Source of the DNA: Nonomuraea sp. NBC_00507
GTDB lineage: Bacteria > Actinomycetota > Actinomycetes > Streptosporangiales > Streptosporangiaceae
NCBI RefSeq assembly: GCF_036013525.1
Contig: NZ_CP107853.1
Location: 3,286,001 to 3,350,000 of the forward strand
Direction of reading: 5' to 3'
Length of the DNA: 64,000 nucleotides
This document shows positions 1-64,000 of the stretch, one piece after another. The notes beneath the pieces are model-generated. The model was given only the letters and a program-made list of their open reading frames with translations. It was not told the origin of the DNA and searched no databases. Position 1 is the first letter of the stretch. Each line of letters starts with the position of its first letter. Both the position numbers and the translations under genes were made by a program.

Positions 1-392
1 TCGACGTGACCTGCGGGGATGTCGCCTTTCACCACGGCCCAGGCGGGATCGTCAGCATCCTGCTCAGGGTCGAGCGCGCGATCGAGGTCGGGGAACCGCG
101 CGGCGAGCTTCTCGGGTACGGCGCGCTTGAGCTTGATGGGGAAAACGGCGATGCCGCAACCGATGTCGGAGCCCACCAGGAACGGGTACAGGACAGTCGA
201 CGTCATGGCGGCGCCGATGGGGGCGCCCTTGCCGGGGTGCAGGTCGGGCATGGCGGCGACGTGCATCATGCCGTCGAGGGCGGCCACCTGACGGCACTGC
301 GCGACGGCATCGGACTCGATCCAGCTCGTGGGGGAGGCGAACACGGTGACCGTGGCCGCAGCGGCCGGAGGCAGGGAGTGTTGCTGAGACAA
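1..392 (-). CDS. RtcB-family RNA ligase, N-terminal part (runs off window)
   Basis: RtcB ligases join RNA ends bearing 2',3'-cyclic or 3'-phosphate to 5'-OH ends in a GTP- and manganese-dependent reaction. On the minus strand from a TTG at 392 the frame reads MSQQHSLPPAAA, then MPDLHPGKGAPIGA, then GSDIGCGIAVFPIKLK. The DLHPGKG and DIGCG motifs carry the family's manganese ligands (the Asp and Cys of D-x-G-C-G). The short N-terminus followed at once by MPDLHPGKG resembles the compact RtcB-like proteins that occur with peptide release factor H; that subgroup assignment is inference, as no prfH is visible. A purine-rich AGAGAG lies 5 bases before the TTG. An overlapping frame beginning near 459 is arginine-rich and lacks the motifs. 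The catalytic C-terminus is outside the window. Confidence 0.85.
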   Translation of the reverse strand, partial: MSQQHSLPPAAAATVTVFASPTSWIESDAVAQCRQVAALDGMMHVAAMPDLHPGKGAPIGAAMTSTVLYPFLVGSDIGCGIAVFPIKLKRAVPEKLAARFPDLDRALDPEQDADDPAWAVVKGDIPAGHV

Positions 393-613
393 AGACGCTC
401 TCTTCGCTGAACAGGATGTGGGCATGCGGCATCACGGCGGCGAGTGAGCGCCGTGGCATCTCGAAATGGCGGTGCTGTCCGTCAGAGCCTCATGGACACC
501 ACATTCCCCGAGCCCACCACGCGAGGCAAACGATTTTCGGCCGGACCCCGATCGCAGAGCCGAACACCGACCGCGTGAATGGGCCGTCCTGTCAGGATCG
601 TGCGCACGCCGTC

Positions 614-648
614 GTGTCACAGGGGTTCGAAGCGGACCCCTGTGACAC
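614..648. terminator. Hairpin terminator between two minus-strand genes
   Basis: A perfect 13-bp stem (GTGTCACAGGGGT pairing with its complement) closes a 9-base loop. It lies 16 bp beyond the stop of the small unknown gene ending at 664 and well upstream of the RtcB start at 392. No clear U-tract follows, so it may act as a bidirectional stem-loop terminator as is common in actinomycetes. Confidence 0.6.
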
Positions 649-663
649 GAGGCTGACATCGCA

Positions 664-1068
664 TCAGGCGGCGTCGAGGGCTGCGGTGATCTTGCGGGCC
701 ATCTCGGCCATGGTGGGGCTGGGCTCGCTCTTCTGGCCGTGGCCGGCGGCCTCGATGGTGACGAGAACGGTGCGGCGGAAGTTGTCGGCCTCGGCGGCGT
801 CCAGCTGCTGGAGCAGGGTCATGGACGCGGTCAGGGCGGGCAGCACCTTGTCAGCGAGGGCGGCGGTGGTCTTGCTGCTGTACAGGCCCTTGGGCGCCTT
901 GGTGAGCACGTGCCCGACGACGCCGGTGGCGGAGGTCAGGGCGATGGAGGCCTGGGTGGCGGCCTTGTGCGGGGAGCCGGCGGCGCCGGCGGCGGTGATC
1001 AGGGAGACGGCGCCCCAGGCGGCGATGCGGAGGGTGTGCTGGTCCTGCTCGGAGAGGGTGATGGCCAT
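664..1068 (-). CDS. Conserved small actinobacterial protein of unknown function
   Basis: A 134-residue protein starting MAITLSEQDQHTLRIAAWGA. The start is chosen because AAAGGA lies 8 bases before the ATG; a longer in-frame extension upstream is arginine-rich and lacks a ribosome binding site. It is mostly predicted alpha-helical and alanine-rich, with a central Gly/Ala stretch (residues 20-32), a segment LTASMTLLQQLDAAEADNFR and a polar C-terminal helix. No signal peptide, membrane helix or catalytic motif is visible. I do not recognise a named family. It stands alone, ending just before a strong hairpin at 614-648. Confidence 0.75.
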   Translation of the reverse strand: MAITLSEQDQHTLRIAAWGAVSLITAAGAAGSPHKAATQASIALTSATGVVGHVLTKAPKGLYSSKTTAALADKVLPALTASMTLLQQLDAAEADNFRRTVLVTIEAAGHGQKSEPSPTMAEMARKITAALDAA

Positions 1069-1223
1069 GATGGTGTGTTCCTTTGTGAGAGGTGGGTTCT
1101 TGCTGGTGCCCGGTGGCCCCGGCCTGGTGGCCGTGACCGCCGCGCCGTTCATGGCCTTTACGATCGCCGACCCCTCTGATAGCGGGCCGTCGCCGTGCTG
1201 ACGCGGCCGCTGACACGGCACGT

Positions 1224-1399
1224 ATGGCCGGCGCTGGAAACCCACCGTGCCGACGTCAGACCTGGCCGCCGCCGTGGATTTCTGGACCCGCGGGCTCGGT
1301 TTCATCGACCTGTTCACGGTCCCCGGCCAGGTCACGCGCCTTCGACGGTGGGCGTTCCAGGACGCCAGGCTCGTTCCCGGCCGGTCTCGCCAGCGGTGA
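1224..1399 (+). pseudogene. VOC/glyoxalase-like gene remnant
   Basis: In the frame ending at TGA 1397-1399 the sequence reads WKPTVPTSDLAAAVDFWTRG, then LGFIDLFTVPGQVTRLRRWAFQDARLVPG. This is the characteristic first beta-alpha-beta module of vicinal-oxygen-chelate proteins (S-D-L-x-x-A-V-x-F-W/Y-x-x-x-L-G-F). No start codon with a ribosome binding site is present and the second half of the fold is missing, so this is a decayed fragment. It sits just beyond the 3' end of the MerR gene at 1425. Confidence 0.55.
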
Positions 1400-1424
1400 G
1401 CATCGAAGCAATCCCCGAAGAGGC

Positions 1425-1820
1425 TTAGGGCGCACAATCTGGGACGTTGTCCCGCAAACCCAGACGGCTCTCGTAGACGGCCACCTTGTGGGTGATCAGC
1501 TTGAGGCACTCGTTGAGTTCATGCATCTGGGAGAGCACCCGTTCCCGATGTTCGCGCAACACCTCCAGCCGTTCCACCTCGTTGCCTTGGCCCGCCCTGA
1601 CGAGCTCGGTGTAGCGTCGGATGTCGGTCAGGGGCATGCCGGAGGCCCGCAGCCGGATGCACACGCCCAGCCAGTCGACGTCATCCTCGCTGTAGACCCG
1701 GTGCCCTGCGGCTCCCCGCCGTACCGGCTGGGCCAGCAGCCCCTCCCGCTCGTAGAACCGGAGTGTGTGCACGCTGAGCCCGGTGCGCTCGGCGACCTGG
1801 CCGATGCTCAAAGCCGACAT
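1425..1820 (-). CDS. MerR-family transcriptional regulator
   Basis: A 131-residue regulator. The N-terminal winged helix-turn-helix (MSALSIGQVAERTGLSVHTL, then RFYEREGLL) is typical of MerR proteins, followed by the second-wing region RVYSEDDVDWLGVCIRLRAS and a long dimerisation coiled coil at residues 75-115. The C-terminus lacks the conserved cysteine set of metal sensors, so a redox or small-molecule sensor is more likely. The gene is divergent from the aldo/keto reductase at 1870, and the shared 49-bp gap holds a typical MerR promoter with a 19-bp spacer (1831-1861), so the reductase is the likely target. Confidence 0.9.
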   Translation of the reverse strand: MSALSIGQVAERTGLSVHTLRFYEREGLLAQPVRRGAAGHRVYSEDDVDWLGVCIRLRASGMPLTDIRRYTELVRAGQGNEVERLEVLREHRERVLSQMHELNECLKLITHKVAVYESRLGLRDNVPDCAP

Positions 1821-1830
1821 GCGGCCCAGT

Positions 1831-1861
1831 TTGACCTAGAGTCGGCTCTAGATTCTACGGT
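1831..1861 (+). promoter_or_regulatory. MerR-type promoter/operator with 19-bp spacer
   Basis: TTGACC (1831-1836) and TACGGT (1856-1861) are separated by 19 bp, the over-long spacing by which MerR proteins activate through DNA distortion. The spacer holds the perfect inverted repeat CTAGAG-TCGG-CTCTAG (1836-1851). The TACGGT hexamer ends 8 bp before the reductase ATG at 1870, so the transcript would have almost no leader. Confidence 0.75.
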
Positions 1862-1869
1862 TCAGAAGC

Positions 1870-2919
1870 ATGAGATATCGCATCCTCGGCGGCACTGGTA
1901 TCGAGGTCAGCACCCACTGCCTCGGCACCATGATGTTCGGCTCGGCCGGCAACCCCGACCACGATGACAGCATCCGCATCATCCACACCGCCCTCGACCA
2001 CGGGATCAACTTCGTCGACACCGCTGACATGTACTCGGCGGGCGAATCCGAGGAGATCGTGGGCAAGGCGCTGCAGGGCCGGCGAGACGAGGTGGTGCTG
2101 GCGACGAAGGTGCACTTCCAGATGGGGGAGGGGCCCAACCGCAGCGGGAACTCGCGGCGTTGGATCATGCGCGAGGTCGAGGCGAGTCTCAAGCGGCTGC
2201 GCACCGACTGGATCGACCTCTACCAGATCCACCGCCCCGACCACCGGACCGACATCGAGGAGACCCTCTCGGCACTGACCGATCTGGTCCGGCAGGGCAA
2301 AATCCGGGCCTTCGGCAGCTCGGCGTTCCCGGCGCACGAGACGGTCGAGGCCTACCACGTGGCCCGGCAGCGCGGCTTGTACCGGTTCCGCACCGAGCAG
2401 CCGCCGTACAACATCCTGGCCCGCGGCATCGAGGGCGACGTCCTTCCCACGGCGCAGCGGCTCGGTATGGGCGTGCTCACCTACAGCCCGCTGGGCTGGG
2501 GGTTCCTGACCGGTCGTTACCGCAAGGGGCAGCAGGTCGACCTGTCGCGGGGCCGCGCCGCGCTCGCGCCAGAACGGTTCGACCCGTCTACCTCGGTCAA
2601 CGCAGCCAAGCTGGAGGTCGTCGAGGAACTGGTGAAACTGGCGGACGAGCTCGGCTGCACCCTGCCGGCGCTGGCCGTCGGCTTCGTTGCGTCACACCCG
2701 GCGGTCACCTCGGTCATCCTCGGCCCGCGCACGATGGAGCAGCTGGATGGCTTGCTGAAGGGCGCCTCGCTGGTGCTCGACGACACCGTGCTCGACCGGA
2801 TCGACGAGCTCGTGCCGCCCGGCACCAACGTCTACCACCCTGTCGGCCTCTGGAGCCCCGCGCCCCTGACCGACCCCGCCTTGCGCCGCCGCCCGCTCGG
2901 CGACCGCGCCGCGAGCTGA
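1870..2919 (+). CDS. Aldo/keto reductase
   Basis: A 349-residue NADPH-dependent aldo/keto reductase. The catalytic tetrad is visible: Asp50 and Tyr55 in NFVDTADMY, Lys80 in LATKVHF and His121 in LYQIHRPD. The C-terminal cofactor-binding segment lies around ALAVGFVASHPAVTSVILGP (residues about 270-290). Length and motif spacing match the YajO/voltage-gated-channel-beta-like group of the superfamily. It lies downstream of the MerR-type promoter at 1831-1861, consistent with induction by an aldehyde or electrophile; the substrate is unknown. The stop codon is 8 bp from the end of a TnpB relic. Confidence 0.93.
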   Translation: MRYRILGGTGIEVSTHCLGTMMFGSAGNPDHDDSIRIIHTALDHGINFVDTADMYSAGESEEIVGKALQGRRDEVVLATKVHFQMGEGPNRSGNSRRWIMREVEASLKRLRTDWIDLYQIHRPDHRTDIEETLSALTDLVRQGKIRAFGSSAFPAHETVEAYHVARQRGLYRFRTEQPPYNILARGIEGDVLPTAQRLGMGVLTYSPLGWGFLTGRYRKGQQVDLSRGRAALAPERFDPSTSVNAAKLEVVEELVKLADELGCTLPALAVGFVASHPAVTSVILGPRTMEQLDGLLKGASLVLDDTVLDRIDELVPPGTNVYHPVGLWSPAPLTDPALRRRPLGDRAAS

Positions 2920-2927
2920 CCCAGAAG

Positions 2928-3806
2928 TCAACTACCACCGGCCGAAGCCGGTGGCTTGCTCTCACGGTCCCGTCTGGCTGAAGGGAGGCCGGTAGCGTGC
3001 GGCTGGTTGACAGCAGCCCAGCCCGCATCACCGCGTACGGCGACGTTGCGGGCCGCGACGTGGTCGGCGTGCCCAGCGAGGCCACAGCCGGTGCAGAGGA
3101 ACCGGCCCCGGGCGGGCCGGTTCGCTCTGGAGACGCACCCGCAGTCGGGCAGGCCTGGGAGGTGTAGGCGGGGTCGACCAGCATGAAGGCGATCCCGGCC
3201 CGCGCGGCCTTGTAGCGGGTGAAGTCGATCAGCTGGGCGAAGGCCCAGCCGTGCAGGGTGCGCCGCTGGAGCCGGTGAGCCCTTGCCCGGCCGCGGATGC
3301 CCCGGAGGTCCTCCAGGGCGATGCCGCGGCCGGTGCGTTCGGCTTCGCGCACCACGTGTTTGCTGATTTGGTGGTTGATGTCGGTCATCATCCGGTGCTC
3401 GCGCCCGGACAGGCGGCGCAGCACCCGCCGCGCCGCAGGAGTGCCCTTCTTCTGCAAACGCCGGCGCTGCCCGATGCCTGCGCTCCCGCAGGCCGCGCAC
3501 ATGTCCGTTGCCGTGGATCGGCCCGGGCAGCGCCGGGCCGAGCAGCACCGCGCCGTCGTTGGTGACGGCCAGGTTCGCCAGCCCTTGGTCCACCCCGAGG
3601 ACGCCGTTGACCGGCTCGCGCACCGCCGGTTTGGGCAGGGTGACGGCGACCTGCAGCAGCCACACCCCGCGCCCCAACCCCGACCCCGACCCGGAGGAGC
3701 AGGAGGAAGGGGACGATGGCGGCTGGTCGCTGCCGTCGCTGGCGGTGTTCGCGGAGCAGATCGGCGCTCGCGGCGGGTGGGTGATCCCGGCGACGGTGGA
3801 GATCAC
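2928..3806 (-). pseudogene. TnpB (IS200/IS605 OrfB, RNA-guided nuclease) relic, frameshifted
   Basis: The RuvC-type core of a TnpB protein is spread over different frames. The first frame gives GVDQGLANLAVTNDG (RuvC-I Asp). A second gives RRRLQKKGTPAARRVLRRL, IALEDLRGIR (RuvC-II Glu) and VDPAYTSQACP. Back in the first frame come DCGCVSRANRP, FLCTGCG (second CxxC of the zinc finger) and HADHVAARNVA (RuvC-III Asp). At least two single-base shifts, near 3450 and within the zinc finger near 3145, inactivate it, and the N-terminal domain is not recognisable. All three catalytic acids remain legible, so decay is recent. It ends beside a right-end hairpin at 2935-2954. Confidence 0.85.
2935..2954. 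repeat. IS200/IS605-type right-end hairpin
   Basis: CCACCGGC-CGAA-GCCGGTGG forms a perfect 8-bp stem at the 3' end of the TnpB relic, overlapping its last codons and just inside a TCAAC motif (2928-2932). IS200/IS605 elements end in subterminal imperfect hairpins recognised by TnpA, and the TnpB guide RNA overlaps this end. The left end was not located. Confidence 0.55.
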
Positions 3807-3871
3807 GCGGTTGTTGGGTCGGGCGGCGCGGTGCTGACCTTGCGCTCAGTCCGTTTCCCCTGGTCCACGCC

Positions 3872-4417
3872 TCAGCCGCCGAAGTCATGGGTGAGGTAGG
3901 TCCAGCCGGTTGTGGCGTTGTAGTAGACACCTACGCCGTGGTTGGTGAGGGCACAGTTGTTCAGGTTGGCGAGGTGGGTGGGGCTGGTGCTCCAGAACTG
4001 CCAGGCGGGGCCGATGGCATCGGCGGGTTTGCCCTGGTACCAGTAAGCGTTCTCAGCCTGGGTGTTGAAGCCGAGCGCCTTCTTGATTCTGCCGTCCTGG
4101 CCCCATGGCAAGGTATCGTCTGAGCCGATGTGGCCTCGGCGGTTGTCGTTCTCGCCGTACTTGTCGATCGGCGCGGCGTGGTGCTCCGCCAGGTCCCTAC
4201 TGTGCGCTCGTGCCAGGTCGCGAAGGCCGGTGTTCGCCTGCTGCGTCGAACAGTGCCGCCCCAAGCGGTGGTTCAGGTAGTGAATCCCCACCGCCGTCTC
4301 CTGCGTTTCGTAGTACCCCGATGACGGCCCGGATGGTCCCGGCGCCGGATCGCAGCTCTCCGCCGAGCTACCGACAACTGCCAGCACCACCAGCGACGCG
4401 GTCATTCGCCTGCCCAT
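3872..4417 (-). CDS. Secreted CAP-domain (SCP/YkwD-like) protein
   Basis: A 181-residue exported protein. The ATG at 4417 is chosen because AGAGGGG precedes it at normal spacing. Residues 1-20 (MGRRMTASLVVLAVVGSSAE) form a signal peptide; the following Cys is not in a canonical lipobox. The CAP fold is recognised from NTGLRDLARAHSRDLAEHH, RGHIGSDDTL, AENAYW and the C-terminal AWQFWSTSPTHLANLNNC plus GVGVYY. The His residues correspond to the family's conserved cavity. Function in bacteria is mostly unknown; some bind or cleave extracellular ligands. It is the first of four minus-strand genes alternating with plus-strand phage remnants. Confidence 0.85.
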   Translation of the reverse strand: MGRRMTASLVVLAVVGSSAESCDPAPGPSGPSSGYYETQETAVGIHYLNHRLGRHCSTQQANTGLRDLARAHSRDLAEHHAAPIDKYGENDNRRGHIGSDDTLPWGQDGRIKKALGFNTQAENAYWYQGKPADAIGPAWQFWSTSPTHLANLNNCALTNHGVGVYYNATTGWTYLTHDFGG

Positions 4418-4514
4418 ATCCGGTCCCCTCTGCCGATGCCTCCGACAGCCAGGGTTCATCGCCCGACGACAGACCGCATGAGTAGCCCCTACTCATACGC
4501 AGTGTTCGTGGGTT

Positions 4515-5698
4515 GTGACAGGCGTCGCTGACGTGGCTGGCCGGCTTCCTGCGGGGTCCATGCGTCCGCTAGGGGGACGGATTGATCGCCGCGGGTGTGT
4601 GGAGCACCGGTCAGAGCAGACCAGTGCGCGCATGTACGTCTACCGGGCGGCGGAGGAGGTGGCCACCGGCGGGTTGTTCGCCCTGATCGGCCCTACCGGC
4701 GTCGTGTCGAAGGCGTGGATGTTCCCGGGTGGCGTCATCGACATCTACACCGGGTCCGCAGGGTGCACGTCGTGGGCAGTTCGCTGGTCGTCCCGGTCGG
4801 GCAGTGGGCGCGCGTCGAGTGGCGGTACACGATCAACGGGGCCGGTAACGGCACCGTCGAAATGTGGATCTACCTGTCCGCCGACTCCGCCGTTCATGAC
4901 GACTACGTGATCTCTTCCACCGTCGCGTGGCCGGGTGGTAAGCCTCGGGACGCCGAGTTCCACATCCATTGTGACTCCGCCAGCCAGCGGTACATCGACG
5001 ACATCGCCGTATCCGACGTCAAGCTCGGGTCGGCGCTGTCGCAGATCGTCGCGCCTGTCGGCAGGGTCACCGAGTCCGATGTGGCGCGGCCCGTCACGGC
5101 TCGCAAGGTCAGGCTGGTCGGCCCGGCCGCCAGCACGGATGCGGCGCTGCCGATCCGGGCGGTCAAGGTGCTGCCGGTCGGCCAGGTCGTCGAAGCCGAC
5201 GCTGCGAGCTTGGTTGCGAGGCGGAAGGTCCGGACGGTGGGCCGGGCCGGCGAAACGGGCTCGGCCGCTCAGGTCAGGCCCGCGCACCGCCGGATCATCG
5301 GGCAGGTGACGGAGGCCGACACTGCGGCAGCGGTCACAGGCGACGCCGGTGCCGCGCTCGGCCGCGTCGTCGAGACTGATCTCGCGCTGCCGATCCGGCC
5401 CGTCAAGCTGCGGCTCCTCGGGCAGGCGCTCGACGTGAGTGCGGCAGTCGCGGTCCGGCCCGCCCACGCCCGCACGATCGGCCAGGCCAGCGAGTCCGGC
5501 CTGGCGCATGCGGTCGGCCGCCGCAAGATCCGCCTCGTCGGGCGGAGCGTCGAAACCGATCAGGCCCGGCCGCTCAGGCAGCTCGGCCGCGACATCACCA
5601 GCGTGGACGGGCCGCGCCGCATGTGGAGCGCCACCCCGACGCGGCGGCAGTGGAGCGCTGACCCGCCTCGCCGTACCTGGTCCGCCTCCCGCGCGTAA
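4515..5698 (+). pseudogene. Phage structural protein with LamG-like domain and nine 20-residue repeats (frameshifted)
   Basis: The upstream frame reads MYVYRAAEEVATGGLFALIG and AWMFPGGVIDIYTGSAG up to about 4760. A +/-1 shift then continues VVGSSLVVPVGQWARVEWRY, typical of LamG/concanavalin-like phage proteins, through YIDDIAVSDVKLG. From about 5060 to 5600 come nine consecutive 20-residue units of the form G-x-V-x-E-x-D-x-A-x-P-V-x-x-R-K-x-R-x-V (for example GRVTESDVARPVTARKVRLV), then a WSATPTRRQWSADPPRRTWS tail. Such repeat proteins occur in virion or tail gene clusters of actinobacterial siphophages. The frameshift makes it non-functional as a whole. Confidence 0.65.
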
Positions 5699-5842
5699 AA
5701 ACATGGTTTTGGACGCTGAGTCGATCATTTTTTATCTTGCGGTCGCAGCCACTCCACCGGGACGTCGGCTGCCTACAGCGGCCTGTCGTGGTCGTGAGTG
5801 AGTGGAGTAGGTGGATCCACTAGCGGCTCCGGAGCGCGGAAC

Positions 5843-6205
5843 TCAGCAGCTCTTCACTTTGTCCAGCCACCACCCGTTATAGTCGATGATCTTCCATCCG
5901 TAGGCGGGTACGGTCACGCATTTGTCCGGCCCCACCTTGATGACGAGCTTGACCCTGGCCGGACGTGAGCAGTAGATGTTGTCGAGGTGGATGTCCTTGA
6001 GTAGCCGATCGTCTCTTATATATAGGCATCCGTAGTAGCCTCCGTCCTCCCATCCCGCCTGCCGCGTGGGCCCGAGGCTGTTGGCCCCGCTGCGGTCGGC
6101 TTGAGCCGACGCCGTCGTCATGCACAGGAGGGTGGCGGTCGCGGCGACAGTCGCGGTGCCCGCCCGCACCAAGCCGCGCATGCGATGCGTTCCTTTGTCG
6201 TTCAT
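5843..6205 (-). CDS. Small secreted protein of unknown function
   Basis: A 120-residue protein from an ATG at 6205 preceded by GGAGGA. Residues 1-37 contain a basic n-region (MNDKGTHRMRGLVRAG) and a hydrophobic core ending ASAQA, a clear Sec signal peptide with likely cleavage after AQA. The mature part is about 80 residues with four cysteines (GCLYIRDD, NIYCSRPARVKL, GPDKCVTVPAYGW and the C-terminal KSC), suggesting two disulfides and a small beta-rich extracellular domain. No family recognised. It lies between plus-strand phage gene remnants on the opposite strand. Confidence 0.75.
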   Translation of the reverse strand: MNDKGTHRMRGLVRAGTATVAATATLLCMTTASAQADRSGANSLGPTRQAGWEDGGYYGCLYIRDDRLLKDIHLDNIYCSRPARVKLVIKVGPDKCVTVPAYGWKIIDYNGWWLDKVKSC

Positions 6206-6239
6206 CTGTCCTCCGAAATCTGCAGGGATCGAATAGCAG

Positions 6240-6740
6240 ATCGCACTAAGCCCTACCTGCACGCAGAGCAGAGGTTGAGGCTCAGGGCGCTCAGCAGAAA
6301 GCGGGTCCTTGTCCGAGACCGCTTGCCCGCCGTGCCTATGCCGCCAGGATCGTGGCGGCGAGATTGTTTGGCAGCCCTCATCGGGCAGGCAAACAATGTG
6401 TTTCTTGGAGAACCGGCCCTCCATGTCTCACCAACCCGGTGGCCGCGCGGCATGGACGCCTCGACAGGTGATGGTGACCGTTGGGCGCGGCAGGGCGTGG
6501 TCGTCGTTGACCATGGTCCGGCATGGCGTTGAGGTTGGAACAGCGGGGCGTGGGGCGGTGTAGTCGACCAGCAACTGCTCGCAGCTGGTGGGAAGCGAGG
6601 TGTGACGGGCACCGTGTCGCTTCGGCTGTATACCTTCCGCGTCCGCCTGGGTGTTCTCAGAAGTTATCTCGGGGGTCCTGATCCGGCCTGGATGTGACTC
6701 TTGGCGGCAAACCGCCGCGGCATCGTTGTTGCTTAAGGAG
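6240..6740. other. About 500 bp without a recognisable gene
   Basis: Open frames here on both strands lack ribosome binding sites, family motifs and plausible composition. The region separates a minus-strand secreted protein gene from the next plus-strand phage gene and probably contains decayed phage sequence. Confidence 0.5.
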
Positions 6741-6745
6741 TCCCA

Positions 6746-7042
6746 GTGGAGACGATCTCGTCGCTATCGCTGGAGTGGCTGCCGTTCTGGGTGCACGGCG
6801 CGGCCGGAACGGAGCAGGTGGAGGTCGCGTTCACCGTGCCCGGCGTCGAACCGGTGCCCGGCGACTGGAAGCCGGCCGAGTGGAAGCCGGACTCGGCCAG
6901 CGCGCGGGGCGCGGTCGCGCAGATCCTGTTTGGCCCTGGCGGCACCGTTGCCAAGCCGGACGGCACCTGGCAGGCGTGGGTGCGCGTGACCGCGCCGCCT
7001 CAGCTTCCGGTGCTGCCAGCTGGGCTGATCGACGTCATCTGA
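6746..7042 (+). CDS. Small phage-type protein, unknown function
   Basis: A 98-residue protein starting at GTG 6746, with AAGGAG 5 bases upstream. It reads METISSLSLEWLPFWVHGAA and ends TWQAWVRVTAPPQLPVLPAG then LIDVI. The beta-rich layout with a closing G-T-W-Q-A-W-V-R-V-T and P-V-L-P-A-G is typical of small proteins encoded among siphophage virion genes in actinobacteria. The next phage fragment starts about 65 bp downstream on the same strand. It appears intact, unlike its neighbours. Confidence 0.55.
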   Translation: METISSLSLEWLPFWVHGAAGTEQVEVAFTVPGVEPVPGDWKPAEWKPDSASARGAVAQILFGPGGTVAKPDGTWQAWVRVTAPPQLPVLPAGLIDVI

Positions 7043-7108
7043 CCCCCGCGCGCTTCCGGCCGCCGCCGACACACGTTGCGACCCTTCGAGAACAGAGTGA
7101 GGGCGATC

Positions 7109-7486
7109 ATGCCGCTGCCTGACCATGACCAGGAGTGGCCGCCGCCGCACATCCGGCGCGAGATGCGGCTGTATGAGGAGTGGGGAGCCTGGTACGCGGG
7201 CGACCCTGACCAGCTCGCGCAGGTGTACGGCGCGTCCGGGATGATGCACGGCATCGGCCTGGACCCCAAGGGCTGGGACCGGCCAAGTAAGGGCTTCACC
7301 GGCTGGATCCAGCGTGCGGCCCGCTATTTCTGGGGCACTCCGGTGCCGCTCGGGCAGGTCCGCTCGACGAAGCTGCATGTGCCGATCGCGGGCGACCGCG
7401 GCCGGTCGTGGCGGTGGCTGCGCGGCCGGATCGCGGGGCTGCTGGAGCGAGCGCCGCCACCAGGCCGATCGCGCCCTGCGCGGTAG
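7109..7486 (+). pseudogene. Phage portal protein, N-terminal fragment
   Basis: From the ATG at 7109 (GAGGG upstream) the frame reads MPLPDHDQEWPPPHIRREMR, LYEEWGAWYAGDPDQLAQVYG and FTGWIQRAARYFWG, ending in LHVPIAGD. This resembles the N-terminus of SPP1/HK97-type portal proteins of actinophages (W-x-x-W-Y-x-G-D-x-x-x-L then F-W-G and L-H-V-P-x-A-x-D). After residue about 100 the match ends abruptly and a short Arg-rich tail leads to a stop, so most of the portal is lost by deletion. The identification rests on motif recall only. Confidence 0.5.
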
Positions 7487-7516
7487 TCGCCCGCTTCCTT
7501 CCGCGCATCCCGGACC

Positions 7517-8167
7517 TTGCAGTGGGCGCCGGATGTGCTGCTGGCCGCGCTCCTGGGGGTGCGGCACCGGCTCATGAGCCTCCGCTACCAGGCAGGGAGC
7601 ATCGTCCGCGTCGCCGACGTGACCGTCATCGCCGCCTCCGAGCCTGAGCTGTGGGTCGGCGCCGCCCGCGCCCGCCTGACCGTCGTCGTCGAAGTCCCCG
7701 CGGTGTACTGGCGGGACGAGACGGTCACCACCTGGGAAGGCTCGGCGAACGCCAACGGCCAGACGATCACCACCCTGGCCGGGAGCACCGCGCCCATCAC
7801 CGACTCGCTGATCCGCGTCACCGGCCAGGCCACCAGCATCACCATCCGGGACGTGGCCAAACAGGGCGCGGTCGGCCTGCTCACCGGCGGCTCCAACAGC
7901 ATCACCGCGTCCGAGCGGCTGCTGATCGACGCCGCCGCGATGCGCGCCGCCGTCGTCACCACCGACACCTGGGACCTCGCGACAGGCACCGACCGGACCG
8001 GCGTCATCTCCGTGTTCGGACCCGGCAGCGCGTCACGGTGGATCCACCTCACCCCCGCCGTCGCGGTCGGCGACCCGTTCTCCCGCGCCGTGCTCATCAA
8101 CTGCACCGCCTCCGGCACGACCGCCGCATCCCGGCTGGAGGTCCGGGCGCGGCGCGCGTACCTGTGA
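7517..8167 (+). pseudogene. Phage tail protein (Dit-like), N-terminally truncated
   Basis: A 216-residue open frame from a TTG without a convincing ribosome binding site. It contains RLTVVVEVPAVYWRDETVTT, GSNSITASERLLIDAAAMRA and SASRWIHLTP, a layout typical of the C-terminal half of distal-tail/tail-component proteins (a v-x-f-x-x-P-x-x-Y-W strand followed by a galectin-like domain). It follows the truncated portal fragment by 31 bp, whereas an intact phage would have many genes between portal and tail; this argues for an internal deletion joining the two. The C-terminus seems complete. Confidence 0.5.
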
Positions 8168-8283
8168 TTGAGGCCGTCGTTTGTCCTCCCGGACTGCGAC
8201 ATTGCCCTCCAGTCAGCGTCCACCGAGTGCCGCAACCTGTGTGCAAACGGCGTGCATACTGGAGCACGACTTAAGGGCGGGAA

Positions 8284-8700
8284 TCAGAGGGTGACGCAGG
8301 GCAACCCTCTGCTCTGCACCCCTCCGGGCACGTGGGCCCATCCTTCGGCGCAGACCTTGCCAGGACTGAAGGTGACATACCTGGTCCACTGCCAGCAGTA
8401 GTGGATGAGCTCGCTGTTAACGCTCTTGCCCCCCGGTCCCCAGATACGGAAGTGATACGGTGCGCTCTCGCAGACGTTGGGTCCACCGGGGCGTTTCGTT
8501 GCCCGGGCGTAGACCACGTTGGCCACAGTACGGAACGCCTCGATACAGGTGTAGAGACTGCAGCCACTCTCCGAGGCAACGACGGCCGACCCCGCCACGC
8601 TGCCCGTCGTTACCGCTGCTGCGCCCGAAGGCGCTGCGGCGGTCAGTCCTGCGACGAGCGTGGCTCCGGCCATTGCTGTGAGCAACTTGTTCCGGATCAA
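8284..8700 (-). CDS. Small secreted protein of unknown function
   Basis: A 138-residue exported protein. TTG at 8700 is chosen as start because AAGGAG lies 7 bases upstream and the product then begins with a clean signal peptide (MIRNKLLTAMAGATLVAGLT, then AAAPSGAAA). The mature region holds six cysteines, in SGCSLYTCIEAF, PNVCESAPYHFRIWG, HYCWQWTRY, KVCAEGW and GLPCVTL, implying three disulfides. It has the same architecture (signal peptide plus small Cys-rich domain) as the gene at 5843-6205 but no obvious sequence similarity to it. It lies between two plus-strand phage tail gene remnants. Confidence 0.75.
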   Translation of the reverse strand: MIRNKLLTAMAGATLVAGLTAAAPSGAAAVTTGSVAGSAVVASESGCSLYTCIEAFRTVANVVYARATKRPGGPNVCESAPYHFRIWGPGGKSVNSELIHYCWQWTRYVTFSPGKVCAEGWAHVPGGVQSRGLPCVTL

Positions 8701-8863
8701 AGTAGAACTCCTTTCTCTTACCAAGAGACGATCGATCACGAGGAGGAACAAAACCAGGCCAGCAACCGGGCATTGACCGGACATAAACGTCCAGCTTGGC
8801 CACGCCCGCACGTCGGAGAACAGGCGCTACTCCCGTCGTAGCGCTGCAATCTGGGGAGGGGCG

Positions 8864-10020
8864 GTGCCGTTCGACATCCGCCTCGTCGCTTACGCCCCCA
8901 ACGGCGCACGACTCGGCATCCTCCCGCACCCCCTGGACATCCAGGTCGCCTGGCCTCTCAACGACGTGCCGAGCTTGAAGTTCGCCTACAGCGCGCACGC
9001 AGTCGGAGCCGAACTCGTCGCCGCACCGTGCGAAATAGGCGTCAAGTGGTCAGCGGACGGCAACGTCTGGACAGAGAAGGGCGACGGCCGGTTCCTCCGC
9101 GCCCGCCGCGAAGGCGACCAGCTCGACCTGTCCGGCGTGTGGCGCTTCGACTGCCCCAGCTACCTGTGGGTGCTGAAGAAGGCCGTCACGTACGCGCACG
9201 CCTCCATCGCCCCCGTCAACGGCCAGCGCATGTACGGCTCGCCGACCCCCAACGCCACCGCCGGGTTCATCATGAACTCGCTGCCGACCGAAGCGCAGGC
9301 GCGCGGCGCACTGTCGGGGTTCGCGTGGACGTTCACCGGGTCGCTGGACTCGGCGTCGCTGACGTGGAACCAGACGTTCGGCCTGGGCATCCCGCTCGGC
9401 ACCGACGTGCTCGCGGTCCTGCTCACGCTCGTGGACGCCGGGCTCATCGACATCCGCATGACCAGCCCTCGCATTCTGTCAGCGTGGCGGCCCAGCACCG
9501 CGATCTTCCGCGACCTCACCACCGGAGCCACCCCGGTGGCGCTCGCCGGCGGCAGGGACATCCGCGCCGCGCCCGACGTCGGCACGCTGGAGGACATGGC
9601 CAGCGCGGCGTACGTCGTCGGCGACAGCTCATTCCGCGTCGAGCGGGTCAACGTCGGTACGCCGCTGCCGTGGGGGCGGTGGGAGGTCGGCGTCCGCCAG
9701 GTTGGCGTGACCGAGGCGACGCCGCGAACCTCGTCGGCGACTCGCTGCTCGTGCGCGGCGCGGTCGAGCGGGTACAGCGCACCCGCGAGCTGCTGTTCGC
9801 GAACAACACGCGCTGGCTTCCCTTGCGGGACTACGTGCCCGGCGACCGCATCTACGCGCCCGGCGAGGCGGGGCAGCGTGTCGCGCTGCGGGTACGGCAG
9901 ATCACGCTCACCCGCACCGACCGCGGGGTCGTCGGCGGGAACCTCGTCCTCGATGACCGGCTCGCCGACCAGGAGATCCGGCTGCGACGACGGATCGCTG
10001 GCATGTCGATCAGACCCTAG
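8864..10020 (+). pseudogene. Phage tail protein resembling ReqiPepy6 Gp37, frameshifted
   Basis: GTG at 8864 follows GGGGAGGGG. The first frame reads MPFDIRLVAYAPNGARLGIL, WPLNDVPSLKFAYSA, GRFLRARREGDQLDLSG and SYLWVLKKA, continuing to NVGTPLPWGRWEVGV. Near 9710 the reading shifts to a second frame with ANLVGDSLLVRGAVERVQRT, LPLRDYVPGDRIYAP and QEIRLRRRIAG. The whole matches the long minor tail protein of actinophages that ends in a PGDRI/I-x-A-P hub-like domain. The single shift in VTEATPRTS would truncate the product. A second, shorter copy of its N-terminus lies at 11258-11437. Confidence 0.6.
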
Positions 10021-10034
10021 GCGCCCAGATGCGA

Positions 10035-11210
10035 TCAGAATTTCGTGGTCTCATCAACCCGGGTCTCTTTCCGTATTTCGTCCACTGTGACTCCCCGTAC
10101 ATGCCTCAGGTCCGCGCCGCGCAGGTCCGCGCCAACCAGGTACGTGCCGCCCAGGTCCACGCCGGCCAGGTCGGCGCCGCGCAGGTCCGCGTAGGCAAGG
10201 TCCACGTCAACCAGGTTCGTGCCGCGCAGCTTCGCGCCAGCCAGGTTCGCGCCCGTCAGGTCCGCGTTAAGCAGCTTCGCGCCCGTCAGATTCGCACCGT
10301 TCAAGTTCGCGCTGCGCAGGTCCGCGGCAGCAAGGTCCGTGTCATAAAGGTCCGCGCCGGCCAGATTCAATTGGCGCAGGTCCGCCCTAGCAATACGGGA
10401 CTGGACCAGGTTGGGTCCACGCGTATCTAGGGTGACGTCTCGACGGCCGATGACGGTCAATGCGGCTTGCGCGTCAGTGGCGAGTGCCCCCGGCACACGG
10501 ACGCCGGGCTTGAGCTTGTGGTCGTGCTCGCGAACGAACGCGGCCAGCACCTCGTACACGGTCTGGTGGTCGCGCGGGGAGTCTTTCGCGAGCCGTTCCA
10601 GGGCGTAGATGCCGCCCAGGCGAACGTCCATCTTGGTGGAGCCGAGTTGTTCCACGGCCTTGATGTACCGGTCGGTGATCTGCCCCTGCTCGGCGGTCCG
10701 CTGGGCCTGGCGGGAGGCGTCGAGGGACTGCGCGGTGTACCACAAGCCCTGCGCGGTGAAGACGACACCGCCGATGACGACCAGCCCGGTGGCGGCCTGG
10801 ATCAGGGTGTGGCGGGCAGCGTTGACGGCCTCCACACGTTCTGTGGCGGTCATCTGCTGGCGCTCGGCCTGAGTTAAGGGGTGCTGTTCTCCGGCCAGGC
10901 GGCGAGCGGCTGGCCCGATGAGTGCGGCAATGCCGAGTGTGGAGATCCCGGCCAGGGCGGTACCGGCCAGGATCCAGCGGCCCCAGTCCGGGATGCCCTC
11001 GATGGTCGCTGCCACTCCGGCCCCCACGATCCCCGCCAGCAGAGGTAAGAGCCAGAGCAATCGCCGTAACCATCGTCGTCTCGCCTGAGCTGGCACCGGT
11101 GCTGGGGATGGCGGGATCAGAGTTGCGGCATTGGCCATGCGACGGGCTTTGGCCGTGGTCGCGGCGGCGATGATCTGCCGGGCTGAGGGCGTCGGCTCGC
11201 GGGCTCGCAT
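10035..11210 (-). CDS. Membrane-anchored pentapeptide-repeat protein
   Basis: A 391-residue protein. Residues 45-105 hold two hydrophobic helices (LLWLLPLLAGIVGAGVAATI and WILAGTALAGISTLGIAALI), and another lies near 140-160 (ATGLVVIGGVVFTAQGLWY). A conserved cytosolic segment follows, DRYIKAVEQLGSTKMDVRLG and YALERLAKDSPRDHQTVYEV, seen in many actinobacterial pentapeptide proteins. Residues about 265-375 form a right-handed beta-helix of A(D/N)Lxx repeats, for example ADLRSANLNGANLTGAKLLN. Its role is unknown. The start at 11210 lacks a strong ribosome binding site; Met25 is an alternative. It lies opposite and between two copies of a phage tail gene. Confidence 0.85.
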   Translation of the reverse strand: MRAREPTPSARQIIAAATTAKARRMANAATLIPPSPAPVPAQARRRWLRRLLWLLPLLAGIVGAGVAATIEGIPDWGRWILAGTALAGISTLGIAALIGPAARRLAGEQHPLTQAERQQMTATERVEAVNAARHTLIQAATGLVVIGGVVFTAQGLWYTAQSLDASRQAQRTAEQGQITDRYIKAVEQLGSTKMDVRLGGIYALERLAKDSPRDHQTVYEVLAAFVREHDHKLKPGVRVPGALATDAQAALTVIGRRDVTLDTRGPNLVQSRIARADLRQLNLAGADLYDTDLAAADLRSANLNGANLTGAKLLNADLTGANLAGAKLRGTNLVDVDLAYADLRGADLAGVDLGGTYLVGADLRGADLRHVRGVTVDEIRKETRVDETTKF

Positions 11211-11257
11211 GGCTCTATTGGATCACGCCGACGATCACAACCGTTCCTGGAGGACTC

Positions 11258-11437
11258 GTGCAGGTCATCATCCCCGGCACGCCCGAGCCGTACGCGTTGC
11301 GCCTGGTCGCGCACGCCCCCAACGACGCCAGGTTGGGGACGCTGCCGCATCACCTCGGGTTCGAGGCTGGCCTGCCGCTCAACGACGTTCCCAGCCTGAA
11401 GGTCACGTATCCGGCGGCTGGGGCGGGCGCGGACTGA
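11258..11437 (+). pseudogene. Second Gp37-like tail protein copy, truncated after 59 codons
   Basis: GTG at 11258 has GGAGG upstream. The frame reads MQVIIPGTPEPYALRLVAHA, then NDARLGTLPHHLGF and LPLNDVPSLKVTYPAAGAGA, ending at TGA 11435-11437. It aligns with residues 5-45 of the tail protein at 8864 (same N-D/G-A-R-L-G-x-L-P-H and P-L-N-D-V-P-S-L-K-x-x-Y). Homology stops abruptly where Rhs-like coding sequence begins in another frame, marking a recombination junction near 11430. Confidence 0.65.
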
Positions 11438-13773
11438 CAGCCGTCTGGCTACCCGGCCGGGATCGTGCGCAGGGCGCCGACACGACCTTCACCTACCTGA
11501 TCCGCGCCAACGCGCCGTCGGCGATCACCTCCAGGAAGCTGCTGCCGACCGGCACCAACAAGTACCTGACCTCGGTGACCCTTTTCGACGGCCTGCTCCG
11601 CGAGCGGCAGAACCAGACCCAGGCGGTCGGCGGCGGGCGGCTGATCACCGACACCGTTCGCGACTCCCGGGGCCTGGTCGCCTGGACCTCGGCTCCGTAC
11701 TACCACGACGGCAGCGCGCCGGTCACCACGCTGGTCACTCCGACGACGGCGATCCCGTCGGTGACCGAGAACCATTACGACGGGTCCGGGCGGATCATGG
11801 AGACCGTGCTCAAGGCCAACGGCGTCCCCCGATGGAAAACTGTCACCACCCACGGCGGCGACCGCACCACCGTGGTGCCCCCGGCCGGGGGCACCAAGAC
11901 CGAAAGCCTCCTCGACGCCCGTGGGCGCACAACACAACTGCGGCAGTACCGGACGGGAACGGCCTTCGACGCCACCGACTACACCTACACCGACGGCGGC
12001 GCCCTCGCCTCCGTGACCGACGCCGCCGGCAACGTCTGGCGCTACACCTACGACCAGCGCGGCCGGAAGATCAAGACCGCGGACCCGGACAAGGGCGTCT
12101 CCGAGTCCACCTACGACGCCGCTGGTCAGCTCGTCACCGTCACGGACGCCAGGAAAATCACCCTCGCGTACACCTATGACGCGCTGGGCCGCAAAACCTC
12201 CCTGCGTGACGCGGCCGGCAACCCACTCGCGGAATGGATCTACGACACCGCCGCCAACGGCGTGGGCAAACCGGCCAAATCCATCCGCCACGACGGGGCC
12301 AACCTCTATATCTCCGAGGTCACCGCCTACGACCCGGGCGGTCGCCCCACCGACACGAAGATCACAATCCCGGCGGCCGAGGGGGCGCTGGCCGGGTCGT
12401 ACGCCTTCAGAACCACCTACAACCAGGACGGCCAAATCGACTCCACCACCTCACCCGCCGCCGGCGGCTTGCCCGCCGAGACGCTCACCTTCGGCTACAA
12501 CGCCGTCGGCGCGCCGACCTACCTGAGCGCCGGATCGCAAATCTACGTCAACGACGTGATCTACAATCAGCGTGGTCAGGCGATCCAGCGCATCCTCGGC
12601 CAGGACGGCAAGCGCGTCTGGCAGACCAGCACCATCGATGAGCCGACCGGCCGCACCACGAACTTCTCGGTGGTCCCAGAATTCAAGAGCGAAGTCGTCG
12701 ACTTCGGCTACGCCCACGACGACGCCGGCAACGTGACCCGCATCGCGGACACCCCCAACGGCGGCCAGCCCGCCGACTACCAGTGCTACACCACTGACTA
12801 CCTCCGCCGCCTCGTCGAAGCCTGGACACCGTCCACCGGTGACTGCGCCGCCGCGCGATCGCTGACCGGTCTGGGTGGCCCGGCGAGCTACTGGCACTCT
12901 TACAGCTACAGCCTCACCGGCGGGCGCGACGTCGAGACCTGGCATGCCGCCACGAACACGGTCCGGGACTACGCGCAGCCTCCCCAGGGCGGCGCCGCCG
13001 GCAGCAAACCGCACGCCGTCACCCGTATCGACAAGTCCGGCGCGGCGACCGGCTCGGACACCTTCGCCTACGATGCGGCGGGGAACACCACCAGTCGCAC
13101 GGTCGGCGGCGTCACCACCACCCTGGCATGGGACAAGGAAGGCCATCTCGCGAGCTCCACCCAGGGCGGCCTGACCACCACCAACCTCTACGACGTCGAC
13201 GGCACCCGGATGCTGCGCCGCGACCCCGGCGGCGCCACCCTCTATCTGCCCGGCGGTCTCGAATTACGCCGGACCGGCAGCACGGTGACCGGCACCCGCC
13301 ACTACTCCCATCTGGGTACGGCCATCGCGGTCCGCACCCCGAGCGCCCTGTCATGGACCGCCCAAGACCACCACAACACTACCGAGGCCCTCATCAAGGC
13401 CACCGACCTGAGCGTTTCCCGCCGCCGTACCCTTCCCTTCGGCGGAGTTCGCGGTACGGCTCCCGCCGCGTGGGCCGGCGACAAGGGCTTCGTCGACGGG
13501 ACGAACGATCCGAACGGCCTCACCCACATCGGGGCGCGCGAATACGACCCCGCGCTCGGTGCCTTCATCAGCGTCGATCCCATCATCGACGTCAACGATC
13601 CCCAGCAGATGCATGGCTACGCGTACAGCAACAACAACCCCGTCACCATGACCGATCCGACCGGTCTGCGAGCGTGCGCCGACGACGTGTGCGGGTCCGG
13701 CGGTGCCGCCCCGGTGCCGGTCACGCAGGGTTCGGCGGACCGGTACGCCGACAAGGCGGGCCTGAACTGGTGA
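11438..13773 (+). pseudogene. Rhs/YD-repeat protein, lacking N-terminus and effector end
   Basis: About 778 codons encode YD repeats (RYTYDQRGRKIKTADPDKG, YTYDALGRKTSLRDAAGNPL, FAYDAAGNTTSRTVGG) and the Rhs-associated core (THIGAREYDPALGAFISVDP, then YAYSNNNPVTMTDPTGL). Such proteins form a beta-cocoon shell holding a C-terminal toxin. No start codon, signal peptide or N-terminal domain exists: the frame opens at TAVWLPGRDRA immediately after the truncated phage tail gene. After the core only about 35 residues precede a TGA at 13771-13773, and the same frame continues open afterwards (see 13774-14394). The gene is thus broken at both ends. Confidence 0.85.
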
Positions 13774-14394
13774 GACTCCGCATGTGCGCGCAAGCGGATA
13801 GAGACGTCCCGGGCCGCGGACGCCCAGCGGCACCAGCAGTACACCCGGTACTTCGACGCCTGCTCACCGTCCGGGCTGGTCTCTGGCTGCTACCCGCCTT
13901 ATGAGGGGGTCGAGCACACCGGCCAATGGAGCGAAGTCGGGGTCGACCAGGGCATCGCGATCAATCCGATCTCCATCACGGAGAACACCACCGCAATCGC
14001 GATAAACACGAATGTCAGCGAGGCGACCGCGAAGTCGGTGCGGAACTCCATCGAGCTTCGCGGCAAGCTCGAGAAGTTCGACATCGCGTATGTCCGTACG
14101 TGGGGCGAGGACACGACGACAACCGAAGGGGTTGCGGCCATCCAGACCGAAGAGGTGGAACCCGGCGCGAGGGTCGCCTATCTGGCCCCCGTGATCGCGG
14201 TTCGCTGGGTGCAGACCGACTACTACGCTCGCACCTATGACCCCAACAACGGAAACTACAAACGCGGCGAGTTCGTGAATTCGTCGTTCCGGATGGAGGT
14301 CAGCGTCATCCGCTACCGCCCGGTGCAGGCCAACCAGCAACCGCTGGGGGACGATCGGGACATCATCTCGAGGACCAGCGGCCCGCAGTGGTAG
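13774..14394 (+). pseudogene. Open C-terminal extension of the Rhs frame, possible former effector domain
   Basis: Directly after the Rhs stop the same frame stays open for about 206 codons: DSACARKRIETSRAADAQRH, FDACSPSGLVSGCYPP, ISITENTTAIAINTNVSEAT, AKSVRNSIELRGKLEKFDIA, YVRTWGEDTTTTEGV, VEPGARVAYLAPVIAVRWVQ, and ends SRTSGPQW. There is no in-frame start with a ribosome binding site near its beginning. The Ser/Thr-rich alternating strands and the V-E-P-G-A-R-V-x-Y-L-A-P segment recall beta-hairpin-rich proteins such as aerolysin-type pore formers, but I cannot assign a family. It is either the original Rhs toxin tip cut off by a nonsense change, or a separate gene that lost its start. Confidence 0.45.
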
Positions 14395-14525
14395 ATCCGC
14401 TCGCCTAGCGCGGATTTCCGCAGCCGCGCCTCGTCCCCGACCACCGGGCCGAGGCAAGCGGACCCTCCTCCGGACCGGTCAGCTCGACTACGGGTCCGGT
14501 CGAGTCCCTGGCGGCGCACCCTCAC

Positions 14526-14891
14526 GTGAAACCGCCCAGCTCTCGCTGGGCGGTTTCGCTACAGGCGGCGCGCTCTCTCGGCAGGGAAATTGTGGTGTCG
14601 TTCCGGCACATGCGCGAGTTGGCCTTGGCGCAGGGTGAGGATGAGCTGGCTGCTGCGCTCATCCCGCTGGCGGTGGATGGCACGATCGTGGCGGCGTCGA
14701 TGACGCTGCTGCGGGCCAGCCGCTATGGGGCGCGTGGGGGTGTGCTGCCCTGGGGTTTGTTGATCATCAGTAGCCTCGCCAGCATCGGAGCCAACGTGGT
14801 GGTGGCGGAGCCGACAGGTATCGCCCGCATGCCGGAGAAGTCGCGGTCACAACATCCGCAGGGAGAGCAGGAACCCTTGGGTCCTGACTAG
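14526..14891 (+). pseudogene. DUF2637-like membrane protein fragment
   Basis: The frame contains SFRHMRELALAQGEDELAAA, LIPLAVDGTIVAASMTLLRA and GGVLPWGLLIISSLASIGAN, ending MPEKSRSQHPQGEQEPLGPD. This is the central part of DUF2637 proteins, membrane proteins commonly encoded on actinomycete plasmids and integrative elements, where some relate to conjugative spread. The first transmembrane helix is missing, and the nominal start region overlaps a perfect terminator hairpin (14528-14557), so an authentic start is lacking. It is probably a truncated relic of an integrated element. Confidence 0.55.
14528..14557. terminator. Perfect 13-bp stem-loop
   Basis: GAAACCGCCCAGC and its complement flank the loop TCTC. 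The stem is GC-rich with A/T-rich feet, the form of an intrinsic terminator usable on both strands. It closes the Rhs-derived frame that ends at 14394 and overlaps the apparent beginning of the DUF2637 fragment. Confidence 0.7.
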
Positions 14892-14955
14892 CTAAATTTG
14901 GCTAGTGGGGGAGGCGGCGGTATTCTTCTTGATCGAGCTAGGCAAATTTGGCTAG
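14888..14955. promoter_or_regulatory. Twin operator upstream of the PadR gene
   Basis: Two near-identical sites are spaced 50 bp start to start: CTAGCTAAATTTGGCTAG (14888-14905, a perfect CTAGC-N8-GCTAG inverted repeat) and CTAGGCAAATTTGGCTAG (14938-14955). A TATTCT hexamer at 14921 lies between them. The second site ends 20 bp before the PadR start, so autorepression by PadR, possibly with DNA looping, is a reasonable inference. Confidence 0.65.
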
Positions 14956-14975
14956 CGCAGGCCGAGAGGAGCTCG

Positions 14976-15563
14976 ATGAAGTCCGTACGGCTGCTGGTGC
15001 TGGGAGCGCTGCGCAGACGCGGACGCGCACACGGCTACCAGGTCCGCGTTGATCTGGAGTCGTGGGGCGCGCACGAGTGGTCCACCGCCACGTCGGGCTC
15101 GGTGTACCACGCGCTCAAGAGCATGGCCGCCCAGGGCCTGCTGGTGACGCACGAGACAGTCCCCTCCGAAGCCGGGGGCCCGCCGCGGATCGAGTACGAG
15201 CTGACCGACAAAGGCGAACAGGAATACTTCACCCTCCTCAGCCGCGCCCTCGCCGACCGCGAGCCGAGCCTGGACGTACTGGGCGCCGCCGTCGGCCTGA
15301 TCGAGGACCTTCCCCGGGAGCGTGCCCTGCAGATGCTGCGCGAGCGAGCCCGCGCGATGCACGAGTGGCGTACAAGCATCACCTCGCACCTGCCCGCGGA
15401 CACCGATCTGGACGCCTGGGGGCCGGTAGGCGAGGTCCTGTCCCTGTGGCTGACCACCGCCGACACCGGCGCCCAATGGACCCACCGGCTGATCCGCCGC
15501 CTGGAAGAGGGCGCGTTCACCATGGCCGGCGAGGCACCCGCAGCCGCGCAGCAAGCCGAATAG
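14976..15563 (+). CDS. PadR-family transcriptional regulator
   Basis: A 195-residue regulator from ATG 14976 with GAGAGGAG upstream. The N-terminus (MKSVRLLVLGALRRRGRAHG, then YQVRVDLESWGAHEWSTATS and GSVYHALKSMAAQGLL) is the PadR winged helix. The wing reads PPRIEYELTDKGEQEYFTLL. The C-terminal half (residues 85-190) is an all-helical ligand/dimer domain as in the PadR-s2 subgroup that includes LmrR-like drug sensors. Twin operators precede it, and a VOC-family protein follows 68 bp downstream on the same strand, a typical regulator and resistance/detoxification pairing. Confidence 0.9.
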   Translation: MKSVRLLVLGALRRRGRAHGYQVRVDLESWGAHEWSTATSGSVYHALKSMAAQGLLVTHETVPSEAGGPPRIEYELTDKGEQEYFTLLSRALADREPSLDVLGAAVGLIEDLPRERALQMLRERARAMHEWRTSITSHLPADTDLDAWGPVGEVLSLWLTTADTGAQWTHRLIRRLEEGAFTMAGEAPAAAQQAE

Positions 15564-15631
15564 CAGTCCCGCCCTACCGCGTCCGGGACCCGCCGACCAC
15601 AGCAGTACCCGTCATCGGAACGGAGACACCC

Positions 15632-16366
15632 ATGGCCCACGAGATCGCTATACCGCTGCTTCCCTGCCGGGACATCGACGAGATCGTCGAGTTCTACACC
15701 ATGCTGGGCTTCACCCGGACCTACTACCAGGTCCGCCCGAACCCGTACGTGTCGCTCAAACGCGAAGACCTCCAGCTCGGCTTCTTTGGCATGCCGGAGG
15801 GCTTCAAGCCCGAGGACTCCTACGGGACCTGCGTGGTCATCGTGCCCGACACCGCAGAGCTCTTCGAGGCGTTCGCCGCCGGCATGCGCCAGGCCCACGG
15901 CAAACTCCTGGTCTCCGGGATCCCCCGGATGACCCGGCCCCGCAAGCGCAAGAACGCCGAGAACCATTCCGGATTCGCCGTCATCGACCCCGGCGGGAAC
16001 TGGATCAGGATCACGGCCGCCAAACCCGTGCCTGAGGAGAAGGAGGCGGTCTCCGGCAAGCTCACCACGACTTTGCACAGGGCGGTCGTGATGGGCGACT
16101 CCCACGGCAAGCACGTACGGGCGGCCCAGATCCTGGACACGGCCCTTGAGCGGGACAAGGACACCGCGACGGCGGCCGAGCTGCTCGAAGCGCTGGCCTA
16201 CCGCGCCGAACTCGCACTCCGCGCCGAGGACCCCGTCGCCGCCGGCGACGCCCTCGCCCGGGCCCGCGCGCTCACCCTCTCCGAAGCCGAGCGCGACAAG
16301 CTTGCCGAGACCCTGGCCGCACTCGACGACATGGAGGCCGTTCTCCGGCCCGCACAGCAGGCCTGA
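15632..16366 (+). CDS. VOC-family (glyoxalase/bleomycin-resistance-like) protein with helical C-terminal extension
   Basis: A 244-residue protein from ATG 15632 (CGGAGA upstream). Residues 1-130 are a vicinal-oxygen-chelate domain: IPLLPCRDIDEIVEFYTMLG, FGMPEGFKPEDSYGTCVVIV and SGFAVIDPGGNWIRI. The second metal-ligand-type strand F-x-V-x-D-P-x-G-N is present, as in bleomycin-binding proteins. Residues 130-244 form a long Ala/Glu-rich helical region (AAELLEALAYRAELALRAED) that the usual 120-140-residue family lacks; it resembles TPR-like helical hairpins. Regulation by the upstream PadR protein is likely. The ligand is unknown. Confidence 0.85.
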   Translation: MAHEIAIPLLPCRDIDEIVEFYTMLGFTRTYYQVRPNPYVSLKREDLQLGFFGMPEGFKPEDSYGTCVVIVPDTAELFEAFAAGMRQAHGKLLVSGIPRMTRPRKRKNAENHSGFAVIDPGGNWIRITAAKPVPEEKEAVSGKLTTTLHRAVVMGDSHGKHVRAAQILDTALERDKDTATAAELLEALAYRAELALRAEDPVAAGDALARARALTLSEAERDKLAETLAALDDMEAVLRPAQQA

Positions 16367-16837
16367 CCCACACCCGGCACCGGACCGCCACGGGCAAGAG
16401 GCAGGACCCCGGCGCTGATCACAACCGTGATCTGTGCCTGGACAACATGCCATGACGCGCACAAGCTCGGGAAGATCGACAAGGACCACCCGCTGGTGGC
16501 CGCCCTGCCGCCGCACGGCGCCGGGAGTTCTCGCGCCGAAGTTGACCAGAACCAAGTCCTTCGCCTTGCGCGGCCCATCGGCGGACAACCGCCCGAGCAT
16601 CAGTGTGATCTTTCGTCTGGCAGGCTGGGGCCAGTCCACCGGCACGCGGAGCACTTCATGCCGAGACCGCCATCGGCACCCGGGCACGGGCTCCAGTCGA
16701 GGGCGCCGTGAGTTGACGCGAGGGCCTGCTGGGGCGCCAGCGTGGCGAGCAGGCAGAGAGCCATGACCGGCATCGCCGTACGACGTTATGCCGGGGGCGG
16801 ACTCATCGGCGAGGGCGGGGTCGCACGTCGACTCGCG
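16367..16837. other. About 470 bp without a supported gene
   Basis: Open frames on both strands lack recognisable motifs and ribosome binding sites. A short forward frame (MICAWTTCHDAHKLGKIDKD near 16427) looks protein-like but cannot be tied to a family. The region lies between the 3' ends of converging genes and should contain their terminators; I did not find a strong stem-loop. Confidence 0.4.
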
Positions 16838-17290
16838 TCATGAGGTCTGCGGATTGGTGTAGACGCGGCGGGGAGCGATGAGGACGGCGGCTCGTCGCTC
16901 TTCGGCCATGACCCGGTCGTAGGTGTCGTAGTCGTCGTGCGTGCCACCGGCGGCTTTGAAGATGTCCCGTAGCAACAGCCGCAGTGCTTCGCTGTTGACG
17001 TCGGGGTGCGGGTCGTCGGGGCCGATGATCTCGGCGTCTCCCTCGACGGTTACCCATCGCCAGCCGGCGCGGGCGACGATCGTGGCGCGGGGGTCGGCAC
17101 GCAGATGGTGCAGCTTGCGGGAGCCGCCGGTGGCGACGAGCCCGACGACCGGCTCTCCCCGGAGTGGATGTTCCAGCACTCCGGCGTTGACCACAGAGGA
17201 CTGGACACTGCCATCGCGGCGCAGCGTGTTGAGCACGCACAAGCCGTGATCGAGAGGTGTCAGTTCGGCGAAGGCGGTTAGATCGGTCAC
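16838..17290 (-). CDS. Pyridoxamine 5'-phosphate oxidase-fold (PPOX, F420/FMN-binding) protein
   Basis: A 150-residue split-barrel flavin- or F420-binding protein. It reads VTDLTAFAELTPLDHGLCVL, NTLRRDGSVQSSVVNAG, GSRKLHHLRADPRATIVARA and WRWVTVEGDAEIIGPDD. The pattern L-x-T-x-x-x-D-G-x-x-x-x-S, then K-L-x-x-L-R-x-D-P-R-A-x, then W-x-x-V-E-G-x-A-E matches actinobacterial F420-dependent PPOX-class enzymes; the cofactor is not proven. GTG 17290 starts 7 bp beyond the stop of the TetR gene with the ribosome binding site inside its 3' end, so the two are co-transcribed. Confidence 0.85.
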   Translation of the reverse strand: MTDLTAFAELTPLDHGLCVLNTLRRDGSVQSSVVNAGVLEHPLRGEPVVGLVATGGSRKLHHLRADPRATIVARAGWRWVTVEGDAEIIGPDDPHPDVNSEALRLLLRDIFKAAGGTHDDYDTYDRVMAEERRAAVLIAPRRVYTNPQTS

Positions 17291-17297
17291 GCTGGGG

Positions 17298-17936
17298 TCA
17301 GCCTTTCTCTCCAATGTGTCTTCCGGTCGGGTCTGTTGATGTTGCCAGCGTGTCGATCCATCGTTTGAGCCGTCGTGCCTGGCGGGCCATCAGTTCAGGT
17401 TGTCCGAGCGCGTTGCTGAGCACGGCGCTGCCCTGGTAGGAGGCAACCAGTTCGACTGCCAGGTCATGCGCGTCGCGTCGTCCCATGGCACGGAACTGCT
17501 GCTCGGCCCAGTCGAGCGGGATCCGCATCAGCAGGGCGGCGAGTGGATCTGGTCCTTCGGCTCGTTTGGCCAGCTCCGAGCCCAGCGTCCCGTACCGGCA
17601 GCCATAGTGGGCGATCGACTCCCGCCGCTCGGCGAGCACACCCACGAGCGCCTTCAGGCGGGCCTTGGGGCTGCGATGCCGGCCCTCCAGCTCGGTGAGG
17701 GCTGAGGTGAGCTGGTGTGCGTGCGTGTCCACGATGGCGGCGACGATGTCGTCTTTCGTCTTGAAGTAGTAGTACAGGTTGCCTACCAGCATGTCCGCAG
17801 CCTGGGCGATGTCCGCCAGCGTGGTATGCGCCACGCCTTGGCGATGCACCAGCTCGCACGCTGCGGCAACCAGCCGCTCGCGCTTGCCCGGCTGCGGGAC
17901 CGAGGCTGCCTCGCCAAGTGTCGTTGAGTCAGTCAC
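17298..17936 (-). CDS. TetR-family transcriptional regulator
   Basis: A 212-residue TetR protein. The helix-turn-helix is RLVAAACELVHRQGVAHTTL, ADIAQAADMLVGNLYYYFKT, KDDIVAAIVDTH. The C-terminal ligand domain is all-helical, with HYGCRYGTLGSELAKRAEG recalling the TetR_C_11/AcrR-like subgroup. GTG at 17936 is preferred (GGGAG 4 bases upstream); the GTG one codon earlier is possible, while the longer upstream extension overlaps the operator. A 16-bp palindrome at 17975-17990 lies between this gene and a divergent, now broken alpha/beta hydrolase gene. It is co-transcribed with the PPOX gene. Confidence 0.88.
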   Translation of the reverse strand: MTDSTTLGEAASVPQPGKRERLVAAACELVHRQGVAHTTLADIAQAADMLVGNLYYYFKTKDDIVAAIVDTHAHQLTSALTELEGRHRSPKARLKALVGVLAERRESIAHYGCRYGTLGSELAKRAEGPDPLAALLMRIPLDWAEQQFRAMGRRDAHDLAVELVASYQGSAVLSNALGQPELMARQARRLKRWIDTLATSTDPTGRHIGEKG

Positions 17937-17974
17937 CACACTCCCAGCATAGACACCACGTAACCGGGCGCGTA

Positions 17975-17990
17975 GGTTGGTTAACCAACC
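17975..17990. promoter_or_regulatory. TetR operator palindrome
   Basis: GGTTGGTTAACCAACC is a perfect 16-bp palindrome, 38 bp upstream of the TetR start and 30 bp upstream of the divergent hydrolase start. Symmetry, length and position fit an autoregulatory TetR operator controlling both directions. Confidence 0.75.
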
Positions 17991-18019
17991 AAATCCGGCA
18001 ACCCAAGGGATCGACCTGC

Positions 18020-18324
18020 GTGGCGTCGGACGGGATCTACCGCCTGGCCGCGGAGCCGACCGACGTGACATACAGGGAGAAGGCCGCGGCTGGTTTGCCG
18101 GCGATCTGGGCGAACCCTGTGGATTGTGACACCAATCGGGTGCTGGTCTACTTCCACGGCGGCGGAATCGTCAGCGGCTCGAAGACAGCCACCGGAAAGT
18201 CGCCGCGCATCTTGCCAAGGCAGCCGGCTGTCGCGCTCTGATCCCGGACTACCGATTGGCTCCCGAGCAGTCGCCGATCAACTCGGCCCGATCTCGTGGG
18301 GGTCGCGCGCTTGGTCGTGGCTAA
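18020..18324 (+). pseudogene. Alpha/beta hydrolase (HSL-type) fragment, frameshifted and truncated
   Basis: From GTG 18020 the frame reads MASDGIYRLAAEPTDVTYRE, NRVLVYFHGGGIVSGSK with the oxyanion-hole HGGG motif, then is lost. A neighbouring frame continues LAKAAGCRALIPDYRLAPEQ, the D-Y-R-L-A-P-E-x motif of hormone-sensitive-lipase-type esterases, and stops at TAA 18322-18324. The nucleophile elbow and the rest of the enzyme are missing. It is the divergent partner, hence the likely former target, of the TetR gene at 17298. Confidence 0.75.
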
Positions 18325-18393
18325 CTGTCGGGACCCAACACTGCGGCTCAGGCGACATCCGGCGCGTTCGGGTGCCTATGGCACAGTTTCACT

Positions 18394-19314
18394 GTGCCGT
18401 TTGACGATCTGCCGGACTGGCTACCGGCGTGGTGCCTGGACCATCTCGGGGACCAACCCGCCGACGTGCTGTTCCGACAACAATCGATGTCGACGGTGTT
18501 CGGTCTCCGGTTGGCCGGCGGTACGGACGTCGTGGTCAAGGCCCGCGACGACGACGGCCGGGCGGGGTCATGTGTTACAGCACAGGCCCGGCTGGCCGAG
18601 AACGGGTTCCCTTGCGCCCGCCCACTCACGCCGGTCGTCGGTGTCGGTCCCCTGGCCGTGCACGCGGAGGAATTCCGCCCTGGAGGAGAGGTGTTGCGCG
18701 GAGACGCGCCGGACATCGCTGTGCGCTACGCAGAGGTCTTCACCCGGCTGATGACCGCACTGATGGACCTCGCCGTCACGCCGCCGCTGCCGAATCCGCG
18801 CTGGGTGCGGTGGGATCACACGGATCCCGGGCTGTGGCCGTCGATCGAGTCACTCGACGAAAAGGACCAGAGTCTCGTACCCACCTACGTCGTGGACACA
18901 GCCGACAGGGCCCGTCGGCGACTGCTGGCCGCTGACCTGCCCTGCGTGCTGGGCCACGCCGACTTCGAGGCACATAACCTCCGGTGGCACGACCAACAGG
19001 TGTGGACGGTGCACGACTGGGACAGCCTGGCATGGCAACCGGAAGCTGCCCTGGTGGGGGCCGCGAGTGCAGTCTTCCCCAAGATGGGACCGGCCACCCT
19101 GCCGCCGATCGAAAGTACCGAGGCGTTCCTGGCCGCCTATCAGGACTCTCGGGCCCGCTTGTTCACCGCCGAAGAGCAGCAGATCGCGTGGGCGGCTAGC
19201 CTGTGGCCGGCAGCCCACGACATCCGATGGGAAGCACTCCACGGCTACACCGCAGTCTCCGGCAAAGCGTTCTGGACACAAGCAGCCGAACGTCTCCGCC
19301 GAGCGAACGCCTGA
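18394..19314 (+). CDS. Aminoglycoside phosphotransferase-like kinase
   Basis: A 306-residue protein from GTG 18394. The catalytic loop CVLGHADFEAHNLRWHDQQ holds the Brenner-type H-x-D-x-x-x-x-N, and VHDWDSLAW carries the metal-binding D-x-D-type motif. The N-lobe lysine is in GGTDVVVKARDDDG. The C-terminal lobe is helical, with an FLAAYQ helix as in APH-fold enzymes. Substrate could be an antibiotic, choline-like compound or sugar; it is not predictable. No ribosome binding site precedes the GTG, suggesting a leaderless transcript. It stands alone downstream of the broken hydrolase. Confidence 0.85.
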   Translation: MPFDDLPDWLPAWCLDHLGDQPADVLFRQQSMSTVFGLRLAGGTDVVVKARDDDGRAGSCVTAQARLAENGFPCARPLTPVVGVGPLAVHAEEFRPGGEVLRGDAPDIAVRYAEVFTRLMTALMDLAVTPPLPNPRWVRWDHTDPGLWPSIESLDEKDQSLVPTYVVDTADRARRRLLAADLPCVLGHADFEAHNLRWHDQQVWTVHDWDSLAWQPEAALVGAASAVFPKMGPATLPPIESTEAFLAAYQDSRARLFTAEEQQIAWAASLWPAAHDIRWEALHGYTAVSGKAFWTQAAERLRRANA

Positions 19315-19509
19315 AACCATCACCCAACCCTGCGCCACCGCCCGGGCTACCGGTGTTTGCGATTTACCGTGCCTGCGGAACGGTGTCGTTACGCAGGCCG
19401 GGACCGCCGCGCAGCGCCCGGACGGGTCCGCGCCGCGCTCCGCCAGACGATCTGGGAGGCAGCGCATGCCCTGGCGCAGGTCGCCGCCTGCCCGTCGCCG
19501 GTGGCACCA

Positions 19510-20586
19510 TCAGCTGCGCTGCTGGTCCGCCGTCCCGCAGAACACCTTGACGGCCATGCCCATAACCTCCTCGGTGGACGGGTTGCGGGTCGAGGGGTTG
19601 ATCGACAGGGTCATCGACTTGCCGGAGTCCGAGCGGAACGCGAACGTCAGATAGCCGATCAGCTCCCCGCTGTGCCCCCACACGGTCCCGCACGGCAGCC
19701 TGTAGGCCTGCAGCCCTAGCCCGTAGCCGAACCCGGCCCCCGTCTCGACCGTCGTACGCATCGCCTGCAATGACTTCTTGCTGATCAGCTTGCCGCCGAG
19801 CAGCGCCGACATGAACCGCTCCAGGTCGGCCGTCGTTGAGATCATTTCGCCCGCGGCCCAGTCCAGCGAGGGGTTCATGCGCGTGGCGTCCACCAGCTCG
19901 GGCAGCGGCTCGTATCCCTTGGCGTGCGGGGACGGCAGCCCTGCCCGGTTGCCCGGCACCAGCGTGTGGCGCAGCTTCAGCGGGTGCAGGATGCGGCGCT
20001 CGACCTCCTCACCGTAGGGGTTGCCGGTCAGCTTCTCCACTAGCAGCCCGAGCACCACGTAGTTGGTGTTGGAGTAGTGCCATGTGCCGTCGTCGGGCAG
20101 CTTCTTGGTGAAGGCCACCTTGAGCAGCTCGCGCGGCTGGTAAGAGCGGAACCGGGCGTCGCCGCGCCAGCGGTTGGTCGAGTATCCGGGCTCGCTCATG
20201 TAGTCGTACAGGTGGCTGATGTGGTTGAGGAGCTGACGGACCGTGATCTGCTCGCCGCCCGGCACCAGGCCGGGTAGGTGCGCCTCGATGGGGTCGTCGA
20301 GCCGCACCTTGCCCTCGTCCACGAGTTGGAGCACCACGGTCGCGACGAAGGTCTTGGTGACGCTGCCGATCCGGAAGTAGCCGTGGGGCGAAGGCCGTCC
20401 CCCGCGCTCGATGTCGCGTACGCCCGCAGCGCCCGTCCAGGTGCGCTCGCCGTCGGAGACCCTCGCCAGAGCCGCCGTCGCTCCGCCGCCCGCCACGATC
20501 TTCTCCAGGTCGCCACGCACGTCCACGCCCTGACCGCCCGCCGCCACGGCCGCCGCTACCAGCACGTTCATCATCGTCTGCATCAT
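19510..20586 (-). CDS. Serine beta-lactamase-like protein (class C/PBP fold)
   Basis: A 358-residue serine hydrolase. S-x-x-K is at Ser75-Lys78 (FRIGSVTKTF), Y-x-N in WHYSNTNYVVLG and the KTG-box equivalent is HSG in VWGHSGELIGY. The family's usual LLNHTSGL is LLNHISHLYDY here. The N-terminus (MMQTMMNVLVAAAVAAGGQG) is a short hydrophobic segment that could be a weak signal peptide. Members include D,D-peptidases, esterases and beta-lactamases; the exact activity is unknown. It lies 78 bp downstream of a LuxR-type response regulator on the same strand and may belong to its operon. Confidence 0.87.
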   Translation of the reverse strand: MMQTMMNVLVAAAVAAGGQGVDVRGDLEKIVAGGGATAALARVSDGERTWTGAAGVRDIERGGRPSPHGYFRIGSVTKTFVATVVLQLVDEGKVRLDDPIEAHLPGLVPGGEQITVRQLLNHISHLYDYMSEPGYSTNRWRGDARFRSYQPRELLKVAFTKKLPDDGTWHYSNTNYVVLGLLVEKLTGNPYGEEVERRILHPLKLRHTLVPGNRAGLPSPHAKGYEPLPELVDATRMNPSLDWAAGEMISTTADLERFMSALLGGKLISKKSLQAMRTTVETGAGFGYGLGLQAYRLPCGTVWGHSGELIGYLTFAFRSDSGKSMTLSINPSTRNPSTEEVMGMAVKVFCGTADQQRS

Positions 20587-20664
20587 GGGCTCAACGCTAC
20601 GGAGATCGACTTCGCCGCAGAATGAGGTGCGCCACCGACCCCACCTGCGGAAAACCGCAGCAGC

Positions 20665-21309
20665 TCAGGAGCCGAGGTAGCGCAGCACCGCCAGGACGCG
20701 GCGGCTGTAGCCGGTGGTGTGCGACAGCGCGAGCTTGTCGAACAGGGCGTTGACGTGCTTTTCCACCGCGCTCTGCGACACGTGCAGGGATTGGGCTATC
20801 GAGGCGTTGGTCAGGCCCTGGGCCATGAGCTCCAGCACCTGGCGCTCGCGTGCGGTGAGCTGGGCCAGCGGGTCGGCGTGGCTGGTGCGCGCGAGCAACT
20901 GGCGCACCACCTCGGGGTCGAACGCCGTCCCGCCCGCGCCCACCCGCTCCAGCGCGTCCAGGAAGTCGCCGACCTGGGCCACCCGGTCCTTGAGCAGGTA
21001 GCCGACGCCGTCGATGCTGCCGCTCATCAGCTCGGTGGCGTACTTCTTCTCGACGTACTGCGACAGCACCAGCACCTTGACCTCCGGCCAGCGCCGCCGG
21101 ATCTCCAGGGCGGCGCGCAGGCCCTCGTCGGTGTGGGTGGGCGGCATCCGTACGTCGACCACCACCGCGTCGGGTCTCTCGCCGGTCACCGCCTCCAGGA
21201 GCGCGTCGGCGTCGCCCACTGCGGCCAGGACGTCGTGGCCTTCCTCCTTCAGCAGCCGCACCAAGCCCTCCCGCAACAGGGCCGAGTCCTCGGCCAGCAT
21301 CACGCGCAC
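20665..21309 (-). CDS. LuxR/NarL-type response regulator
   Basis: A 214-residue regulator. The receiver domain (MRVMLAEDSALLREGLVRLL) has the phospho-acceptor Asp in AVVVDVRMPP and Lys in YLLKDRV. The C-terminal helix-turn-helix is LTARERQVLELMAQGLTNAS, SVEKHVNALFDKL. GTG 21309 overlaps the 3' end of the kinase gene by 10 bp, so the pair is translationally coupled. A promoter for the DedA-kinase-regulator operon would lie upstream of 22986. Confidence 0.93.
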   Translation of the reverse strand: MRVMLAEDSALLREGLVRLLKEEGHDVLAAVGDADALLEAVTGERPDAVVVDVRMPPTHTDEGLRAALEIRRRWPEVKVLVLSQYVEKKYATELMSGSIDGVGYLLKDRVAQVGDFLDALERVGAGGTAFDPEVVRQLLARTSHADPLAQLTARERQVLELMAQGLTNASIAQSLHVSQSAVEKHVNALFDKLALSHTTGYSRRVLAVLRYLGS

Positions 21310-22385
21310 GGCAACCCCGCTTCGACCACGGTCGGCCCTCCGGACGGGCTGGTCAGGGTGAGCCGGCCGTCCAACGCGGCCACCCGCTGCGCCAGCCCGG
21401 TCAGCCCGCCGCCGGTGGCGTCGGCTCCGCCCGTTCCGTCATCTTCCACTCGCACGATCACCATGGTGCCTTCCTGACGTACCTCGATGGTGACCAGGGT
21501 GGCCCCCGAGTGTTTCGCGGCGTTCGTCACCGCCTCGCTGGCCACGAAGTAGGCGGCGGTCTCCACCGCCGCCGGAAGCCGCTCCGGCAACTCGCATGTC
21601 ACCTTGACCGCGACCGAGGCCCGCTCGGCCACCCCGGCCAGCGCCTCCGCCAGCCCGTGCGCGTCCAGCCCCGACGGGTAGACTCGCCAGGCCACCTCAC
21701 GCAGCTCCCCCAGCGTCTGCTGGGCCTGCTCGTGCAGCTGTTCGAGCAGCTCGGGACGGCCCCGGCGGGCGCGTCCTGCGAGCATGGACAGCGCCACCAG
21801 CCGCTGCTGCACCCCGTCGTGGAGGTCACGCTCGATGCGGCGCCGTTCGGCGTCGACGGCCGCGACAACTCCGGCGCGGCTCACGGTCAGCTCGTCGATC
21901 CGCCGCCGGAGCGCCTCAGTCGGATCGGGAGCGAGCAGCCGTACGGCCAGCCTCCGCTCCAGCGCCTCCACCCCCACCAGACCGCACACCTCCAAAAACA
22001 GCAGAACGGAGCCCGCCAGCAACGCGTAGGCCAGCAGCGGCGGGGTGGGCAGCATGCCGTCCATCGCTTCCCCGCGCCCCCACGACCACGCCAGCATGAT
22101 CGCCGCGCCAAGGCCGACCACGAGCAGCAGCATCACCATGCCGCCCAGCAGGCCCACGAGCGTCCGGGCGGCCAGGTAACGCAGCTCGCCGTCCTCGTTT
22201 CTGCCGGGAAGGTCCAGGCGCAGCCGGCGCAGCTCGAGCCGGGTCAGCCAGCCGACCGCCGTCCGTACGGCGGGACGGTCGGCGAACGGCGCCGCCAGCA
22301 GGACGAACAGCAACCCCACGAGGGCGGTTACCGCGCCGGCCGCCACCGCCCCGACGAGCCTCAGTCCTCTAGCCGCCAAGCGCAT
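21300..22385 (-). CDS. Sensor histidine kinase (NarL-partner type)
   Basis: A 361-residue membrane kinase. The ATG at 22385 is preceded by AAGGGG; an upstream start at 22406 is possible. Four hydrophobic helices lie in residues 5-160 (for example VGAVAAGAVTALVGLLFVLL, LLGGMVMLLLVVGLGAAIML). The HisKA_3 dimerisation box is ERRRIERDLHDGVQQRLVAL, and the ATPase domain shows SEAVTNAAKHSG (N box) and VEDDGTGG. A large extracellular sensor is absent, so the signal is likely sensed in or at the membrane. It overlaps the DedA gene by 17 bp upstream and the response regulator by 10 bp downstream. Confidence 0.92.
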   Translation of the reverse strand: MRLAARGLRLVGAVAAGAVTALVGLLFVLLAAPFADRPAVRTAVGWLTRLELRRLRLDLPGRNEDGELRYLAARTLVGLLGGMVMLLLVVGLGAAIMLAWSWGRGEAMDGMLPTPPLLAYALLAGSVLLFLEVCGLVGVEALERRLAVRLLAPDPTEALRRRIDELTVSRAGVVAAVDAERRRIERDLHDGVQQRLVALSMLAGRARRGRPELLEQLHEQAQQTLGELREVAWRVYPSGLDAHGLAEALAGVAERASVAVKVTCELPERLPAAVETAAYFVASEAVTNAAKHSGATLVTIEVRQEGTMVIVRVEDDGTGGADATGGGLTGLAQRVAALDGRLTLTSPSGGPTVVEAGLPCA

Positions 22386-22986
22386 GCCGCCCCTTGCGCC
22401 GATCAACCAGCCGCACGCCCACGAAGACCAGCACCGCCAGCGCCACCGTGGCGATGACCGTGTTGGTGCCCACGCCGACGTAGGCCTCCACCAGCGACCA
22501 GTTCTCGCCCAACGTCCAGCCTGCCAGCACGAAGACGGTGTTCCAGAGCAGGCTCCCGGCCGTGGTCAGGAGCGTGAAGACGCCCAGTGGCATGCGCTCC
22601 ACCCCGGCGGGGACGGAGATGAGGCTGCGGAAGATTGGGATCATCCGCCCGAAGAACACCGTCTTGCGCCCGTGCTTGAGGAACCACGCCTCGGTCTTGG
22701 CGATGTCGGAGGCCTTCAGCAGCGGGATCCGGGCGGCGAGGGCCAGCGTGCGCTCGCGGCCGAGCAGTGCGCCCACCCAGTACAGCGCCAGCGCCCCGAT
22801 CACCGAACCGGCGGTGGTCCACAGCAGTACGGCGAGCAGGTTCATCTCTCCCTGGGAGGCGGTGAAACCGGCCAGCGGCAGGATCACCTCGCTGGGCAGG
22901 GGCGGGAAGAGGTTCTCCAGCGCGATCGCGATGCCGGCTCCCGGCGCGCCGAGCATTTCCATCAGGTCAATCAGCCAATCCGTCAT
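22369..22986 (-). CDS. DedA-family (SNARE-associated, VTT domain) membrane protein
   Basis: A 205-residue membrane protein starting MTDWLIDLMEMLGAPGAGIA. The signature E-x-x-x-P-x-P-x-E is present in ALENLFPPLPSEVILPLAGF. The VTT core shows FGRMIPIFRSLISVPAGVER (the conserved R-x-x-P-x-x-R-x-x-x-x-x-x-A-G) and a glycine-rich VIGALALYWVGALLGRE. DedA proteins act in undecaprenyl-phosphate or phospholipid flipping and in proton-motive-force homeostasis. Its coupling to a membrane-sensing two-component system suggests an envelope-stress circuit (inference). It is the first gene of the operon. Confidence 0.93.
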   Translation of the reverse strand: MTDWLIDLMEMLGAPGAGIAIALENLFPPLPSEVILPLAGFTASQGEMNLLAVLLWTTAGSVIGALALYWVGALLGRERTLALAARIPLLKASDIAKTEAWFLKHGRKTVFFGRMIPIFRSLISVPAGVERMPLGVFTLLTTAGSLLWNTVFVLAGWTLGENWSLVEAYVGVGTNTVIATVALAVLVFVGVRLVDRRKGRHALGG

Positions 22987-23301
22987 GCGTCTGAGGCTAC
23001 GAATGATCAGGGTATGGCCACCATGAGGCAGATGGCCGTTCAAGGGTGCGGGAAACCACAGTTGCCGAGGCCCACCTGGCTGAGCCTCACCTTGGGCCGC
23101 CTTGTCTTGCGGGCACGGGCGATGAGGTCCGGGCTGTGGCCGAAGTCTGCCGGGGACACCCCGAGCGGGCACAGCGGCGGCGCGACATGCAGGCGCACCG
23201 ACTTGGCAACTGCGGTGACGTTGGCGGGCAGGCGCTGTTGCAGGATCACCGTCGGGCCGGTAGATCTGGTGTCTGCTAGACCTACCGGCGGTGTGCGGGT
23301 A
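22987..23301. other. Intergenic stretch upstream of the DedA operon
   Basis: About 315 bp with no supported gene; short open frames on both strands lack motifs and ribosome binding sites. It should contain the promoter of the DedA-kinase-regulator operon at its left edge and the terminator of the L,D-transpeptidase gene at its right edge (GGGCCGGTAGATCTGGTGTC and CTAGACCTACCGGCGGT near 23251-23290 give a weak stem around CCGGTAG). Confidence 0.4.
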
Positions 23302-24510
23302 TCAGAAGCTGATCGTGGGGCCGGCCTTCAGGGAGCTCCACTTCAGCCATTGTTTCCAGTTCTCCTGCCAGTGGCCCCAGCCGTTTGTGGGCTCGAGCTT
23401 GCGCGGCGAGCCGGTGATGATGATCGGGTCGCCGATCAATGTGTTCTTGATGAACCAGACGGCATTGTCGGGGCTGATGTTGACGCATCCGTGGCTGACG
23501 TTCGAGTTGCCCTGCGAGCCGACCGACCAGGGCGCGCTGTGCACGTACTCGCCGCTGTTGGAGATGCGCACGGTGTTGTAGACCGTCAGCTGGTAGTAGC
23601 CGGGCTGGCCGGGCCCGATCCCGGGCGAGGTCATGACGGTGACGGGCTCGCGCGACATCGCCAGGTGGATGCCCGAGGTCGTGTAGTACTTCCACTGCCC
23701 GCCCTGGCCGGCGCTCATCGGCATGGTGCGGACCTTCTTGCCGTCGCGGCGGACCGTGAGCACGTGCTCGTCGGTGCTCCCCTTGGTGATCTGCGATCGG
23801 CCGATCTTGAAGTTGAGCGTGACGTCACGTTTGCCGTACATGCCGGGCCCGCCGCGGACGCCCGCGAGCCGCGCCTCCACCCGCACCTTCGTATGCGCGG
23901 GCCAGTACTTCTGCGGCCGGAAGTCGACGTGCTGGTCGTCGAACCAGTGCCAGGCCCCCTCCACCGGCTTGGAGCTGCGGACGATGAGGTTGCGTTCGAC
24001 CGATACCCGGTCGGTGACCGGCTTGTCGAAGGCGATCATGATGGGCATGCCGACGCCCACGGTCAACCCCGTGTCGTCCTTGTTCGGGGTGATCGTCTCG
24101 ATGTCGAACGTCTCCTTGCCCTTGACCGTTGTGAACGTGCTGGTGCTCGTGCTCTGCTTGCCCGCGGCGTCCTCGGTGACGGCGGTGACCGTGTAGGCGG
24201 TGCCGGGGCGGGCGGTGCCGATGCTGCGCCAGCGGGTGCCGTCACCGCTCAGCACGCCCTTGAGGGAGGCGGACTTGCCGCCGTCCACCCGTACGCTCGT
24301 GAGCCTGCCCCCGTGGACGGCCACGACCATGGGCTGTTCGGTGGGCACATTGGATGTCTTGTCCTGCGGCGAGAACGACACGGAGGCCCCGCGGGCCCCT
24401 CCACCGGCCATGGCGACCCCGTCCCTGCCGCTCCCGGCAGGGACGTCCGAGCATGCCGTCAGCAGCGCCAAGGCCAGCAGGCCGGCCGATCCATACGGTA
24501 TCCGCTCCAC
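23302..24510 (-). CDS. L,D-transpeptidase lipoprotein (Ig-type, YkuD domain)
   Basis: A 402-residue lipoprotein making 3-3 cross-links in peptidoglycan. The lipobox is LLALALLTACSD (Cys20). Two Ig-like domains follow (residues about 45-270: ARGASVSFSPQDKTSNVPTE, FDKPVTDRVSVERNLIV). The YkuD domain begins near STDEHVLTVRRDGKKVRTMP and holds the catalytic SHGCVNISPDNAVWF with HSAPWSVGSQGNSNVSHGC upstream. A C-terminal tail rich in Trp (GWGHWQENWKQWLKWSS) is typical of actinobacterial LdtMt2-like proteins. It appears monocistronic. Confidence 0.95.
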   Translation of the reverse strand: MERIPYGSAGLLALALLTACSDVPAGSGRDGVAMAGGGARGASVSFSPQDKTSNVPTEQPMVVAVHGGRLTSVRVDGGKSASLKGVLSGDGTRWRSIGTARPGTAYTVTAVTEDAAGKQSTSTSTFTTVKGKETFDIETITPNKDDTGLTVGVGMPIMIAFDKPVTDRVSVERNLIVRSSKPVEGAWHWFDDQHVDFRPQKYWPAHTKVRVEARLAGVRGGPGMYGKRDVTLNFKIGRSQITKGSTDEHVLTVRRDGKKVRTMPMSAGQGGQWKYYTTSGIHLAMSREPVTVMTSPGIGPGQPGYYQLTVYNTVRISNSGEYVHSAPWSVGSQGNSNVSHGCVNISPDNAVWFIKNTLIGDPIIITGSPRKLEPTNGWGHWQENWKQWLKWSSLKAGPTISF

Positions 24511-25167
24511 GAGCGACTCCCTTCGTCCGAGGGTGACCGCTTTGTCGCTTTTATTGCCCTTAGTGGTGAATGGTCACATTCGGGAGCTGGCAAAGATCGT
24601 CAAAAGTGGCTGTCCCGAGCGGGGTGCCGACTTCGAGGTGGCGCCATCAACGCGAGACCTGGAGAGCTCGGCACGCTTGCGGCGAACTTCTTCACCCGAG
24701 ATGCGCCCCGTGAGCGGCTCCGGCGACGTGTGGATGTGGCCCATGTCGTCTGGCTCTCAGCCTGACCGGCGAATCGCGAGCCCGACTGACCAACCATCCG
24801 TGGCCGACCTCGCCCAGCGGTACCACATCTGCGGCCACCGGCCCCGTATGCGTGGCATCTCTTGGGAATACATGCGGATGCCAGCCCTCGAAGAGCGCCT
24901 GACCATGGTGTACGTCGAACCTATCGGCACCGCGAATGGCGCCTTCATCGCCGCTTACCACGCCATATACCGCGTTCACCCCGAAGCACGCCCACCACCC
25001 AGGGCTGCCCGGTGTACTGGCCGCGTTCGGGGAGATGCCCGGCATCTGCAACGACGAGCAGACCGGGACGATAGCCAAGGGCGTACTGACAGCGAGGTCC
25101 GAGATCTGATCTGGGCTGCCTTTCAGCACTTCGACAGGATGCCGACCAATCAAGGAGGTCACAGCAC
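24511..25167. other. About 650 bp lacking a supported gene
   Basis: The only long frames overlap on opposite strands and look random in composition. DUF397 genes normally follow a Scr1-type XRE regulator gene; here the upstream region has only motif-poor fragments (for example EYMRMPALEERLTMVYVEPI near 24870) that I cannot assign. The partner regulator has probably been lost or degraded. Confidence 0.4.
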
Positions 25168-25341
25168 ATGATCGATCCGAACTGGCGCACCAGCTCGTAC
25201 ACGAAGACCGACAACTGCGTCGAGGTGGCCGACAACGACCCCGCGGCCGTTTTGGTACGGGACTCCAAGAACAGGGGTGGAGCGGTCCTACGGTTCGAGC
25301 CGGAGCAGTGGGCCTACTTTCTGGAGGAGATCAAACGCTGA
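25168..25341 (+). CDS. DUF397-domain protein
   Basis: A 57-residue protein from ATG 25168 with AAGGAGG upstream. It reads MIDPNWRTSSYTKTDNCVEV, then NDPAAVLVRDSKNRGGAVLR and FEPEQWAYFLEEIKR. The W-R-x-S-S-Y-T, N-C-V-E-V, V-R-D-S-K and F-x-x-x-x-W-x-x-F-L motifs define DUF397. In actinomycetes these small proteins pair with Scr1-type helix-turn-helix regulators (BldB/WhiJ-like systems that influence development). Here no intact regulator is adjacent. Confidence 0.92.
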   Translation: MIDPNWRTSSYTKTDNCVEVADNDPAAVLVRDSKNRGGAVLRFEPEQWAYFLEEIKR

Positions 25342-25430
25342 GCGCTTGGGATACGCAGGTCGCGGCCCACGGCCGTCGACGGCGTCCGGGAGGGTCGCAG
25401 CCAGGTCTTCGTCGTCTGTAGGGTGCGGAA

Positions 25431-25994
25431 ATGACAAGAAGCGAGCGGCTCGCGGAGCAGCTGGACCGGCACTGGCGCAAGAACCTCCGGCCGCGGCTGG
25501 ACGGTCTTACCGATGAGGAGTACTTCTGGGAGCCGGTGCGCGGCTGCTGGAGCATCCGGCCACGTGGCACGTCGGCCGCACCGATGTCGGCAGGTTCGGG
25601 GGAGTGGACGATGGACTTCGCGTCCCCTGACCCGGTGCCGGCGCCGGTGACCACGATTGCCTGGCGGCTGGCGCACATCATCGTCTCGTGCCTGGGCTAT
25701 CGGGTCGAATGGCACTTCGGCGGCCAGGACGTCGACTTCCAGACGTTCGCCTACGCGGGGACCGCTGACGAGGCGCTAAAACAGCTCGATGAGATGTATG
25801 GGAGATGGAACGCGGGGGTCCGCGAGCTCTCGGACGCTGACCTGGACAATCCGCCCACGGTGGGGCCCGAGCGGTTTCCCATGGAGGGCATCGTCCTGCA
25901 CGTCAACAGGGAGCTGATCCATCACGGTGCCGAGATTTCTCTGCTGCGCGACCTCTACCGCTGGCAGGACGGAGCCGTACCGCGCCGAATATGA
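25431..25994 (+). CDS. DinB-superfamily protein
   Basis: A 187-residue four-helix-bundle protein. MTRSERLAEQLDRHWRKNLR and LTDEEYFWEPVRGCWSIRP are the typical N-terminus; TTIAWRLAHIIVSCLGYRVE and HVNRELIHHGAEISLLRDLY carry the His triad (His in LAHI, and HVNRELIHH) that binds a divalent metal. The group includes mycothiol- and bacillithiol-dependent S-transferases; the substrate is unknown. It begins 90 bp after the DUF397 gene. Confidence 0.88.
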   Translation: MTRSERLAEQLDRHWRKNLRPRLDGLTDEEYFWEPVRGCWSIRPRGTSAAPMSAGSGEWTMDFASPDPVPAPVTTIAWRLAHIIVSCLGYRVEWHFGGQDVDFQTFAYAGTADEALKQLDEMYGRWNAGVRELSDADLDNPPTVGPERFPMEGIVLHVNRELIHHGAEISLLRDLYRWQDGAVPRRI

Positions 25995-26199
25995 CTTTTC
26001 GGTAACCGGCGATCGAGCTTCGGAAACTTACTGGACTCCGTGACGCTCCATGGCTGCTGCCGCCGCGAGGCTTCACGATCTTTAACCGCCCTTCTACTTG
26101 CATGTTCGAAGTTGGCGAAGCTTCAGCATGGCCTTGTGGGTGAAGTAGCTGAGGCGGACCCGGCCGCCGTGGTCGGGGCGATCAGCGACTGCAAGGCAA

Positions 26200-26640
26200 C
26201 CGCGCCCCGACCGAGCGTGAGCAGCGGCGCCAGCGGCTGGCGGAGGAGATCGAGAAGATCTACCGCCGGTCCGGCGGCACCTATGGCTCGCCGCGCATCT
26301 TCATCGAGCTCGTCCGCGCGGGCTGGCGGATCTCGGTGAACACCGTCGCGCAGCTGATGGTCGAGCTGGGCCTGGTCGCCCGGGTGGTGCGGCGATATCA
26401 CCGAGATCAACACGGGTGAGGGCAAGCTGTATCTGGCCCAGGTGCTGGATCTGTTCTCGCGCCGTGTGCTGGGCTATGCGATGGGCGCCCACCATGACGC
26501 GTCGCTGGTGGTGGCCGCGCTGCACATGGCCGCGGCGACCCGCGGCGGCGACCTGGCCGGGGTCATCATGCACAGCGGCTACACAGCGTGTGCGACTTCA
26601 AGAGCCCGATCGACTACGAACACGAATGCGGGGCAAGCTC
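26200..26640 (+). mobile_element. IS3-family transposase (OrfB) remnant with deletions
   Basis: One frame reads EQRRQRLAEEIEKIYRRSGG, TYGSPRIFIELVRAGWRISV and LMVELGLVAR, the HTH_21 region of IS3-family OrfB. It breaks near 26390, and another frame continues with the rve integrase core GDITEINTGEGKLYLAQVLD, LFSRRVLGYAMGAHHDASLV and GVIMHSGYTA. The second catalytic Asp of the normal H-S-D-x-G block is deleted, and sequence jumps straight to the C-terminal CDFKSPIDYEHE. It has at least two internal deletions and is inactive; the terminal repeats were not found. Confidence 0.8.
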
Positions 26641-26905
26641 GGCGTTCTCACGGCTCCCGGTCAGGGCAGGCTCTGAGCCTGGCCGGCTGGAGTTCGCCCG
26701 CGATCAGCTTCCCGCAACTGCCGGATGGCGAACTGCGGAAGCCCGGAGTGCCGTCGGGATCATGCGAGGAGAGGTACGAGAAGACGGCGCTGGACCTGAA
26801 ACGCTCTCGAAAGTGTTCAGTCCAGAACTGGGTCCTTCGTCGTGGAGAGACCGGGAAGGCGAACGCGACGCGAAAACCGTCCTCGTCCGCCAGTCATCCG
26901 TGTGA

Positions 26906-27060
26906 TCAGTTGTCGCTCCTGAAGATCGTCAATACCTGCAGTACCTCCAGGTAGAGCCACACCAGCGTCGTGGTGAGACCGAACGCGGCAAGCCAGGCCG
27001 CCTTCTACGGAGCACCGTTGGCGATGGCATCCTCGACCTGCGCTCTTCCTGGGGACGAGG
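26906..27060 (-). pseudogene. Bax-inhibitor-1/YccA-family C-terminal remnant
   Basis: On the minus strand the sequence reads VEDAIANGAP, an amber codon, then KAAWLAAFGLTTTLVWLYLE and VLQVLTIFRSDN before a stop at 26906-26908. This matches the last transmembrane helix and tail of actinobacterial BI-1/YccA membrane proteins (A-W-x-A-A-F-G-L-T-x-T-L-V-W-L-Y-L-E). The in-frame TAG at the position of a usual Glu and the absence of upstream helices show it is a fragment. Confidence 0.6.
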
Positions 27061-27618
27061 GTGCTCGGTTTCAAGGATGCACCGGACCCTGCCACCACGG
27101 CGACCAGGCACGCTCGCCCGTGCCGGGGTCGCCGGCTGCGGCTACGCCGCCCTGATCGGTTGGCTCCCGTTCGTGGGGATCGGCCCGCTGATCGAACAGC
27201 GACCGCGAGTTGTCCCGGCGCTACACCGTCAGCGCCGTCCGCGCGCTGAACCGGGCCGCGTCCTCCGACGATGCGGTCCTGCGCACGATGGCCAACGCCG
27301 GCTTCATCTGGCTGAATCGGGGCCGGATCGACGGGGCGAGGGACACGACAGGGCGCATCCTGCACTACTGCACTCTCACGCTGGCGGAGGGGCAAGCCAA
27401 CCCGGCATAGAACCGGCGTGCGGTGACGACACGACGCGACCCCACACTCCGGCACTGCCACGACACATACTCGAAGTGGAGGGGCAAAGTGGCTCTGCAG
27501 ACCGGGGCGCCCGGCTCGATGCACTGTGGTCTGGCCTTGACGACGTCCGGGAGTTGCTCGGGCCGTACAACAGATCGGTGGGCTGTACGCCGACGTCCAG
27601 CCCACCGAATTGCGCGTG
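27061..27618. other. About 560 bp without a supported gene
   Basis: Short frames on the plus strand (for example GYAALIGWLPFVGIGPLIEQ near 27140 and FIWLNRGRIDGARDTTGRIL near 27307) look protein-like but are broken and unassignable. The stretch lies between transposon debris and the 3' end of the large secreted protein at 27619. Confidence 0.4.
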
Positions 27619-30147
27619 TCAGCCGATGGCGGTGACGGTCCAGCCGACCCCGATCTGGGAGCGGCTGCCGAAGCGACCGCTGCCATTGCCGGGATAGACC
27701 CACAGATTGCCACTGCCGTCGAGGGCGACCAGGTCAGTCTTGCCGTCACCGCTCAGATCCATGGCCGCGACCTTGAAATTGCTCCAGCCGGTCCCGGATT
27801 GGGTACGGCCGGCAAGAGTGACACCGTTCTGGCTCGTGTTGGCATAGAACCAGAGCTCGCCCGAGGGGTCGATCGCCATGACATCGGCGCGGTTGTCGCC
27901 GCTGAAATCGGCGGGGAAGATGCGGAAGTCGGTCCAGCCGCTGGTGCCGATCTGGGTCTTGCCACCCCCGTCGGGGTAGTAATACAGCGCGCCGTTGCTC
28001 TTGTTGATGCCGAACAGGTCGGCGTGCGGAGTGCTGTTGGCGTTGCCTGCGGCGTGGACGTAGTTGGCCCAGCCGGTGCCGATCTGCTTCTTGCCGCTGG
28101 AGGACAGAGATCCGCCCTGGTTGGGATACATCCACAGAACGCCGTCGGAGCCTGACATGACGACGTCGGCAAGGCCGTCGGCGTCCCAGTCAGTGACGAC
28201 CCATCTCAGGGAACCCCACCCGCTGCCGATCTTTACCCTGTTGCTGACGCTGACGGTGGTCAGTCCCGAGCCGCCCTGGTTCGGATACATCCACAGGTCA
28301 CCGGCTCCGTCGGTGATGATGACATCGTTACGACCGTCCCCGTCGAAGTCGTGCTTGTTCAGCGCGGGCGTGAGTGAAAGCCGGTTCCAGGTCTGGAGAG
28401 TGGACAGGACGCCCTTGAAGTGGCCGCCGAGGCTTGCGGCGCCGGTCTTGTGCGCGCCTGCGCGCAGTGCGCCGGCGGCTTTCCACTTCACCGTGTGCCT
28501 CACGCTGGCGACGTTCCGTCCGTTGACCCAGAGGATCGCGACGCCGGTGGCGGCCTTGTAGGTCACGGCGACCTGTGACCAGACACCTGCCGGAGCACTG
28601 CCCGCGGGTGCGATGGCGGTGTCCCAGACGGGACTGGCCACGTCGGATCGGCTCATGGCGAAGCGCCAGGATCCGTTCTCAGCCCAGAGTTTGAAGCCGG
28701 CGGTGTTGACGCCGTCCTGGGACAGAACGGTGCCACCGGCGGCGGGTTTGGCCCAGGCGCTGAGGCTGAAGTCGGCGTCGGTGACGACGGCGGGCCCCCT
28801 GGCTGAAAGGGTTCCGGTGGTGCCGTTGAGTTCGACGGCCGGGCTGAAGGTGTCGCCGGTCTTCCAGGTCGCGCCGGCGGTGGCGGTCAGCGGGAGGCCG
28901 GTTCCGGTGAAGGCGCTGTCGGCGCTGGCGCTGACGGCGGTGCCCGGAGTGGCTGTGGCGGGCAGGTCGGCCAGGGTCCAGGTGTGGTCGGCCACGGCGG
29001 TGGTGATGGCGTTGACCCAGGTCGCGAGATCGTCAGTGCGGGCGGCGGTGAGGGCGCTGTCGCTCCCGGCGGTGTCAGGGCATCCGGCCTGGCCCGCCTG
29101 ACTGAGAACGGCTGCGATCTTGCCGCCGTTGAGGACAGGGGCACCGGCCATCCCACTGCACACCAGCGGTCCGGCCGCGGTGGATAGTGTCGTGGCGGTG
29201 GCGCCGGTGAAGGTGACCTGCGCGCTGCGCTGTTGGTCGGTCGTCCAGTCTGTGGCCGTCATGCCGGCGCGGCTGTAGCCGACGGTGGACAGCTCGACAC
29301 CGGTGGGAGCGGCGGTGGCCACCGGGATCGGGGTGATCCCTTCGACCGGGGTGGTCAGCCGGGCCAGGACCACGTCGCGGCCGGCACGCGGGCTCAGCCA
29401 GTCGACCTTGACACCGGCCTTTCCGGGGAACGCGACATAGGTAGCGCTGGCCGGCGCGCCTTCGGTGAGCTGGGGCTGGTTCGGATCGGTGGCCAGGCAG
29501 CTTGCGGCGCCGAGCGCCCAGCGTGGTGCGACCAGCGTCGCGGTGCACTCGCGGCCGACGGTGGCGAGCTTGCCGACCGCCGTGTGCTCGCCGGTGCCCG
29601 GCGCGGGGCCGGTGCCGGCACGTAGGTGCAGCAGCATGGTCGGCGACGCATCCGGGTCTGCGCCCAGACCCACTTGAGTGCTGCCGTCCGGATCCACGTC
29701 GACGGTGAGCTGTTCGCCGTCGTCGCTGCGCAGCTTCGCGGTCACCTGGTGACCGGTGCCTTCACGCTGGCCGTCGCCGCGGATCTCGAACACGCCCGGA
29801 ACTTCGAGGTTCAGTACGCCGGAGGATGCGGTCACCTTGAAGCAGACCCGGCCGATTCCGTCAGCGCCGATGGCCTCGTCAGTGGTCCAGACCTTCAGCA
29901 GGCCGATGTCGCCCTGTGCCGGCGTGGCGCAGTCGGCTAACAGGATGTGGCCGTCGCCGGAGATCAGCCTGACGTTCTGCGCCGCCAGGATCTCCGCCGC
30001 CCCAGGGTAGGGGTAGATGCCGTTGTCCACCAGCGATGGAGGCGAGATCGCAGATGCGCTGGCTGGCGCTGGGCCGACAGCTACCGATAAGCACGCTGTC
30101 ATCGCCGCGGCGACGCCCAGCGTCACCCAGCGCGGTGATAAACCCAT
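27619..30147 (-). CDS. Secreted trypsin-fold pseudoprotease with LamG-like and FG-GAP/VCBS repeats
   Basis: 842 residues from ATG 30147 (GGAGG 8 bases upstream). Residues 1-33 are a signal peptide ending ASASA. Residues about 190-385 are a chymotrypsin-fold domain, CTATLVAPRWALGAASCLAT, GRDVVLARL, LVCSGMAGAPVLNGGKIAAV. The Asp (258) is kept, but the catalytic His is Ser216 (AASC for AAHC) and the Ser is Ala334 (GMAGAPV for GDSGGP), so it should not cleave. Residues about 430-590 form a LamG/concanavalin-like lectin domain (DFSLSAWAKPAAGGTVLSQD). Residues 590-842 hold FG-GAP/VCBS repeats with Ca-loop motifs (DFDGDGRNDVIITDG, DWDADGLADVVMSGS, DLSGDGKTDLVALDG), a likely seven-bladed propeller. 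It is divergent from the ALF-repeat gene at 30429. Confidence 0.88.
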   Translation of the reverse strand: MGLSPRWVTLGVAAAMTACLSVAVGPAPASASAISPPSLVDNGIYPYPGAAEILAAQNVRLISGDGHILLADCATPAQGDIGLLKVWTTDEAIGADGIGRVCFKVTASSGVLNLEVPGVFEIRGDGQREGTGHQVTAKLRSDDGEQLTVDVDPDGSTQVGLGADPDASPTMLLHLRAGTGPAPGTGEHTAVGKLATVGRECTATLVAPRWALGAASCLATDPNQPQLTEGAPASATYVAFPGKAGVKVDWLSPRAGRDVVLARLTTPVEGITPIPVATAAPTGVELSTVGYSRAGMTATDWTTDQQRSAQVTFTGATATTLSTAAGPLVCSGMAGAPVLNGGKIAAVLSQAGQAGCPDTAGSDSALTAARTDDLATWVNAITTAVADHTWTLADLPATATPGTAVSASADSAFTGTGLPLTATAGATWKTGDTFSPAVELNGTTGTLSARGPAVVTDADFSLSAWAKPAAGGTVLSQDGVNTAGFKLWAENGSWRFAMSRSDVASPVWDTAIAPAGSAPAGVWSQVAVTYKAATGVAILWVNGRNVASVRHTVKWKAAGALRAGAHKTGAASLGGHFKGVLSTLQTWNRLSLTPALNKHDFDGDGRNDVIITDGAGDLWMYPNQGGSGLTTVSVSNRVKIGSGWGSLRWVVTDWDADGLADVVMSGSDGVLWMYPNQGGSLSSSGKKQIGTGWANYVHAAGNANSTPHADLFGINKSNGALYYYPDGGGKTQIGTSGWTDFRIFPADFSGDNRADVMAIDPSGELWFYANTSQNGVTLAGRTQSGTGWSNFKVAAMDLSGDGKTDLVALDGSGNLWVYPGNGSGRFGSRSQIGVGWTVTAIG

Positions 30148-30428
30148 GATCAAAACCTCCGGTGATGAGCTGTCGCGGAAGCTTCCGATAGGCCGCTGAG
30201 GCCGACCGTGACGGTTGAAGGGGTTCACGACCCGTTCACCTTGCTTGCGCCTCTGCGGGTACGAAATGAGGCTAGTGAAGCCCGGTATGTTCCTGGTATA
30301 TCCGCCGATGTCTGGTATTGCCTGGCATCTGAGCATCGTGTGACACTCCGCAGAGCTGAACGGACGGTGACCAGACTCGCTCCTTCAGCGCTCCCAGTGT
30401 GCGAGTTCGAGCGGTGACGGAGGCTGCA
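30148..30428. promoter_or_regulatory. Shared promoter region of the divergent pseudoprotease and ALF-repeat genes
   Basis: 281 bp between the two starts. It contains three GGTAT copies in 50 bp (CCGGTAT, CTGGTAT and CTGGTAT, about 30281-30325), each preceded by a pyrimidine, and is locally less GC-rich than the flanking genes. Promoter hexamers cannot be assigned with confidence. The repeats are candidate regulator sites serving both genes. Confidence 0.35.
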
Positions 30429-33400
30429 GTGCAGCTGAATGTGCGTGCGCGGATGTCGATACGTCGGCAGGCGGTGATCGCGGCAATCGTGGTCCTGGCT
30501 TTGCTGGCCAACCTGCTGCAGGTGATGCCGGCATATGCGGAGGTGTCGGTCGCGGCCAATCGCTCCCTCGTGGTGTCGGCCTGGCAAGAGGGCGGCCCGC
30601 AGGTTCGATTAGCGGCCGAGGCGGCGCTGCTGGGCACGGACGCTCAGGTCAGCGCGTTCCTGGCCGAGGGATGGAACCATGCCCAGCGCCTCGACCAGCG
30701 GGACAGCCTTGCGAGCATCATCAGTGACGGTGGTCCGGCGTTGCGCGCGAAGGCTCGGGCCGCCTCGGACGCGGACGCTGCGGGCGACCAGAACGCGATC
30801 CCCACCTTCCTGAACAGCGGATGGCAGGGCCCGTCGGACATCGATACGCGGGTGTCGGTGAACCAGTTGATGGCCGCCGGCGGCGATCAGGTCAAGCAGG
30901 CGGCTCAGGCCGTACTGGACTCCGGGACCACCCAGGAGCTGCAGGAGTTCCTGGCGTCCGGCTGGCAGGCGCAGTGGAACACCGACCAGCGGCTGCGGAT
31001 CAACCAGGCCATGGCCACCGGTGGCCCGCAGGTCCGCGCCGCGGCCCAGAAGGCGCTCGACGCGGGCACGCCAGAAGCACAGGAGGCATTCCTCACCTAC
31101 GGCTGGGCGGTGGCATCGGCGCGGGACGACGAGATCGCGACGCTGCAAGACCTGCTCGGCCAAGCGCAGGCGGCCGGCGCGCTGGCGGCGCAGGAGACCG
31201 CCAACGCCGTTGCCGAGGGTGGCCGCGCCAAGGACGCCGCAGCAGCGGCGCGCCGGTCCGCGGAGGAGGCCGCTGCCGCGACCGAGGCTGCGCGCAACAA
31301 CATGGCTGAAGCGAAGGCGCAGGCCAAGCGGGCGGCGACTGCAGCGCAGAAGGCGGCTGACGCTGCTCAGGTGGCCGTTGAGGCTGCTGCGGCGGCGGTC
31401 CGGGCGGCGCGAGCAGCCGCCCATGCAGCGGCGCTGGCTGCGCAGATGGCAACGAAGGCCAATCAGTATGCCACCGCAGCTTTTCTCAAGGCTAATGAGG
31501 CGGTCCTAGATGCCTCGAAGGCGGAAGACGCACGACATGCGGCGCAGGCAGCCACCGCGATCGCGAAGGACACGAAGAGCTTCGTAGCAGTAGCAGAACA
31601 GGCAGCCAAGGCGTTCGAGGCCATGTACGGTGCTGTCGCATCCGCTACGAGCGCGGCCGAGAATGCCATGGCGGCAGCGTCCGCCAATGAGCAGGCGGTC
31701 CGGTTCGCCAACGCGGCGGGCTGGGCTGCCGAGGAGGCTGTCGAGGCGGCGGCGAGAGCGCGAGCCAACGCCGAGCGGGCCGTCCGGGCGGCACGGGCGG
31801 CGGAGAACTATCTCAGGGTAGCCGTCGATGCCGCGTACAAGGCGCGAGATGCCGCCAACCGGGCAGCAGCCAACGCCGAGGCCGCGGCAGCCGCGGCTCT
31901 TGATGCCGCGGAGCACGCCGGTGAGGCCGCAGAGGCGGCGAAACGGGCCACCGACTATGCCAACGCCGCCACCGCGGCAGCGCAACAAGCACTGGACACC
32001 GCAGCCGAGGCGGCCGCGCTGTTCGATGCGGCGCGGACCGCCGACGCCGAGCGCTTGGCGGTGGCCCGTGATGAGGGATTGGAGAACGCCCGGGCAGCCA
32101 ACGTCGCGTATGAGGCGCACCGGCGCGTCGCCGACTGGGACATCGACCAAGCCGCCAAACGCGACGCCGAAACCAACAGTCTCATGGCCGTGGCGATCAA
32201 CCCGACGACCGAGCGCGGCGCCGCGGTGGCGGCGGCCCGCAAGGTTGCGCTCAACTTGGCCAGCGGCCAGGGCGCCTGGACCAAGCAGGCGGCGCTTGCC
32301 GCGCTGGGCGGGGCTGACGATCTCGTGCTGGAGTTCGTCCGCACTGGCATCGCCGGTGCCGCGGCACAGGACAACCGCCTCGCGGTGATGAACCTGGCGG
32401 TGAACGAGAACGCCGCTTTGGCAGCAGCGGCCAATACGGCGCTGGCCGGCAGCGACCAGACGGTCGCGACCTTCCTGCGTACGCAGAACTATCCCGGCCG
32501 CTACAGCGCGGACCGGACGAAGGTCAACCAGATCCTGACCGCGGCCAAGGCGGCCGGTGACGTCGTGCTGGCGCAGCGGGCCCAGCAAGCCCTCGACGTC
32601 GACACGCTGCAGGCGTTGCGTGACTTCCTCGACACCGGCCAGTACACCGCGGCGACCATCGGTGAACGGGTGCTGGTCAACCAGATCCTGGCCAACCCGG
32701 ACAGCGGGCCGGAATTGAAGGCGGCCGCGCAGATCGCCTTGGAGGGACCGGCCCCAGGCCTGCGGCAGTTCCTCAGCACCGGCCGGTTCACCGCAGCCGA
32801 GCGGGACTACGAAAGCGCGACTCACCTTGCTGTGGTCGCAGGTCTGCACCAAAAGATCAGTCAGGTCGCCGAGACGGCAGCGCAGGATGCTCTGAAAGCG
32901 CAGAGCGTAGCCGCCCGAGCCCGCAACGATGCCGCTCAGGCTGCGTCCTACGCTCAGCAGGCGCTCGACTCGGCGAGCCGGGCTGCCGGCTACGCGCAGA
33001 AGGCAAGCACTTATGCCAGCCAAGCTGCGGCCTCGGTGGACAAGGCCGCAGCCGCGGTCAAGACCGCCCGCGCGGCGGCCACCCGGGCCACGACCTCAGC
33101 TCGCAGCGCCATCCGGTCGGCCACTTGGGCGATCCACTCCTACCAGGTCGCCGTCAACGCCGCCAATGCGGCCTTCAAAGCGGCCAGCGTCGCCTACGAG
33201 GCAGCCCGTCGAGCCGGCGGGGATGCCGCCGGTGCCATCTCGGCGGGCAAGGAGGCTTACTCCGCCTATGAGGACGCCTATGGCGCGGCCATCTTCCAAT
33301 GCGAAGTCGATTACGGTGGCGAAGAACTCGCTGGGTGGGAGGACTTGCTCGACCCCGAGGGCGAGTGGCACGAAACCTGTATCCGCAACATTATTGCGGA

Positions 33401-34301
33401 CCCGGAAGAGCTGATCCCGCGGGCATACCTCAACTCCGGCTTCTGCGAGCTGTTGTATGCGCCAACCACCCAACTTTACGAGAACTGCATTCAGTCCGTC
33501 CTGGATCCCGCGTTCCGAGGAATGCAAAATCTCACTTATGCCGCTGAGCTGAGCGGGGCATTGATGGAATCCTGGGGATTTATACAGGGCGCGGCCCTCG
33601 CTATGTATACCTGGAGGATTCCGAATTCAAAATTCGGGAACGGCCTGAGGGACGTTCTCAAAATCGGGCTCGGAGTTTACCATCTCATCAACGGTGATAG
33701 ATCGCTGGCCGAGGTGCTGTCTGACATTAGCCCGATTCCTTTCTCCCGCGAGATGATCGATCAGCTCAGCGTCGGCTCCCAGGCGCTCAAGACGGCTTAC
33801 GCGGCTGCTGGAATGGGCGCGGGGGCGGTCTACCAAGTCCAAATAACGCTGAGCCGAGTCAAGGCGGTTGCCGCCGTTCCGACTGCTCAGGCGATGCTCG
33901 CCGGTGACTACTCCACCGCCATGAACACTGCTTTCTTCTGGTCGGGCCGCACCGCGACATCGTCTGGCGGGTACGTGGCGGCAGGACCTGATGCTGCCGC
34001 TGAGATAGCGCGAGGCATGGGCGGCACTACGCTCGAAGCTCTCATGGGCAGCCGCGGAATTCCGCAGGCGGAGCGGGGCTCCATTCACCCCTTGCTGGTC
34101 GAGGTATGGCAGAAGGTGATCGCCGCCTATGCCCGAGGTGTCTCAGGAGAGGTCAGAGTGGTTCTTGGAGAAGACCTGGGTCCGGGCAGCGTCTGGAAGA
34201 ACATCGAGTGTCCCGCGCTCATGTCCAATCCCAACGTCACCAAGGTGACCGCGATCGACCTGACCACACGGGCGACGAGGGTGATCTCGAACTGTGATTG
34301 A
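30429..34301 (+). CDS. Large exported ALF-repeat, alanine-rich protein with toxin-like C-terminus
   Basis: 1290 residues from GTG 30429 (GGAGG 5 bases upstream). The N-terminus has a basic segment and hydrophobic helix (QAVIAAIVVLALLANLLQVM, then PAYAE), a signal peptide or anchor. Residues about 45-230 are ALF repeats (FLAEGWNHAQRLDQR, FLNSGWQGPSDIDTR, FLASGWQAQWNTDQR). Residues 235-560 are Ala-rich heptad-like helix, a second ALF block spans about 590-810 (FLRTQNYPGRYSADRTKVNQ), then more Ala-rich helix to about 960. The rest has six or more Cys and ends WKNIECPALMSNPNVTKVTA. Such modular proteins resemble secreted polymorphic toxins. A TTA codon is at 30609-30611. No immunity gene follows. 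Confidence 0.87.
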   Translation: MQLNVRARMSIRRQAVIAAIVVLALLANLLQVMPAYAEVSVAANRSLVVSAWQEGGPQVRLAAEAALLGTDAQVSAFLAEGWNHAQRLDQRDSLASIISDGGPALRAKARAASDADAAGDQNAIPTFLNSGWQGPSDIDTRVSVNQLMAAGGDQVKQAAQAVLDSGTTQELQEFLASGWQAQWNTDQRLRINQAMATGGPQVRAAAQKALDAGTPEAQEAFLTYGWAVASARDDEIATLQDLLGQAQAAGALAAQETANAVAEGGRAKDAAAAARRSAEEAAAATEAARNNMAEAKAQAKRAATAAQKAADAAQVAVEAAAAAVRAARAAAHAAALAAQMATKANQYATAAFLKANEAVLDASKAEDARHAAQAATAIAKDTKSFVAVAEQAAKAFEAMYGAVASATSAAENAMAAASANEQAVRFANAAGWAAEEAVEAAARARANAERAVRAARAAENYLRVAVDAAYKARDAANRAAANAEAAAAAALDAAEHAGEAAEAAKRATDYANAATAAAQQALDTAAEAAALFDAARTADAERLAVARDEGLENARAANVAYEAHRRVADWDIDQAAKRDAETNSLMAVAINPTTERGAAVAAARKVALNLASGQGAWTKQAALAALGGADDLVLEFVRTGIAGAAAQDNRLAVMNLAVNENAALAAAANTALAGSDQTVATFLRTQNYPGRYSADRTKVNQILTAAKAAGDVVLAQRAQQALDVDTLQALRDFLDTGQYTAATIGERVLVNQILANPDSGPELKAAAQIALEGPAPGLRQFLSTGRFTAAERDYESATHLAVVAGLHQKISQVAETAAQDALKAQSVAARARNDAAQAASYAQQALDSASRAAGYAQKASTYASQAAASVDKAAAAVKTARAAATRATTSARSAIRSATWAIHSYQVAVNAANAAFKAASVAYEAARRAGGDAAGAISAGKEAYSAYEDAYGAAIFQCEVDYGGEELAGWEDLLDPEGEWHETCIRNIIADPEELIPRAYLNSGFCELLYAPTTQLYENCIQSVLDPAFRGMQNLTYAAELSGALMESWGFIQGAALAMYTWRIPNSKFGNGLRDVLKIGLGVYHLINGDRSLAEVLSDISPIPFSREMIDQLSVGSQALKTAYAAAGMGAGAVYQVQITLSRVKAVAAVPTAQAMLAGDYSTAMNTAFFWSGRTATSSGGYVAAGPDAAAEIARGMGGTTLEALMGSRGIPQAERGSIHPLLVEVWQKVIAAYARGVSGEVRVVLGEDLGPGSVWKNIECPALMSNPNVTKVTAIDLTTRATRVISNCD

Positions 34302-34327
34302 TTCTTAAGCGGAGTCGATCCAAAAGT

Positions 34328-34361
34328 CCGCACCGGCATCCTGGTCGGGGTGCCGGTGCGG
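34328..34361. terminator. Stem-loop terminator after the ALF-repeat gene
   Basis: CCGCACCGGCA pairs perfectly with TGCCGGTGCGG across a 12-base loop, 27 bp beyond the stop codon at 34301. No U-tract follows, as is common in high-GC actinomycetes. Confidence 0.7.
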
Positions 34362-34555
34362 AGCCGGGCGCACCCATAGTGAGCCGCCGGGACCATTCAC
34401 CCCATCCTCGCGCGCTTCGAGAACATCGACCCCAGCCAGCCCGGGCGGCGCGCGATCGGCCGTTCCTTCGCCCGGCGGCTCGCCGCGGGCACCGGCCCGG
34501 GACCACGCTCCAGACCCGTTCTGCCCTTCGCCTGAGACGTCAGGAGAGGGCCGGG

Positions 34556-36001
34556 TCAGTCGAAGCCGTTAGGGCAGAGGAAGGTTTTGATCTTGCCCGG
34601 CGCGCTCGCGAGGAGCGTCGGCTGGTTCTCCCGCGAGCAGAAGTAACTGCCGATCGCACCGTCCACGAATCGGGTCGCGTTCCGCTTCGCGATCAGGTCG
34701 ATTCCGCCGACGCTTGGGGAGTCGAGCTCGGCCGCGACCCAGTTGCCCGAGCACATCTTGCGCGCGACCACGGCGTCGTCCGGCAGGCTGCCGCCGTTCA
34801 GCGCGGCGGCCTGCCGGAGTATCGAGTCGTTGGATGCGCACGGTACGCCGGTGGCCGAGCGGGGTGCGCTTGGGCTGGCGCTCGTCTTCTTCGGTGTGGT
34901 GGGCGTCTCCTCGGCCGTCGCCCTCGCGCTGGGCGTCTCCTCGGGGGTCTCGCCCGCTGTCGTCGCCTCGTCCGGGTTCTCGCTCGTGTCCGGCTCCAGG
35001 CTCTCGGCAGGCGAGGACGAGGGAGGGGCGCTCGGGCTCTGAAGTGCTTGCGGCGAGTCACCCCGGTTCACCGCGAACACCGCGCCGACGGCCACGACCG
35101 CCGCCATGACGGCGACGGCCGGCAACAGCGGCACCATCAGGCGCTTGTCGCGTGCCGGCATCTGCATGGGGGTTGTGCCTGCCTTGAGCGCGGTGACCCG
35201 GGCAAGCAACTCGTGCGCGGCGGGCCGGGCCGCCCGATTCTTGGCGAGCGCGCTTCGTACGAGGTCGCGGACCTGGGCGGGGACCCCGGACAGGTCGGGG
35301 TCGACGCTCATGACGCGGTAGGCGAGGACGTCGGGGGCGCCGATGCCGAACGGCGGGCGCCCCGTCGCGGCGTACGCCATCAGCGCGCCCCAGGCGAAGA
35401 CGTCGGCGGCTGCGTCCGCCTGGTCGCCCCGATACTGCTCGGGACTGATCCAGCCGGGCGTCCCGATCAACGCGCCAGTGCCCGTGAGGCCGCTCTCGTC
35501 GAAGGCCCGGGCGATGCCGAAGTCCAGTACCTTCGCGCCGGAGGTGGAGAGGATCACGTTCCCGGGTTTGAGGTCGCGGTGCACGATGCCGGCCCCGTGG
35601 ATGTCGGTCAGCGCCTCGGCGATGTCCACACCGAACGAGAGCAGCTCATGCGGCCGCAGCGGCGCGTTGTCCTGCACGTACGTGCTGAGCGTCGGGCCGG
35701 GGACGAACTCCGTCGCCAGCCAGGGAGGAATCGCGGCGGTGTCGGAGGCCAGCACCGAGACCGTGCAACGTCCACGCACCCGCGACAGCAGATCGACCTC
35801 ACGGACGAAGCGGGCGCGGAAGTGCGGGTCGGCTGATAATCCCGGATGGATCTCCTTGACCGCGACCCGCGTGCCGTCGGCCGCGATTCCCGCGTAGACC
35901 ACCCCCATACCGCCGGCCCCCATCCGGCCCACGATCCGGTAGGGACCGATCGTCTCGCGCTCGTCCACCGTCAGCGGGCCGAAGCCGCCGGGGTCGCTCA
36001 T
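34556..36001 (-). CDS. Receptor-type Ser/Thr protein kinase (PknB-like)
   Basis: A 481-residue transmembrane Hanks-type kinase from ATG 36001 (GGGAG upstream). Glycine loop GRMGAGGMGVVYAG, Lys49 (VAVKEI), catalytic HRDLKPGN (Asp143), DFG at 160-162 and the activation segment ending GTPGWISPEQY. After the kinase (to about residue 275) come a transmembrane helix (MVPLLPAVAVMAAVVAVGAV), a Ser/Pro/Thr/Glu-rich linker (residues 325-400), and an extracellular domain with paired cysteines (GVPCASNDSILRQAAALNGG, MCSGNWVAAELDSP, YFCSRENQ, FLCPNGFD). The extracellular ligand is unknown. No PASTA domains are present. Confidence 0.94.
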   Translation of the reverse strand: MSDPGGFGPLTVDERETIGPYRIVGRMGAGGMGVVYAGIAADGTRVAVKEIHPGLSADPHFRARFVREVDLLSRVRGRCTVSVLASDTAAIPPWLATEFVPGPTLSTYVQDNAPLRPHELLSFGVDIAEALTDIHGAGIVHRDLKPGNVILSTSGAKVLDFGIARAFDESGLTGTGALIGTPGWISPEQYRGDQADAAADVFAWGALMAYAATGRPPFGIGAPDVLAYRVMSVDPDLSGVPAQVRDLVRSALAKNRAARPAAHELLARVTALKAGTTPMQMPARDKRLMVPLLPAVAVMAAVVAVGAVFAVNRGDSPQALQSPSAPPSSSPAESLEPDTSENPDEATTAGETPEETPSARATAEETPTTPKKTSASPSAPRSATGVPCASNDSILRQAAALNGGSLPDDAVVARKMCSGNWVAAELDSPSVGGIDLIAKRNATRFVDGAIGSYFCSRENQPTLLASAPGKIKTFLCPNGFD

Positions 36002-36289
36002 CGGGGCTCCCGATCGCCGGATCATCACAACAGCAACGATCTTATTGACCGGTCCTTCAACGCGCTCGCCCTCGAGACACGGGACGGCCTGCTCGCCATC
36101 AATGCCCGGCCCATCGACGGTCGGCCGGCAATCGGCATCCGACGGCCTGGCCACGTTCCGCTTCACCACCGAAGACCACGGCGAAACGGTGTTGCAGCGG
36201 CGCATTCTCGGCGACGCCTAAGGCCCCCAGGTGTCCATCCTGACCGACACAAAGCTCACAGCAAGGAAGCTGACGACCAGCCGGCAGCG

Positions 36290-36544
36290 ATCGATGCCGC
36301 GAAATCCCGAACCCACGTCATCCTGCTGGTCAACGACCTGCACGTCCGCGTCGTCAACGCCGTGACCAGAGAACTCTTGCGCGAGCTGACCATCGATCCC
36401 ACCCGGGACTACCAACCCCAGACAAACCAGGCGAGCAGGTGGAGGGTGGCGGTGGTGATGACCGCGACGACCACGCTGATCGATCCAATCAGAGCCCACC
36501 GCAGATCACGCTTGCCGTGTTGTCACAGCAACCCTTGGATCTGA
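36290..36544 (+). mobile_element. Integrase-type transposase C-terminal remnant
   Basis: A frame reads HVILLVNDLHVRVVNAVTRE and LLRELTIDPTRDYQPQ, then degenerate sequence to a stop at 36544. The H-V-I-L-L-V-x-D-L-x-V-R-V-V ... L-L-R-E-L-T-x-D-P-T-x-D-Y-Q sequence is the characteristic tail of an integrase-core transposase common in Streptosporangiales; the family name is from memory and uncertain. Another coding-like snippet (SDGLATFRFTTEDHGETVLQ, about 36135-36220) precedes it. The rest of 36002-36644 holds no supported gene. Confidence 0.45.
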
Positions 36545-36644
36545 TGGTGCGTGCCGAATGTAGACCTTCGGCCGAACTGTTTCGGGGCCCCGCGACCGAG
36601 CCGCGGGGCTGCCGGAAGCGGCCCGCGCGGCTCGGGTGGGCGGG

Positions 36645-37370
36645 TCAGCCGAGCTTGAGCAGCAGTTCGGTGAGTTCGGCCGGCATGGTGATCATGCAGT
36701 CGTGGCCCGTCTCCAGTTCCCACACCTGTGCCGGGTTGCCGTTGGGCTGTATCGGTGGGACGGGCCGCCGCTTGATGCCCTCCGGTACGCCGGCGACGCA
36801 GTGAATGTGCGTCCGCGGAATCGTGAGCACGGCCGGGTTGTCCAGCCGGACCGGTTGCCGAAGGCAGAGCACCGGCTGATCCGACAACATCGTCCTCAGC
36901 CACGCCACGTCCGCCGGGTCGGTGACCCCGAACAGGCCCAGGGGCGGCGGCAACTCCGGCATCGGCGGGATCCTCCAGCCGACCTCGGACTCCGCGGCGC
37001 GGTCGATGAGGGCTTGGGTCATGGGCTGCACGTCCACCGCGCTCTCGCCGTCCTCCGGGACCATCGCGTCGAGATAGACCAGATGGGCGATCCGATCCGG
37101 GATCCGGTTGGCGGCGGACGAGATGACCAGCCCGGCGTAGCTATGGCCCACCAGGATCACGTCGGCGAGGTCCTCCTCGCTGATCAGCCTGACGATGTCG
37201 TCGACGTGCGTGTCCAGCCCTACCTCGGGGCCGAGCAGATGCGCCTTGTCGCCGTAGCCGGTCAGCGACGGGGCGGCGACCCGATGCCCGGCCGATGCCA
37301 GCAACGGGACCACCCGCTCCCAGCATTGCCCGCTGTGCCAGGCCCCGTGTACCAACAAATATGTTGACAT
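36645..37370 (-). CDS. Alpha/beta hydrolase
   Basis: A 241-residue alpha/beta hydrolase. YLLVHGAWHSGQCWERVVPL is the oxyanion strand-loop, VILVGHSYAGLVI the nucleophile elbow (Ser in G-H-S-Y-A-G), and LETGHDCMITMP carries the catalytic His. The fold and length match the salicylate/methyl-ester esterase-like group. AAGGAG precedes the ATG. The gene is divergent from an XRE regulator at 37530 with 159 bp between starts; the regulator is its likely controller. The substrate is unknown. Confidence 0.9.
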   Translation of the reverse strand: MSTYLLVHGAWHSGQCWERVVPLLASAGHRVAAPSLTGYGDKAHLLGPEVGLDTHVDDIVRLISEEDLADVILVGHSYAGLVISSAANRIPDRIAHLVYLDAMVPEDGESAVDVQPMTQALIDRAAESEVGWRIPPMPELPPPLGLFGVTDPADVAWLRTMLSDQPVLCLRQPVRLDNPAVLTIPRTHIHCVAGVPEGIKRRPVPPIQPNGNPAQVWELETGHDCMITMPAELTELLLKLG

Positions 37371-37529
37371 GGTGTAGCTCCTTGCTCACGAGGGACCATC
37401 GGCCGATTTCGCCGGCGTTCGTCCCGAAAGCGAGGTTTCCGCTCACGCGCTGACGGAGCCAGAGCCCCCGCGATCCTGGGGGTGACAGGACCCAGGCACG
37501 CACGAAGGTGCCCGAATTACAGTGGGGAC

Positions 37530-38351
37530 ATGAGCGACGAATTCAACCTTCTGGGCGATTACGTACGCGCCCGCCGGGAGCTCGTCACTCCTCAACAGGC
37601 CGGCATCCCCTCCGTGGGCGTACGGCGCGTGCCAGGCCTGCGCCGGGAGGAGGTCGCGATGCTCGCCGGCATCAGCGCCGACTACTACCTGCGCCTGGAG
37701 CAGGGCCGCGACCGCAATCCCTCCGAGCAGGTCCTGGAGTCCCTCGCCCGCGTGCTGCTGCTCGACGACGACGCCACGGCGTACCTGCTACGCCTCGGGG
37801 CGGGAAAACCCCGGCGACGAAGGCGGCGGCCCCGGAAGGAGACCGTCCCTCCGGGCGTCGCCAAGCTCATCGTCACGCTGCCGCTCCCCGCGTACGTGGA
37901 GGGCCGCTACTTCGACGTCCTCGCCGCCAACGCGCTGGCGACCGCTCTGTCGCCGCGACTCGTGGCGGGCGGCAACCGCCTGCGGGACGTGTTCCTCGAC
38001 CCCGCCGAGCAGGCCCTCTACCCGGACTGGGAGGACGCCGCCCAGGGCATGGTCGCCGGCTTCCGCGAGTCCGTCGGCACCGACACGGACGACCCCCGAT
38101 TCATCGAACTCGTTGGCGAGCTCTCCCTCGCCAGCCCCCGCTTCAGCAGGCTCTGGGCCCGCCACGACGTGAACACGTGCGAAGGCACACCCAAGCACAT
38201 CGACCACCCCCAGGTCGGTGGCCTGTGGCTGAACCGGGAGAGACTGGGCGTCAGCGGCGCGACAGGCCAGACGCTCGTCGTCCTCCACCCGGACCCCGGC
38301 ACCGACAGTGCCGACAAGCTGGCGCTCCTCGCGTCCGTCATGCGGACATGA
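37530..38351 (+). CDS. XRE-family regulator with MmyB-like ligand-binding domain
   Basis: A 273-residue regulator from ATG 37530. The helix-turn-helix is RRVPGLRREEVAMLAGISAD, YYLRLEQGRDRNPSEQVLES; the C-terminal domain (residues 95-270) contains VAKLIVTLPLPAYVEGRYFD, VLAANALATALSPR and FSRLWARHDV, the hallmark of MmyB-type proteins. A Lys/Arg run at residues 90-98 (PRRRRRRPRKE) links the two. Such regulators usually sit divergent from one oxidoreductase or hydrolase gene, as here with 36645-37370. Confidence 0.93.
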   Translation: MSDEFNLLGDYVRARRELVTPQQAGIPSVGVRRVPGLRREEVAMLAGISADYYLRLEQGRDRNPSEQVLESLARVLLLDDDATAYLLRLGAGKPRRRRRRPRKETVPPGVAKLIVTLPLPAYVEGRYFDVLAANALATALSPRLVAGGNRLRDVFLDPAEQALYPDWEDAAQGMVAGFRESVGTDTDDPRFIELVGELSLASPRFSRLWARHDVNTCEGTPKHIDHPQVGGLWLNRERLGVSGATGQTLVVLHPDPGTDSADKLALLASVMRT

Positions 38352-38645
38352 CCCCGCCCATGTTCAGCCACTCGGCCGGGTGCCCAGCCCGAGGAGATCG
38401 CAGAGGTGCTCTGCTTCCTGCGTTATCAACGCCGCGGCTGCGACCATCGCGAGGTGGTGTTGTCGCTTGTCCACCGCCGCCGGCTGGCGGAGGAGTCCCT
38501 GGTCACCCTGGCGACCGATGAGCGGCGTCCCAGGCGGAACGAGTGCCTACGCGGCCCGGCTTACGAGCGGTACGCCGCGCTACCGCGTACTCGTTCTTGA
38601 TCGTTGGCCGGTTCGACCCGGTGCGCTGCTGCAGGGGCGGCTGGG

Positions 38646-39143
38646 TCAGCGGCCGGTCGAGCCGTCGATCAGTTCACGGAGAATGTCGGCGTGCCCGGCG
38701 TGGCGGCCGGTCTCCTCGATCATGTGGGCCAGCGTCCAGCGCATCGAGGGTGGGCGGCCGGCGGGGGAGGGGCGGGCCACCGGCGCCGTCAGGTCGGTAC
38801 AGGCGTCGATGACCGCGTTCGCCCGGTCGACGGCATCGCGGTAGTCGGCCAGGACAGAGGTGACGGTCTCCTCGGGTCGCGGCTGGAATGTGCCCGGCCA
38901 GTCGGCCACCTCCTCGCCGAGGAAGTAATACCGCTCGACGTGCGCGAGATGGCGGACCAGTCCCAGCAGCGACGTGCCCGAGGGGACACCAGGGGTACGG
39001 ACCTGCGGTTCCGGGATGTCCTGGGCCTTGGCGGCCACCGCGGTGCGCAGGTGGTCGAGGAAGCCGCGCAGTACGTCCTTCTCGCCGGGGCCGGTGCGCG
39101 GGGGTGGGGTGTCTCGTCGGCGGCGGGTGCGTGGGGAGGTCAT
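38646..39143 (-). CDS. DinB-superfamily (DUF664) protein
   Basis: A 165-residue protein. LLGLVRHLAHVERYYFLGEE and MRWTLAHMIEETGRHAGHAD carry the three metal-binding His residues of the DinB fold (LAHVE, HMIEETGRHAGH). The N-terminus is basic and disordered. AAAGGA precedes the ATG at 39143, 25 bp beyond the stop of the methyltransferase gene, so the two form an operon. A thiol-dependent transferase role is possible but unproven. Confidence 0.88.
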   Translation of the reverse strand: MTSPRTRRRRDTPPPRTGPGEKDVLRGFLDHLRTAVAAKAQDIPEPQVRTPGVPSGTSLLGLVRHLAHVERYYFLGEEVADWPGTFQPRPEETVTSVLADYRDAVDRANAVIDACTDLTAPVARPSPAGRPPSMRWTLAHMIEETGRHAGHADILRELIDGSTGR

Positions 39144-39168
39144 GGTGGTCCTTTGATGGGTGGTGGGG

Positions 39169-39807
39169 TCAGCCGGTCCGGCGGATCAGCAGGACGTGAT
39201 CGACGACCTCGGCGGTGCGCCCACCAGGTCCGGTGGTCACCCGGCGGGGCGCGTCCGCACGCTCGACGCTCCAGCGTTCGGGGTCGAGGTCGAGGCCCGC
39301 CGCGATCTCCATCGGGGGCGGAAAGCGGGTGTCCGGGTCCTGGTTCCATGACCAGGGTGCAACGGAGCCGTGGTCGACGACCAGCAGTCGCCCGCCGGGA
39401 GACAGCGCGTGTGCGGCGGTCCGCAGGACGCGCTCGCGCGGCAGGTCGAAGGAAGTGTGCAGGTAGTGCGCGGACACGAGGTCGAACCGGCCGGCGGGAA
39501 AGCTCTGCGCCAGGTCGTGGCGCTCCGCGGTGATGTGCGCGTCGAGCCCGAGGGAGTGTGCGCGGTCGGCCAGCCGGGCGATCGCGACGGCGGAGATGTC
39601 GATGGCCGTGACCCGCCACCCGCGGCGGGCGAGCCACAGGGCATCACCGCCGGCCCCGCAGCCCAGGTCGAGAGCCTCGCCCGGGGTCAGGTCGGCGGTG
39701 ATCTCCGCAAGCCGGGTGTTCGCCTGGGGGTCGATGGGCGGAGTGTGTCGCCGGTAATGGTCATCCCAGAAGTGGGCGGATTCGTCGCGACGGTCGGTGG
39801 TGGACAT
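39169..39807 (-). CDS. SAM-dependent methyltransferase (class I)
   Basis: A 212-residue methyltransferase from ATG 39807. Motif I is ALDLGCGAGGDALWLARRGW, motif II VTAIDISAVAIARLADRA, and motif post-II RFDLVSAHYLHTSFDLPRER. LSPGGRLLVVDHG is motif III/IV. The overall form is similar to thiopurine/tellurite-resistance-type small-molecule methyltransferases. It leads a two-gene operon with the DinB gene and is divergent from an XRE-cupin regulator at 39905 with a 97-bp gap. Confidence 0.9.
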   Translation of the reverse strand: MSTTDRRDESAHFWDDHYRRHTPPIDPQANTRLAEITADLTPGEALDLGCGAGGDALWLARRGWRVTAIDISAVAIARLADRAHSLGLDAHITAERHDLAQSFPAGRFDLVSAHYLHTSFDLPRERVLRTAAHALSPGGRLLVVDHGSVAPWSWNQDPDTRFPPPMEIAAGLDLDPERWSVERADAPRRVTTGPGGRTAEVVDHVLLIRRTG

Positions 39808-39904
39808 GGATTCGGGGTGCTCCTCGTGATGTGCCGGGTAGGGCCAGCGTTGCCCCAATCGCGGGAACTGGCATCCTTTCCTGCGGTTCCGGCAAGATGA
39901 CGGG

Positions 39905-40483
39905 GTGAGCGATGACCTCGAGGACGTGCTGCACGCGGTCGGGCCTCGGCTACGGGCCCTGCGCCGGAACCGCGGAATGACGCTGGCCGACCTCGCTGTG
40001 ACGACCGGGGTGTCGGAGAGCACGCTGTCCCGGCTGGAGAGCGGGCAGCGGCGGGCCAGCCTGGAGTTGCTGCTGCCGCTGGCCCGCGCATACGACGTCC
40101 CGCTGGACGATCTCGTCGGCGCTCCCCGCACCGGCGATCCGCGGATCCATCTGGCTCCGATCCACCGGTTCGGCATGACGTTTGTGCCGCTGTCTCGACG
40201 GGCGGGTGGTGTGCAGGCCTACAAGATGATCATTCCGGGCAGGGAAGGGCACGTCGAGCCGGACCGGAAGACCCACGATGGCTTCGAATGGCTCTACGTT
40301 CTTAATGGACATCTGCGGTTGGTGCTCGGGGAGCGCGACCTCGTGCTCCCGCCAGGCGAGGCGGCCGAATTCGACACCACGCTCCCGCACTGGCTCGGCA
40401 GCGCCGACGGCCGCGCCGTCGAACTGCTCATCCTGTTCGGGCAGCAGGGACAGCGATCACACCTTCGGGTTCGAACGAGCTGA
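39905..40483 (+). CDS. XRE-family regulator with cupin domain
   Basis: A 192-residue protein from GTG 39905. The N-terminal helix-turn-helix (LRALRRNRGMTLADLAVTTG, VSESTLSRLESGQRRASLEL) is followed by a cupin_2 sensor domain (residues 115-185: HVEPDRKTHDGFEWLYVLNG, LRLVLGERDLVLPPGEAAEF). This arrangement is common in regulators of amino-acid or polyamine metabolism. It is divergent from the methyltransferase-DinB operon, its likely target. There is little leader sequence and a GGG directly before the GTG. Confidence 0.92.
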   Translation: MSDDLEDVLHAVGPRLRALRRNRGMTLADLAVTTGVSESTLSRLESGQRRASLELLLPLARAYDVPLDDLVGAPRTGDPRIHLAPIHRFGMTFVPLSRRAGGVQAYKMIIPGREGHVEPDRKTHDGFEWLYVLNGHLRLVLGERDLVLPPGEAAEFDTTLPHWLGSADGRAVELLILFGQQGQRSHLRVRTS

Positions 40484-40847
40484 TCGGCCGCCGTACCGTC
40501 AAATCCACCGACATCGGCTCGCCCCGGACCCGAGCCGACCACCGACCTTCACTGCCGCAGGAGGGCAGACCTCGGCCTGACAACCGGATAGGCGGGAAGG
40601 CGGACGCTCAAGGACGCAGCGCAGCGACGGTCGAGCTGCTCGTGCACCGCGATGCCGGTTTTCCCTCACTCGAATGATCCGCGGCTCGGCTCGTCAAAGT
40701 CTGCGGACCCTTCACCCCGCCTGCCGTCAGGGCAATCGAACGCGCTTTTCCGGCAAGGTCATGAATGTGGCGAGGGCCAGGTGGATTGTACGGTGGGTGG
40801 CCGGTGTCGCCGGCCCGCGGCGACGACGCGTCACTGGAGAATGAGAG
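40484..40847. other. About 360 bp without a supported gene
   Basis: Frames here lack recognisable motifs. The stretch lies between the XRE-cupin gene and an SRPBCC fragment. Confidence 0.4.
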
Positions 40848-40991
40848 ATGCCGGGATTCGAGGTCAATGCACATTCCGCTGCAAGGGCTCACGTCGTTTT
40901 CACGCTGCTCGCCACGGGCGCGACCTGGCCGACCTGGTCACCGATCGACACGGCCGAAATTCTGAATGATGAGGGAGACGCTGAAGGTTGA
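40848..40991 (+). pseudogene. SRPBCC/START-fold N-terminal fragment
   Basis: From ATG 40848 (CTGGAG upstream) the 47-codon frame reads MPGFEVNAHSAARAHVVFTL, LATGATWPTWSPI and DTAEILNDEGDAEG before TGA. M-P-x-F-E-V-x-x-x-S-A-A-x-x-x-V-F-x-L-L-A-x-G-A-T-W-P-x-W-S-P-I is the first strand-helix unit of SRPBCC ligand-binding proteins, which normally have about 140 residues. The rest is deleted. A perfect hairpin at 40999-41028 follows directly. Confidence 0.65.
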
Positions 40992-40998
40992 GACCGGT

Positions 40999-41028
40999 CA
41001 CCGACAGCGCACGCTCTGGCTGTCGGTG
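40999..41028. terminator. Perfect 10-bp stem-loop after the SRPBCC fragment
   Basis: CACCGACAGC and its complement GCTGTCGGTG flank a 10-base loop, starting 8 bp after the stop at 40991. It may be the original terminator of the gene, in which case the deletion removed coding sequence between the fragment and its terminator. Confidence 0.55.
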
Positions 41029-41386
41029 ATGCGGAGTGTTGCGGTGCTGATCTGCACTGTTAAAGCCAATACACACATCTCCAGACCAGGCGCGCGGTCG
41101 GAGGGAAGTCATGTCCTCGCCTGGTCATATTGGCGCCGTGCCGTTGCAGGAGCAAGCGCCGGACCGCCGACAAGCATGCCAGCGGCCAGGCTTGCCAGGT
41201 CAGCGGCAGGAGAGTGTAGTCCGGGGCTATGTGTCGCGGGATGGGAAGGCCGGCGCGGCCAGGCCGCCGCCTCCGTTTGGCAGTCGGCGGTACCCCTGAT
41301 GCACCTTTACTCGGCTGGCGCTCGAGCGTCCGGTTCGTACCATTGCCTGGCGCCCGTCCAAAGCCTCCACCAGGGCGTGGGGCGAT
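41029..41386. other. About 360 bp without a supported gene
   Basis: No motif-bearing frame or structural RNA was found. The stretch lies downstream of the lipoprotein gene that ends at 41387. Confidence 0.4.
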
Positions 41387-41788
41387 TCAGGGCTGTGCCA
41401 GGCACGTGGCGCCGGCGATTCCCACGGAGAGTTCCTTGCCGGATCTGCTCTGCACGCTGATGGAGTTGGTGTCGCCGGAGTAGGCCACCTCGGCTGCTGC
41501 GTCGCAGATCTTCTTGGCGGTGTTTGACTCCTCGTCGCCAAGGGTGGTCTCGATCGAGACCAGCGTGCACTGGCCCTGCATGGTGACCGAGCGGATGTCG
41601 GGCTGCTGCGCGTGCTGCTTGACCTTGTCGGCGGTGTCGCCGCAGGAGTCCTGGGCGGGTGCCGAGGTTGCGCTCTGGCCGTCCCCGGGTGGTGGGCTCG
41701 GCGAGGACGGGCCGGCTCCGGCCTGGCCGCAGCCGGAGGAGATGAGCAGAGCGATGGCCAGCAGGGCGGTCCTGGAGATCATGGCCAT
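41387..41788 (-). CDS. Small lipoprotein of unknown function
   Basis: A 133-residue lipoprotein starting MAMISRTALLAIALLISSGC. The lipobox LISSGC places the lipidated cysteine at residue 20. A Ser/Pro-rich linker (residues 24-45) leads to a compact domain with three further cysteines (DSCGDTADKVKQHAQQ, GQCTLVSIETTL, KKICDAAAEVAY, ATCLAQP) and a pattern of alternating strands. The ATG overlaps the stop of the upstream gene in TGATG, so translation is coupled. Unknown function; it probably acts with its LGFP-like partner at the envelope. Confidence 0.82.
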   Translation of the reverse strand: MAMISRTALLAIALLISSGCGQAGAGPSSPSPPPGDGQSATSAPAQDSCGDTADKVKQHAQQPDIRSVTMQGQCTLVSIETTLGDEESNTAKKICDAAAEVAYSGDTNSISVQSRSGKELSVGIAGATCLAQP

Positions 41789-42405
41789 CAGGCGGTCACC
41801 GAGAGGGTCCAGCCCTGTTTGCAGCTGGAGCTGAAGGTTCCGTTGTCGCAGCCTTCGACGATGAAGCGGTAGCCGCTGGTGGTCATCACGCGGACCCGCA
41901 TCCGGCCGCTGGTGCCTCCGCCGATGTCTCGCTGTGTTCCGGCTCTGTCCGCGGCGCTGGTCCAGCGGACGAGGAAGCGGTCGTAGGAGCGGGGGGCGGT
42001 CGTGCGCCAGTCGACGTAGGCGTATCCGCCGATCGACCAGGCCGACACCACCAGCTTGGGCCCTTGCCGGGGTGACCAGACCATCTGCCCGCGCAGGAAG
42101 TTCTGTCGGCGTCCGGCCCAGACGCCGTCCAGGTAGACGTCCACCTCGGAGGTGCGCGGGCAGCCCAGCGCGCTGTTCTCGCCGCCGAGTTCGCTCCACC
42201 GCGCGCCGATCAGGCCATAGGGCTGGATGCGGCAGGCGCTTGTGGCGGCCGCCCGGGCGGTCGCCGTTGCGGTCGCCTTTGCGGTGCCGGCATGGGCCGG
42301 GAGCCCGGCGCCCAGCGTCGCGGCCAGCGCGAGAGAGGTGCCGACCGAAAGCGCGCGACATAAGGCCATTGCTGTGGAGGTACGGCTGCTGCCAACACTT
42401 GCCAT
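41788..42405 (-). CDS. Secreted LGFP-repeat-like protein
   Basis: A 205-residue exported protein from ATG 42405. Residues 1-45 form a signal peptide (ALCRALSVGTSLALAATLGA, then GLPAHAG). The mature part begins with an LGFP-type unit, YGLIGARWSELGGENSALGC, PRTSEVDVYLDGV, RRQNFLRGQMVWSPRQGPKL, as in cell-wall-binding repeats of mycolyltransferases. The C-terminal half (SYDRFLVRWTSAADRAGTQR, RVMTTSGYRFIVEGCDNGTF) is a beta-rich domain with a Cys pair. Only one LGFP unit is present. Its stop overlaps the lipoprotein start in TGATG. Confidence 0.82.
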   Translation of the reverse strand: MASVGSSRTSTAMALCRALSVGTSLALAATLGAGLPAHAGTAKATATATARAAATSACRIQPYGLIGARWSELGGENSALGCPRTSEVDVYLDGVWAGRRQNFLRGQMVWSPRQGPKLVVSAWSIGGYAYVDWRTTAPRSYDRFLVRWTSAADRAGTQRDIGGGTSGRMRVRVMTTSGYRFIVEGCDNGTFSSSCKQGWTLSVTA

Positions 42406-42512
42406 GATGCGATCGTCTCGATTCTGGTGGTGTGGTGAGGTCTCTTCAGGGCGCGCCGAGCGCGCGGCACCTCGTGACCGTCCGCCGGAGCGCGCTGTCC
42501 GGCCGTCCGCGA

Positions 42513-43376
42513 TCATGGTGCGGCCACGGCGGTGACCAGCCAAACCCCGGCAGGGAACCGGTAGCCGACGCCGGCCTCGCGGAACCGTTCGAACAGCCGG
42601 GCGGCCCCCGCGCGTGCCGCGGCCCGGCCCGGTGGCGCGCTGGCGCGGTAGGCCGCGCCAGCCGGGCCCATCTCGATGAGCCACTCCGCCACCACTTCGC
42701 CTTCGTCGGGGGCGTTCAGGGTGACGTCGTGTGGCTGGACCGTGATGGCGTCGAAGCCGGCGGCGGTCAGGATGCGCTTCACCCTGTCCGGATCGGCGAA
42801 CGCGAACGGGCCCGGCTCATCGCCCATCGGCAGCGGCGGCAGCGGCCCGACATGAGGCGCGGCGCCGAGCGTGGCCGCGGCCAGCCACGAATTGGCTCCC
42901 CCGTCACGGAACACGGTCGCGGCCAGGCGGCCTCCCCGGCGTAGCGAACGCCGAATCGTCGTGCACCCCGCAACCGGGTCGGCCAGCAACATCAGCGCCA
43001 TGCGCGAGAACACCGCGTCGAACGGCGCGCCCGTCACGGCCTCGACCGTCTCGATGTCCGCCGTGACGAACCGCAGGCCGGGATGACGTTCGCGCGGGAA
43101 CCGCTGCCTGGCGGCGGCCAGCATCGGCTCGGCCAGATCCACCCCGACCGCTCCACCGCCCGGCCCGGCCGCCGCCGCCAACTCTGCCGTGGTGCCGCCA
43201 CAGCCGCAGCCCACGTCGAGGATCCGCTCGCCGGGCTTCGGCCGCAGCCAGTCCATTGCCGCCGCGCCCAAGGGCCGGCCGGACTCGTCCTGTCGGTCGG
43301 CATGACGGATCCAACCGGGCGCGGCCTGTGTCCAGAACGCGTGGTTGCGGGCCCGCAGGGTGTCGGTGTCGGGCAT
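42513..43376 (-). CDS. SAM-dependent methyltransferase
   Basis: A 287-residue class I methyltransferase. Motif I is RILDVGCGCGGTTAELAAAA, then GAVGVDLAEPMLAAARQRF and GAPFDAVFSRMALMLLADPV, with LRRGGRLAATVFRDGGANSW following. It resembles the UbiE/SAM-methyltransferase group acting on small molecules. The ATG at 43376 overlaps the stop of the ABM-type monooxygenase gene (TGATG). The pair is divergent from a TetR regulator and presumably repressed by it through the operator at 43687-43705. Confidence 0.92.
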   Translation of the reverse strand: MPDTDTLRARNHAFWTQAAPGWIRHADRQDESGRPLGAAAMDWLRPKPGERILDVGCGCGGTTAELAAAAGPGGGAVGVDLAEPMLAAARQRFPRERHPGLRFVTADIETVEAVTGAPFDAVFSRMALMLLADPVAGCTTIRRSLRRGGRLAATVFRDGGANSWLAAATLGAAPHVGPLPPLPMGDEPGPFAFADPDRVKRILTAAGFDAITVQPHDVTLNAPDEGEVVAEWLIEMGPAGAAYRASAPPGRAAARAGAARLFERFREAGVGYRFPAGVWLVTAVAAP

Positions 43377-43678
43377 CAGAACGGCATCTCGGTGCCGTCG
43401 ACGGTCACCGAACGGAACCCAGCGGCCTTGCCGGGATCGAAGCCCTCGTCCTGGGCGGCCAGGCCGGCCGCGCGGATCAGCCGCTCCGACTGGAACCGGC
43501 GGAACGCCTCCTCGCTCTCCCAGATATTGATGATCCGCCAACCGCCCTCGGCCGGACCGGCCACGTGGGCGAGCAGACCGGGGGGACGATCCGGGCCCAG
43601 GTGCTTCTCCACCTGCCGGTACTCCTCCTCGCTGACGTCGGGCATCTCCTGGAGCACTCCGAACGGCACCGTACCCAC
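43376..43678 (-). CDS. Antibiotic biosynthesis monooxygenase (ABM)-domain protein
   Basis: A 100-residue dimeric alpha/beta-barrel protein. MGTVPFGVLQEMPDVSEEEY, RQVEKHLGPDRPPGLLAHVA and GPAEGGWRIINIWESEEAFR match the ABM fold (G-x-L-x-H-V-A-G, then G-W-R-I-x-x-I-W-E-S-E-E-A-F-x-x-F). Members act as cofactor-free oxygenases or have no known activity. It is the first gene of the pair with the methyltransferase and lies opposite the TetR gene at 43729. Confidence 0.85.
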   Translation of the reverse strand: MGTVPFGVLQEMPDVSEEEYRQVEKHLGPDRPPGLLAHVAGPAEGGWRIINIWESEEAFRRFQSERLIRAAGLAAQDEGFDPGKAAGFRSVTVDGTEMPF

Positions 43679-43686
43679 CCCCTTTT

Positions 43687-43705
43687 GATAGAGTGAAACT
43701 CTATC
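43687..43705. promoter_or_regulatory. TetR operator
   Basis: GATAGAGT-GAA-ACTCTATC is a perfect inverted repeat with 8-bp arms, 9 bp upstream of the monooxygenase start and 24 bp upstream of the TetR start. A TCTAAT hexamer overlaps its right edge. It fits a shared TetR operator repressing both directions. Confidence 0.78.
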
Positions 43706-43728
43706 TAATAGAGCACTACACTCAGGGT

Positions 43729-44373
43729 ATGGCTGTCAAGAGGCGATATCAGTCGGCACGCAGGCAGGATCAGGCCCGCCAGACCCGCCAGGCCATCCTG
43801 GAGGCCGCGGGCAAGCTGTTCGTCGACCCCGGCTACGCCGCCACACCGCTGACCGCTGTCGCCGCCGAAGCCGGGGTCGCGATCCAAACGGTGTATGCGG
43901 TGTTCGGCAGCAAGCGCCAGCTACTGTCCGAGCTGATCGACGTCACCATCGCGGGCGACGACGACCCGCGCAGCCTGCCCGACCGGTCCTTCGTCGCCGA
44001 GATCCGCGCCCTGGCCGACCCCCGCGACAAGCTCGCCCGCTACGCCCGCCACCTCACCGAGACCCACACCCGCCAAGTAGAGGTGATGCTCGCACTGGCC
44101 GGCGCCGCGACCGCCGACCCCGACGCCGCCGCCATCTGGCACAAAAACCTTCAAGACCGTCGGCGCGGCATGGAAATGCTCGCCGCCGACCTCGCCGCCA
44201 CCGGCCGCCTACGGTCCGACCACGACATCGACAGCGCCGCCGACGTCCTCTGGCTGGCCATGGACGTCCACAACTACGACTGGCTCGTACGGCAACGCGG
44301 TTGGCCGCCAGAGCGATACCAACGCTGGTATGTCGACACCGTGGCCGCCGCGATCCTCGACAGCTCAACCTGA
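43729..44373 (+). CDS. TetR-family transcriptional regulator
   Basis: A 214-residue TetR protein from ATG 43729. The helix-turn-helix is RQAILEAAGKLFVDPGYAAT, PLTAVAAEAGVAIQTVYAVF, GSKRQLLSELIDV. The ligand domain is helical with MLALAGAATADPDAAAIWHK and a Trp/Tyr-rich C-terminus (WLAMDVHNYDWLVRQRGWPP). A perfect operator lies between it and the divergent ABM/methyltransferase operon. The inducer is unknown. Confidence 0.92.
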   Translation: MAVKRRYQSARRQDQARQTRQAILEAAGKLFVDPGYAATPLTAVAAEAGVAIQTVYAVFGSKRQLLSELIDVTIAGDDDPRSLPDRSFVAEIRALADPRDKLARYARHLTETHTRQVEVMLALAGAATADPDAAAIWHKNLQDRRRGMEMLAADLAATGRLRSDHDIDSAADVLWLAMDVHNYDWLVRQRGWPPERYQRWYVDTVAAAILDSST

Positions 44374-44878
44374 GTGGGCGTCAGGAGAATCACGCGGCTC
44401 CCAACGGCTGACGTTGCTCGAAGAGGGCTGAGCTGCCGAGCTGGGCACCCTCAGTCGAGGACTTCGAGTCTTCCAGTCAAGCGCCGTCCACTGAGAGGGC
44501 GTTTGATTTGAGTAGTTTGCGGCTTATGTTCTAGTAGGTGCCTCGCCAGGTTGGGGTGGTCTCGTCCGTTATGCGCTTGGTGAGGTTGTTGATTGAAGCG
44601 ATGTGGATCATGGGCATCGGATATGTCGCTGGGGTACGGCTTCCGCTTGCTCATGGCGGGACTTTTACCCGAAGCATGTGATCGGTAGTGGCCTCTCGAC
44701 TGGTCAGGAGTTGCTGCTACGTTTCCAGACCAGACGCAATTTGAGTATCATTGGATAATCAAACGGGCGCGCTCATCGGCGATGAGGACGACTCGAATCT
44801 ACACCTATAAGGCGAAGGGCCCAAAAGTCTGCGACCGCAGAGTGGGCATCTGCTCACCAACCATACCTAAACGCCCAC
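44374..44878. mobile_element. Internally deleted IS5-like element (MITE-like) in an otherwise gene-free stretch
   Basis: On the minus strand at about 44613-44654, MSKRKPYPSDISDA matches the first 14 codons of IS5-group transposases. The sequence then jumps, and a second frame gives the C-terminal tail IASINNLTKRITDETTPTWR, GTY and a stop (about 44536-44607). A terminal-repeat-like GAGGGCGTTTGATTTGAGTA follows at about 44497-44516. So only both transposase ends remain, the form of a miniature derivative. The opposite terminal repeat was not located. The rest of the stretch holds no supported gene. Confidence 0.5.
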
Positions 44879-45364
44879 TCAGTTCACGCAGTCCTGGTTC
44901 TTGAGGGCGAGGCCGAGTTGCTCGACCCTGTCCCGTCGGTTGACACCGAAGTAGTAGTACGCCTTGTGGTTGCCGGGCACGGTGACGTAGTAGCCGCTCG
45001 GCTCCTCTTTGACGCCGGGATAGGCCTTCTTGACCTGGCGGAGGGTGGAGCCTGCGCCGATGCCCTTGGGGGTGCGCACCCCTGCCGGCGCGAAGATGAC
45101 GGCGACGCCGCGCTTTTTGGAGATGTAGAGCCCTACCTCGTTGCGAGCGTTGCGGTGGGCCTTGTAGTCCCAGCCGGAGCAGTAGTCGCGCCACTTGAGC
45201 ACGATCTTGCCGGTGGCCTTGGCCTGCTTGGCGGTCATCCCCAGCTTGATGCCGCCGTAGCCGTACGGGCCGAAGGAGCCCGGCGCGGCGGCGACGGCGC
45301 CTGCCGGGCTCGCGATCACCAGCGTCGCGCTGGCGACCGCCAGCGCCGCTACCAGTCGAGTCAT
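44879..45364 (-). CDS. Secreted protein of unknown function
   Basis: A 161-residue exported protein. ATG 45364 is preferred (GGGG 6 bases upstream); ATGs 6 and 12 bases earlier are alternatives. The signal peptide is MTRLVAALAVASATLVIASP with cleavage near AVAAA. The mature part begins GSFGPYGYGGIKLGMTAKQA; the G-x-x-x-L-G-M-T-x-x-Q-A-x-A-T-G motif is frequent in small actinobacterial secreted proteins and resembles the SmpA/OmlA-type LGMT helix. Then YCSGWDYKAHRNARNEVGLY, ISKKRGVAVIFAP and STLRQVKKAYPGVKEE follow, ending with a conserved Cys pair. Function unknown. Confidence 0.82.
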   Translation of the reverse strand: MTRLVAALAVASATLVIASPAGAVAAAPGSFGPYGYGGIKLGMTAKQAKATGKIVLKWRDYCSGWDYKAHRNARNEVGLYISKKRGVAVIFAPAGVRTPKGIGAGSTLRQVKKAYPGVKEEPSGYYVTVPGNHKAYYYFGVNRRDRVEQLGLALKNQDCVN

Positions 45365-45532
45365 GTTCATCCCCATCGCCCCGTTTCTCCAGCAGTTTGT
45401 TGATATGCCCCTCTCTGTGACGCCGCCCACCGGTGGTTAGTTCGCTGCCAGCCGACCTCGGCGGCTGAGCAGGTCCCACATCCCCTTGGTGATCACGGCG
45501 AATGGGCCCTGGCCACGGCCCTGCGCTCGCTG

Positions 45533-46093
45533 GTGGCCCGCGAAGCCGTGGAAATCCGCACTATCGAGGAACTGGACGCCGTTTTGCAGGGAGCATCAGA
45601 GGCGCAGGCCGACATGCACCTTCGGATGGAGATCGATCTCGCTCTGACCCTCCGTCGTACCGCGGATCGTGCGCTCGCCGTCAAACAGCAGAGCGCCGCT
45701 GGCTCAGCCTTCGGCTATGTGCACGTCCACGCCACTGACCTTCTGCTCGTGGAGCGCATCACCGCAGGAGGCATGCACCTGTTCACACTGGCAGGCAAGG
45801 TGCAGGACGCGGTGACTCTCGTTCAGCCGCCTCTGTGCGATCCACCCGGACCCATGATGACGACGTACGCCACGGACGGTGCGGTGTGGTTGCAGGTACC
45901 GGACCACGCTGCCGTGCCGTTGCGTCACTGCGTCTTCCGCCGTTACATGCCCGCATCATCTCGCACAGAGCACAGCTTACGCAGCGGATCATTGACAGTC
46001 GTGTGCTCACACTTTCGCACTCGGCAAGTTATCCACAGCCCCACCGACCAGCACCAACACCAACACCAGACGATCAAGCTTCATTGCCCATGA
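45533..46093 (+). CDS. Hypothetical protein, start uncertain
   Basis: A frame reading EIRTIEELDAVLQGASEAQA, DMHLRMEIDLALTLRRTADR, GYVHVHATDLLLVERITAGG and YATDGAVWLQVPDHAAVPLR, with GC-biased third positions until about 45970. It then becomes His/Gln-rich (SPTDQHQHQHQTIKLHCP). The frame is open upstream to about 45420, so the true start may be earlier; no ribosome binding site supports the GTG at 45533. No family is recognised. It could be a gene remnant whose 3' end has been replaced. Confidence 0.35.
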   Translation: MAREAVEIRTIEELDAVLQGASEAQADMHLRMEIDLALTLRRTADRALAVKQQSAAGSAFGYVHVHATDLLLVERITAGGMHLFTLAGKVQDAVTLVQPPLCDPPGPMMTTYATDGAVWLQVPDHAAVPLRHCVFRRYMPASSRTEHSLRSGSLTVVCSHFRTRQVIHSPTDQHQHQHQTIKLHCP

Positions 46094-46254
46094 ACTGCGG
46101 AACTCGAGATCATCAAAATCCGTCGTGGGCATCCCCACCGACGTGGAAGTCGCCGAAACCCTCAAAACACTTCTTAGAAGGTGTGTTCAATCACCGACTG
46201 GTGATCTTGGTGTAAGGCACACGAGTGGGTTTCCGTGCCTTCGAGACGACTCGC

Positions 46255-46815
46255 TCACCCCCGCTGACGATCAGTTCCGTGCGGAGGCGGTTGCTCGGCA
46301 GGGAACAAGATCGCACTGAGGAGGTACGGTGTGCGGCCTGGTGTGGGAGTGTTGGCCAGCCGGTCGCGCAGTACCGCGAGGAGGTCGGCCGTCATTGCGG
46401 TGAGCTCGTCTGGGCTGAGCCACAGGGTGCCCTGCCGATAGGAGACCGAGTCGGCTGCCGGGTTGGCGCCGTCGCGGTTCAGGTAAGCGTTGAACTCGGC
46501 GATCAGGACGGCCATGGCCGCGGCGAATCCCCGGCGGTGGTCGTCGAGCGACATCGCGGCGGCCGCGCCGGCGTCGATCGTGGGCCGGTCTTGCCGCAGT
46601 CGGTAGCGGCGCTCGATGGCGCCGCGTACCCGCTGCTCGCCGTCCACGTCCAGGAACCCTCCCTCGGTCAGCTGTGCGACCTGGCGGTACATCGTGATCT
46701 TCGGTACCTCGGGCATGCGGGCGCACATCTGCGCGATCGTCAGCGTGCCTGCTGCGGACAGGGCGTGCACGATGCGCAGCCGCACCGGGTGCAACAGCTG
46801 CTCGACAGGGTCCAT
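46255..46815 (-). CDS. ArsR-like winged-helix transcriptional regulator
   Basis: A 186-residue regulator. The N-terminal winged helix (MDPVEQLLHPVRLRIVHALS, LTIAQMCARMPEVPKITMYR, QVAQLTEGGFLDVDGEQRVR) belongs to the HTH_20/ArsR-like group found next to hydrolases and transporters in actinomycetes. The C-terminal half (residues 75-160) is helical, with YRQGTLWLSPDELTAMTADL. It is divergent from the alpha/beta hydrolase at 46881 with a 65-bp AT-richer gap, hence its likely regulator. Confidence 0.85.
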   Translation of the reverse strand: MDPVEQLLHPVRLRIVHALSAAGTLTIAQMCARMPEVPKITMYRQVAQLTEGGFLDVDGEQRVRGAIERRYRLRQDRPTIDAGAAAAMSLDDHRRGFAAAMAVLIAEFNAYLNRDGANPAADSVSYRQGTLWLSPDELTAMTADLLAVLRDRLANTPTPGRTPYLLSAILFPAEQPPPHGTDRQRG

Positions 46816-46825
46816 AGCCCAACGA

Positions 46826-46857
46826 TTTCATATGCGATACCGTTATCCAAAATGAAA
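46826..46857. promoter_or_regulatory. Candidate operator between divergent regulator and hydrolase
   Basis: TTTCAT (46826-46831) and ATGAAA (46852-46857) form an inverted repeat with 20 bp between the arms, in a locally AT-rich stretch. The short arms make this a weak prediction. The region must hold both promoters. Confidence 0.35.
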
Positions 46858-46880
46858 ACGTAGCGGCTGTAGGAGGCGGC

Positions 46881-47726
46881 ATGCGGGAGGTGTCGGGGCG
46901 GGTCGTGCCGGTGAACGGCCGGTATGTCTATGTCGAGGAGTCCGGCCAGGGGCAGGTCTGGGTGGTCTTCGAGGCGGGCGGAGGCTGCGGCCGGACCTGC
47001 TGGGACCCGGTGCTGCCGCCGCTGGCCGACAAGGCGCGGCTGGTGGCCTACGACCGCGCCGGACGCGCGCTCAGCAGCGGCATCACCCGGCAGCTCGGCG
47101 TCGATGACATGGCCGCCGACCTGGTCGCGATGACCGAGGCCGTCGTTCCGGGCGCGTTCGTGCTCGTCGCGCACAGCATGGGCGGGCTGGTCGCCCGCCG
47201 CGCCGCTGAGCGCCTGGGATCCCGGCTGCGAGGCCTGCTGCTGGTCGACCCCCTACCGGAGACCTCACCGGTGTACGACACCTGGGACCAGACCACCAAG
47301 AAGATCGACCGCATGCTGGCCGTGACGCAAACGCTCAGCCGTATCCCTCCCCTGGCGCGGCTGTTCAGCGGCAACGTCCGACGCTTGTTCTCCGCCGACA
47401 CCTACCAGACCATGCTCGCCGAGGACTTCACCCCCGCCGGGATCTCCCAGACCCGCAAGGAGATGCAGACGGTGGCCGCCGCCATCCCACAGTTCCGCGC
47501 CCGGCCGCCCCAGCTCCCGAAATGCCCGACGATCGTGCTGTCCGCGGCCCACGCTGCCAAAGGTCGGGAGCGCCAGAACGCCGCCACCCGCGAGCACCAG
47601 CGCCGCTACGCCCAGATCCTGCCCGACGGGCGCCACGAGGACGTCGCCTCGGGGCACTTCATCCAGGCCGAGCAACCACATCTTGTCGCCGACCGGATAC
47701 ACCAGCTCCTCAGCCTCAACTCCTGA
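46881..47726 (+). CDS. Alpha/beta hydrolase
   Basis: A 281-residue alpha/beta hydrolase. GQVWVVFEAGGGCGRTCWDP is the oxyanion region, FVLVAHSMGGLVARRAAERL the nucleophile elbow (Ser in A-H-S-M-G-G), and DVASGHFIQAEQPHLVADRI carries the catalytic His. The middle (residues 130-190) is a helical cap. It has no signal peptide, so it is probably cytosolic. Regulation by the divergent winged-helix protein is likely. The substrate is unknown. Confidence 0.9.
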   Translation: MREVSGRVVPVNGRYVYVEESGQGQVWVVFEAGGGCGRTCWDPVLPPLADKARLVAYDRAGRALSSGITRQLGVDDMAADLVAMTEAVVPGAFVLVAHSMGGLVARRAAERLGSRLRGLLLVDPLPETSPVYDTWDQTTKKIDRMLAVTQTLSRIPPLARLFSGNVRRLFSADTYQTMLAEDFTPAGISQTRKEMQTVAAAIPQFRARPPQLPKCPTIVLSAAHAAKGRERQNAATREHQRRYAQILPDGRHEDVASGHFIQAEQPHLVADRIHQLLSLNS

Positions 47727-47808
47727 TCACCAGGCCGCCACATGGGACAACTCACCTGGTCGCCACACACGTTGGCCGCCAGGCCCCGTGACCTCGGGGG
47801 CATGGGTC

Positions 47809-48686
47809 TTACTCGCCTTGCAGCAGCCGGGCCAAGCCCTCGTCGATGCTGACCTCACCGGACTCCACGGCCGATTCGATCCAGTCGGCCGTCGCCCGCA
47901 CCCGGGCGACGTTGCGCGCCACCGCGGCGCGCTCGTCGGTGGTGAACTGGTGGCCGTGGAGACCGGGGACGACGCGGCCGATGGCGGAGACGAAGGCCGC
48001 GCAGGCGCCGATCAGCTCCAGGAAGTCGCGGCTGTGCTCGATGCAGGGCAGGGCCGGGGTGCGCTGTCGCGCCACGTGGCCGGCCTGGTGGGCGTGGTCG
48101 ACCTGGGCGCGGTTGACCATGTGCTTGGCCGTGTCATCGAGCATCGTCCGCGAGGCCACCTGGGGTCGGCGCAGCAGGTCGGTGGCGACCCGGACGGCGA
48201 CCGCCTCATCGCGGGCCAGGTCGTGGATGCGCTCGATCTTCTTTGCACTGAGGCGGTGTTGACGAGCTTCTGGTCCGCGGCCTGCTTGGCGGCGGTGTCG
48301 GTCCATCGGTGGGTTCCGGTGCGGTTATCCAGCGGGGGCTTGGCGATGCGCGCCCACCGCTCCTCACCGTCGCGTATGGAGGCCAGCGTCTTGTGAATGT
48401 AGTACGGGACCCCGGCCTTACGGCGCTGGGCCACCCAGCGGTAGGTCTCCAGCGTCTTTACCGGGATGGCCATGTCGTCGGCGGACAGCTGCAGCGATTC
48501 CAAGACGCCGAACAGCGCCTCGCCCGGGTTCGGGTGCGCACCGCCGTGCGGCTGCATCGGTTCGATCTCCAGCGCCAGATCGCCTAGCTCGAACTGGGAA
48601 CGGGTCTGGAGCTCGACCAGCTCCCGGCCGCGGGTGACGATCTGGTCGTAACGCTCCTGGGTGACGTGCCCGATCATGGTCGGCAT
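47809..48686 (-). pseudogene. DUF6192-family gene, frameshifted
   Basis: From ATG 48686 (GGGGAG upstream) the first frame reads MPTMIGHVTQERYDQIVTRG, SQFELGDLALEIEPMQPHGG, ETYRWVAQRRKAGVPYYIHK and DTAAKQAADQKLVN. At about 48255 it shifts by one base, and the second frame gives LSAKKIERIHDLARDEAVAV, RVATDLLRRPQVASRTMLDD to EGLARLLQGE at 47809. Together they make one continuous protein of about 290 residues of the kind I recall as DUF6192, common in actinomycetes and often linked to RacO-like regulation. A single indel separates the halves, so a recent mutation, programmed shift or sequencing error are all possible. Confidence 0.7.
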
Positions 48687-48825
48687 GGTCCGCTCTCCCC
48701 TCGCACGAGACGTACGGGACAACGGCGGGATGCGGACTACCAACACATAGCATGCGCTTGATCACGAGACGTGACAATCCCTGGCAGGCAAGGTCTTTTC
48801 GCCTCGCTCGGAGCACGATCCAAGA

Positions 48826-50052
48826 TCACATACGAGGATCGAAAACACCCTCATAGGGTTTGGCGGCGGGGATGCTCGCCGTGACCGTGAAGCCCCCGTC
48901 CCCGTCCCCGCCCCAGCTAAAGACGCCGCCGAGCAGGCTGACCCGGCGGCCGAGGCCGATCAGGCCCATTCCGGAGCCGGCGCTCGTCAGGGTGGGGTCG
49001 GCGGTGCGCGGGGGCGGCGCGTTGCGCACCTCGACGTCCACCCGGTCGCCGGGATAGGCGATCGTGATGGTTACCGGTGCGCCTGGGGCGTGTTTGCGGG
49101 CGTTGGTCAGCGACTCCTGCACCACCCGATAGACCGTACGCGCGACGACCGCGGGCACCGTGCCGGGATCACCCGTGACCTCCAGCGTGGCCCGGTCGGC
49201 CGACGCCAATTCGGCGAGGTCGCCGCCGGTGTCGTCGTCGGGGCGCTCGGCGGGCGTTGTCCGGATCCCGTTGGTGACCACGCGCATGAGGTCGCGCAGC
49301 TCGGTGAGGGTGCGCGTGCCAGCGTGCCTGATCTGCTCCGCCGCCGCGCGGGCGTCATCGTCACGTGTGGTGACCCGCAGGGCGTCGGCATGCAGCACGA
49401 TCTCGGTGACGTGGTGGGTGACGATGTCGTGCAGCTCGGCGGCGAGGCGTTGCCGTTCGGCGCTCTCGGCCCGCTCGGCGAGCAGGCGGCGCTCGGCGTC
49501 GGCAAGTTCGGCCCTCCGGCGCAGCGATCGCAGCAGCTCGCCGCGTACTTTGAGGTAGAGCGCCACCAGCGCGGGCAGCGCGGTGGCCGACAGGGCCATG
49601 TACAGCGCCGTCCAAGTTGGAGCCCAGATCGGGATCGCCAGCAGCGCCAGAGCCGCGGCGAAGGCGAACGCCTGCCGCCAGGGCAGCAGGTAGACCAGGA
49701 AGGACACCACCAGTGGAGCCGCGAGCGGTGTCACGGCCAGGTCGCCGGGGGAGCCCCACGTCAGCATGCCCGGGGCCAGGCTCATGCCCACCGCGAACAC
49801 CGCCGTAACCAGGATCGCCAGTGCCCCTACCGTCCGCGGGAGTCTGACCACCGCCGGCAGGGCCAGATCGACGAGCAGGTTCAGGGCCAGCTCGACGACC
49901 GGGCCGCTGCCGCCGGTCGTGCTCGCCCTCGCGGCGAACAGGGCGACCTGCGCGACGGCGCACAGGGCGGCCGTGCCGGTGGCGATCGCGAAGACCGTTC
50001 GGCGCGCGGTGGGAGAGCCGGAGGTCGCGGGTGGCCGGTCGTCGCGGGTCAC
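48826..50052 (-). CDS. Sensor histidine kinase (NarL-partner type)
   Basis: A 408-residue membrane kinase. Five or more hydrophobic helices occupy residues 15-165 (TVFAIATGTAALCAVAQVAL, LVVSFLVYLLPWRQAFAFAA). The HisKA_3 box is RLAAELHDIVTHHVTEIVLH; the ATPase domain shows VVQESLTNARKHAPGAP and GSGMGLIGLGRRVSLLGGVF. There is no extracellular sensor domain of note. Its start lies 2 bp after the response regulator stop, so the order is regulator then kinase in one operon. Confidence 0.93.
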   Translation of the reverse strand: MTRDDRPPATSGSPTARRTVFAIATGTAALCAVAQVALFAARASTTGGSGPVVELALNLLVDLALPAVVRLPRTVGALAILVTAVFAVGMSLAPGMLTWGSPGDLAVTPLAAPLVVSFLVYLLPWRQAFAFAAALALLAIPIWAPTWTALYMALSATALPALVALYLKVRGELLRSLRRRAELADAERRLLAERAESAERQRLAAELHDIVTHHVTEIVLHADALRVTTRDDDARAAAEQIRHAGTRTLTELRDLMRVVTNGIRTTPAERPDDDTGGDLAELASADRATLEVTGDPGTVPAVVARTVYRVVQESLTNARKHAPGAPVTITIAYPGDRVDVEVRNAPPPRTADPTLTSAGSGMGLIGLGRRVSLLGGVFSWGGDGDGGFTVTASIPAAKPYEGVFDPRM

Positions 50053-50054
50053 GC

Positions 50055-50711
50055 TCAGCCGGGTTCGTCGATCAGGCCGGCCTGGTGGGCGAGCAGGGCG
50101 GCCTGGGTGCGGTGGGTGAGGTCGAGTTTGGCCATGAGCCGCGAGACGTAGCTCCTGACGGTCGTCTCCGACAGGAACAGCCTCTGCGCGATCTCCGGGT
50201 TGGTGAGTCCTTCGCCGAGGCAGGCGAGCACCTCGCGCTCACGCTCGGACAGCTGCGCAACCCGGGCCCGCGCGGTCTCGCGTCTTACGTCGCCTCTCGT
50301 GGACTGGGCGACCAGCCTGTGCGCGGCTTCTGGTGACATCACCACATGCCCATCCGCCGCCACTTTGAGCAGGTTGACCAGGTCTTCGACGGGGGTCGTC
50401 TTCAGCAGGAAGCCTCCGGCCCCGGCCTCCAGGGCGCTGAGCACATGCGCGTCGGAGTCGAACGTCGTCAGCGCGATCACCGCAGGTGGCGACGCCATCG
50501 TGGTGATCTCCTTCGTCGCGGTGACCCCGTCCACGCCCGGCATCCTGAGATCCATCAGCACCACGTCGGGCTGGTTGCGCAGGACCTCCTCGACCGCCTC
50601 GGCCCCGTCGCGGGCCTCGCCCACGACTTCGACCTCGGCGCTGGAGCCGAGAATGGTCCGAAGATGGCGGCGGACCATAGGATCGTCGTCGACGAGCAGA
50701 ATCCTGATCAC
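50055..50711 (-). CDS. LuxR/NarL-type response regulator
   Basis: A regulator of about 218 residues. The receiver starts VIRILLVDDDPMVRRHLRTI, phospho-Asp in VVLMDLRMPGVDG, Lys in GGFLLKTTP. The output domain is LSEREREVLACLGEGLTNPE, SETTVRSYVSRLMAKLDLTH. GTG 50711 is chosen by homology with the family start; in-frame GTG/ATG codons at 50762 and 50744 are alternatives and none has a strong ribosome binding site. It is the first gene of the two-component operon. Confidence 0.9.
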   Translation of the reverse strand: MIRILLVDDDPMVRRHLRTILGSSAEVEVVGEARDGAEAVEEVLRNQPDVVLMDLRMPGVDGVTATKEITTMASPPAVIALTTFDSDAHVLSALEAGAGGFLLKTTPVEDLVNLLKVAADGHVVMSPEAAHRLVAQSTRGDVRRETARARVAQLSEREREVLACLGEGLTNPEIAQRLFLSETTVRSYVSRLMAKLDLTHRTQAALLAHQAGLIDEPG

Positions 50712-50765
50712 ACCTTCCGAGTCTGTCACATGGCGCTCGTCCATCACGCTGGAGCGGATCACTGA

Positions 50766-52400
50766 TCAGCTGGAGAGCCTGCTCCAGAAGGCGCAACGGT
50801 GCTCGCTGCTGTAGTCGGCGGGACCGATGCCGCCCTGATCGGCAGGTTTGAGGCTGAGGACGGTGCCGCGGGACTTGGTGAAAGCGGGCCAGGCGGGCGC
50901 GCCGGCGACCTTGGGGGTGCCGGTGTGGGCGAAGGCGGTCCAGTAGCCGACCATCTGCCCGGCCAGGCGCCACTGCTCGGGCGTGAGGCTCCACCACGGA
51001 CGGCCGCCCAGGTCGAACAGGTAGGGCAGCTCGCTGGCGTGCTGCGCGCCAGGGGGGAAGTCCGCGGGGATGTTGCTGATGTTCGGGGCCTTCTCGTCGG
51101 CGAACTCGTACGCGTACACCCTGGTACGGGCGGCCATCGCCTTGTCGCCGGCCAGGGTCGGGCAGGCCCACGCGCGGTCGCTGCCCACCCTCGCCCACGC
51201 CAGGCCCGGCGACGCGTAGTCCGACAGCGGATATTCCTTCATCACCGCGTCGGCGTCCGCGCCGAAAGCGCCTTCCATCAGCTTCGGGTAGCTCTCGGCG
51301 GTCACCGGGAAGCCGGCCTGGGCGGCGCCGGAGATGAACCCGTTGCTCTCGTCCTTGGTGCCGCCGGACATCACCGGCACCCGCAGGAACCTGCCCTCGC
51401 GCAGCGCCTGGGACGGGTTGAGGGGCAACAGCGGCGTGCCGTACGCGAGATTGCTGGCGAAGCTGTCGTTGACTTTCATCAACTCGGAGACCGGCTTGGC
51501 CCGGAGGCATTCCAGCTCGTTGCCCGCAGCGCAGCCCAGGGTCTCGGCCGCGTCGTGGCCGGTGGCCTGGCTCGCCTGCAACGAGCTGTACGGCGTGAAC
51601 GACGGCATGCCCGGGATCGGGAGGTACGTGCCGCTCACCCAATCCAGCATGCAGGACCCCGACTGGATAATGGCCTTGTCGATCAGCCCGCGCGCGGCCG
51701 GGGAGGTCAGCAGCGCGCAGGTGCTCATCCCGCCGGCCGACTGACCGAACAGCGTCACGTTCCGCGGGTCGCCTCCGAAGGCAGCGGCGTTGCGCTGGAC
51801 CCACCTCAGCGCTTCGAGCTGGTCGGCCAGCCCGAAGGTGCCAGAGCCGGCCAACCCTTTCAACGCGAGGTAGCCGAACGCTCCGAGCCGGTAGTTGGGC
51901 GTGACCACCACCACGTCGCCCTCGTCGGCCAGCCGCCGGGCGTCGTAGGCGCTGCCCGCGCCTGTGGTGTAACCGCCCCCGTACAGCCACACCATCACCG
52001 GCAACGCCGTGCGCGTCGGCTTGGCCGGCGCGTTGACGTCGAGGAAAAGGCAGTCCTCCCCGCCGATCTGCTTGCCCGCCTCCATCTGTGTGCACTGCCG
52101 GGCGGGCTTCGTGGCGTCCGCCACTCCCTTCCACGGCTTGGCCGCGACCGGATCCTTCCACCGCAGCTCGCCCACCGGCGGCTGCGCGAAGCGAATCCCT
52201 GAGTACGTCCTGACCGTGCCGTCGTCCTGACCCCGGATCCGGCCCGAATCGAGGCGTACGATCGACGGCCGCGGCGTGGCCGCAGACTGCGCCCCCTCCG
52301 CTGCCTGGACCTGGGCCGCCCCCGCCTGCGCGACACAGGCGGTCACGGACAGGAAGCCCGCGGCCATCAAGGTGGACAACCGGCGAAACGACAACCCCAT
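50766..52400 (-). CDS. Secreted type-B carboxylesterase/lipase
   Basis: A 544-residue exported esterase from ATG 52400 (AAGGAG upstream). Residues 1-34 are a signal peptide (MGLSFRRLSTLMAAGFLSVT, ACVAQAGAAQVQA). The oxyanion loop is VMVWLYGGGYTTGAG, EDCLFLDVNAPA is the E-D-C-L signature, and the nucleophile elbow is VTLFGQSAGGMSTCALLTSP (Ser in G-Q-S-A-G-G). The acid and His lie in the C-terminal half (GTKDESNGF; FPPGAQHASELPYLFD). Members hydrolyse carboxylic or carbamate esters. It ends 4 bp before the end of the longest possible response-regulator frame. Confidence 0.94.
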   Translation of the reverse strand: MGLSFRRLSTLMAAGFLSVTACVAQAGAAQVQAAEGAQSAATPRPSIVRLDSGRIRGQDDGTVRTYSGIRFAQPPVGELRWKDPVAAKPWKGVADATKPARQCTQMEAGKQIGGEDCLFLDVNAPAKPTRTALPVMVWLYGGGYTTGAGSAYDARRLADEGDVVVVTPNYRLGAFGYLALKGLAGSGTFGLADQLEALRWVQRNAAAFGGDPRNVTLFGQSAGGMSTCALLTSPAARGLIDKAIIQSGSCMLDWVSGTYLPIPGMPSFTPYSSLQASQATGHDAAETLGCAAGNELECLRAKPVSELMKVNDSFASNLAYGTPLLPLNPSQALREGRFLRVPVMSGGTKDESNGFISGAAQAGFPVTAESYPKLMEGAFGADADAVMKEYPLSDYASPGLAWARVGSDRAWACPTLAGDKAMAARTRVYAYEFADEKAPNISNIPADFPPGAQHASELPYLFDLGGRPWWSLTPEQWRLAGQMVGYWTAFAHTGTPKVAGAPAWPAFTKSRGTVLSLKPADQGGIGPADYSSEHRCAFWSRLSS

Positions 52401-52608
52401 GAGAACTCCTTCTCCCCTGACGGGGCGATGGCCTGGTGGAACTCGGTCTTGCCGAGTACGTGGCCAGCTTTGCGCGAGCCCTGGACGCAGCGGGTCCGGC
52501 AAACGTTGCGGACCTGCGACCGGTTGTTGCGAACCTCAGGATTTCGGCGGCGCGGTGTGGTCGCTCTTGACCATGGCGTATAGCCACTGATGTCTTTGGA
52601 GGATTCTT

Positions 52609-52854
52609 TTGAGCCTGACCAGTGTCGGTGTGACCGTGTTTGAGGAGGAGGAGGAGGAGGAGTATCGAGCGCTGCTGCGTGGGTGTGTGGTGGATGGTGA
52701 CCCGGACGTGGTGCGGGTGGCGATCGTACGGCTGGTGGCGTTTGATCAGGCGCCGAATGCGGGAGGCGAACGAGAGTTGCGTCGAATCTGCGCTGCGTGG
52801 GAGGCACTGCAGACGCGGCGCCCTCGGCCGAGGGACCTGAACGCGACACGTTGA
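52609..52854 (+). CDS. Small acidic hypothetical protein
   Basis: An 81-residue protein from a TTG at 52609 with GGAGG 6 bases upstream. It begins MSLTSVGVTVFEEEEEEEYR, a run of seven Glu encoded by pure GAG repeats (a likely slippage tract), then helical sequence ALLRGCVVDGDPDVVRVAIV, RLVAFDQAPNAGGERELRRI and a basic tail. No family is recognised. A strong terminator follows at once (52856-52881), supporting it as a genuine short transcription unit. Confidence 0.6.
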   Translation: MSLTSVGVTVFEEEEEEEYRALLRGCVVDGDPDVVRVAIVRLVAFDQAPNAGGERELRRICAAWEALQTRRPRPRDLNATR

Positions 52855-52855
52855 C

Positions 52856-52881
52856 AGGGCCCTGGGACTCCCCGGGGCCCT
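52856..52881 (+). terminator. Rho-independent-type terminator
   Basis: AGGGCCC (52856-52862) pairs with GGGCCCT (52875-52881) with a further GC-rich inner stem, followed by TTGT. It begins 1 bp after the stop codon of the small gene ending at 52854. Confidence 0.75.
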
Positions 52882-52993
52882 TTGTCATGTGCGCCTTGTG
52901 GAGTGCGCGTCGGCGGCGACCACCGTCAACCTGATGGCCGACGGCGGCGCCACACCCGCCGAGCGCCGCTTCACGGACTCACGCTTCACGGAC

Positions 52994-53180
52994 TCAACGG
53001 CCCACATCGGAGTCGGCGGCCTCACGGATGATCGTGTTGGCATCCGCGGGCAGCAGGAAGCCCGCATCCCGCACTGTTGCCGCCGCCGCGGAGACCTGGT
53101 CCACGTAGTGGCCGTGGTTACCGTAGCGCTGCCGTAGTTCCTCCTGCTCGTAGGGACGATGATGTCCCGCCAGCGTGCAG
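52994..53180 (-). pseudogene. C-terminal remnant of an alpha/beta-hydrolase-domain protein
   Basis: The minus-strand frame reads HHRPYEQEELRQRYGNHGHY, VDQVSAAAATVRDAGFLLPA and DANTIIREAADSDVGR before the stop. L-x-x-x-Y-G-x-H-G-x-Y-V-x-x-V ... A-G-x-L-L-P-A-D-A-x-x-x-I-x-E-A-A-x-S is the characteristic tail of the large secreted alpha/beta hydrolase domain family of actinomycetes. Nothing upstream belongs to it. A tandem 15-bp repeat (GCTTCACGGACTCAC type, 52968-52997) lies at its 3' end. Confidence 0.55.
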
Positions 53181-53241
53181 AAGCCAGGGCACGCGCAGCG
53201 AGAGGACTCCCGCCGTCGAGGCATGCCTCCGCTCGGCGGAC

Positions 53242-53589
53242 TCAGCGGCACGTCAGATTCGCGGCAAGGGCGGCCACCGCCAGGCAGAAGAAGAGGCTCC
53301 AGGGGGCGAAGTGGCGGTCGCCAACCCGTAGGTGCGCTGTGAAGGCGCCGAGGAAGTACAGTACGAGGCCGCTGGCGGCGAGCGTGCCCAGGACCGGTAC
53401 GGCGATCCCGGCCAGGAGCCCCAGCGCCCCGGCGGCCAGCAGCGCCCCCAACGGGCGCATCCAGGACCGGGGCACGCCCAACTTGTCCGCCTGGCTCTTG
53501 GGATAGTCGTGGCCGATGAAGTTGGCGATGGCTGCCATGCCGTTGAGGGTCGCAGCGAGGAGCGTGATCGTGAGATAAACGGCGAACAT
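53242..53589 (-). CDS. DoxX-like membrane protein
   Basis: A 115-residue protein with four hydrophobic helices. MFAVYLTITLLAATLNGMAA starts helix 1; the DoxX-type signature appears in KLGVPRSWMRPLGALLAAGA, LGLLAGIAVPVLGTLAASGL and a C-terminal LFFCLAVAALAANLTCR. Such proteins often accompany ECF41 sigma factors or oxidoreductases. It lies 95 bp downstream of the ECF41-type sigma gene on the same strand and is a plausible member of its regulon. Confidence 0.85.
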   Translation of the reverse strand: MFAVYLTITLLAATLNGMAAIANFIGHDYPKSQADKLGVPRSWMRPLGALLAAGALGLLAGIAVPVLGTLAASGLVLYFLGAFTAHLRVGDRHFAPWSLFFCLAVAALAANLTCR

Positions 53590-53684
53590 CGAGGTTCCCC
53601 TTTTCCATGAGAACGATCGGCTGGTTGATCGCCACACGGACGAGACGGCTGCCCCAGAAGTGACAGACCATCTTGTGATCTGTC

Positions 53685-54569
53685 TCACAGGACGACGCCG
53701 GTCAGCTTCTCGGGATTGCTGACCACATGGATCGCCTCGATCGTCCCCTTCACCAGGTGGAAGGTGACCGCCAGCACCGGCGTGCGCCCCGAGTGGACGA
53801 TGATTCCCGGGCCGCCGTTGACCTGGAATACCCGCGTCCGCGATCCGTGCGGCCGGCGTGTCGACAGGATGACCACAGCGCGGGCCACACGCTCGCGACC
53901 GCGGATCGCGATGCGAGGGGCGCCGGTGAATCCGCCACCATCGCTCACCATCGTCACATCCGGCGCCAATACTTCCATCAGGGCCTCCAGATCGCCGCCG
54001 AGACAGGCCGCCAGAAACCGCTCGGTGACCTGTCGCCTGGTCTCCTGATCGGTGTCATAGCGGCGGTGCCGCGTCTCCACCGCCTTCCTGGCGCGGAGCG
54101 CTATCTGGCGCACCGTCGCATGTTTGCGCCCGACGAAGTGCGCTATCTCGTGGTGGCCGTACCCGAATGCCTCGCTGAGCACGAATACTGCTCGTTCCAC
54201 CGGAGAGAGCGTCTCCAGCACCAGCAGCATCGCAGTCGACACCGACTCCTTGAGCAGCACGTTCTGCGCGGCATCCGAATCGGTCAGAATCGGCTCGGGC
54301 AGCCACGATCCCACATAGGACTCCCGCCGCACGCGTGCACTGCGCAGCCGGTCGATCGCCAGCCGGGTGGCCACCCGGATCAGATAGCCCTCGGCGTCCG
54401 CGACGGTCGCCACATCGACTCGGCTCCAGCGCAACCAAGCGTCCTGCACCACGTCTTCGGCTTCGGTGACGCTGCCGAGGACCCGGTAGGCCACAGCGTG
54501 CAGCAGCGCGCGGTGCTCGGCGAACGCCCGCTCGATTGCCGGCTGGCCCACCCCTGGACGGCCATGCAT
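53685..54569 (-). CDS. ECF41-type RNA polymerase sigma factor (SigJ-like)
   Basis: A 294-residue sigma factor from ATG 54569 (AAGGAG upstream). Sigma-2 is AEHRALLHAVAYRVLGSVTE, AEDVVQDAWLRWSRV; sigma-4 is LSPVERAVFVLSEAFGYGHH, EIAHFVGRKHATVRQIALRA. The linker has WLPEPI and the C-terminal SnoaL-like extension (residues 190-290) has VSDGGGFTGAP and SNPEKL, the three markers of the ECF41 group. In that group the extension acts as an internal modulator of activity and no anti-sigma factor is needed. Neighbouring DoxX and hydrolase-remnant genes fit the usual context. Confidence 0.93.
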   Translation of the reverse strand: MHGRPGVGQPAIERAFAEHRALLHAVAYRVLGSVTEAEDVVQDAWLRWSRVDVATVADAEGYLIRVATRLAIDRLRSARVRRESYVGSWLPEPILTDSDAAQNVLLKESVSTAMLLVLETLSPVERAVFVLSEAFGYGHHEIAHFVGRKHATVRQIALRARKAVETRHRRYDTDQETRRQVTERFLAACLGGDLEALMEVLAPDVTMVSDGGGFTGAPRIAIRGRERVARAVVILSTRRPHGSRTRVFQVNGGPGIIVHSGRTPVLAVTFHLVKGTIEAIHVVSNPEKLTGVVL

Positions 54570-54762
54570 CTCACTCCTTCCTTCGCCGCCTTCCCCTGGA
54601 GGTCTCGGAGCCGGCCATCGGCGGAGCGCCCCGCGTGAGTGGCGTAGGCGGTGCACGCCCGGCTGCCGACTGCGGCCGATACGGCTCTGCCGTCAGGGCG
54701 GACCTCGATCTGCTTGGCGGCAGTCCAAGCGGCCCACCGCCGAGGCCGACACCGCCCAGGGT

Positions 54763-54822
54763 CAACGATACAGCCGATCCTGAATCAACTGTTGGCTTGA
54801 TTCAGGATCGGCTGTATCGTTG
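54763..54822. promoter_or_regulatory. Perfect 26-bp inverted repeat upstream of the ArsR gene
   Basis: Arms 54763-54788 and 54797-54822 are perfectly complementary, with an 8-base spacer (CTGTTGGC). The inner part ATCAA-N8-TTGAT resembles ArsR/SmtB operators. The right arm runs to the base before GGAGG (54822-54826), 6 bp from the ArsR ATG at 54828. It can serve as a strong double operator in DNA and, if transcribed, would form a hairpin abutting the ribosome binding site. Unusually long and exact for an ArsR operator. Confidence 0.8.
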
Positions 54823-54827
54823 GAGGC

Positions 54828-55232
54828 ATGGAGAGCCCTAACCCTCATGCCCTCGCCGTGGCCGTCAACGCCGAGGCCCTGGCCCGCGTCGGCACCGCGC
54901 TGGCGGATGAGAATCGGCGCCGGTTGCTGCTGGAGCTGCTGAACGAGCCCGCCTACCCCGCCGACCTGGCCGAACGGTTGGGCATGACCCGCGGGAACGT
55001 GTCGAACCACCTGGCCTGCCTACGCGGCTGCGGGCTGGTGCGCACCGTGCCGGTGGGGCGCCGGGTCCGCTACGAGCTGGCCGACGCCAAGCTCGCGCAC
55101 GCCTTGGCCGAGCTGGCCTCCCTAGTGCTGCTCGTCGACCAGGGCGAGACCGCCCCCGCCGACGAGGCTTGCACGCCCGGCGACTACGCCTGGACCACCC
55201 AGGACGTCCGCGAGGAGACGGATCATGTCTGA
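54828..55232 (+). CDS. ArsR/SmtB-family metal-sensing repressor (CmtR-like)
   Basis: A 134-residue repressor. The winged helix is ARVGTALADENRRRLLLELL, YPADLAERLGMTRGNVSNHL, ACLRGCGLVRTVPVGRRVRY. Cysteines in LACLRGCGL (in or beside the recognition helix) and the tail ACTPGDYAWTT match the CmtR scheme for Cd/Pb sensing, in which two Cys in helix 4 and one in the tail bind metal. Its stop overlaps the start of the P-type ATPase gene by 8 bp, so the two are translationally coupled. Autorepression is likely through the 26-bp inverted repeat. Confidence 0.92.
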   Translation: MESPNPHALAVAVNAEALARVGTALADENRRRLLLELLNEPAYPADLAERLGMTRGNVSNHLACLRGCGLVRTVPVGRRVRYELADAKLAHALAELASLVLLVDQGETAPADEACTPGDYAWTTQDVREETDHV

Positions 55233-57339
55233 CGCGTGCTGCGCCCCCGACGCCGCCGGCGACACGCATCAGGACGCGCCCGCTACGGCGCCTTCGGCGA
55301 TCTGGCAGGTGCGCGAACTGCAGGCGGCCACGGCCTCTGGGGCGCTGCTGCTGGCCTCCCTCCTGGCGCCGGGCATCTGGGGGACGGTGCTGGAGCTGGC
55401 GGCGCTGGTGATCGGTGCGGCCACCTTCGTCCCCGGCGCGCTACGCGCCCTGCTGCGCGGCCGGCTCGGCGTCGGCCTGCTGATGACCATCGCCGCCGCT
55501 GGCGCGGTGGCCCTGGGCGAGTACGGCGAGGCCGCCACGCTGGCGTTCCTGTTCGCCATCGCCGAAGGACTCGAAGGCTACGCCGTAGCCCGCACCCAGC
55601 ACGGGCTGCGCGCCCTGCTGGACCTGGTGCCCCCGACCGCGCGCGTGCTACGGCCCGGCGGCACCGAGTCCGAGGTCGGGGTCGCCGACCTGCGCGTCGG
55701 CGACGTCCTGCTCGTACGGCCGGGCGAGAAGATCGCCACCGACGGCGTCGTCACCTCCGGCCGCAGCGCGCTCGACACCTCGGTCGTCACCGGCGAATCG
55801 GTGCCCGTCGAGGTCGGCCCCGGCGCGGAGGTCTTCGCCGGGACGGTCAACGGCGCCGGAGCGCTGGAGATCACCGTCACCGCCACCGCACGCGACAACT
55901 CACTCGCCCGGCTGGTCCACATCGTCCAGGAGGCCCAGGAGCGCAAGGGCGCCAGCCAGCGCCTGGCCGAGCGTTTCGCCCGCCCGCTGGTGCCCGGCGT
56001 GCTGGTGCTGGCCGCGCTGGTCGCCGTCGCCGGCAGCCTGCTGGGCGATCCCAGCGTGTGGATCGAGCGCGCCCTGGTGGTGCTGGTGGCCGCTGCGCCG
56101 TGTGCGTTCGCCCTGTCCGTGCCGGTCGCCGTGGTCGCCGCGATCGGCGCTGCATCCAAGGCAGGCGTGCTCATCAAGGGCGGAGCCGCGGTCGAGGCGC
56201 TGGGCAAGGTCACGATCGTGGCGCTGGACAAGACCGGCACCCTGACCCGCAACGAGCCCGCCGTCATCGACGTCGTGTCCGCACCCGGCACCGACCGCGA
56301 CCACGTCCTGACCGTGGCCGCCGCGCTGGAGGCGCGCAGCGAGCACCCGCTCGCCGCCGCGATCCTGGCCGCCCGGCCCGACCCCGAACCGGCCGGCGAA
56401 GTGGAGGCCGTACCCGGCAGCGGGCTGCGCGGCACCATCGGCGGGCGTCCCGCCCGGCTGGGCAAGCCCGGTTTCATCGCCCCCGGCTCGCTCGCCACAG
56501 AGGTGACCGGGCTGCAGGACGCGGGCGCCACTGTGGTCCTCGTCGAGCACGACGGCACCCTGCTCGGCGCGATCGCCGTCCGCGACGAGGTCCGCCCCGA
56601 GGCCGCCGAGGCCGTCGCCCAGCTCAAGCGGCAGGGTATCGAGGTGGTCATGCTCACCGGCGACAACGCCCGCACCGCCGCCGCGATCGCCGCCGACGCC
56701 GGCATCACCGACGTACGCGCCGAGCTGCTGCCCGCCGACAAGGCGCGTATCGTCACCGAGCTGAAGGCCCGCGGACCGGTGGCCATGGTCGGCGACGGCA
56801 TCAACGACGCCCCGGCGCTGGCCACGGCCGAGGCCGGCATCGCCATGGGCGCCATGGGCAGCGACGTGGCCATCGAGGCAGCCGACATCGCCCTCATGGG
56901 CGAGGACCTGCGCCGACTGCCCGACGCAATCGCCCACACCCGCGCCGCCCGCGCCATCTTCACCCAGAACCTGCTATTGTCCGGCAGCATCCTCATCACC
57001 CTCGTCCCTCTGGCCGCCACCGGCGTGCTCGGCCTGGCCACCGTGGTCGCGACCCACGAACTGGCCGAGGTCCTGGTCATCGCCAACGGCATCCGCGCCG
57101 GCCGCCGCACCCGCCTACCCCACCACGCCGCGCTCCGCGCCGCCGCCCGGGCCCACACCGCCCGCACAGTCCCACAACCGGCCGGCAGGAGGACACTCCT
57201 GCCCATCGCGACCGGCGCCAACGGGCCTGGCAGCGACCAGACCGGCGCGTGCACCGACGGCCGCTGCCCGCCTAAACGTGCTGGCGAGCCCTCCTCGCAC
57301 CTTCACCAACCGCACGCAGGCGCAATGCCTAGATACTGA
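55225..57339 (+). CDS. P1B-type heavy-metal-transporting ATPase
   Basis: A 704-residue efflux pump. N-terminal Cys pair (MSDACCAPDA). TGES at 189-192 (actuator), APC at 291-293 in the metal-binding helix where CPC or SPC is usual, DKTGT with phosphorylated Asp335, HP in ARSEHPLAAAIL, GDGINDAP hinge and HELAEVLVIANG in helix 8. The C-terminus has GACTDGRCPPK and His-rich HLHQPHAGA. The layout matches the CtpG-like pumps found with CmtR regulators, exporting Cd, Pb or Zn; ion choice with an APC site is uncertain. The gene overlaps the ArsR gene, and a pentapeptide gene follows 5 bp downstream. Confidence 0.94.
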   Translation: MSDACCAPDAAGDTHQDAPATAPSAIWQVRELQAATASGALLLASLLAPGIWGTVLELAALVIGAATFVPGALRALLRGRLGVGLLMTIAAAGAVALGEYGEAATLAFLFAIAEGLEGYAVARTQHGLRALLDLVPPTARVLRPGGTESEVGVADLRVGDVLLVRPGEKIATDGVVTSGRSALDTSVVTGESVPVEVGPGAEVFAGTVNGAGALEITVTATARDNSLARLVHIVQEAQERKGASQRLAERFARPLVPGVLVLAALVAVAGSLLGDPSVWIERALVVLVAAAPCAFALSVPVAVVAAIGAASKAGVLIKGGAAVEALGKVTIVALDKTGTLTRNEPAVIDVVSAPGTDRDHVLTVAAALEARSEHPLAAAILAARPDPEPAGEVEAVPGSGLRGTIGGRPARLGKPGFIAPGSLATEVTGLQDAGATVVLVEHDGTLLGAIAVRDEVRPEAAEAVAQLKRQGIEVVMLTGDNARTAAAIAADAGITDVRAELLPADKARIVTELKARGPVAMVGDGINDAPALATAEAGIAMGAMGSDVAIEAADIALMGEDLRRLPDAIAHTRAARAIFTQNLLLSGSILITLVPLAATGVLGLATVVATHELAEVLVIANGIRAGRRTRLPHHAALRAAARAHTARTVPQPAGRRTLLPIATGANGPGSDQTGACTDGRCPPKRAGEPSSHLHQPHAGAMPRY

Positions 57340-57344
57340 CGGCT

Positions 57345-58493
57345 ATGGTCATCGTCGAAGTCGTCCTGGAGACCTGCGATGCGGTGGACTTCACGGCCTG
57401 GCCGATCGCGGAGCCGTCGAGCGACCGCCTTCTCGCCCTCTCCGGCCGGATGTTTCCCGCCGACGTCGGGACGGCCATGGCAGTCATCTTCAGCTACAAC
57501 GGCATCCCCGTCACCCACGCCGCCGACCTGACCAAGGCGCATCTGGAACAGCATCTCGCCGAAGCTGAAGGACTGATCGCTCCGGGCGGGCTGCGCTTCC
57601 GCGACACCACCACCAACGTCAGCGTCTCGCCCGGTTGCTGCTTCGGCTTGGAGAACTGGCGGGACTGGTGGAACGTGGCTCGCGGGCAAGGAGCTTGGCT
57701 CGGCCATGACCCCACGCCACACATCACACATGTGGGTCACGTCATCCAGCTCCGGCAGCACGATGAGGACTCTCCGTCCATCGAGATCTCTCGCGACGAG
57801 CTCTCCAGCCTGCTCACCACAGCCCAACAGCACTTCTCCGGGTTCCTCCACGTCGCCGGACGATGGGCGGCGATCACTACCCCGGGGCTGGCCGACCGGC
57901 TCATCTCAGCCCTCGACCAATACTTCATGATCAGTGAAACCCCAGGTCAGGTGCTCCGCCTCGACCGCGTGGTCCTGCCCAAGGCCAACCTCGCCTCCGC
58001 CCGGCTCCGCGATGTGGATCTCCACTTCAGCGATCTGACCGAAGCCTCCTTCGTCGGAGCTGACCTGACTCGTGCGGACCTCACCGGAGTGCGGCTAGCG
58101 GGGGCGATCCTTGCTGACGCGATCCTCTACCAAGCCGACCTACGTGACGCCGTCCTGACCGGAGCCATCGCCGAGGGCATGGACCTCCGGGGCACCGATC
58201 TGAGCAAGGCTGATCTGCGAAACACCAACCTGCGCGGCGCTCGCCTGGACTACAGCGATCTCCGCGGCGCCACGCTGAGCGGCGCCGTATTGACCGGTGC
58301 CTCGCTGAAACGGGTGGTCTTCGACGAGACCACCGCATGGCCTGACGGCTTCGATACCTCCCTGATCAAACCAGCACGGCCGCGATCGCTCCCACCCATC
58401 CGTCCCAGGACCTACGACGAGTTCGCCGTCACGGCGACGACCACGGAGAACACCTCGCCGGCAGAAGTTGAGTTGCACACTGATCGACATTGA
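57345..58493 (+). CDS. Pentapeptide-repeat protein with novel N-terminal domain
   Basis: A 382-residue protein from ATG 57345. Residues 1-205 form an alpha/beta region without a known domain (MVIVEVVLETCDAVDFTAWP, SPGCCFGLENWRDWWNVARG, HITHVGHVIQLRQHDED, FLHVAGRWAAITTPGLADRL), similar in style to actinobacterial proteins of unknown function. Residues 205-325 are pentapeptide repeats, A(D/N)LxX type (SFVGADLTRADLTGVRLAGA, DLRNTNLRGARLDYSDLRGA), forming a right-handed beta-helix. The start lies 5 bp beyond the P-type ATPase stop, so they may be co-transcribed; no ribosome binding site is obvious. Unknown role. Confidence 0.85.
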   Translation: MVIVEVVLETCDAVDFTAWPIAEPSSDRLLALSGRMFPADVGTAMAVIFSYNGIPVTHAADLTKAHLEQHLAEAEGLIAPGGLRFRDTTTNVSVSPGCCFGLENWRDWWNVARGQGAWLGHDPTPHITHVGHVIQLRQHDEDSPSIEISRDELSSLLTTAQQHFSGFLHVAGRWAAITTPGLADRLISALDQYFMISETPGQVLRLDRVVLPKANLASARLRDVDLHFSDLTEASFVGADLTRADLTGVRLAGAILADAILYQADLRDAVLTGAIAEGMDLRGTDLSKADLRNTNLRGARLDYSDLRGATLSGAVLTGASLKRVVFDETTAWPDGFDTSLIKPARPRSLPPIRPRTYDEFAVTATTTENTSPAEVELHTDRH

Positions 58494-58604
58494 GGCCGCC
58501 TACTTAGGCAGGATGGTCCTGTGGGGGCGAAGAGAGTCAGAGCCGGTATGAATCCTTCCTGGAGGGCCGTCTCGGCGGCCAGAGTGACGCATGAACCTAC
58601 GCGT

Positions 58605-58661
58605 GACCTGGGGAAACGGCCTAAGATCATCCCGCGTATATCACGTGATCATGGTCCTACG
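58605..58661 (+). repeat. Direct repeat copy 1 (about 56 bp)
   Basis: Runs from GACCTGGGGAAACG through AAGATCATCCCGC to GTGATCATGGTCCTACG. It matches copy 2 at 59449-59504 over its whole length with a few substitutions and one small gap. The copies lie 101 bp upstream and 145 bp downstream of the gene at 58762-59304. Confidence 0.75.
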
Positions 58662-58761
58662 ACCGCCTACGGGCAGCAGCGTGCCCAGGGCGGGGGAATC
58701 CCGGAGCCCGTGGAGGGAGTAAGCCGCATCGCTTCGCGCGTAGCGGGTTAGGGTCCGGCGT

Positions 58762-59304
58762 GTGGGTGTTTACCTCAGCGAAGTCACGTTCGAGAGGTGG
58801 AACAGCGAGCGGTTCCTCAAGCTCGGATCAGCGCTGGACTTCGCGCTCGCCGATCGCGGCCTGGCGCCGTTCATGCCCGAGCCGCGCACCGCTGAGCGGA
58901 CGTTCGAAGAGAAGCTGATCTGGTCCATGGACGGCTTCGGAGAACTGTGTGAGCGTGAGCTGAGCCAGGAGGACATCAATGCGGTGCTCGACTGGAACAT
59001 CCTCATTCCCGTCGAGTTCGACGGTCCTATCACCCTGCCCGTGCCATCGATGTACAGCGACACCACGACCGTCCGCAGTGCACATCGTGCCCAGGAGGTG
59101 ATGCGGCTCTTGGCTGCGAGGGTCGATCTTCCGCCCAGTGTGCCCATCGATTCCACCGGTCTTGCTCTCACCGCCTGGTTCGATCCAGCCCAATCCCTCG
59201 ACAGCCACCGACGGGACGATCCCACTGTCGTCTTCTACACGGCCTTGTTTCTTCGCGCCGCCGAGTACAGCCTCCGGCACACCTGCGCTATCAGCGAAGC
59301 TTGA
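58762..59304 (+). CDS. Hypothetical protein bracketed by direct repeats
   Basis: A 180-residue protein from GTG 58762: MGVYLSEVTFERWNSERFLK, LGSALDFALADRGLAPFMPE, LIWSMDGFGELCERELSQED, NAVLDWNILIPVEFDGPITL, then a helical C-terminus (YTALFLRAAEYSLRHTCAIS). It appears cytosolic. Third-position bias supports coding. The family is not recognised; the fold is alpha/beta with acidic patches, compatible with, but not specific for, immunity-type proteins. The ribosome binding site is weak. It sits between two copies of a direct repeat (58605-58661 and 59449-59504). Confidence 0.7.
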   Translation: MGVYLSEVTFERWNSERFLKLGSALDFALADRGLAPFMPEPRTAERTFEEKLIWSMDGFGELCERELSQEDINAVLDWNILIPVEFDGPITLPVPSMYSDTTTVRSAHRAQEVMRLLAARVDLPPSVPIDSTGLALTAWFDPAQSLDSHRRDDPTVVFYTALFLRAAEYSLRHTCAISEA

Positions 59305-59960
59305 TTGTGATCTCAGGCTGTATGGCACATCTGATAGCGACGGCTTTGGCGATGTCGAGCTGTCGGAGGCCGGCGCGATGGCTCTGGTCCCGCGGTTCGG
59401 GCGGTTGTGGGGGATTGCTGGAGACCCAGATGGCCCGAATCAGTTCCTGACCTGAGGAAACGTCATCAAGATCATCCCGCATATCCCGTGATCATGGTCC
59501 TACGGGTGTGCTCGGTGACCTATCAAGGGTCTGGAAAGCAAAAGACCTGCGGCCGAGAAACCGCAGGATGTCAGTGGCCGAATGCACGCTCTATCTGCGC
59601 CTTTTTGCGCGTTCGCTCGCGCGGCCGGGGCGCGCGCAGGCCCTAGCGAAGATCAATTTACTGATGGTTCGGGTTCAATGACACTTTCTGGCAGCAGTTC
59701 CAGGAGATGCGAAGTGGACTGTCGCCAGCTCGCCATCCCAGAACCCGCCGGCAGGGTCTTGCTCGCCAGATCGACGGTCTGCCACCCTCTCCAGCATGAT
59801 GAGACACGGTGATCAAGGCGGCTGGGCCGCGGGCGACACGGGCGGTTGGGCACCTCGGAGCGTGGGCGGCGGCGTCCGCCACATGGGCGGCATGCGGCAC
59901 TTGGGCGACTGGTAGCCCGGTAGATGTGGTGAAGGGCTCAAACCTTGGCCTTTTCGATCG
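59305..59960. other. About 650 bp without a supported gene; holds direct repeat 2 and a hairpin
   Basis: Contains the second direct repeat copy (59449-59504) and a stem-loop CCTGCGG-N8-CCGCAGG at 59546-59567 that could be a terminator. Open frames on both strands lack motifs. Confidence 0.5.
59449..59504 (+). repeat. Direct repeat copy 2 (about 56 bp)
   Basis: Runs from GACCTGAGGAAACG through AAGATCATCCCGC to GTGATCATGGTCCTACG, the partner of 58605-58661 in the same orientation, 844 bp apart. Confidence 0.75.
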
Positions 59961-60137
59961 GACGGCGCCGACCTCGCACGGCCGGGCGAGGTGATGATCC
60001 TGCACTACGACGGTGCGTGGACGCGCGAGTACGTGCGCGCCGGTGACTCCTGCGGATTGGAGCTGGCCGTGGTGGACGGCGTGCCGTGGATCGCGGGCGG
60101 CGTACAGCGGTCCTTCGTGATGAGGAGAAGCCGGTGA
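59961..60137 (+). pseudogene. C-terminal remnant of a paralogue of the following propeller lipoprotein
   Basis: The frame ending at TGA 60135-60137 reads ADLARPGEVMILHYDGAWTR, EYVRAGDSCGLELAVVDGVP and WIAGGVQRSFVMRRSR. Its I-L-H-Y-D-G-A-W and V-D-G-V-P-W-I-A-G pattern matches the repeat units of the lipoprotein at 60134 (I-L-H-W-N-G-R-T-W, V-W-I-A-G). It lacks a full start and N-terminus. Its stop overlaps the GTG start of the next gene (GTGA), suggesting the two were once a tandem, translationally coupled pair. Confidence 0.6.
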
Positions 60138-61228
60138 GGGCGCGGCCGCTGGTCGTCCTGATCTGCCTGATGACGCTGGGCTGCACCGCGGAGCCAACGC
60201 CGGCCCCCACGTCGGTGACCGCCTCGTCGGCGAGCACGCCCGTGGTCACGATCAGCCCTGGGCCACCGCTGGAGGAGATCCCCCTGTCCACGAAGTGGCA
60301 GCGCGTCCCCGGGCTGCCCCACGACGACCGGTGGGAAAGAGGACTGCACGACGTCGCCGCCGCGGGCCCTGGCGCGGCCTGGGCCGTGGGCTACCACGGC
60401 TGGGAGGACAACGTGAAGGGGACGCTGCGCGGGTGGGACGGTTCCCGCTGGCGCAACGTCGTCCCCGAACGGCTGGGCAGCCTGCATGGAGTGGACGCCG
60501 ACGGCCCCCGCAACGTCTGGGCGGTGGGAAGCTCCGCGTACGATCCCCTCGCCCTGCAGTGGGATGGGCGTGCCTGGCGCCGTCACAAGCCGCCCCAGGC
60601 AGGGCGGGACGTCGCGGTGGACGGGAGCCGGGCGGTCATCATCTCCTACTCGGGCGCCATCCTGTGGGACGGCGCCCGCTTCACCAAGGTGCTCGACCTG
60701 GACGAGCAGACTACCGAGTTGACGGCGGTCGACGGGGGCTCCGGCCACACGTGGATCGCCGGGCGGCGGAACGAGCGGCTGATGATCTGGCACGGCAGGA
60801 ACGGCCGGTTCCAGGAGGCGAAGGTGCCCGCCGTACCCGAAAGCACGCTCAACGCGATCTGGCAGAACAGCCCTTCCGACGTGTGGGCGGTGGGCAAGGC
60901 CGGCGCGAACCCCCTCGTGCTGCGCTGGGATGGCGGCTCCTGGCAGCGCGTCACCCTCCCGGCGGGTTTTGGCGGGGAGCTGCACAGCGTGACCGCGTTC
61001 GGCCCCGACGACGTGTGGATCGCCGGCTGGGACGAGGTCCGCCGGCCCAGCTACGTCGCGATCCTGCACTGGAACGGCCGTACCTGGAGGAGCGAGCTGC
61101 CTCCCTCGCCCGGCGTGGTGACCCGTGCCGAGATCGAGCGCATCCCGGGTACGTCACAGATCTGGCTGATGACGTCGGTCGTGAACGGCGACTCCGAGTC
61201 GATCGTGACCTTCCGCCGCCAGGGCTGA
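60134..61228 (+). CDS. Beta-propeller lipoprotein
   Basis: A 364-residue lipoprotein from GTG 60134 (AGGAG 6 bases upstream). The lipobox is LVVLICLMTLGCTAEP (Cys16-17). After a Thr/Ser/Pro linker, repeated blades of the form V-W-A-V-G-x(n)-W-D-G-x-x-W-x-x-V follow: WAVGYHGWEDNVKGTLRGWD, VWAVGSSAYDPLALQWDGRA, DVWAVGKAGANPLVLRWDGG and DVWIAGWDEVRRPSYVAILH. They suggest a six- to eight-bladed propeller of galactose-oxidase/Kelch-like type facing the outside. A binding or scaffold role is likely; no catalytic site is visible. Confidence 0.88.
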   Translation: MRARPLVVLICLMTLGCTAEPTPAPTSVTASSASTPVVTISPGPPLEEIPLSTKWQRVPGLPHDDRWERGLHDVAAAGPGAAWAVGYHGWEDNVKGTLRGWDGSRWRNVVPERLGSLHGVDADGPRNVWAVGSSAYDPLALQWDGRAWRRHKPPQAGRDVAVDGSRAVIISYSGAILWDGARFTKVLDLDEQTTELTAVDGGSGHTWIAGRRNERLMIWHGRNGRFQEAKVPAVPESTLNAIWQNSPSDVWAVGKAGANPLVLRWDGGSWQRVTLPAGFGGELHSVTAFGPDDVWIAGWDEVRRPSYVAILHWNGRTWRSELPPSPGVVTRAEIERIPGTSQIWLMTSVVNGDSESIVTFRRQG

Positions 61229-61265
61229 ACGGCGCTCCGCAGGGCAGCATCACCGTTGTTCTCGG

Positions 61266-61523
61266 TCAACGCCTCCTGAGCAGCGGCACATCCTCGACCT
61301 TTGGGAAGTACCCCAGCCGCTGGTAGGACTTCAACCACACCACCAGGGCCAGTAGATGCTGCTGATCCTGCGTCTTGTCCGCGCCCACTCCACCTCGGCA
61401 TCCGTCGGCGTGAACGCCTCGGACAGCTCCCGCCTCGATGGCCAGCAAGAGCACATCAACGGCAAGATCAATAACGCTCTGGATCCATAGCTCACGCGCC
61501 GCCCGTCGACCGGATAGCGGCAC
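61266..61523 (-). mobile_element. Tn3-family transposase N-terminal (DUF4158) remnant
   Basis: The minus-strand frame contains KTQDQQHLLALVVWLKSYQR, LGYFPKVEDVPLLRRR and stops; a neighbouring frame upstream reads EAFTPTDAEVEWAR. Together these give the start of a Tn3-type TnpA (F-T-P-T-D-A-E-x-x-W-A-R ... L-A-L-x-V-W-L-K-x-Y-Q-R-L-G-Y-F-P-K-x-x-x-V-P). About 900 residues are missing and a frameshift is present. No 38-bp terminal repeats or resolvase were found. Confidence 0.7.
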
Positions 61524-61900
61524 AGGCGCCCACCGGCCGCGTCTCAGCCCCCCGTCCCGCGCTGGTGGCTCCGGCCTCCTCCCTCACCGGCATGCTGCCC
61601 CGCCCGAGCGCCCTCATCGACCTGACTTTCTCCTCCGGCGCTTAATCTTCGACGTCCCTTCGATGATCTGCCGGCTGTGGTGACACCCGCTGGCCGAGCT
61701 GCACACGGGGGCTTCGACGCCCCTGAGCACCGGCTCGCGCGCACGGGGGGACCTGCTGGCTCGGGCCCACGCCGTGTGACGCTCGGCTACAGCAACCAGC
61801 GAACCAGCCGCATCGTCTCTGACGCCGGAAGCCCATGGAGCCGCTTCGCTCTAGATGATCAATTCCAAGGGGTGCCTGCGGAGGGTGTGGGGGTGGGCGG
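61524..61900. other. About 380 bp without a supported gene; contains a 20-bp repeat
   Basis: Open frames have no recognisable motifs. The right part contains TCCAAGGGGTGCCTGCGGAG at 61864-61883, repeated exactly at 62312-62331 on the other side of the next gene. Confidence 0.5.
61864..61883 (+). repeat. 20-bp direct repeat, copy 1
   Basis: TCCAAGGGGTGCCTGCGGAG, identical to 62312-62331. The copies flank the gene at 61901-62290; copy 2 is also just upstream of a transposase remnant, so the repeat may be an insertion-sequence end. Confidence 0.8.
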
Positions 61901-62290
61901 TCAGGCGTCGGGGTCGACTTGGGGGTGCGTGAACCGTACGGGCTTGCCCAGCGACCGGGCGTAGGCGATTTCGGCTCGGGTGCTGTCTCCGATGTAGTCG
62001 CCGACTACGAGCACCTCATCAGCGAGCCGGATCTTCGCTCGGTGCAGATCGTCGAGTCGAACCTTCAGCGTCTCGGCCTCGACAGGATCGGACCAAAGTT
62101 CGTGCGGCGACTTCATGTCGCAACCCGGCTTGACGACAATCTTTCCGGCTTTGGTCTCCCGCAGATCGGCCTCGGTCATCTCGGTCATGAAACGGGTGGA
62201 GCCGCAGATCACGACGATACGCGGGAGGCTCAGCTGCTTCTTCGCGTCGGCGAGTTTCTCCTCGGGGGTGAGCTGTTGCGGGTATGACAC
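61901..62290 (-). CDS. Nucleoside 2-deoxyribosyltransferase-like/DUF4406-type protein
   Basis: A 129-residue protein from GTG 62290 with AGGAGG 5 bases upstream. After a short helix (SYPQQLTPEEKLADAKKQLS) comes a Rossmann-like core: LPRIVVICGSTRFMTEMTEA, DLRETKAGKIVVKPGCDMKS, RLDDLHRAKIRLADEVLVVG, DYIGDSTRAEIAYARSLGKP. The G-S-T-R-F first loop and the final G-x-S-T-x-x-E-I-x-Y-A terminal motif match nucleotide/nucleoside-binding DUF4406 and 2-deoxyribosyltransferase-fold proteins, frequent on phages and plasmids. Its substrate is unknown. It is flanked by exact 20-bp direct repeats. Confidence 0.85.
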   Translation of the reverse strand: MSYPQQLTPEEKLADAKKQLSLPRIVVICGSTRFMTEMTEADLRETKAGKIVVKPGCDMKSPHELWSDPVEAETLKVRLDDLHRAKIRLADEVLVVGDYIGDSTRAEIAYARSLGKPVRFTHPQVDPDA

Positions 62291-62311
62291 TGGTTCCTCC
62301 TGATGGTGTGG

Positions 62312-62331
62312 TCCAAGGGGTGCCTGCGGAG
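62312..62331 (+). repeat. 20-bp direct repeat, copy 2
   Basis: Identical to 61864-61883 and 30 bp upstream of the truncated transposase start at 62361. Confidence 0.8.
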
Positions 62332-62360
62332 ACGAGAACGAGGGTGTCCAAGATCGTCTT

Positions 62361-62658
62361 ATGGCGAACGACGTGGACACCCTCGCGACCGCACTCTATG
62401 CGAGGCTGGGCCGAATACGGCTACTGCGCCAGCCACAGGCGCTTCTTCTGGGGCCTGCGCCTGCACCTGGTCTGCACCCTTCAGGGCCTGCCCATCGCCT
62501 TCGCCCTGACCGGGGCCAAGGCCAACGAACGCGAGACCCTCCCCGACCTCCTGGCCGCCGAATGCGAGCTCCTGCGAGAGCGCCACGGACAGACTCTCAT
62601 CGGCGACAAGAACTACTTCGGCCGTGGTTTGGGTCTTGCCCCAAGGCCAGGTAGTTAA
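62361..62658 (+). mobile_element. DDE transposase remnant with internal deletion
   Basis: ATG 62361 begins MANDVDTLATALYARLG, an N-terminal transposase sequence. After 14 codons the frame changes and reads AEYGYCASHRRFFWGLRLHL, VCTLQGLPIAFALTGAKANE, RETLPDLLAAECELL and TLIGDKNYFGRGLG before a stop at 62656-62658. The G-W-A-E-Y-G-Y-C-A-S-H-x-R-F-F-W-G and D-K-N-Y-F-G-R motifs are those of an IS982/IS4-like actinobacterial transposase. The middle domain with the first catalytic Asp and the C-terminus are deleted. Confidence 0.75.
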
Positions 62659-62693
62659 GAGGATTTGGTTCTTGTCAATCGGCTGAGACGGGT

Positions 62694-62752
62694 AACGGGA
62701 CTCCTGTAGATCAGATGTTCGGCGAAGATCATCTGAAGAGTGGAGTCCCGTT
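62694..62752. repeat. Inverted repeat around the IS4 transposase start
   Basis: AACGGGACTCC (62694-62704) and GGAGTCCCGTT (62742-62752) are perfectly complementary; an inner CAGATG/CATCTG pair lies at 62712-62717 and 62730-62736. The predicted ATG at 62715 falls inside. In RNA this forms a hairpin around the start region, recalling the read-through-protection hairpins of IS10 and IS50. It could also contain the element's terminal repeat. Confidence 0.6.
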
Positions 62753-64000
62753 GCGGGATCAGTCTGTCATTTCCCGGGTGGTGCGGGTGGCCGCGGGGGT
62801 GTTCGCACCGGGGCATCTGGGAGAGCTCACGCAGGTTGTGCCGTTCGAGTTGGTGGATGCGGTGCTGGCGGAAACGGGCCGGGTGCAGCGCCGGATCCGA
62901 GAGCTTCCCTCGCGGGTCGGCGTGTATTTCCTGCTGGCGATGTGCCTGTTTCCGGAGGTCGGCTACCTGCTTGTCTGGGACAAGATGACCGGCGCTCTGG
63001 CCGGACTGCCCACTGTTGTCTCACCGACCGCAAAGCGTTACGCGACCTGCGCCGCCGGGTGGGCGGAGCGCCGATGCAGGTGCTGTTCGAGGTTTTGTGC
63101 GGCCCGCTGGCACGGCCGACGACGCCCGGGGTGCGGTTCGGCCGCTACCGGACGGTCTCCTTCGACGGCTGCAGCTCCCTCAAGGTCCCCGATACCAGCC
63201 GCAACCGGGCCTGGCTCGATCGGCTGGCCCATGGCGGTTATCCCCAGCTGGAGCTGATGACCCTGGTGGAGACCGGCACCCGGGCGATGATCGGCGCGGT
63301 CTTCGGGCCAACCGCCACGGGCGAGACCGCATACGCCAAGCGGCTGCTGCACCTGCTGAGGCCGGACATGCTCGTGCTGTGGGACAAGGGATTCGATGGC
63401 AACGACTTCCTCGCCGCGGTGACGGGCACCGGAGCTCAGGTCGTCGGCCGCCTGCGCAGCAACCGCCGCGTCCCGGTCCTGTCCCGCCTGGCAGACGGCT
63501 CCTACCTGTCGGTGATCGGCTCGGTCCTGGTGCGGATCGTCGACGCCCAGATCACCGTGACCTGCACTGACGGCACCGTCTTCGACGCCTCCTACCGGCT
63601 GGTCACCACGCTGACCAACGCCCGCCGCCACCCGGCCGGCGCCCTGGTCTCCTTGTATCACCAGCGCTGGGAACACGAATCGGCTTACTACGCGCTCCGG
63701 CACACGATCCTGCGCGGCCGCGTGCTGAGGTCGGGCGACCCGGTCGGCGTCGAGCAGGAGATGTGGGCGCTGCTCACGCTCTACCAACTGCTGCGCACCG
63801 TCATGGTCGACGCAGCGCAGTCCCGCCCTGGAACCGATCCCGATCGATGCGGGTTCACCATCGCCTTCCACGCTGCCCGTGACCTGGTGATCCAAGCCGA
63901 AGGCGTCTTGCCGGAAGCTCCCGACCCCATCGGAACGATCGGACGCCGGGTGCTGGCCAGGCTGCTCCCGCCACGACGCCCACGAATCAGCACCCGCAAG
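62715..64000 (+). pseudogene. IS4-family transposase, frameshifted, runs off window
   Basis: From ATG 62715 the first frame gives the Nterm_IS4 domain, VFAPGHLGELTQVVPFELVD, AVLAETGRVQRRIRELPSRV, YFLLAMCLFPEVGYLLVWDK. At about 63030 a base is missing, and the next frame continues to the window end: LRDLRRRVGGAPMQVLFEVL, YRTVSFDGCSSLKVPDTSRN (first DDE Asp), MLVLWDKGFDGNDFLAAVTG (second Asp) and LVSLYHQRWEHESAYYALRH (Y-x-x-R-W-x-x-E, the catalytic Glu). All DDE residues remain, so this is a recent single-base lesion or sequencing error. It probably completes shortly after 64000. Confidence 0.88.

Follow-up and report, generated by a model that had tools for sequence, protein, structure and literature searches.

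The window, as we call the 64,000-nucleotide stretch of Nonomuraea sp. NBC_00507 DNA analysed here, carries at positions 3689–11433 what to all appearances is a deletion-scarred siphovirus prophage remnant in a Nonomuraea-type genome. Four minus-strand genes alternate there with plus-strand pieces of phage genes (Table 1). An initial annotation of this DNA had reported the alternation, which we confirm, but had placed the start of the array at 3.9 kb (3872); it begins earlier, with a phage-gene scrap whose first base is 3689.

Table 1. Features of the remnant and its immediate flanks (dot, no single strand)
Feature	Position	Strand	Basis or remarks
3' part of transposase gene	2927..3673	-	93% to part of 410-aa ORF elsewhere in G079
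Phage-gene scrap (91 aa in L057), upstream of terminase genes	3689..3804	+	88% to L057; 86% to L056 over 3720-3804
CAP-like exported protein gene, 195 aa as called	3872..4459	-	In low-GC DNA, 3805-4674 (0.66)
LamG-type phage protein gene, N-terminal part lost	4675..5698	+	Comparison with relatives
Small Cys-rich protein, signal-peptide-like start, 120 aa, orphan (5843)	5843..6205	-	Slot 5699-6733, GC 0.62
Small phage gene before portal	6746..7042	+	98 aa; 55-83% to five relatives
Portal gene, ~residues 1-101 only	7100..7396	+	88% to G061 orthologue in open frame of 528 aa
Deletion scar	7397..7541	.	Tail chaperone (+), tape measure (inverted), scaffold-like (inverted), portal C-terminal part (+)
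Dit-like distal tail gene, residues 86-293	7541..8167	+	75-86% DNA identity to five relatives
Small Cys-rich protein, signal-peptide-like start, 138 aa (8284)	8284..8700	-	Dit-to-gp37A slot 8168-8851, GC 0.62
gp37A, Gp37-like tail-tip gene, one frameshift	8864..10017 (end approximate)	+	Comparison with relatives
Membrane-anchored pentapeptide-repeat protein, 391 aa	10035..11210	-	PF00805 1.2e-35; gp37A-to-gp37B slot
gp37B, first ~59 residues only	11258..11434	+	Comparison with relatives
RHS gene, 3' part of large gene	11434..13773	+	Upstream part present in G079; remnant's right junction

The phage genes follow one order in all five related prophages compared—LamG-type, small gene, portal, (capsid to tape measure), Dit, gp37A, gp37B—and in these relatives gene calling gave full-length-looking open reading frames for terL, portal, capsid, tape measure, Dit and gp37A. 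The window retains several syntenic genes of this single lineage, with inactivating lesions: five (LamG-type, portal, Dit, gp37A and gp37B) are truncated or frameshifted, the capsid and tail tube genes are missing, and the tape measure gene persists as a scrap. No attachment site or integrase was seen within the remnant. The gene assigned earlier to a small virion protein has kept its length (relatives, 95–99 aa). Other labels hold in part. A LamG domain goes undetected in the LamG-type protein of the window; the L061 orthologue has Laminin_G_3 at 1.1e-9. The ‘portal fragment’ does begin with portal sequence, but the rest of its reading frame is the scar, made of short pieces of deleted phage genes, in which successive pieces overlap by about 6, 14, 2 and 2 bp. 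The ‘tail fragment’ is indeed a phage tail gene, Dit-like, without its first 85 residues, and the two Gp37-like genes are both present, but gp37A is broken by the frameshift, about two-thirds of the way along, and gp37B is cut short. Matches to PHROGs are weak: 1.3e-8 for the LamG-type frame (a family of unknown function), 1.1e-4 for the portal piece, and 0.017 for the CAP-like protein (a moron-class family). Within the window, gp37A and gp37B are 72% identical in DNA over 119 bp; we considered and rejected a recent tandem duplication, since the two lie side by side in relatives and so are old paralogues.

In the one conspecific genome compared, G079, the segment is absent and 12.2 kb of other DNA lies at the same site: a replacement, not a clean empty site. 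By this comparison, the remnant appears to be strain-specific. Conspecific sequence resumes at the end of gp37B, where the right end of the remnant is fused into the RHS gene; to the left lies the transposase gene, which we take to be of TnpB type. These two genes, and several indels with respect to G079, suggest that the locus is unstable. Here an RHS gene adjoins exported cargo and tail-tip genes, as might be seen in a tail-like particle or effector-delivery locus that had been domesticated and still worked, with secreted effectors for cargo. That so many phage genes are broken, and that capsid, tail tube and nearly all of the tape measure have gone, makes this extremely improbable, and the RHS gene is part of a host locus, because in G079 it extends upstream where the phage remnant is absent.

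The minus-strand genes had been described as intact, with good ribosome binding sites, and the plus-strand genes as mostly broken. The first contrast is borne out, 4/4 cargo frames being intact versus 1/8 phage pieces (Fisher p = 0.010), with the cargo genes the shorter targets; the tail chaperone scrap in the scar entered this count as one phage piece, and the orphan at 5843 was counted intact without a homologue for comparison. Sequences resembling ribosome binding sites stand before three of the four (GAGGGG, GGAGG, AGGAG), but none is obvious for the pentapeptide gene. The regularity of the alternation, which had been singled out as unusual, is exaggerated: the alternation is real, but its evenness is largely the product of two deletions, one of ~11.4 kb from portal to Dit and one of ~2.9 kb from terminase to LamG. 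The arrangement named at the outset as telling against the initial reading, the minus-strand genes contiguous in relatives, was not seen in the genomes searched. A scan with the sigma-70 consensus, a poor guide in actinomycetes, gave one promoter-like site, on the plus strand (0.5 expected), and none on the minus strand; four terminator-like sites all fall on the plus strand (3.0 expected), and Rfam and tRNA scans returned no matches.

Morons are characterized as extra DNA units, of different base composition, between adjacent phage genes (PMC4378225). The four cargo slots, at 0.623–0.673 GC versus 0.704–0.730 for six phage segments, do differ in composition from the flanking phage DNA, and three of the cargo genes are extra DNA between phage genes that adjoin in relatives, the slot of the CAP-like gene being only loosely bracketed. 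The initial annotation had offered moron-type genes or repeated insertions into phage gene boundaries as alternatives. Morons are by definition insertions at such boundaries, so the two are not exclusive. Cargo does occur in related prophages; none of the prophages searched was found to carry the CAP-like, 5843 or 8284 gene. Finding cargo inside intact prophages was the check proposed; in relatives with open main structural genes, it succeeded for the pentapeptide gene and, by position, for the Dit–gp37A gap, filled in 25/33 relatives.

Of the four genes, the pentapeptide gene makes the strongest case. It occupies the identical slot, on the same strand, in prophages L002 (62%) and L005 (60%), and gp37A and gp37B are at most 20 bp apart in L073, L076, L077, L099 and L105, as well as in L095, where gp37A looks broken. 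Its dN/dS is 0.147 to L173 and 0.159 to L178, one of these relatives being phage-borne and the other phage-adjacent, which indicates that the family evolves under purifying selection; to L174 (the G014 gene) and L175 (the G106 gene) it is 0.342 and 0.373, respectively. Among 20 further close homologues, 17 have no adjacent Dit or gp37 scrap (the contigs of L212, L218 and L219 end near the gene), so the gene also lives outside recognizable prophages. These loci are what might be expected if host genes had inserted independently into a decaying prophage that brought no cargo of its own; that L002 and L005 have the same gene, on the same strand and in the same slot, contradicts this for the pentapeptide gene, the enlarged Dit–gp37A gaps of relatives speak against it too, and we regard it as very unlikely. 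A moron reading of the pentapeptide gene is well supported by these comparisons. Two candidate observations were discarded. A gp37A scrap beside the G014 gene is void as a match: the residues concerned, 361–406 of the window frame, fall beyond the frameshift, where they run antisense to part of the pentapeptide gene, and neither a gp37 nor a Dit scrap turned up beside the G014 gene. Nor do pentapeptide cassettes share a mobile boundary: the gp37B scraps of the window, L206 and L069 each stop at a different point.

Gene 8284 was found, at E 1e-3, in one of 54 genus genomes, the window's own; its close relatives are one protein of Nonomuraea sp. NPDC050691 (88%) and one metagenome protein (67%), and a sequence search of solved structures with the family gave nothing at E 1e-3. 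Its slot was compared across relatives. From 42 distinct related loci, 38 were kept (L100 and L127–L129 were dropped before gene calling), four of them without gp37 downstream (L092, L094, L116 and L117). The Dit-to-gp37A gap measures 156–2475 bp in 25 of 33 loci, six of these gaps being only 156–225 bp, and at most 17 bp in the other eight; the four named loci that are more distant have nothing at this boundary. L089 was left out of statements about the slot, since the 9.7 kb gap there is taken up by unrelated genes, but is retained in the 20/34 and 12/34 counts. Gaps of at least 300 bp occur at 20/34 Dit–gp37A boundaries versus 28/347 at eleven other boundaries pooled (p = 8e-12), and slot GC is 0.610 versus 0.704 in the flanks, lower in 23/25 (p = 3e-7); both p-values overstate the case, because related loci are not independent. 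The gp37A–gp37B boundary (18/26 gaps of at least 300 bp) did not enter the pool, since regular plus-strand genes occupy that gap in many loci.

The contents of these slots vary. AbiTii defence genes lie on the minus strand between Dit and gp37A in L084, L090, L088 (by HMM) and L091 (same cluster), a conserved minus-strand microprotein of ~35 aa recurs in 8/38 loci, and in L119 the gp37A–gp37B gap holds PycTM, again on the minus strand. That all Dit–gp37A inserts are one element was rejected, only subsets being related. The G059 prophage alternates much as the window does, with a DUF6082 gene on the minus strand at the small–portal boundary, a microprotein gene at Dit–gp37A and a pentapeptide gene at gp37A–gp37B. 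Plus-strand extra genes occur too, so the cargo of relatives is partly sense; our home-made gene caller misses low-GC cargo, 8284 included, which makes minus-strand counts rough lower bounds, and some of its short frames may be false. Known defence families were met solely in the cargo of related prophages: PADLOC matched neither the pentapeptide nor the CAP-like protein of the window. Position, then, supports 8284 as a probable moron, and the tail-tip boundary appears to be a cargo hotspot, a new one, in prophages of Nonomuraea and near kin. Antiviral hotspots of P2 and P4 are similar to these slots.

For the two upstream genes, a moron origin is only plausible; no prophage carrying either, or 8284, was found among the related prophages searched. 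The call of a CAP domain is weak (Pfam 17.6 bits, below the curated cut-off of 21.1); among three homologues 60–73% identical, one bears the name CAP domain-containing and another, P0008, a precomputed PF00188; a sequence search of solved structures gave nothing at E 1e-3. An alternative start at 4417 (181 aa) has the better ribosome binding site. Purifying selection is more weakly indicated than for the pentapeptide family (dN/dS 0.34 to one homologue), and the original slot can only be bracketed, between the 91-aa gene and LamG. The phage may have brought just the pentapeptide gene, and perhaps 8284, with the CAP-like gene, 5843 or both entering the dead prophage later, as in hypervariable regions. 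The LamG–small boundary is empty in 5/5 relatives, with no more than 10 bp between its genes; 5843 is an orphan, for which a search of 54 genus genomes at E 1e-3 gave just one relative, a 34% paralogue at another place in the window's own genome; the 11 kb read for the 69% CAP homologue in G271 include no recognized phage core gene; and the unstable locus would lend itself to such arrivals. On the other side, all four cargo genes are read from the minus strand and stand between phage pieces in DNA of lower GC, and relatives have other upstream boundaries filled, small–portal in 2/5 (one extra gene minus, one plus) and the gap after terL enlarged in 2/5. We hold later entry to be a real possibility, if the less probable course; it shares the rest of our account, and differs only over these two genes of the four.

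That account, to which we give a probability of roughly 0.8, is of a decayed, moron-carrying prophage belonging to a lineage of siphoviruses found in Nonomuraea and near kin. Phage gene order and strand, fillable boundaries, lower GC, and defence genes in the same slots of relatives all point to it. Single cargo genes would have been inserted at boundaries of a late operon that runs rightward, in this case always on the opposite strand, and the leftward genes may be transcribed in the lysogen while that operon is silent; their products, exported or in the membrane, might modify the envelope or counter other phages. Deletions would then have taken portal to Dit and terminase to LamG, and fused gp37B into the RHS gene. 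Cargo would have survived because deletions sparing it were either tolerated or favoured, and such sparing would give the alternation its seeming regularity. An odd array of genes becomes in this way a testable case of which cargo genes persist beyond the phage, and for what reason, and the Dit–gp37A hotspot could serve as a simple rule for locating novel genes of lysogeny and defence in rare actinomycetes. More speculatively, and we think it improbable in full, the Dit/gp37A/gp37B boundaries of temperate siphophages in Nonomuraea and near kin might be a dedicated dock for exclusion or defence cargo, much of it antisense; 8284, 5843 and the microprotein would then represent novel families of envelope-acting superinfection exclusion proteins that are swapped along with tail-tip alleles and outlive the phage.

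The kind of thing is already known, as morons and as prophage defence genes; a literature search of titles and abstract openings found nothing on cargo slots of Nonomuraea prophages. Like these slots, morons are described as lone coding regions lying between genes that are neighbours in related phages, some being lysogenic conversion genes (PMC4378225); the window's cargo differs in running antisense to the late operon, in a phage that is a wreck. Cluster N mycobacteriophages (Butters; also Sbash and CarolAnn) are likewise temperate phages of actinobacteria with lysogeny-expressed anti-phage genes in a variable region, but that region is central and outside the structural genes (PMC7542560), whereas the Nonomuraea cargo sits inside the tail-tip run. 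Pseudomonas Mu-like phages also confine accessory genes, anti-CRISPR/Cas genes among them, to few regions of a conserved core (PMC4378225); both lineage and cargo are other than those here. Grounded or cryptic prophages, defective and reduced by deletion, are said to retain useful genes (PMC6379469); compared with these, the Nonomuraea remnant is very short, and one end of it is fused into an RHS gene.

Judged by gene-level comparison, positions 3689-11433, in a 12.9-Mb Nonomuraea genome (G000, contig C1:3286001-3350000), are a prophage remnant in which four minus-strand cargo genes are interspersed among plus-strand phage pieces (table). Five related prophages (those of genomes G059, G060, G061, G062 and G035) share this gene order, and in them terL, portal, capsid, tape measure, Dit (the distal tail gene) and gp37A (with gp37B, one of two Gp37-like tail-tip genes) are called as full-length-looking ORFs; the LamG-type match is weak in G061, and gp37B is called in pieces in G035. 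Within G000, gp37A, the LamG-type gene and the portal find a single match each, and no second copy of the remnant's phage was found with these three; of 59 genomes searched, 15 contain gp37A relatives, counting the window's own. The initial annotation described the cargo genes as intact-looking and most phage pieces as broken. In this analysis 4/4 cargo ORFs are open and 1/8 phage pieces intact (p = 0.010), in a comparison that is small and confounded by gene length.

Pieces of the remnant, its cargo genes, and cargo of related prophages (L, locus; G, genome)
Feature	Position or locus	Strand	Remark
Scrap of 91-aa gene	3689-3804	+	order match to related prophages
CAP-like gene	3872-4459	-	cargo
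LamG-type gene	4675-5698	+	order match to related prophages
5843	5843-6205	-	cargo
Small gene	6746-7042	+	order match to related prophages
Portal N-terminus	7100-7396	+	order match to related prophages
Dit-like gene without first 85 residues	7541-8167	+	order match to related prophages
8284	8284-8700	-	cargo, between Dit and gp37A
gp37A, one frameshift	8864 to about 10017	+	order match to related prophages
Pentapeptide gene	10035-11210	-	cargo
gp37B, first ~59 residues	11258-11434	+	order match to related prophages
AbiTii	L084, L090, Dit-gp37A slot	-	above Pfam cut-off
AbiTii	L088, Dit-gp37A slot	-	24.6 bits, below Pfam cut-off of 27.6; PADLOC E 2e-7
AbiTii	L091, Dit-gp37A slot	-	same cluster as other AbiTii
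DUF6294 protein, signal-peptide-like start	L087, Dit-gp37A slot
PycTM-type membrane protein	L119, between gp37A and gp37B		after plus-strand gene
DUF6082 protein	G059, between small gene and portal

Measured on G060, the remnant has lost about 11.4 kb from portal residue 101 to Dit residue 86; a further loss of about 2.9 kb, from the 91-aa gene to the LamG-type gene, is estimated on L057. Both deletions took out long runs of plus-strand genes that would otherwise separate the cargo, which largely explains the look of regular alternation. The scar at the portal-Dit join (7397-7541) is made up of four short stretches from the deleted phage interior. Two are inverted, and the overlaps measure about 6, 14, 2 and 2 bp, as would probably result from end joining in which templates are switched. 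At the right end, phage homology runs to 11436 and identity with the conspecific genome G079 starts at 11434; on the left, the remnant is flanked by a fragment of a TnpB-type transposase. G079 has 12.2 kb at this site, with the upstream portion of a large RHS gene in it, so that the remnant takes the place of host DNA. Window positions 2927-11433 and locus L168 (G079:C32) thereby form a replacement polymorphism in one species, TnpB piece and prophage wreck on one side, the RHS-containing DNA on the other.

Around Dit relatives, 58 loci were gathered (29 from named genomes and 29 from virus contigs), of which 42 were distinct and 38 used, 34 of these with gp37 downstream. With L089 set aside (its gap is 9.7 kb, with unrelated genes), the Dit-gp37A gap is at most 17 bp in 8 of 33 loci and 156-2475 bp in 25, 19 of the latter being 300 bp or more. 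Gaps of at least 300 bp occupy 20/34 Dit-gp37A boundaries, L089 included, versus 28/347 at eleven other boundaries pooled, and called minus-strand genes 12/34 versus 5/347, four of the five at the neighbouring tape-measure-Dit boundary; related loci are non-independent events, and p-values for this hotspot overstate the case. Insert GC is below that of flanking genes in 23/25 slots (means 0.610 vs 0.704). The slot is empty in Nonomuraea loci L076 and L099, in virus contigs L120 and L124, and in the four named loci that have gp37 downstream and come from genera further away (Allonocardiopsis L093, Actinokineospora L096, Saccharothrix L097 and Longimycelium L098); accordingly, the hotspot is one of phages of Nonomuraea and near kin, and no general rule. 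A tail-tip hotspot in such prophages was not found in the literature searched.

Several inserts, such as that of L082 and the second gene of L087, have no recognised family. Extra genes on the plus strand are present too, for example at capsid-c4 (11 loci) and at TAC-TMP (11 loci); L059 has one between small gene and portal, and L088, L109 and L119 have them between Dit and gp37A. The cargo is thus not exclusively antisense. A conserved minus-strand microprotein of ~32-38 aa sits in the Dit-gp37A slot of 8/38 prophage loci (L073, L075, L077, L079, L105, L109, L111 and L119; for example L077:11160-11264 and L109:12463-12579), with an acidic N-terminal part, then a hydrophobic LLLLQLLLILLDW-like stretch; five of them were run against Pfam and matched nothing. 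Another minus-strand ORF, of 57-62 aa with the pattern RPPIDV/RPPMDV plus LPAVWPP, recurs in the slot of L078, L079, L083, L086 and L108.

In the pentapeptide protein, hydrophobic segments precede the pentapeptide repeats (PF00805, 1.2e-35). L002 (62% identity) and L005 (60%) likewise have its gene on the minus strand at the gp37A-gp37B boundary; L072, on a contig shared with L003, has a different, plus-strand, membrane-protein-like gene there, and the boundary is at most 20 bp in L073, L076, L077, L099 and L105. L005 retains, beyond the pentapeptide gene, a scrap resembling the start of gp37B, which points to joint arrival of the cargo and a new gp37B allele. Nei-Gojobori dN/dS, without error bars, is 0.147 against the G005 copy, 0.159 against the G004 prophage copy and up to 0.468 among the remaining copies used, values that indicate purifying selection on the family across its history, as distinct from selection since the prophage died. 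At E 1e-8, 187/341 family genomes have a pentapeptide relative of one sort or another. Among 20 further close homologues read, gp37 scraps adjoin the gene in three, G005, G065 and G152, parallel cases of cargo outliving a vanished phage; 17 have no gp37 scrap alongside, three of these 17 loci ending near the gene.

Morons (extra DNA units inserted between phage genes that are adjacent in related phages), defence genes in prophages, and grounded prophages have all been described before (PMC4378225, PMC7542560, PMC6379469). Our cargo genes are predicted to be morons, expressed in lysogeny antisense to a silent late operon, whose products would change the envelope or act against other phages. This reading rests on position, strand, composition and the known defence families that accompany such genes in related prophages; PADLOC matched neither the pentapeptide nor the CAP-like protein. 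Position, together with export signals assessed visually and with a simple script, tentatively links 8284 and 5843 to exclusion.

Six cysteines are invariant across the three sequences of the 8284 protein family. At E 1e-3 the gene matches nothing in 53 further genomes of the genus, a conspecific one included, and it has weak matches (30-40%) in 6 other genomes among 341 of the bacterial family. A protein search with 5843 returned only itself; a 34% paralogue lies elsewhere in the window's own genome. Small signal-peptide-like minus-strand cargo recalling these two sits at late-gene boundaries of other prophages (L119:9442-9741, L092:1384-1695 and L087:10908-11339). The CAP-like gene has three homologues (60-73% identity), and at E 1e-10 one of 340 other family genomes, G271, carries one (69%; Nei-Gojobori dN/dS 0.339, without error bars); in the 11 kb read around it, no phage core gene was recognised. 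About 5 kb from that homologue, a small membrane-protein frame (L221:8107-8670) resembles, by eye, one on the minus strand after terL in L059.
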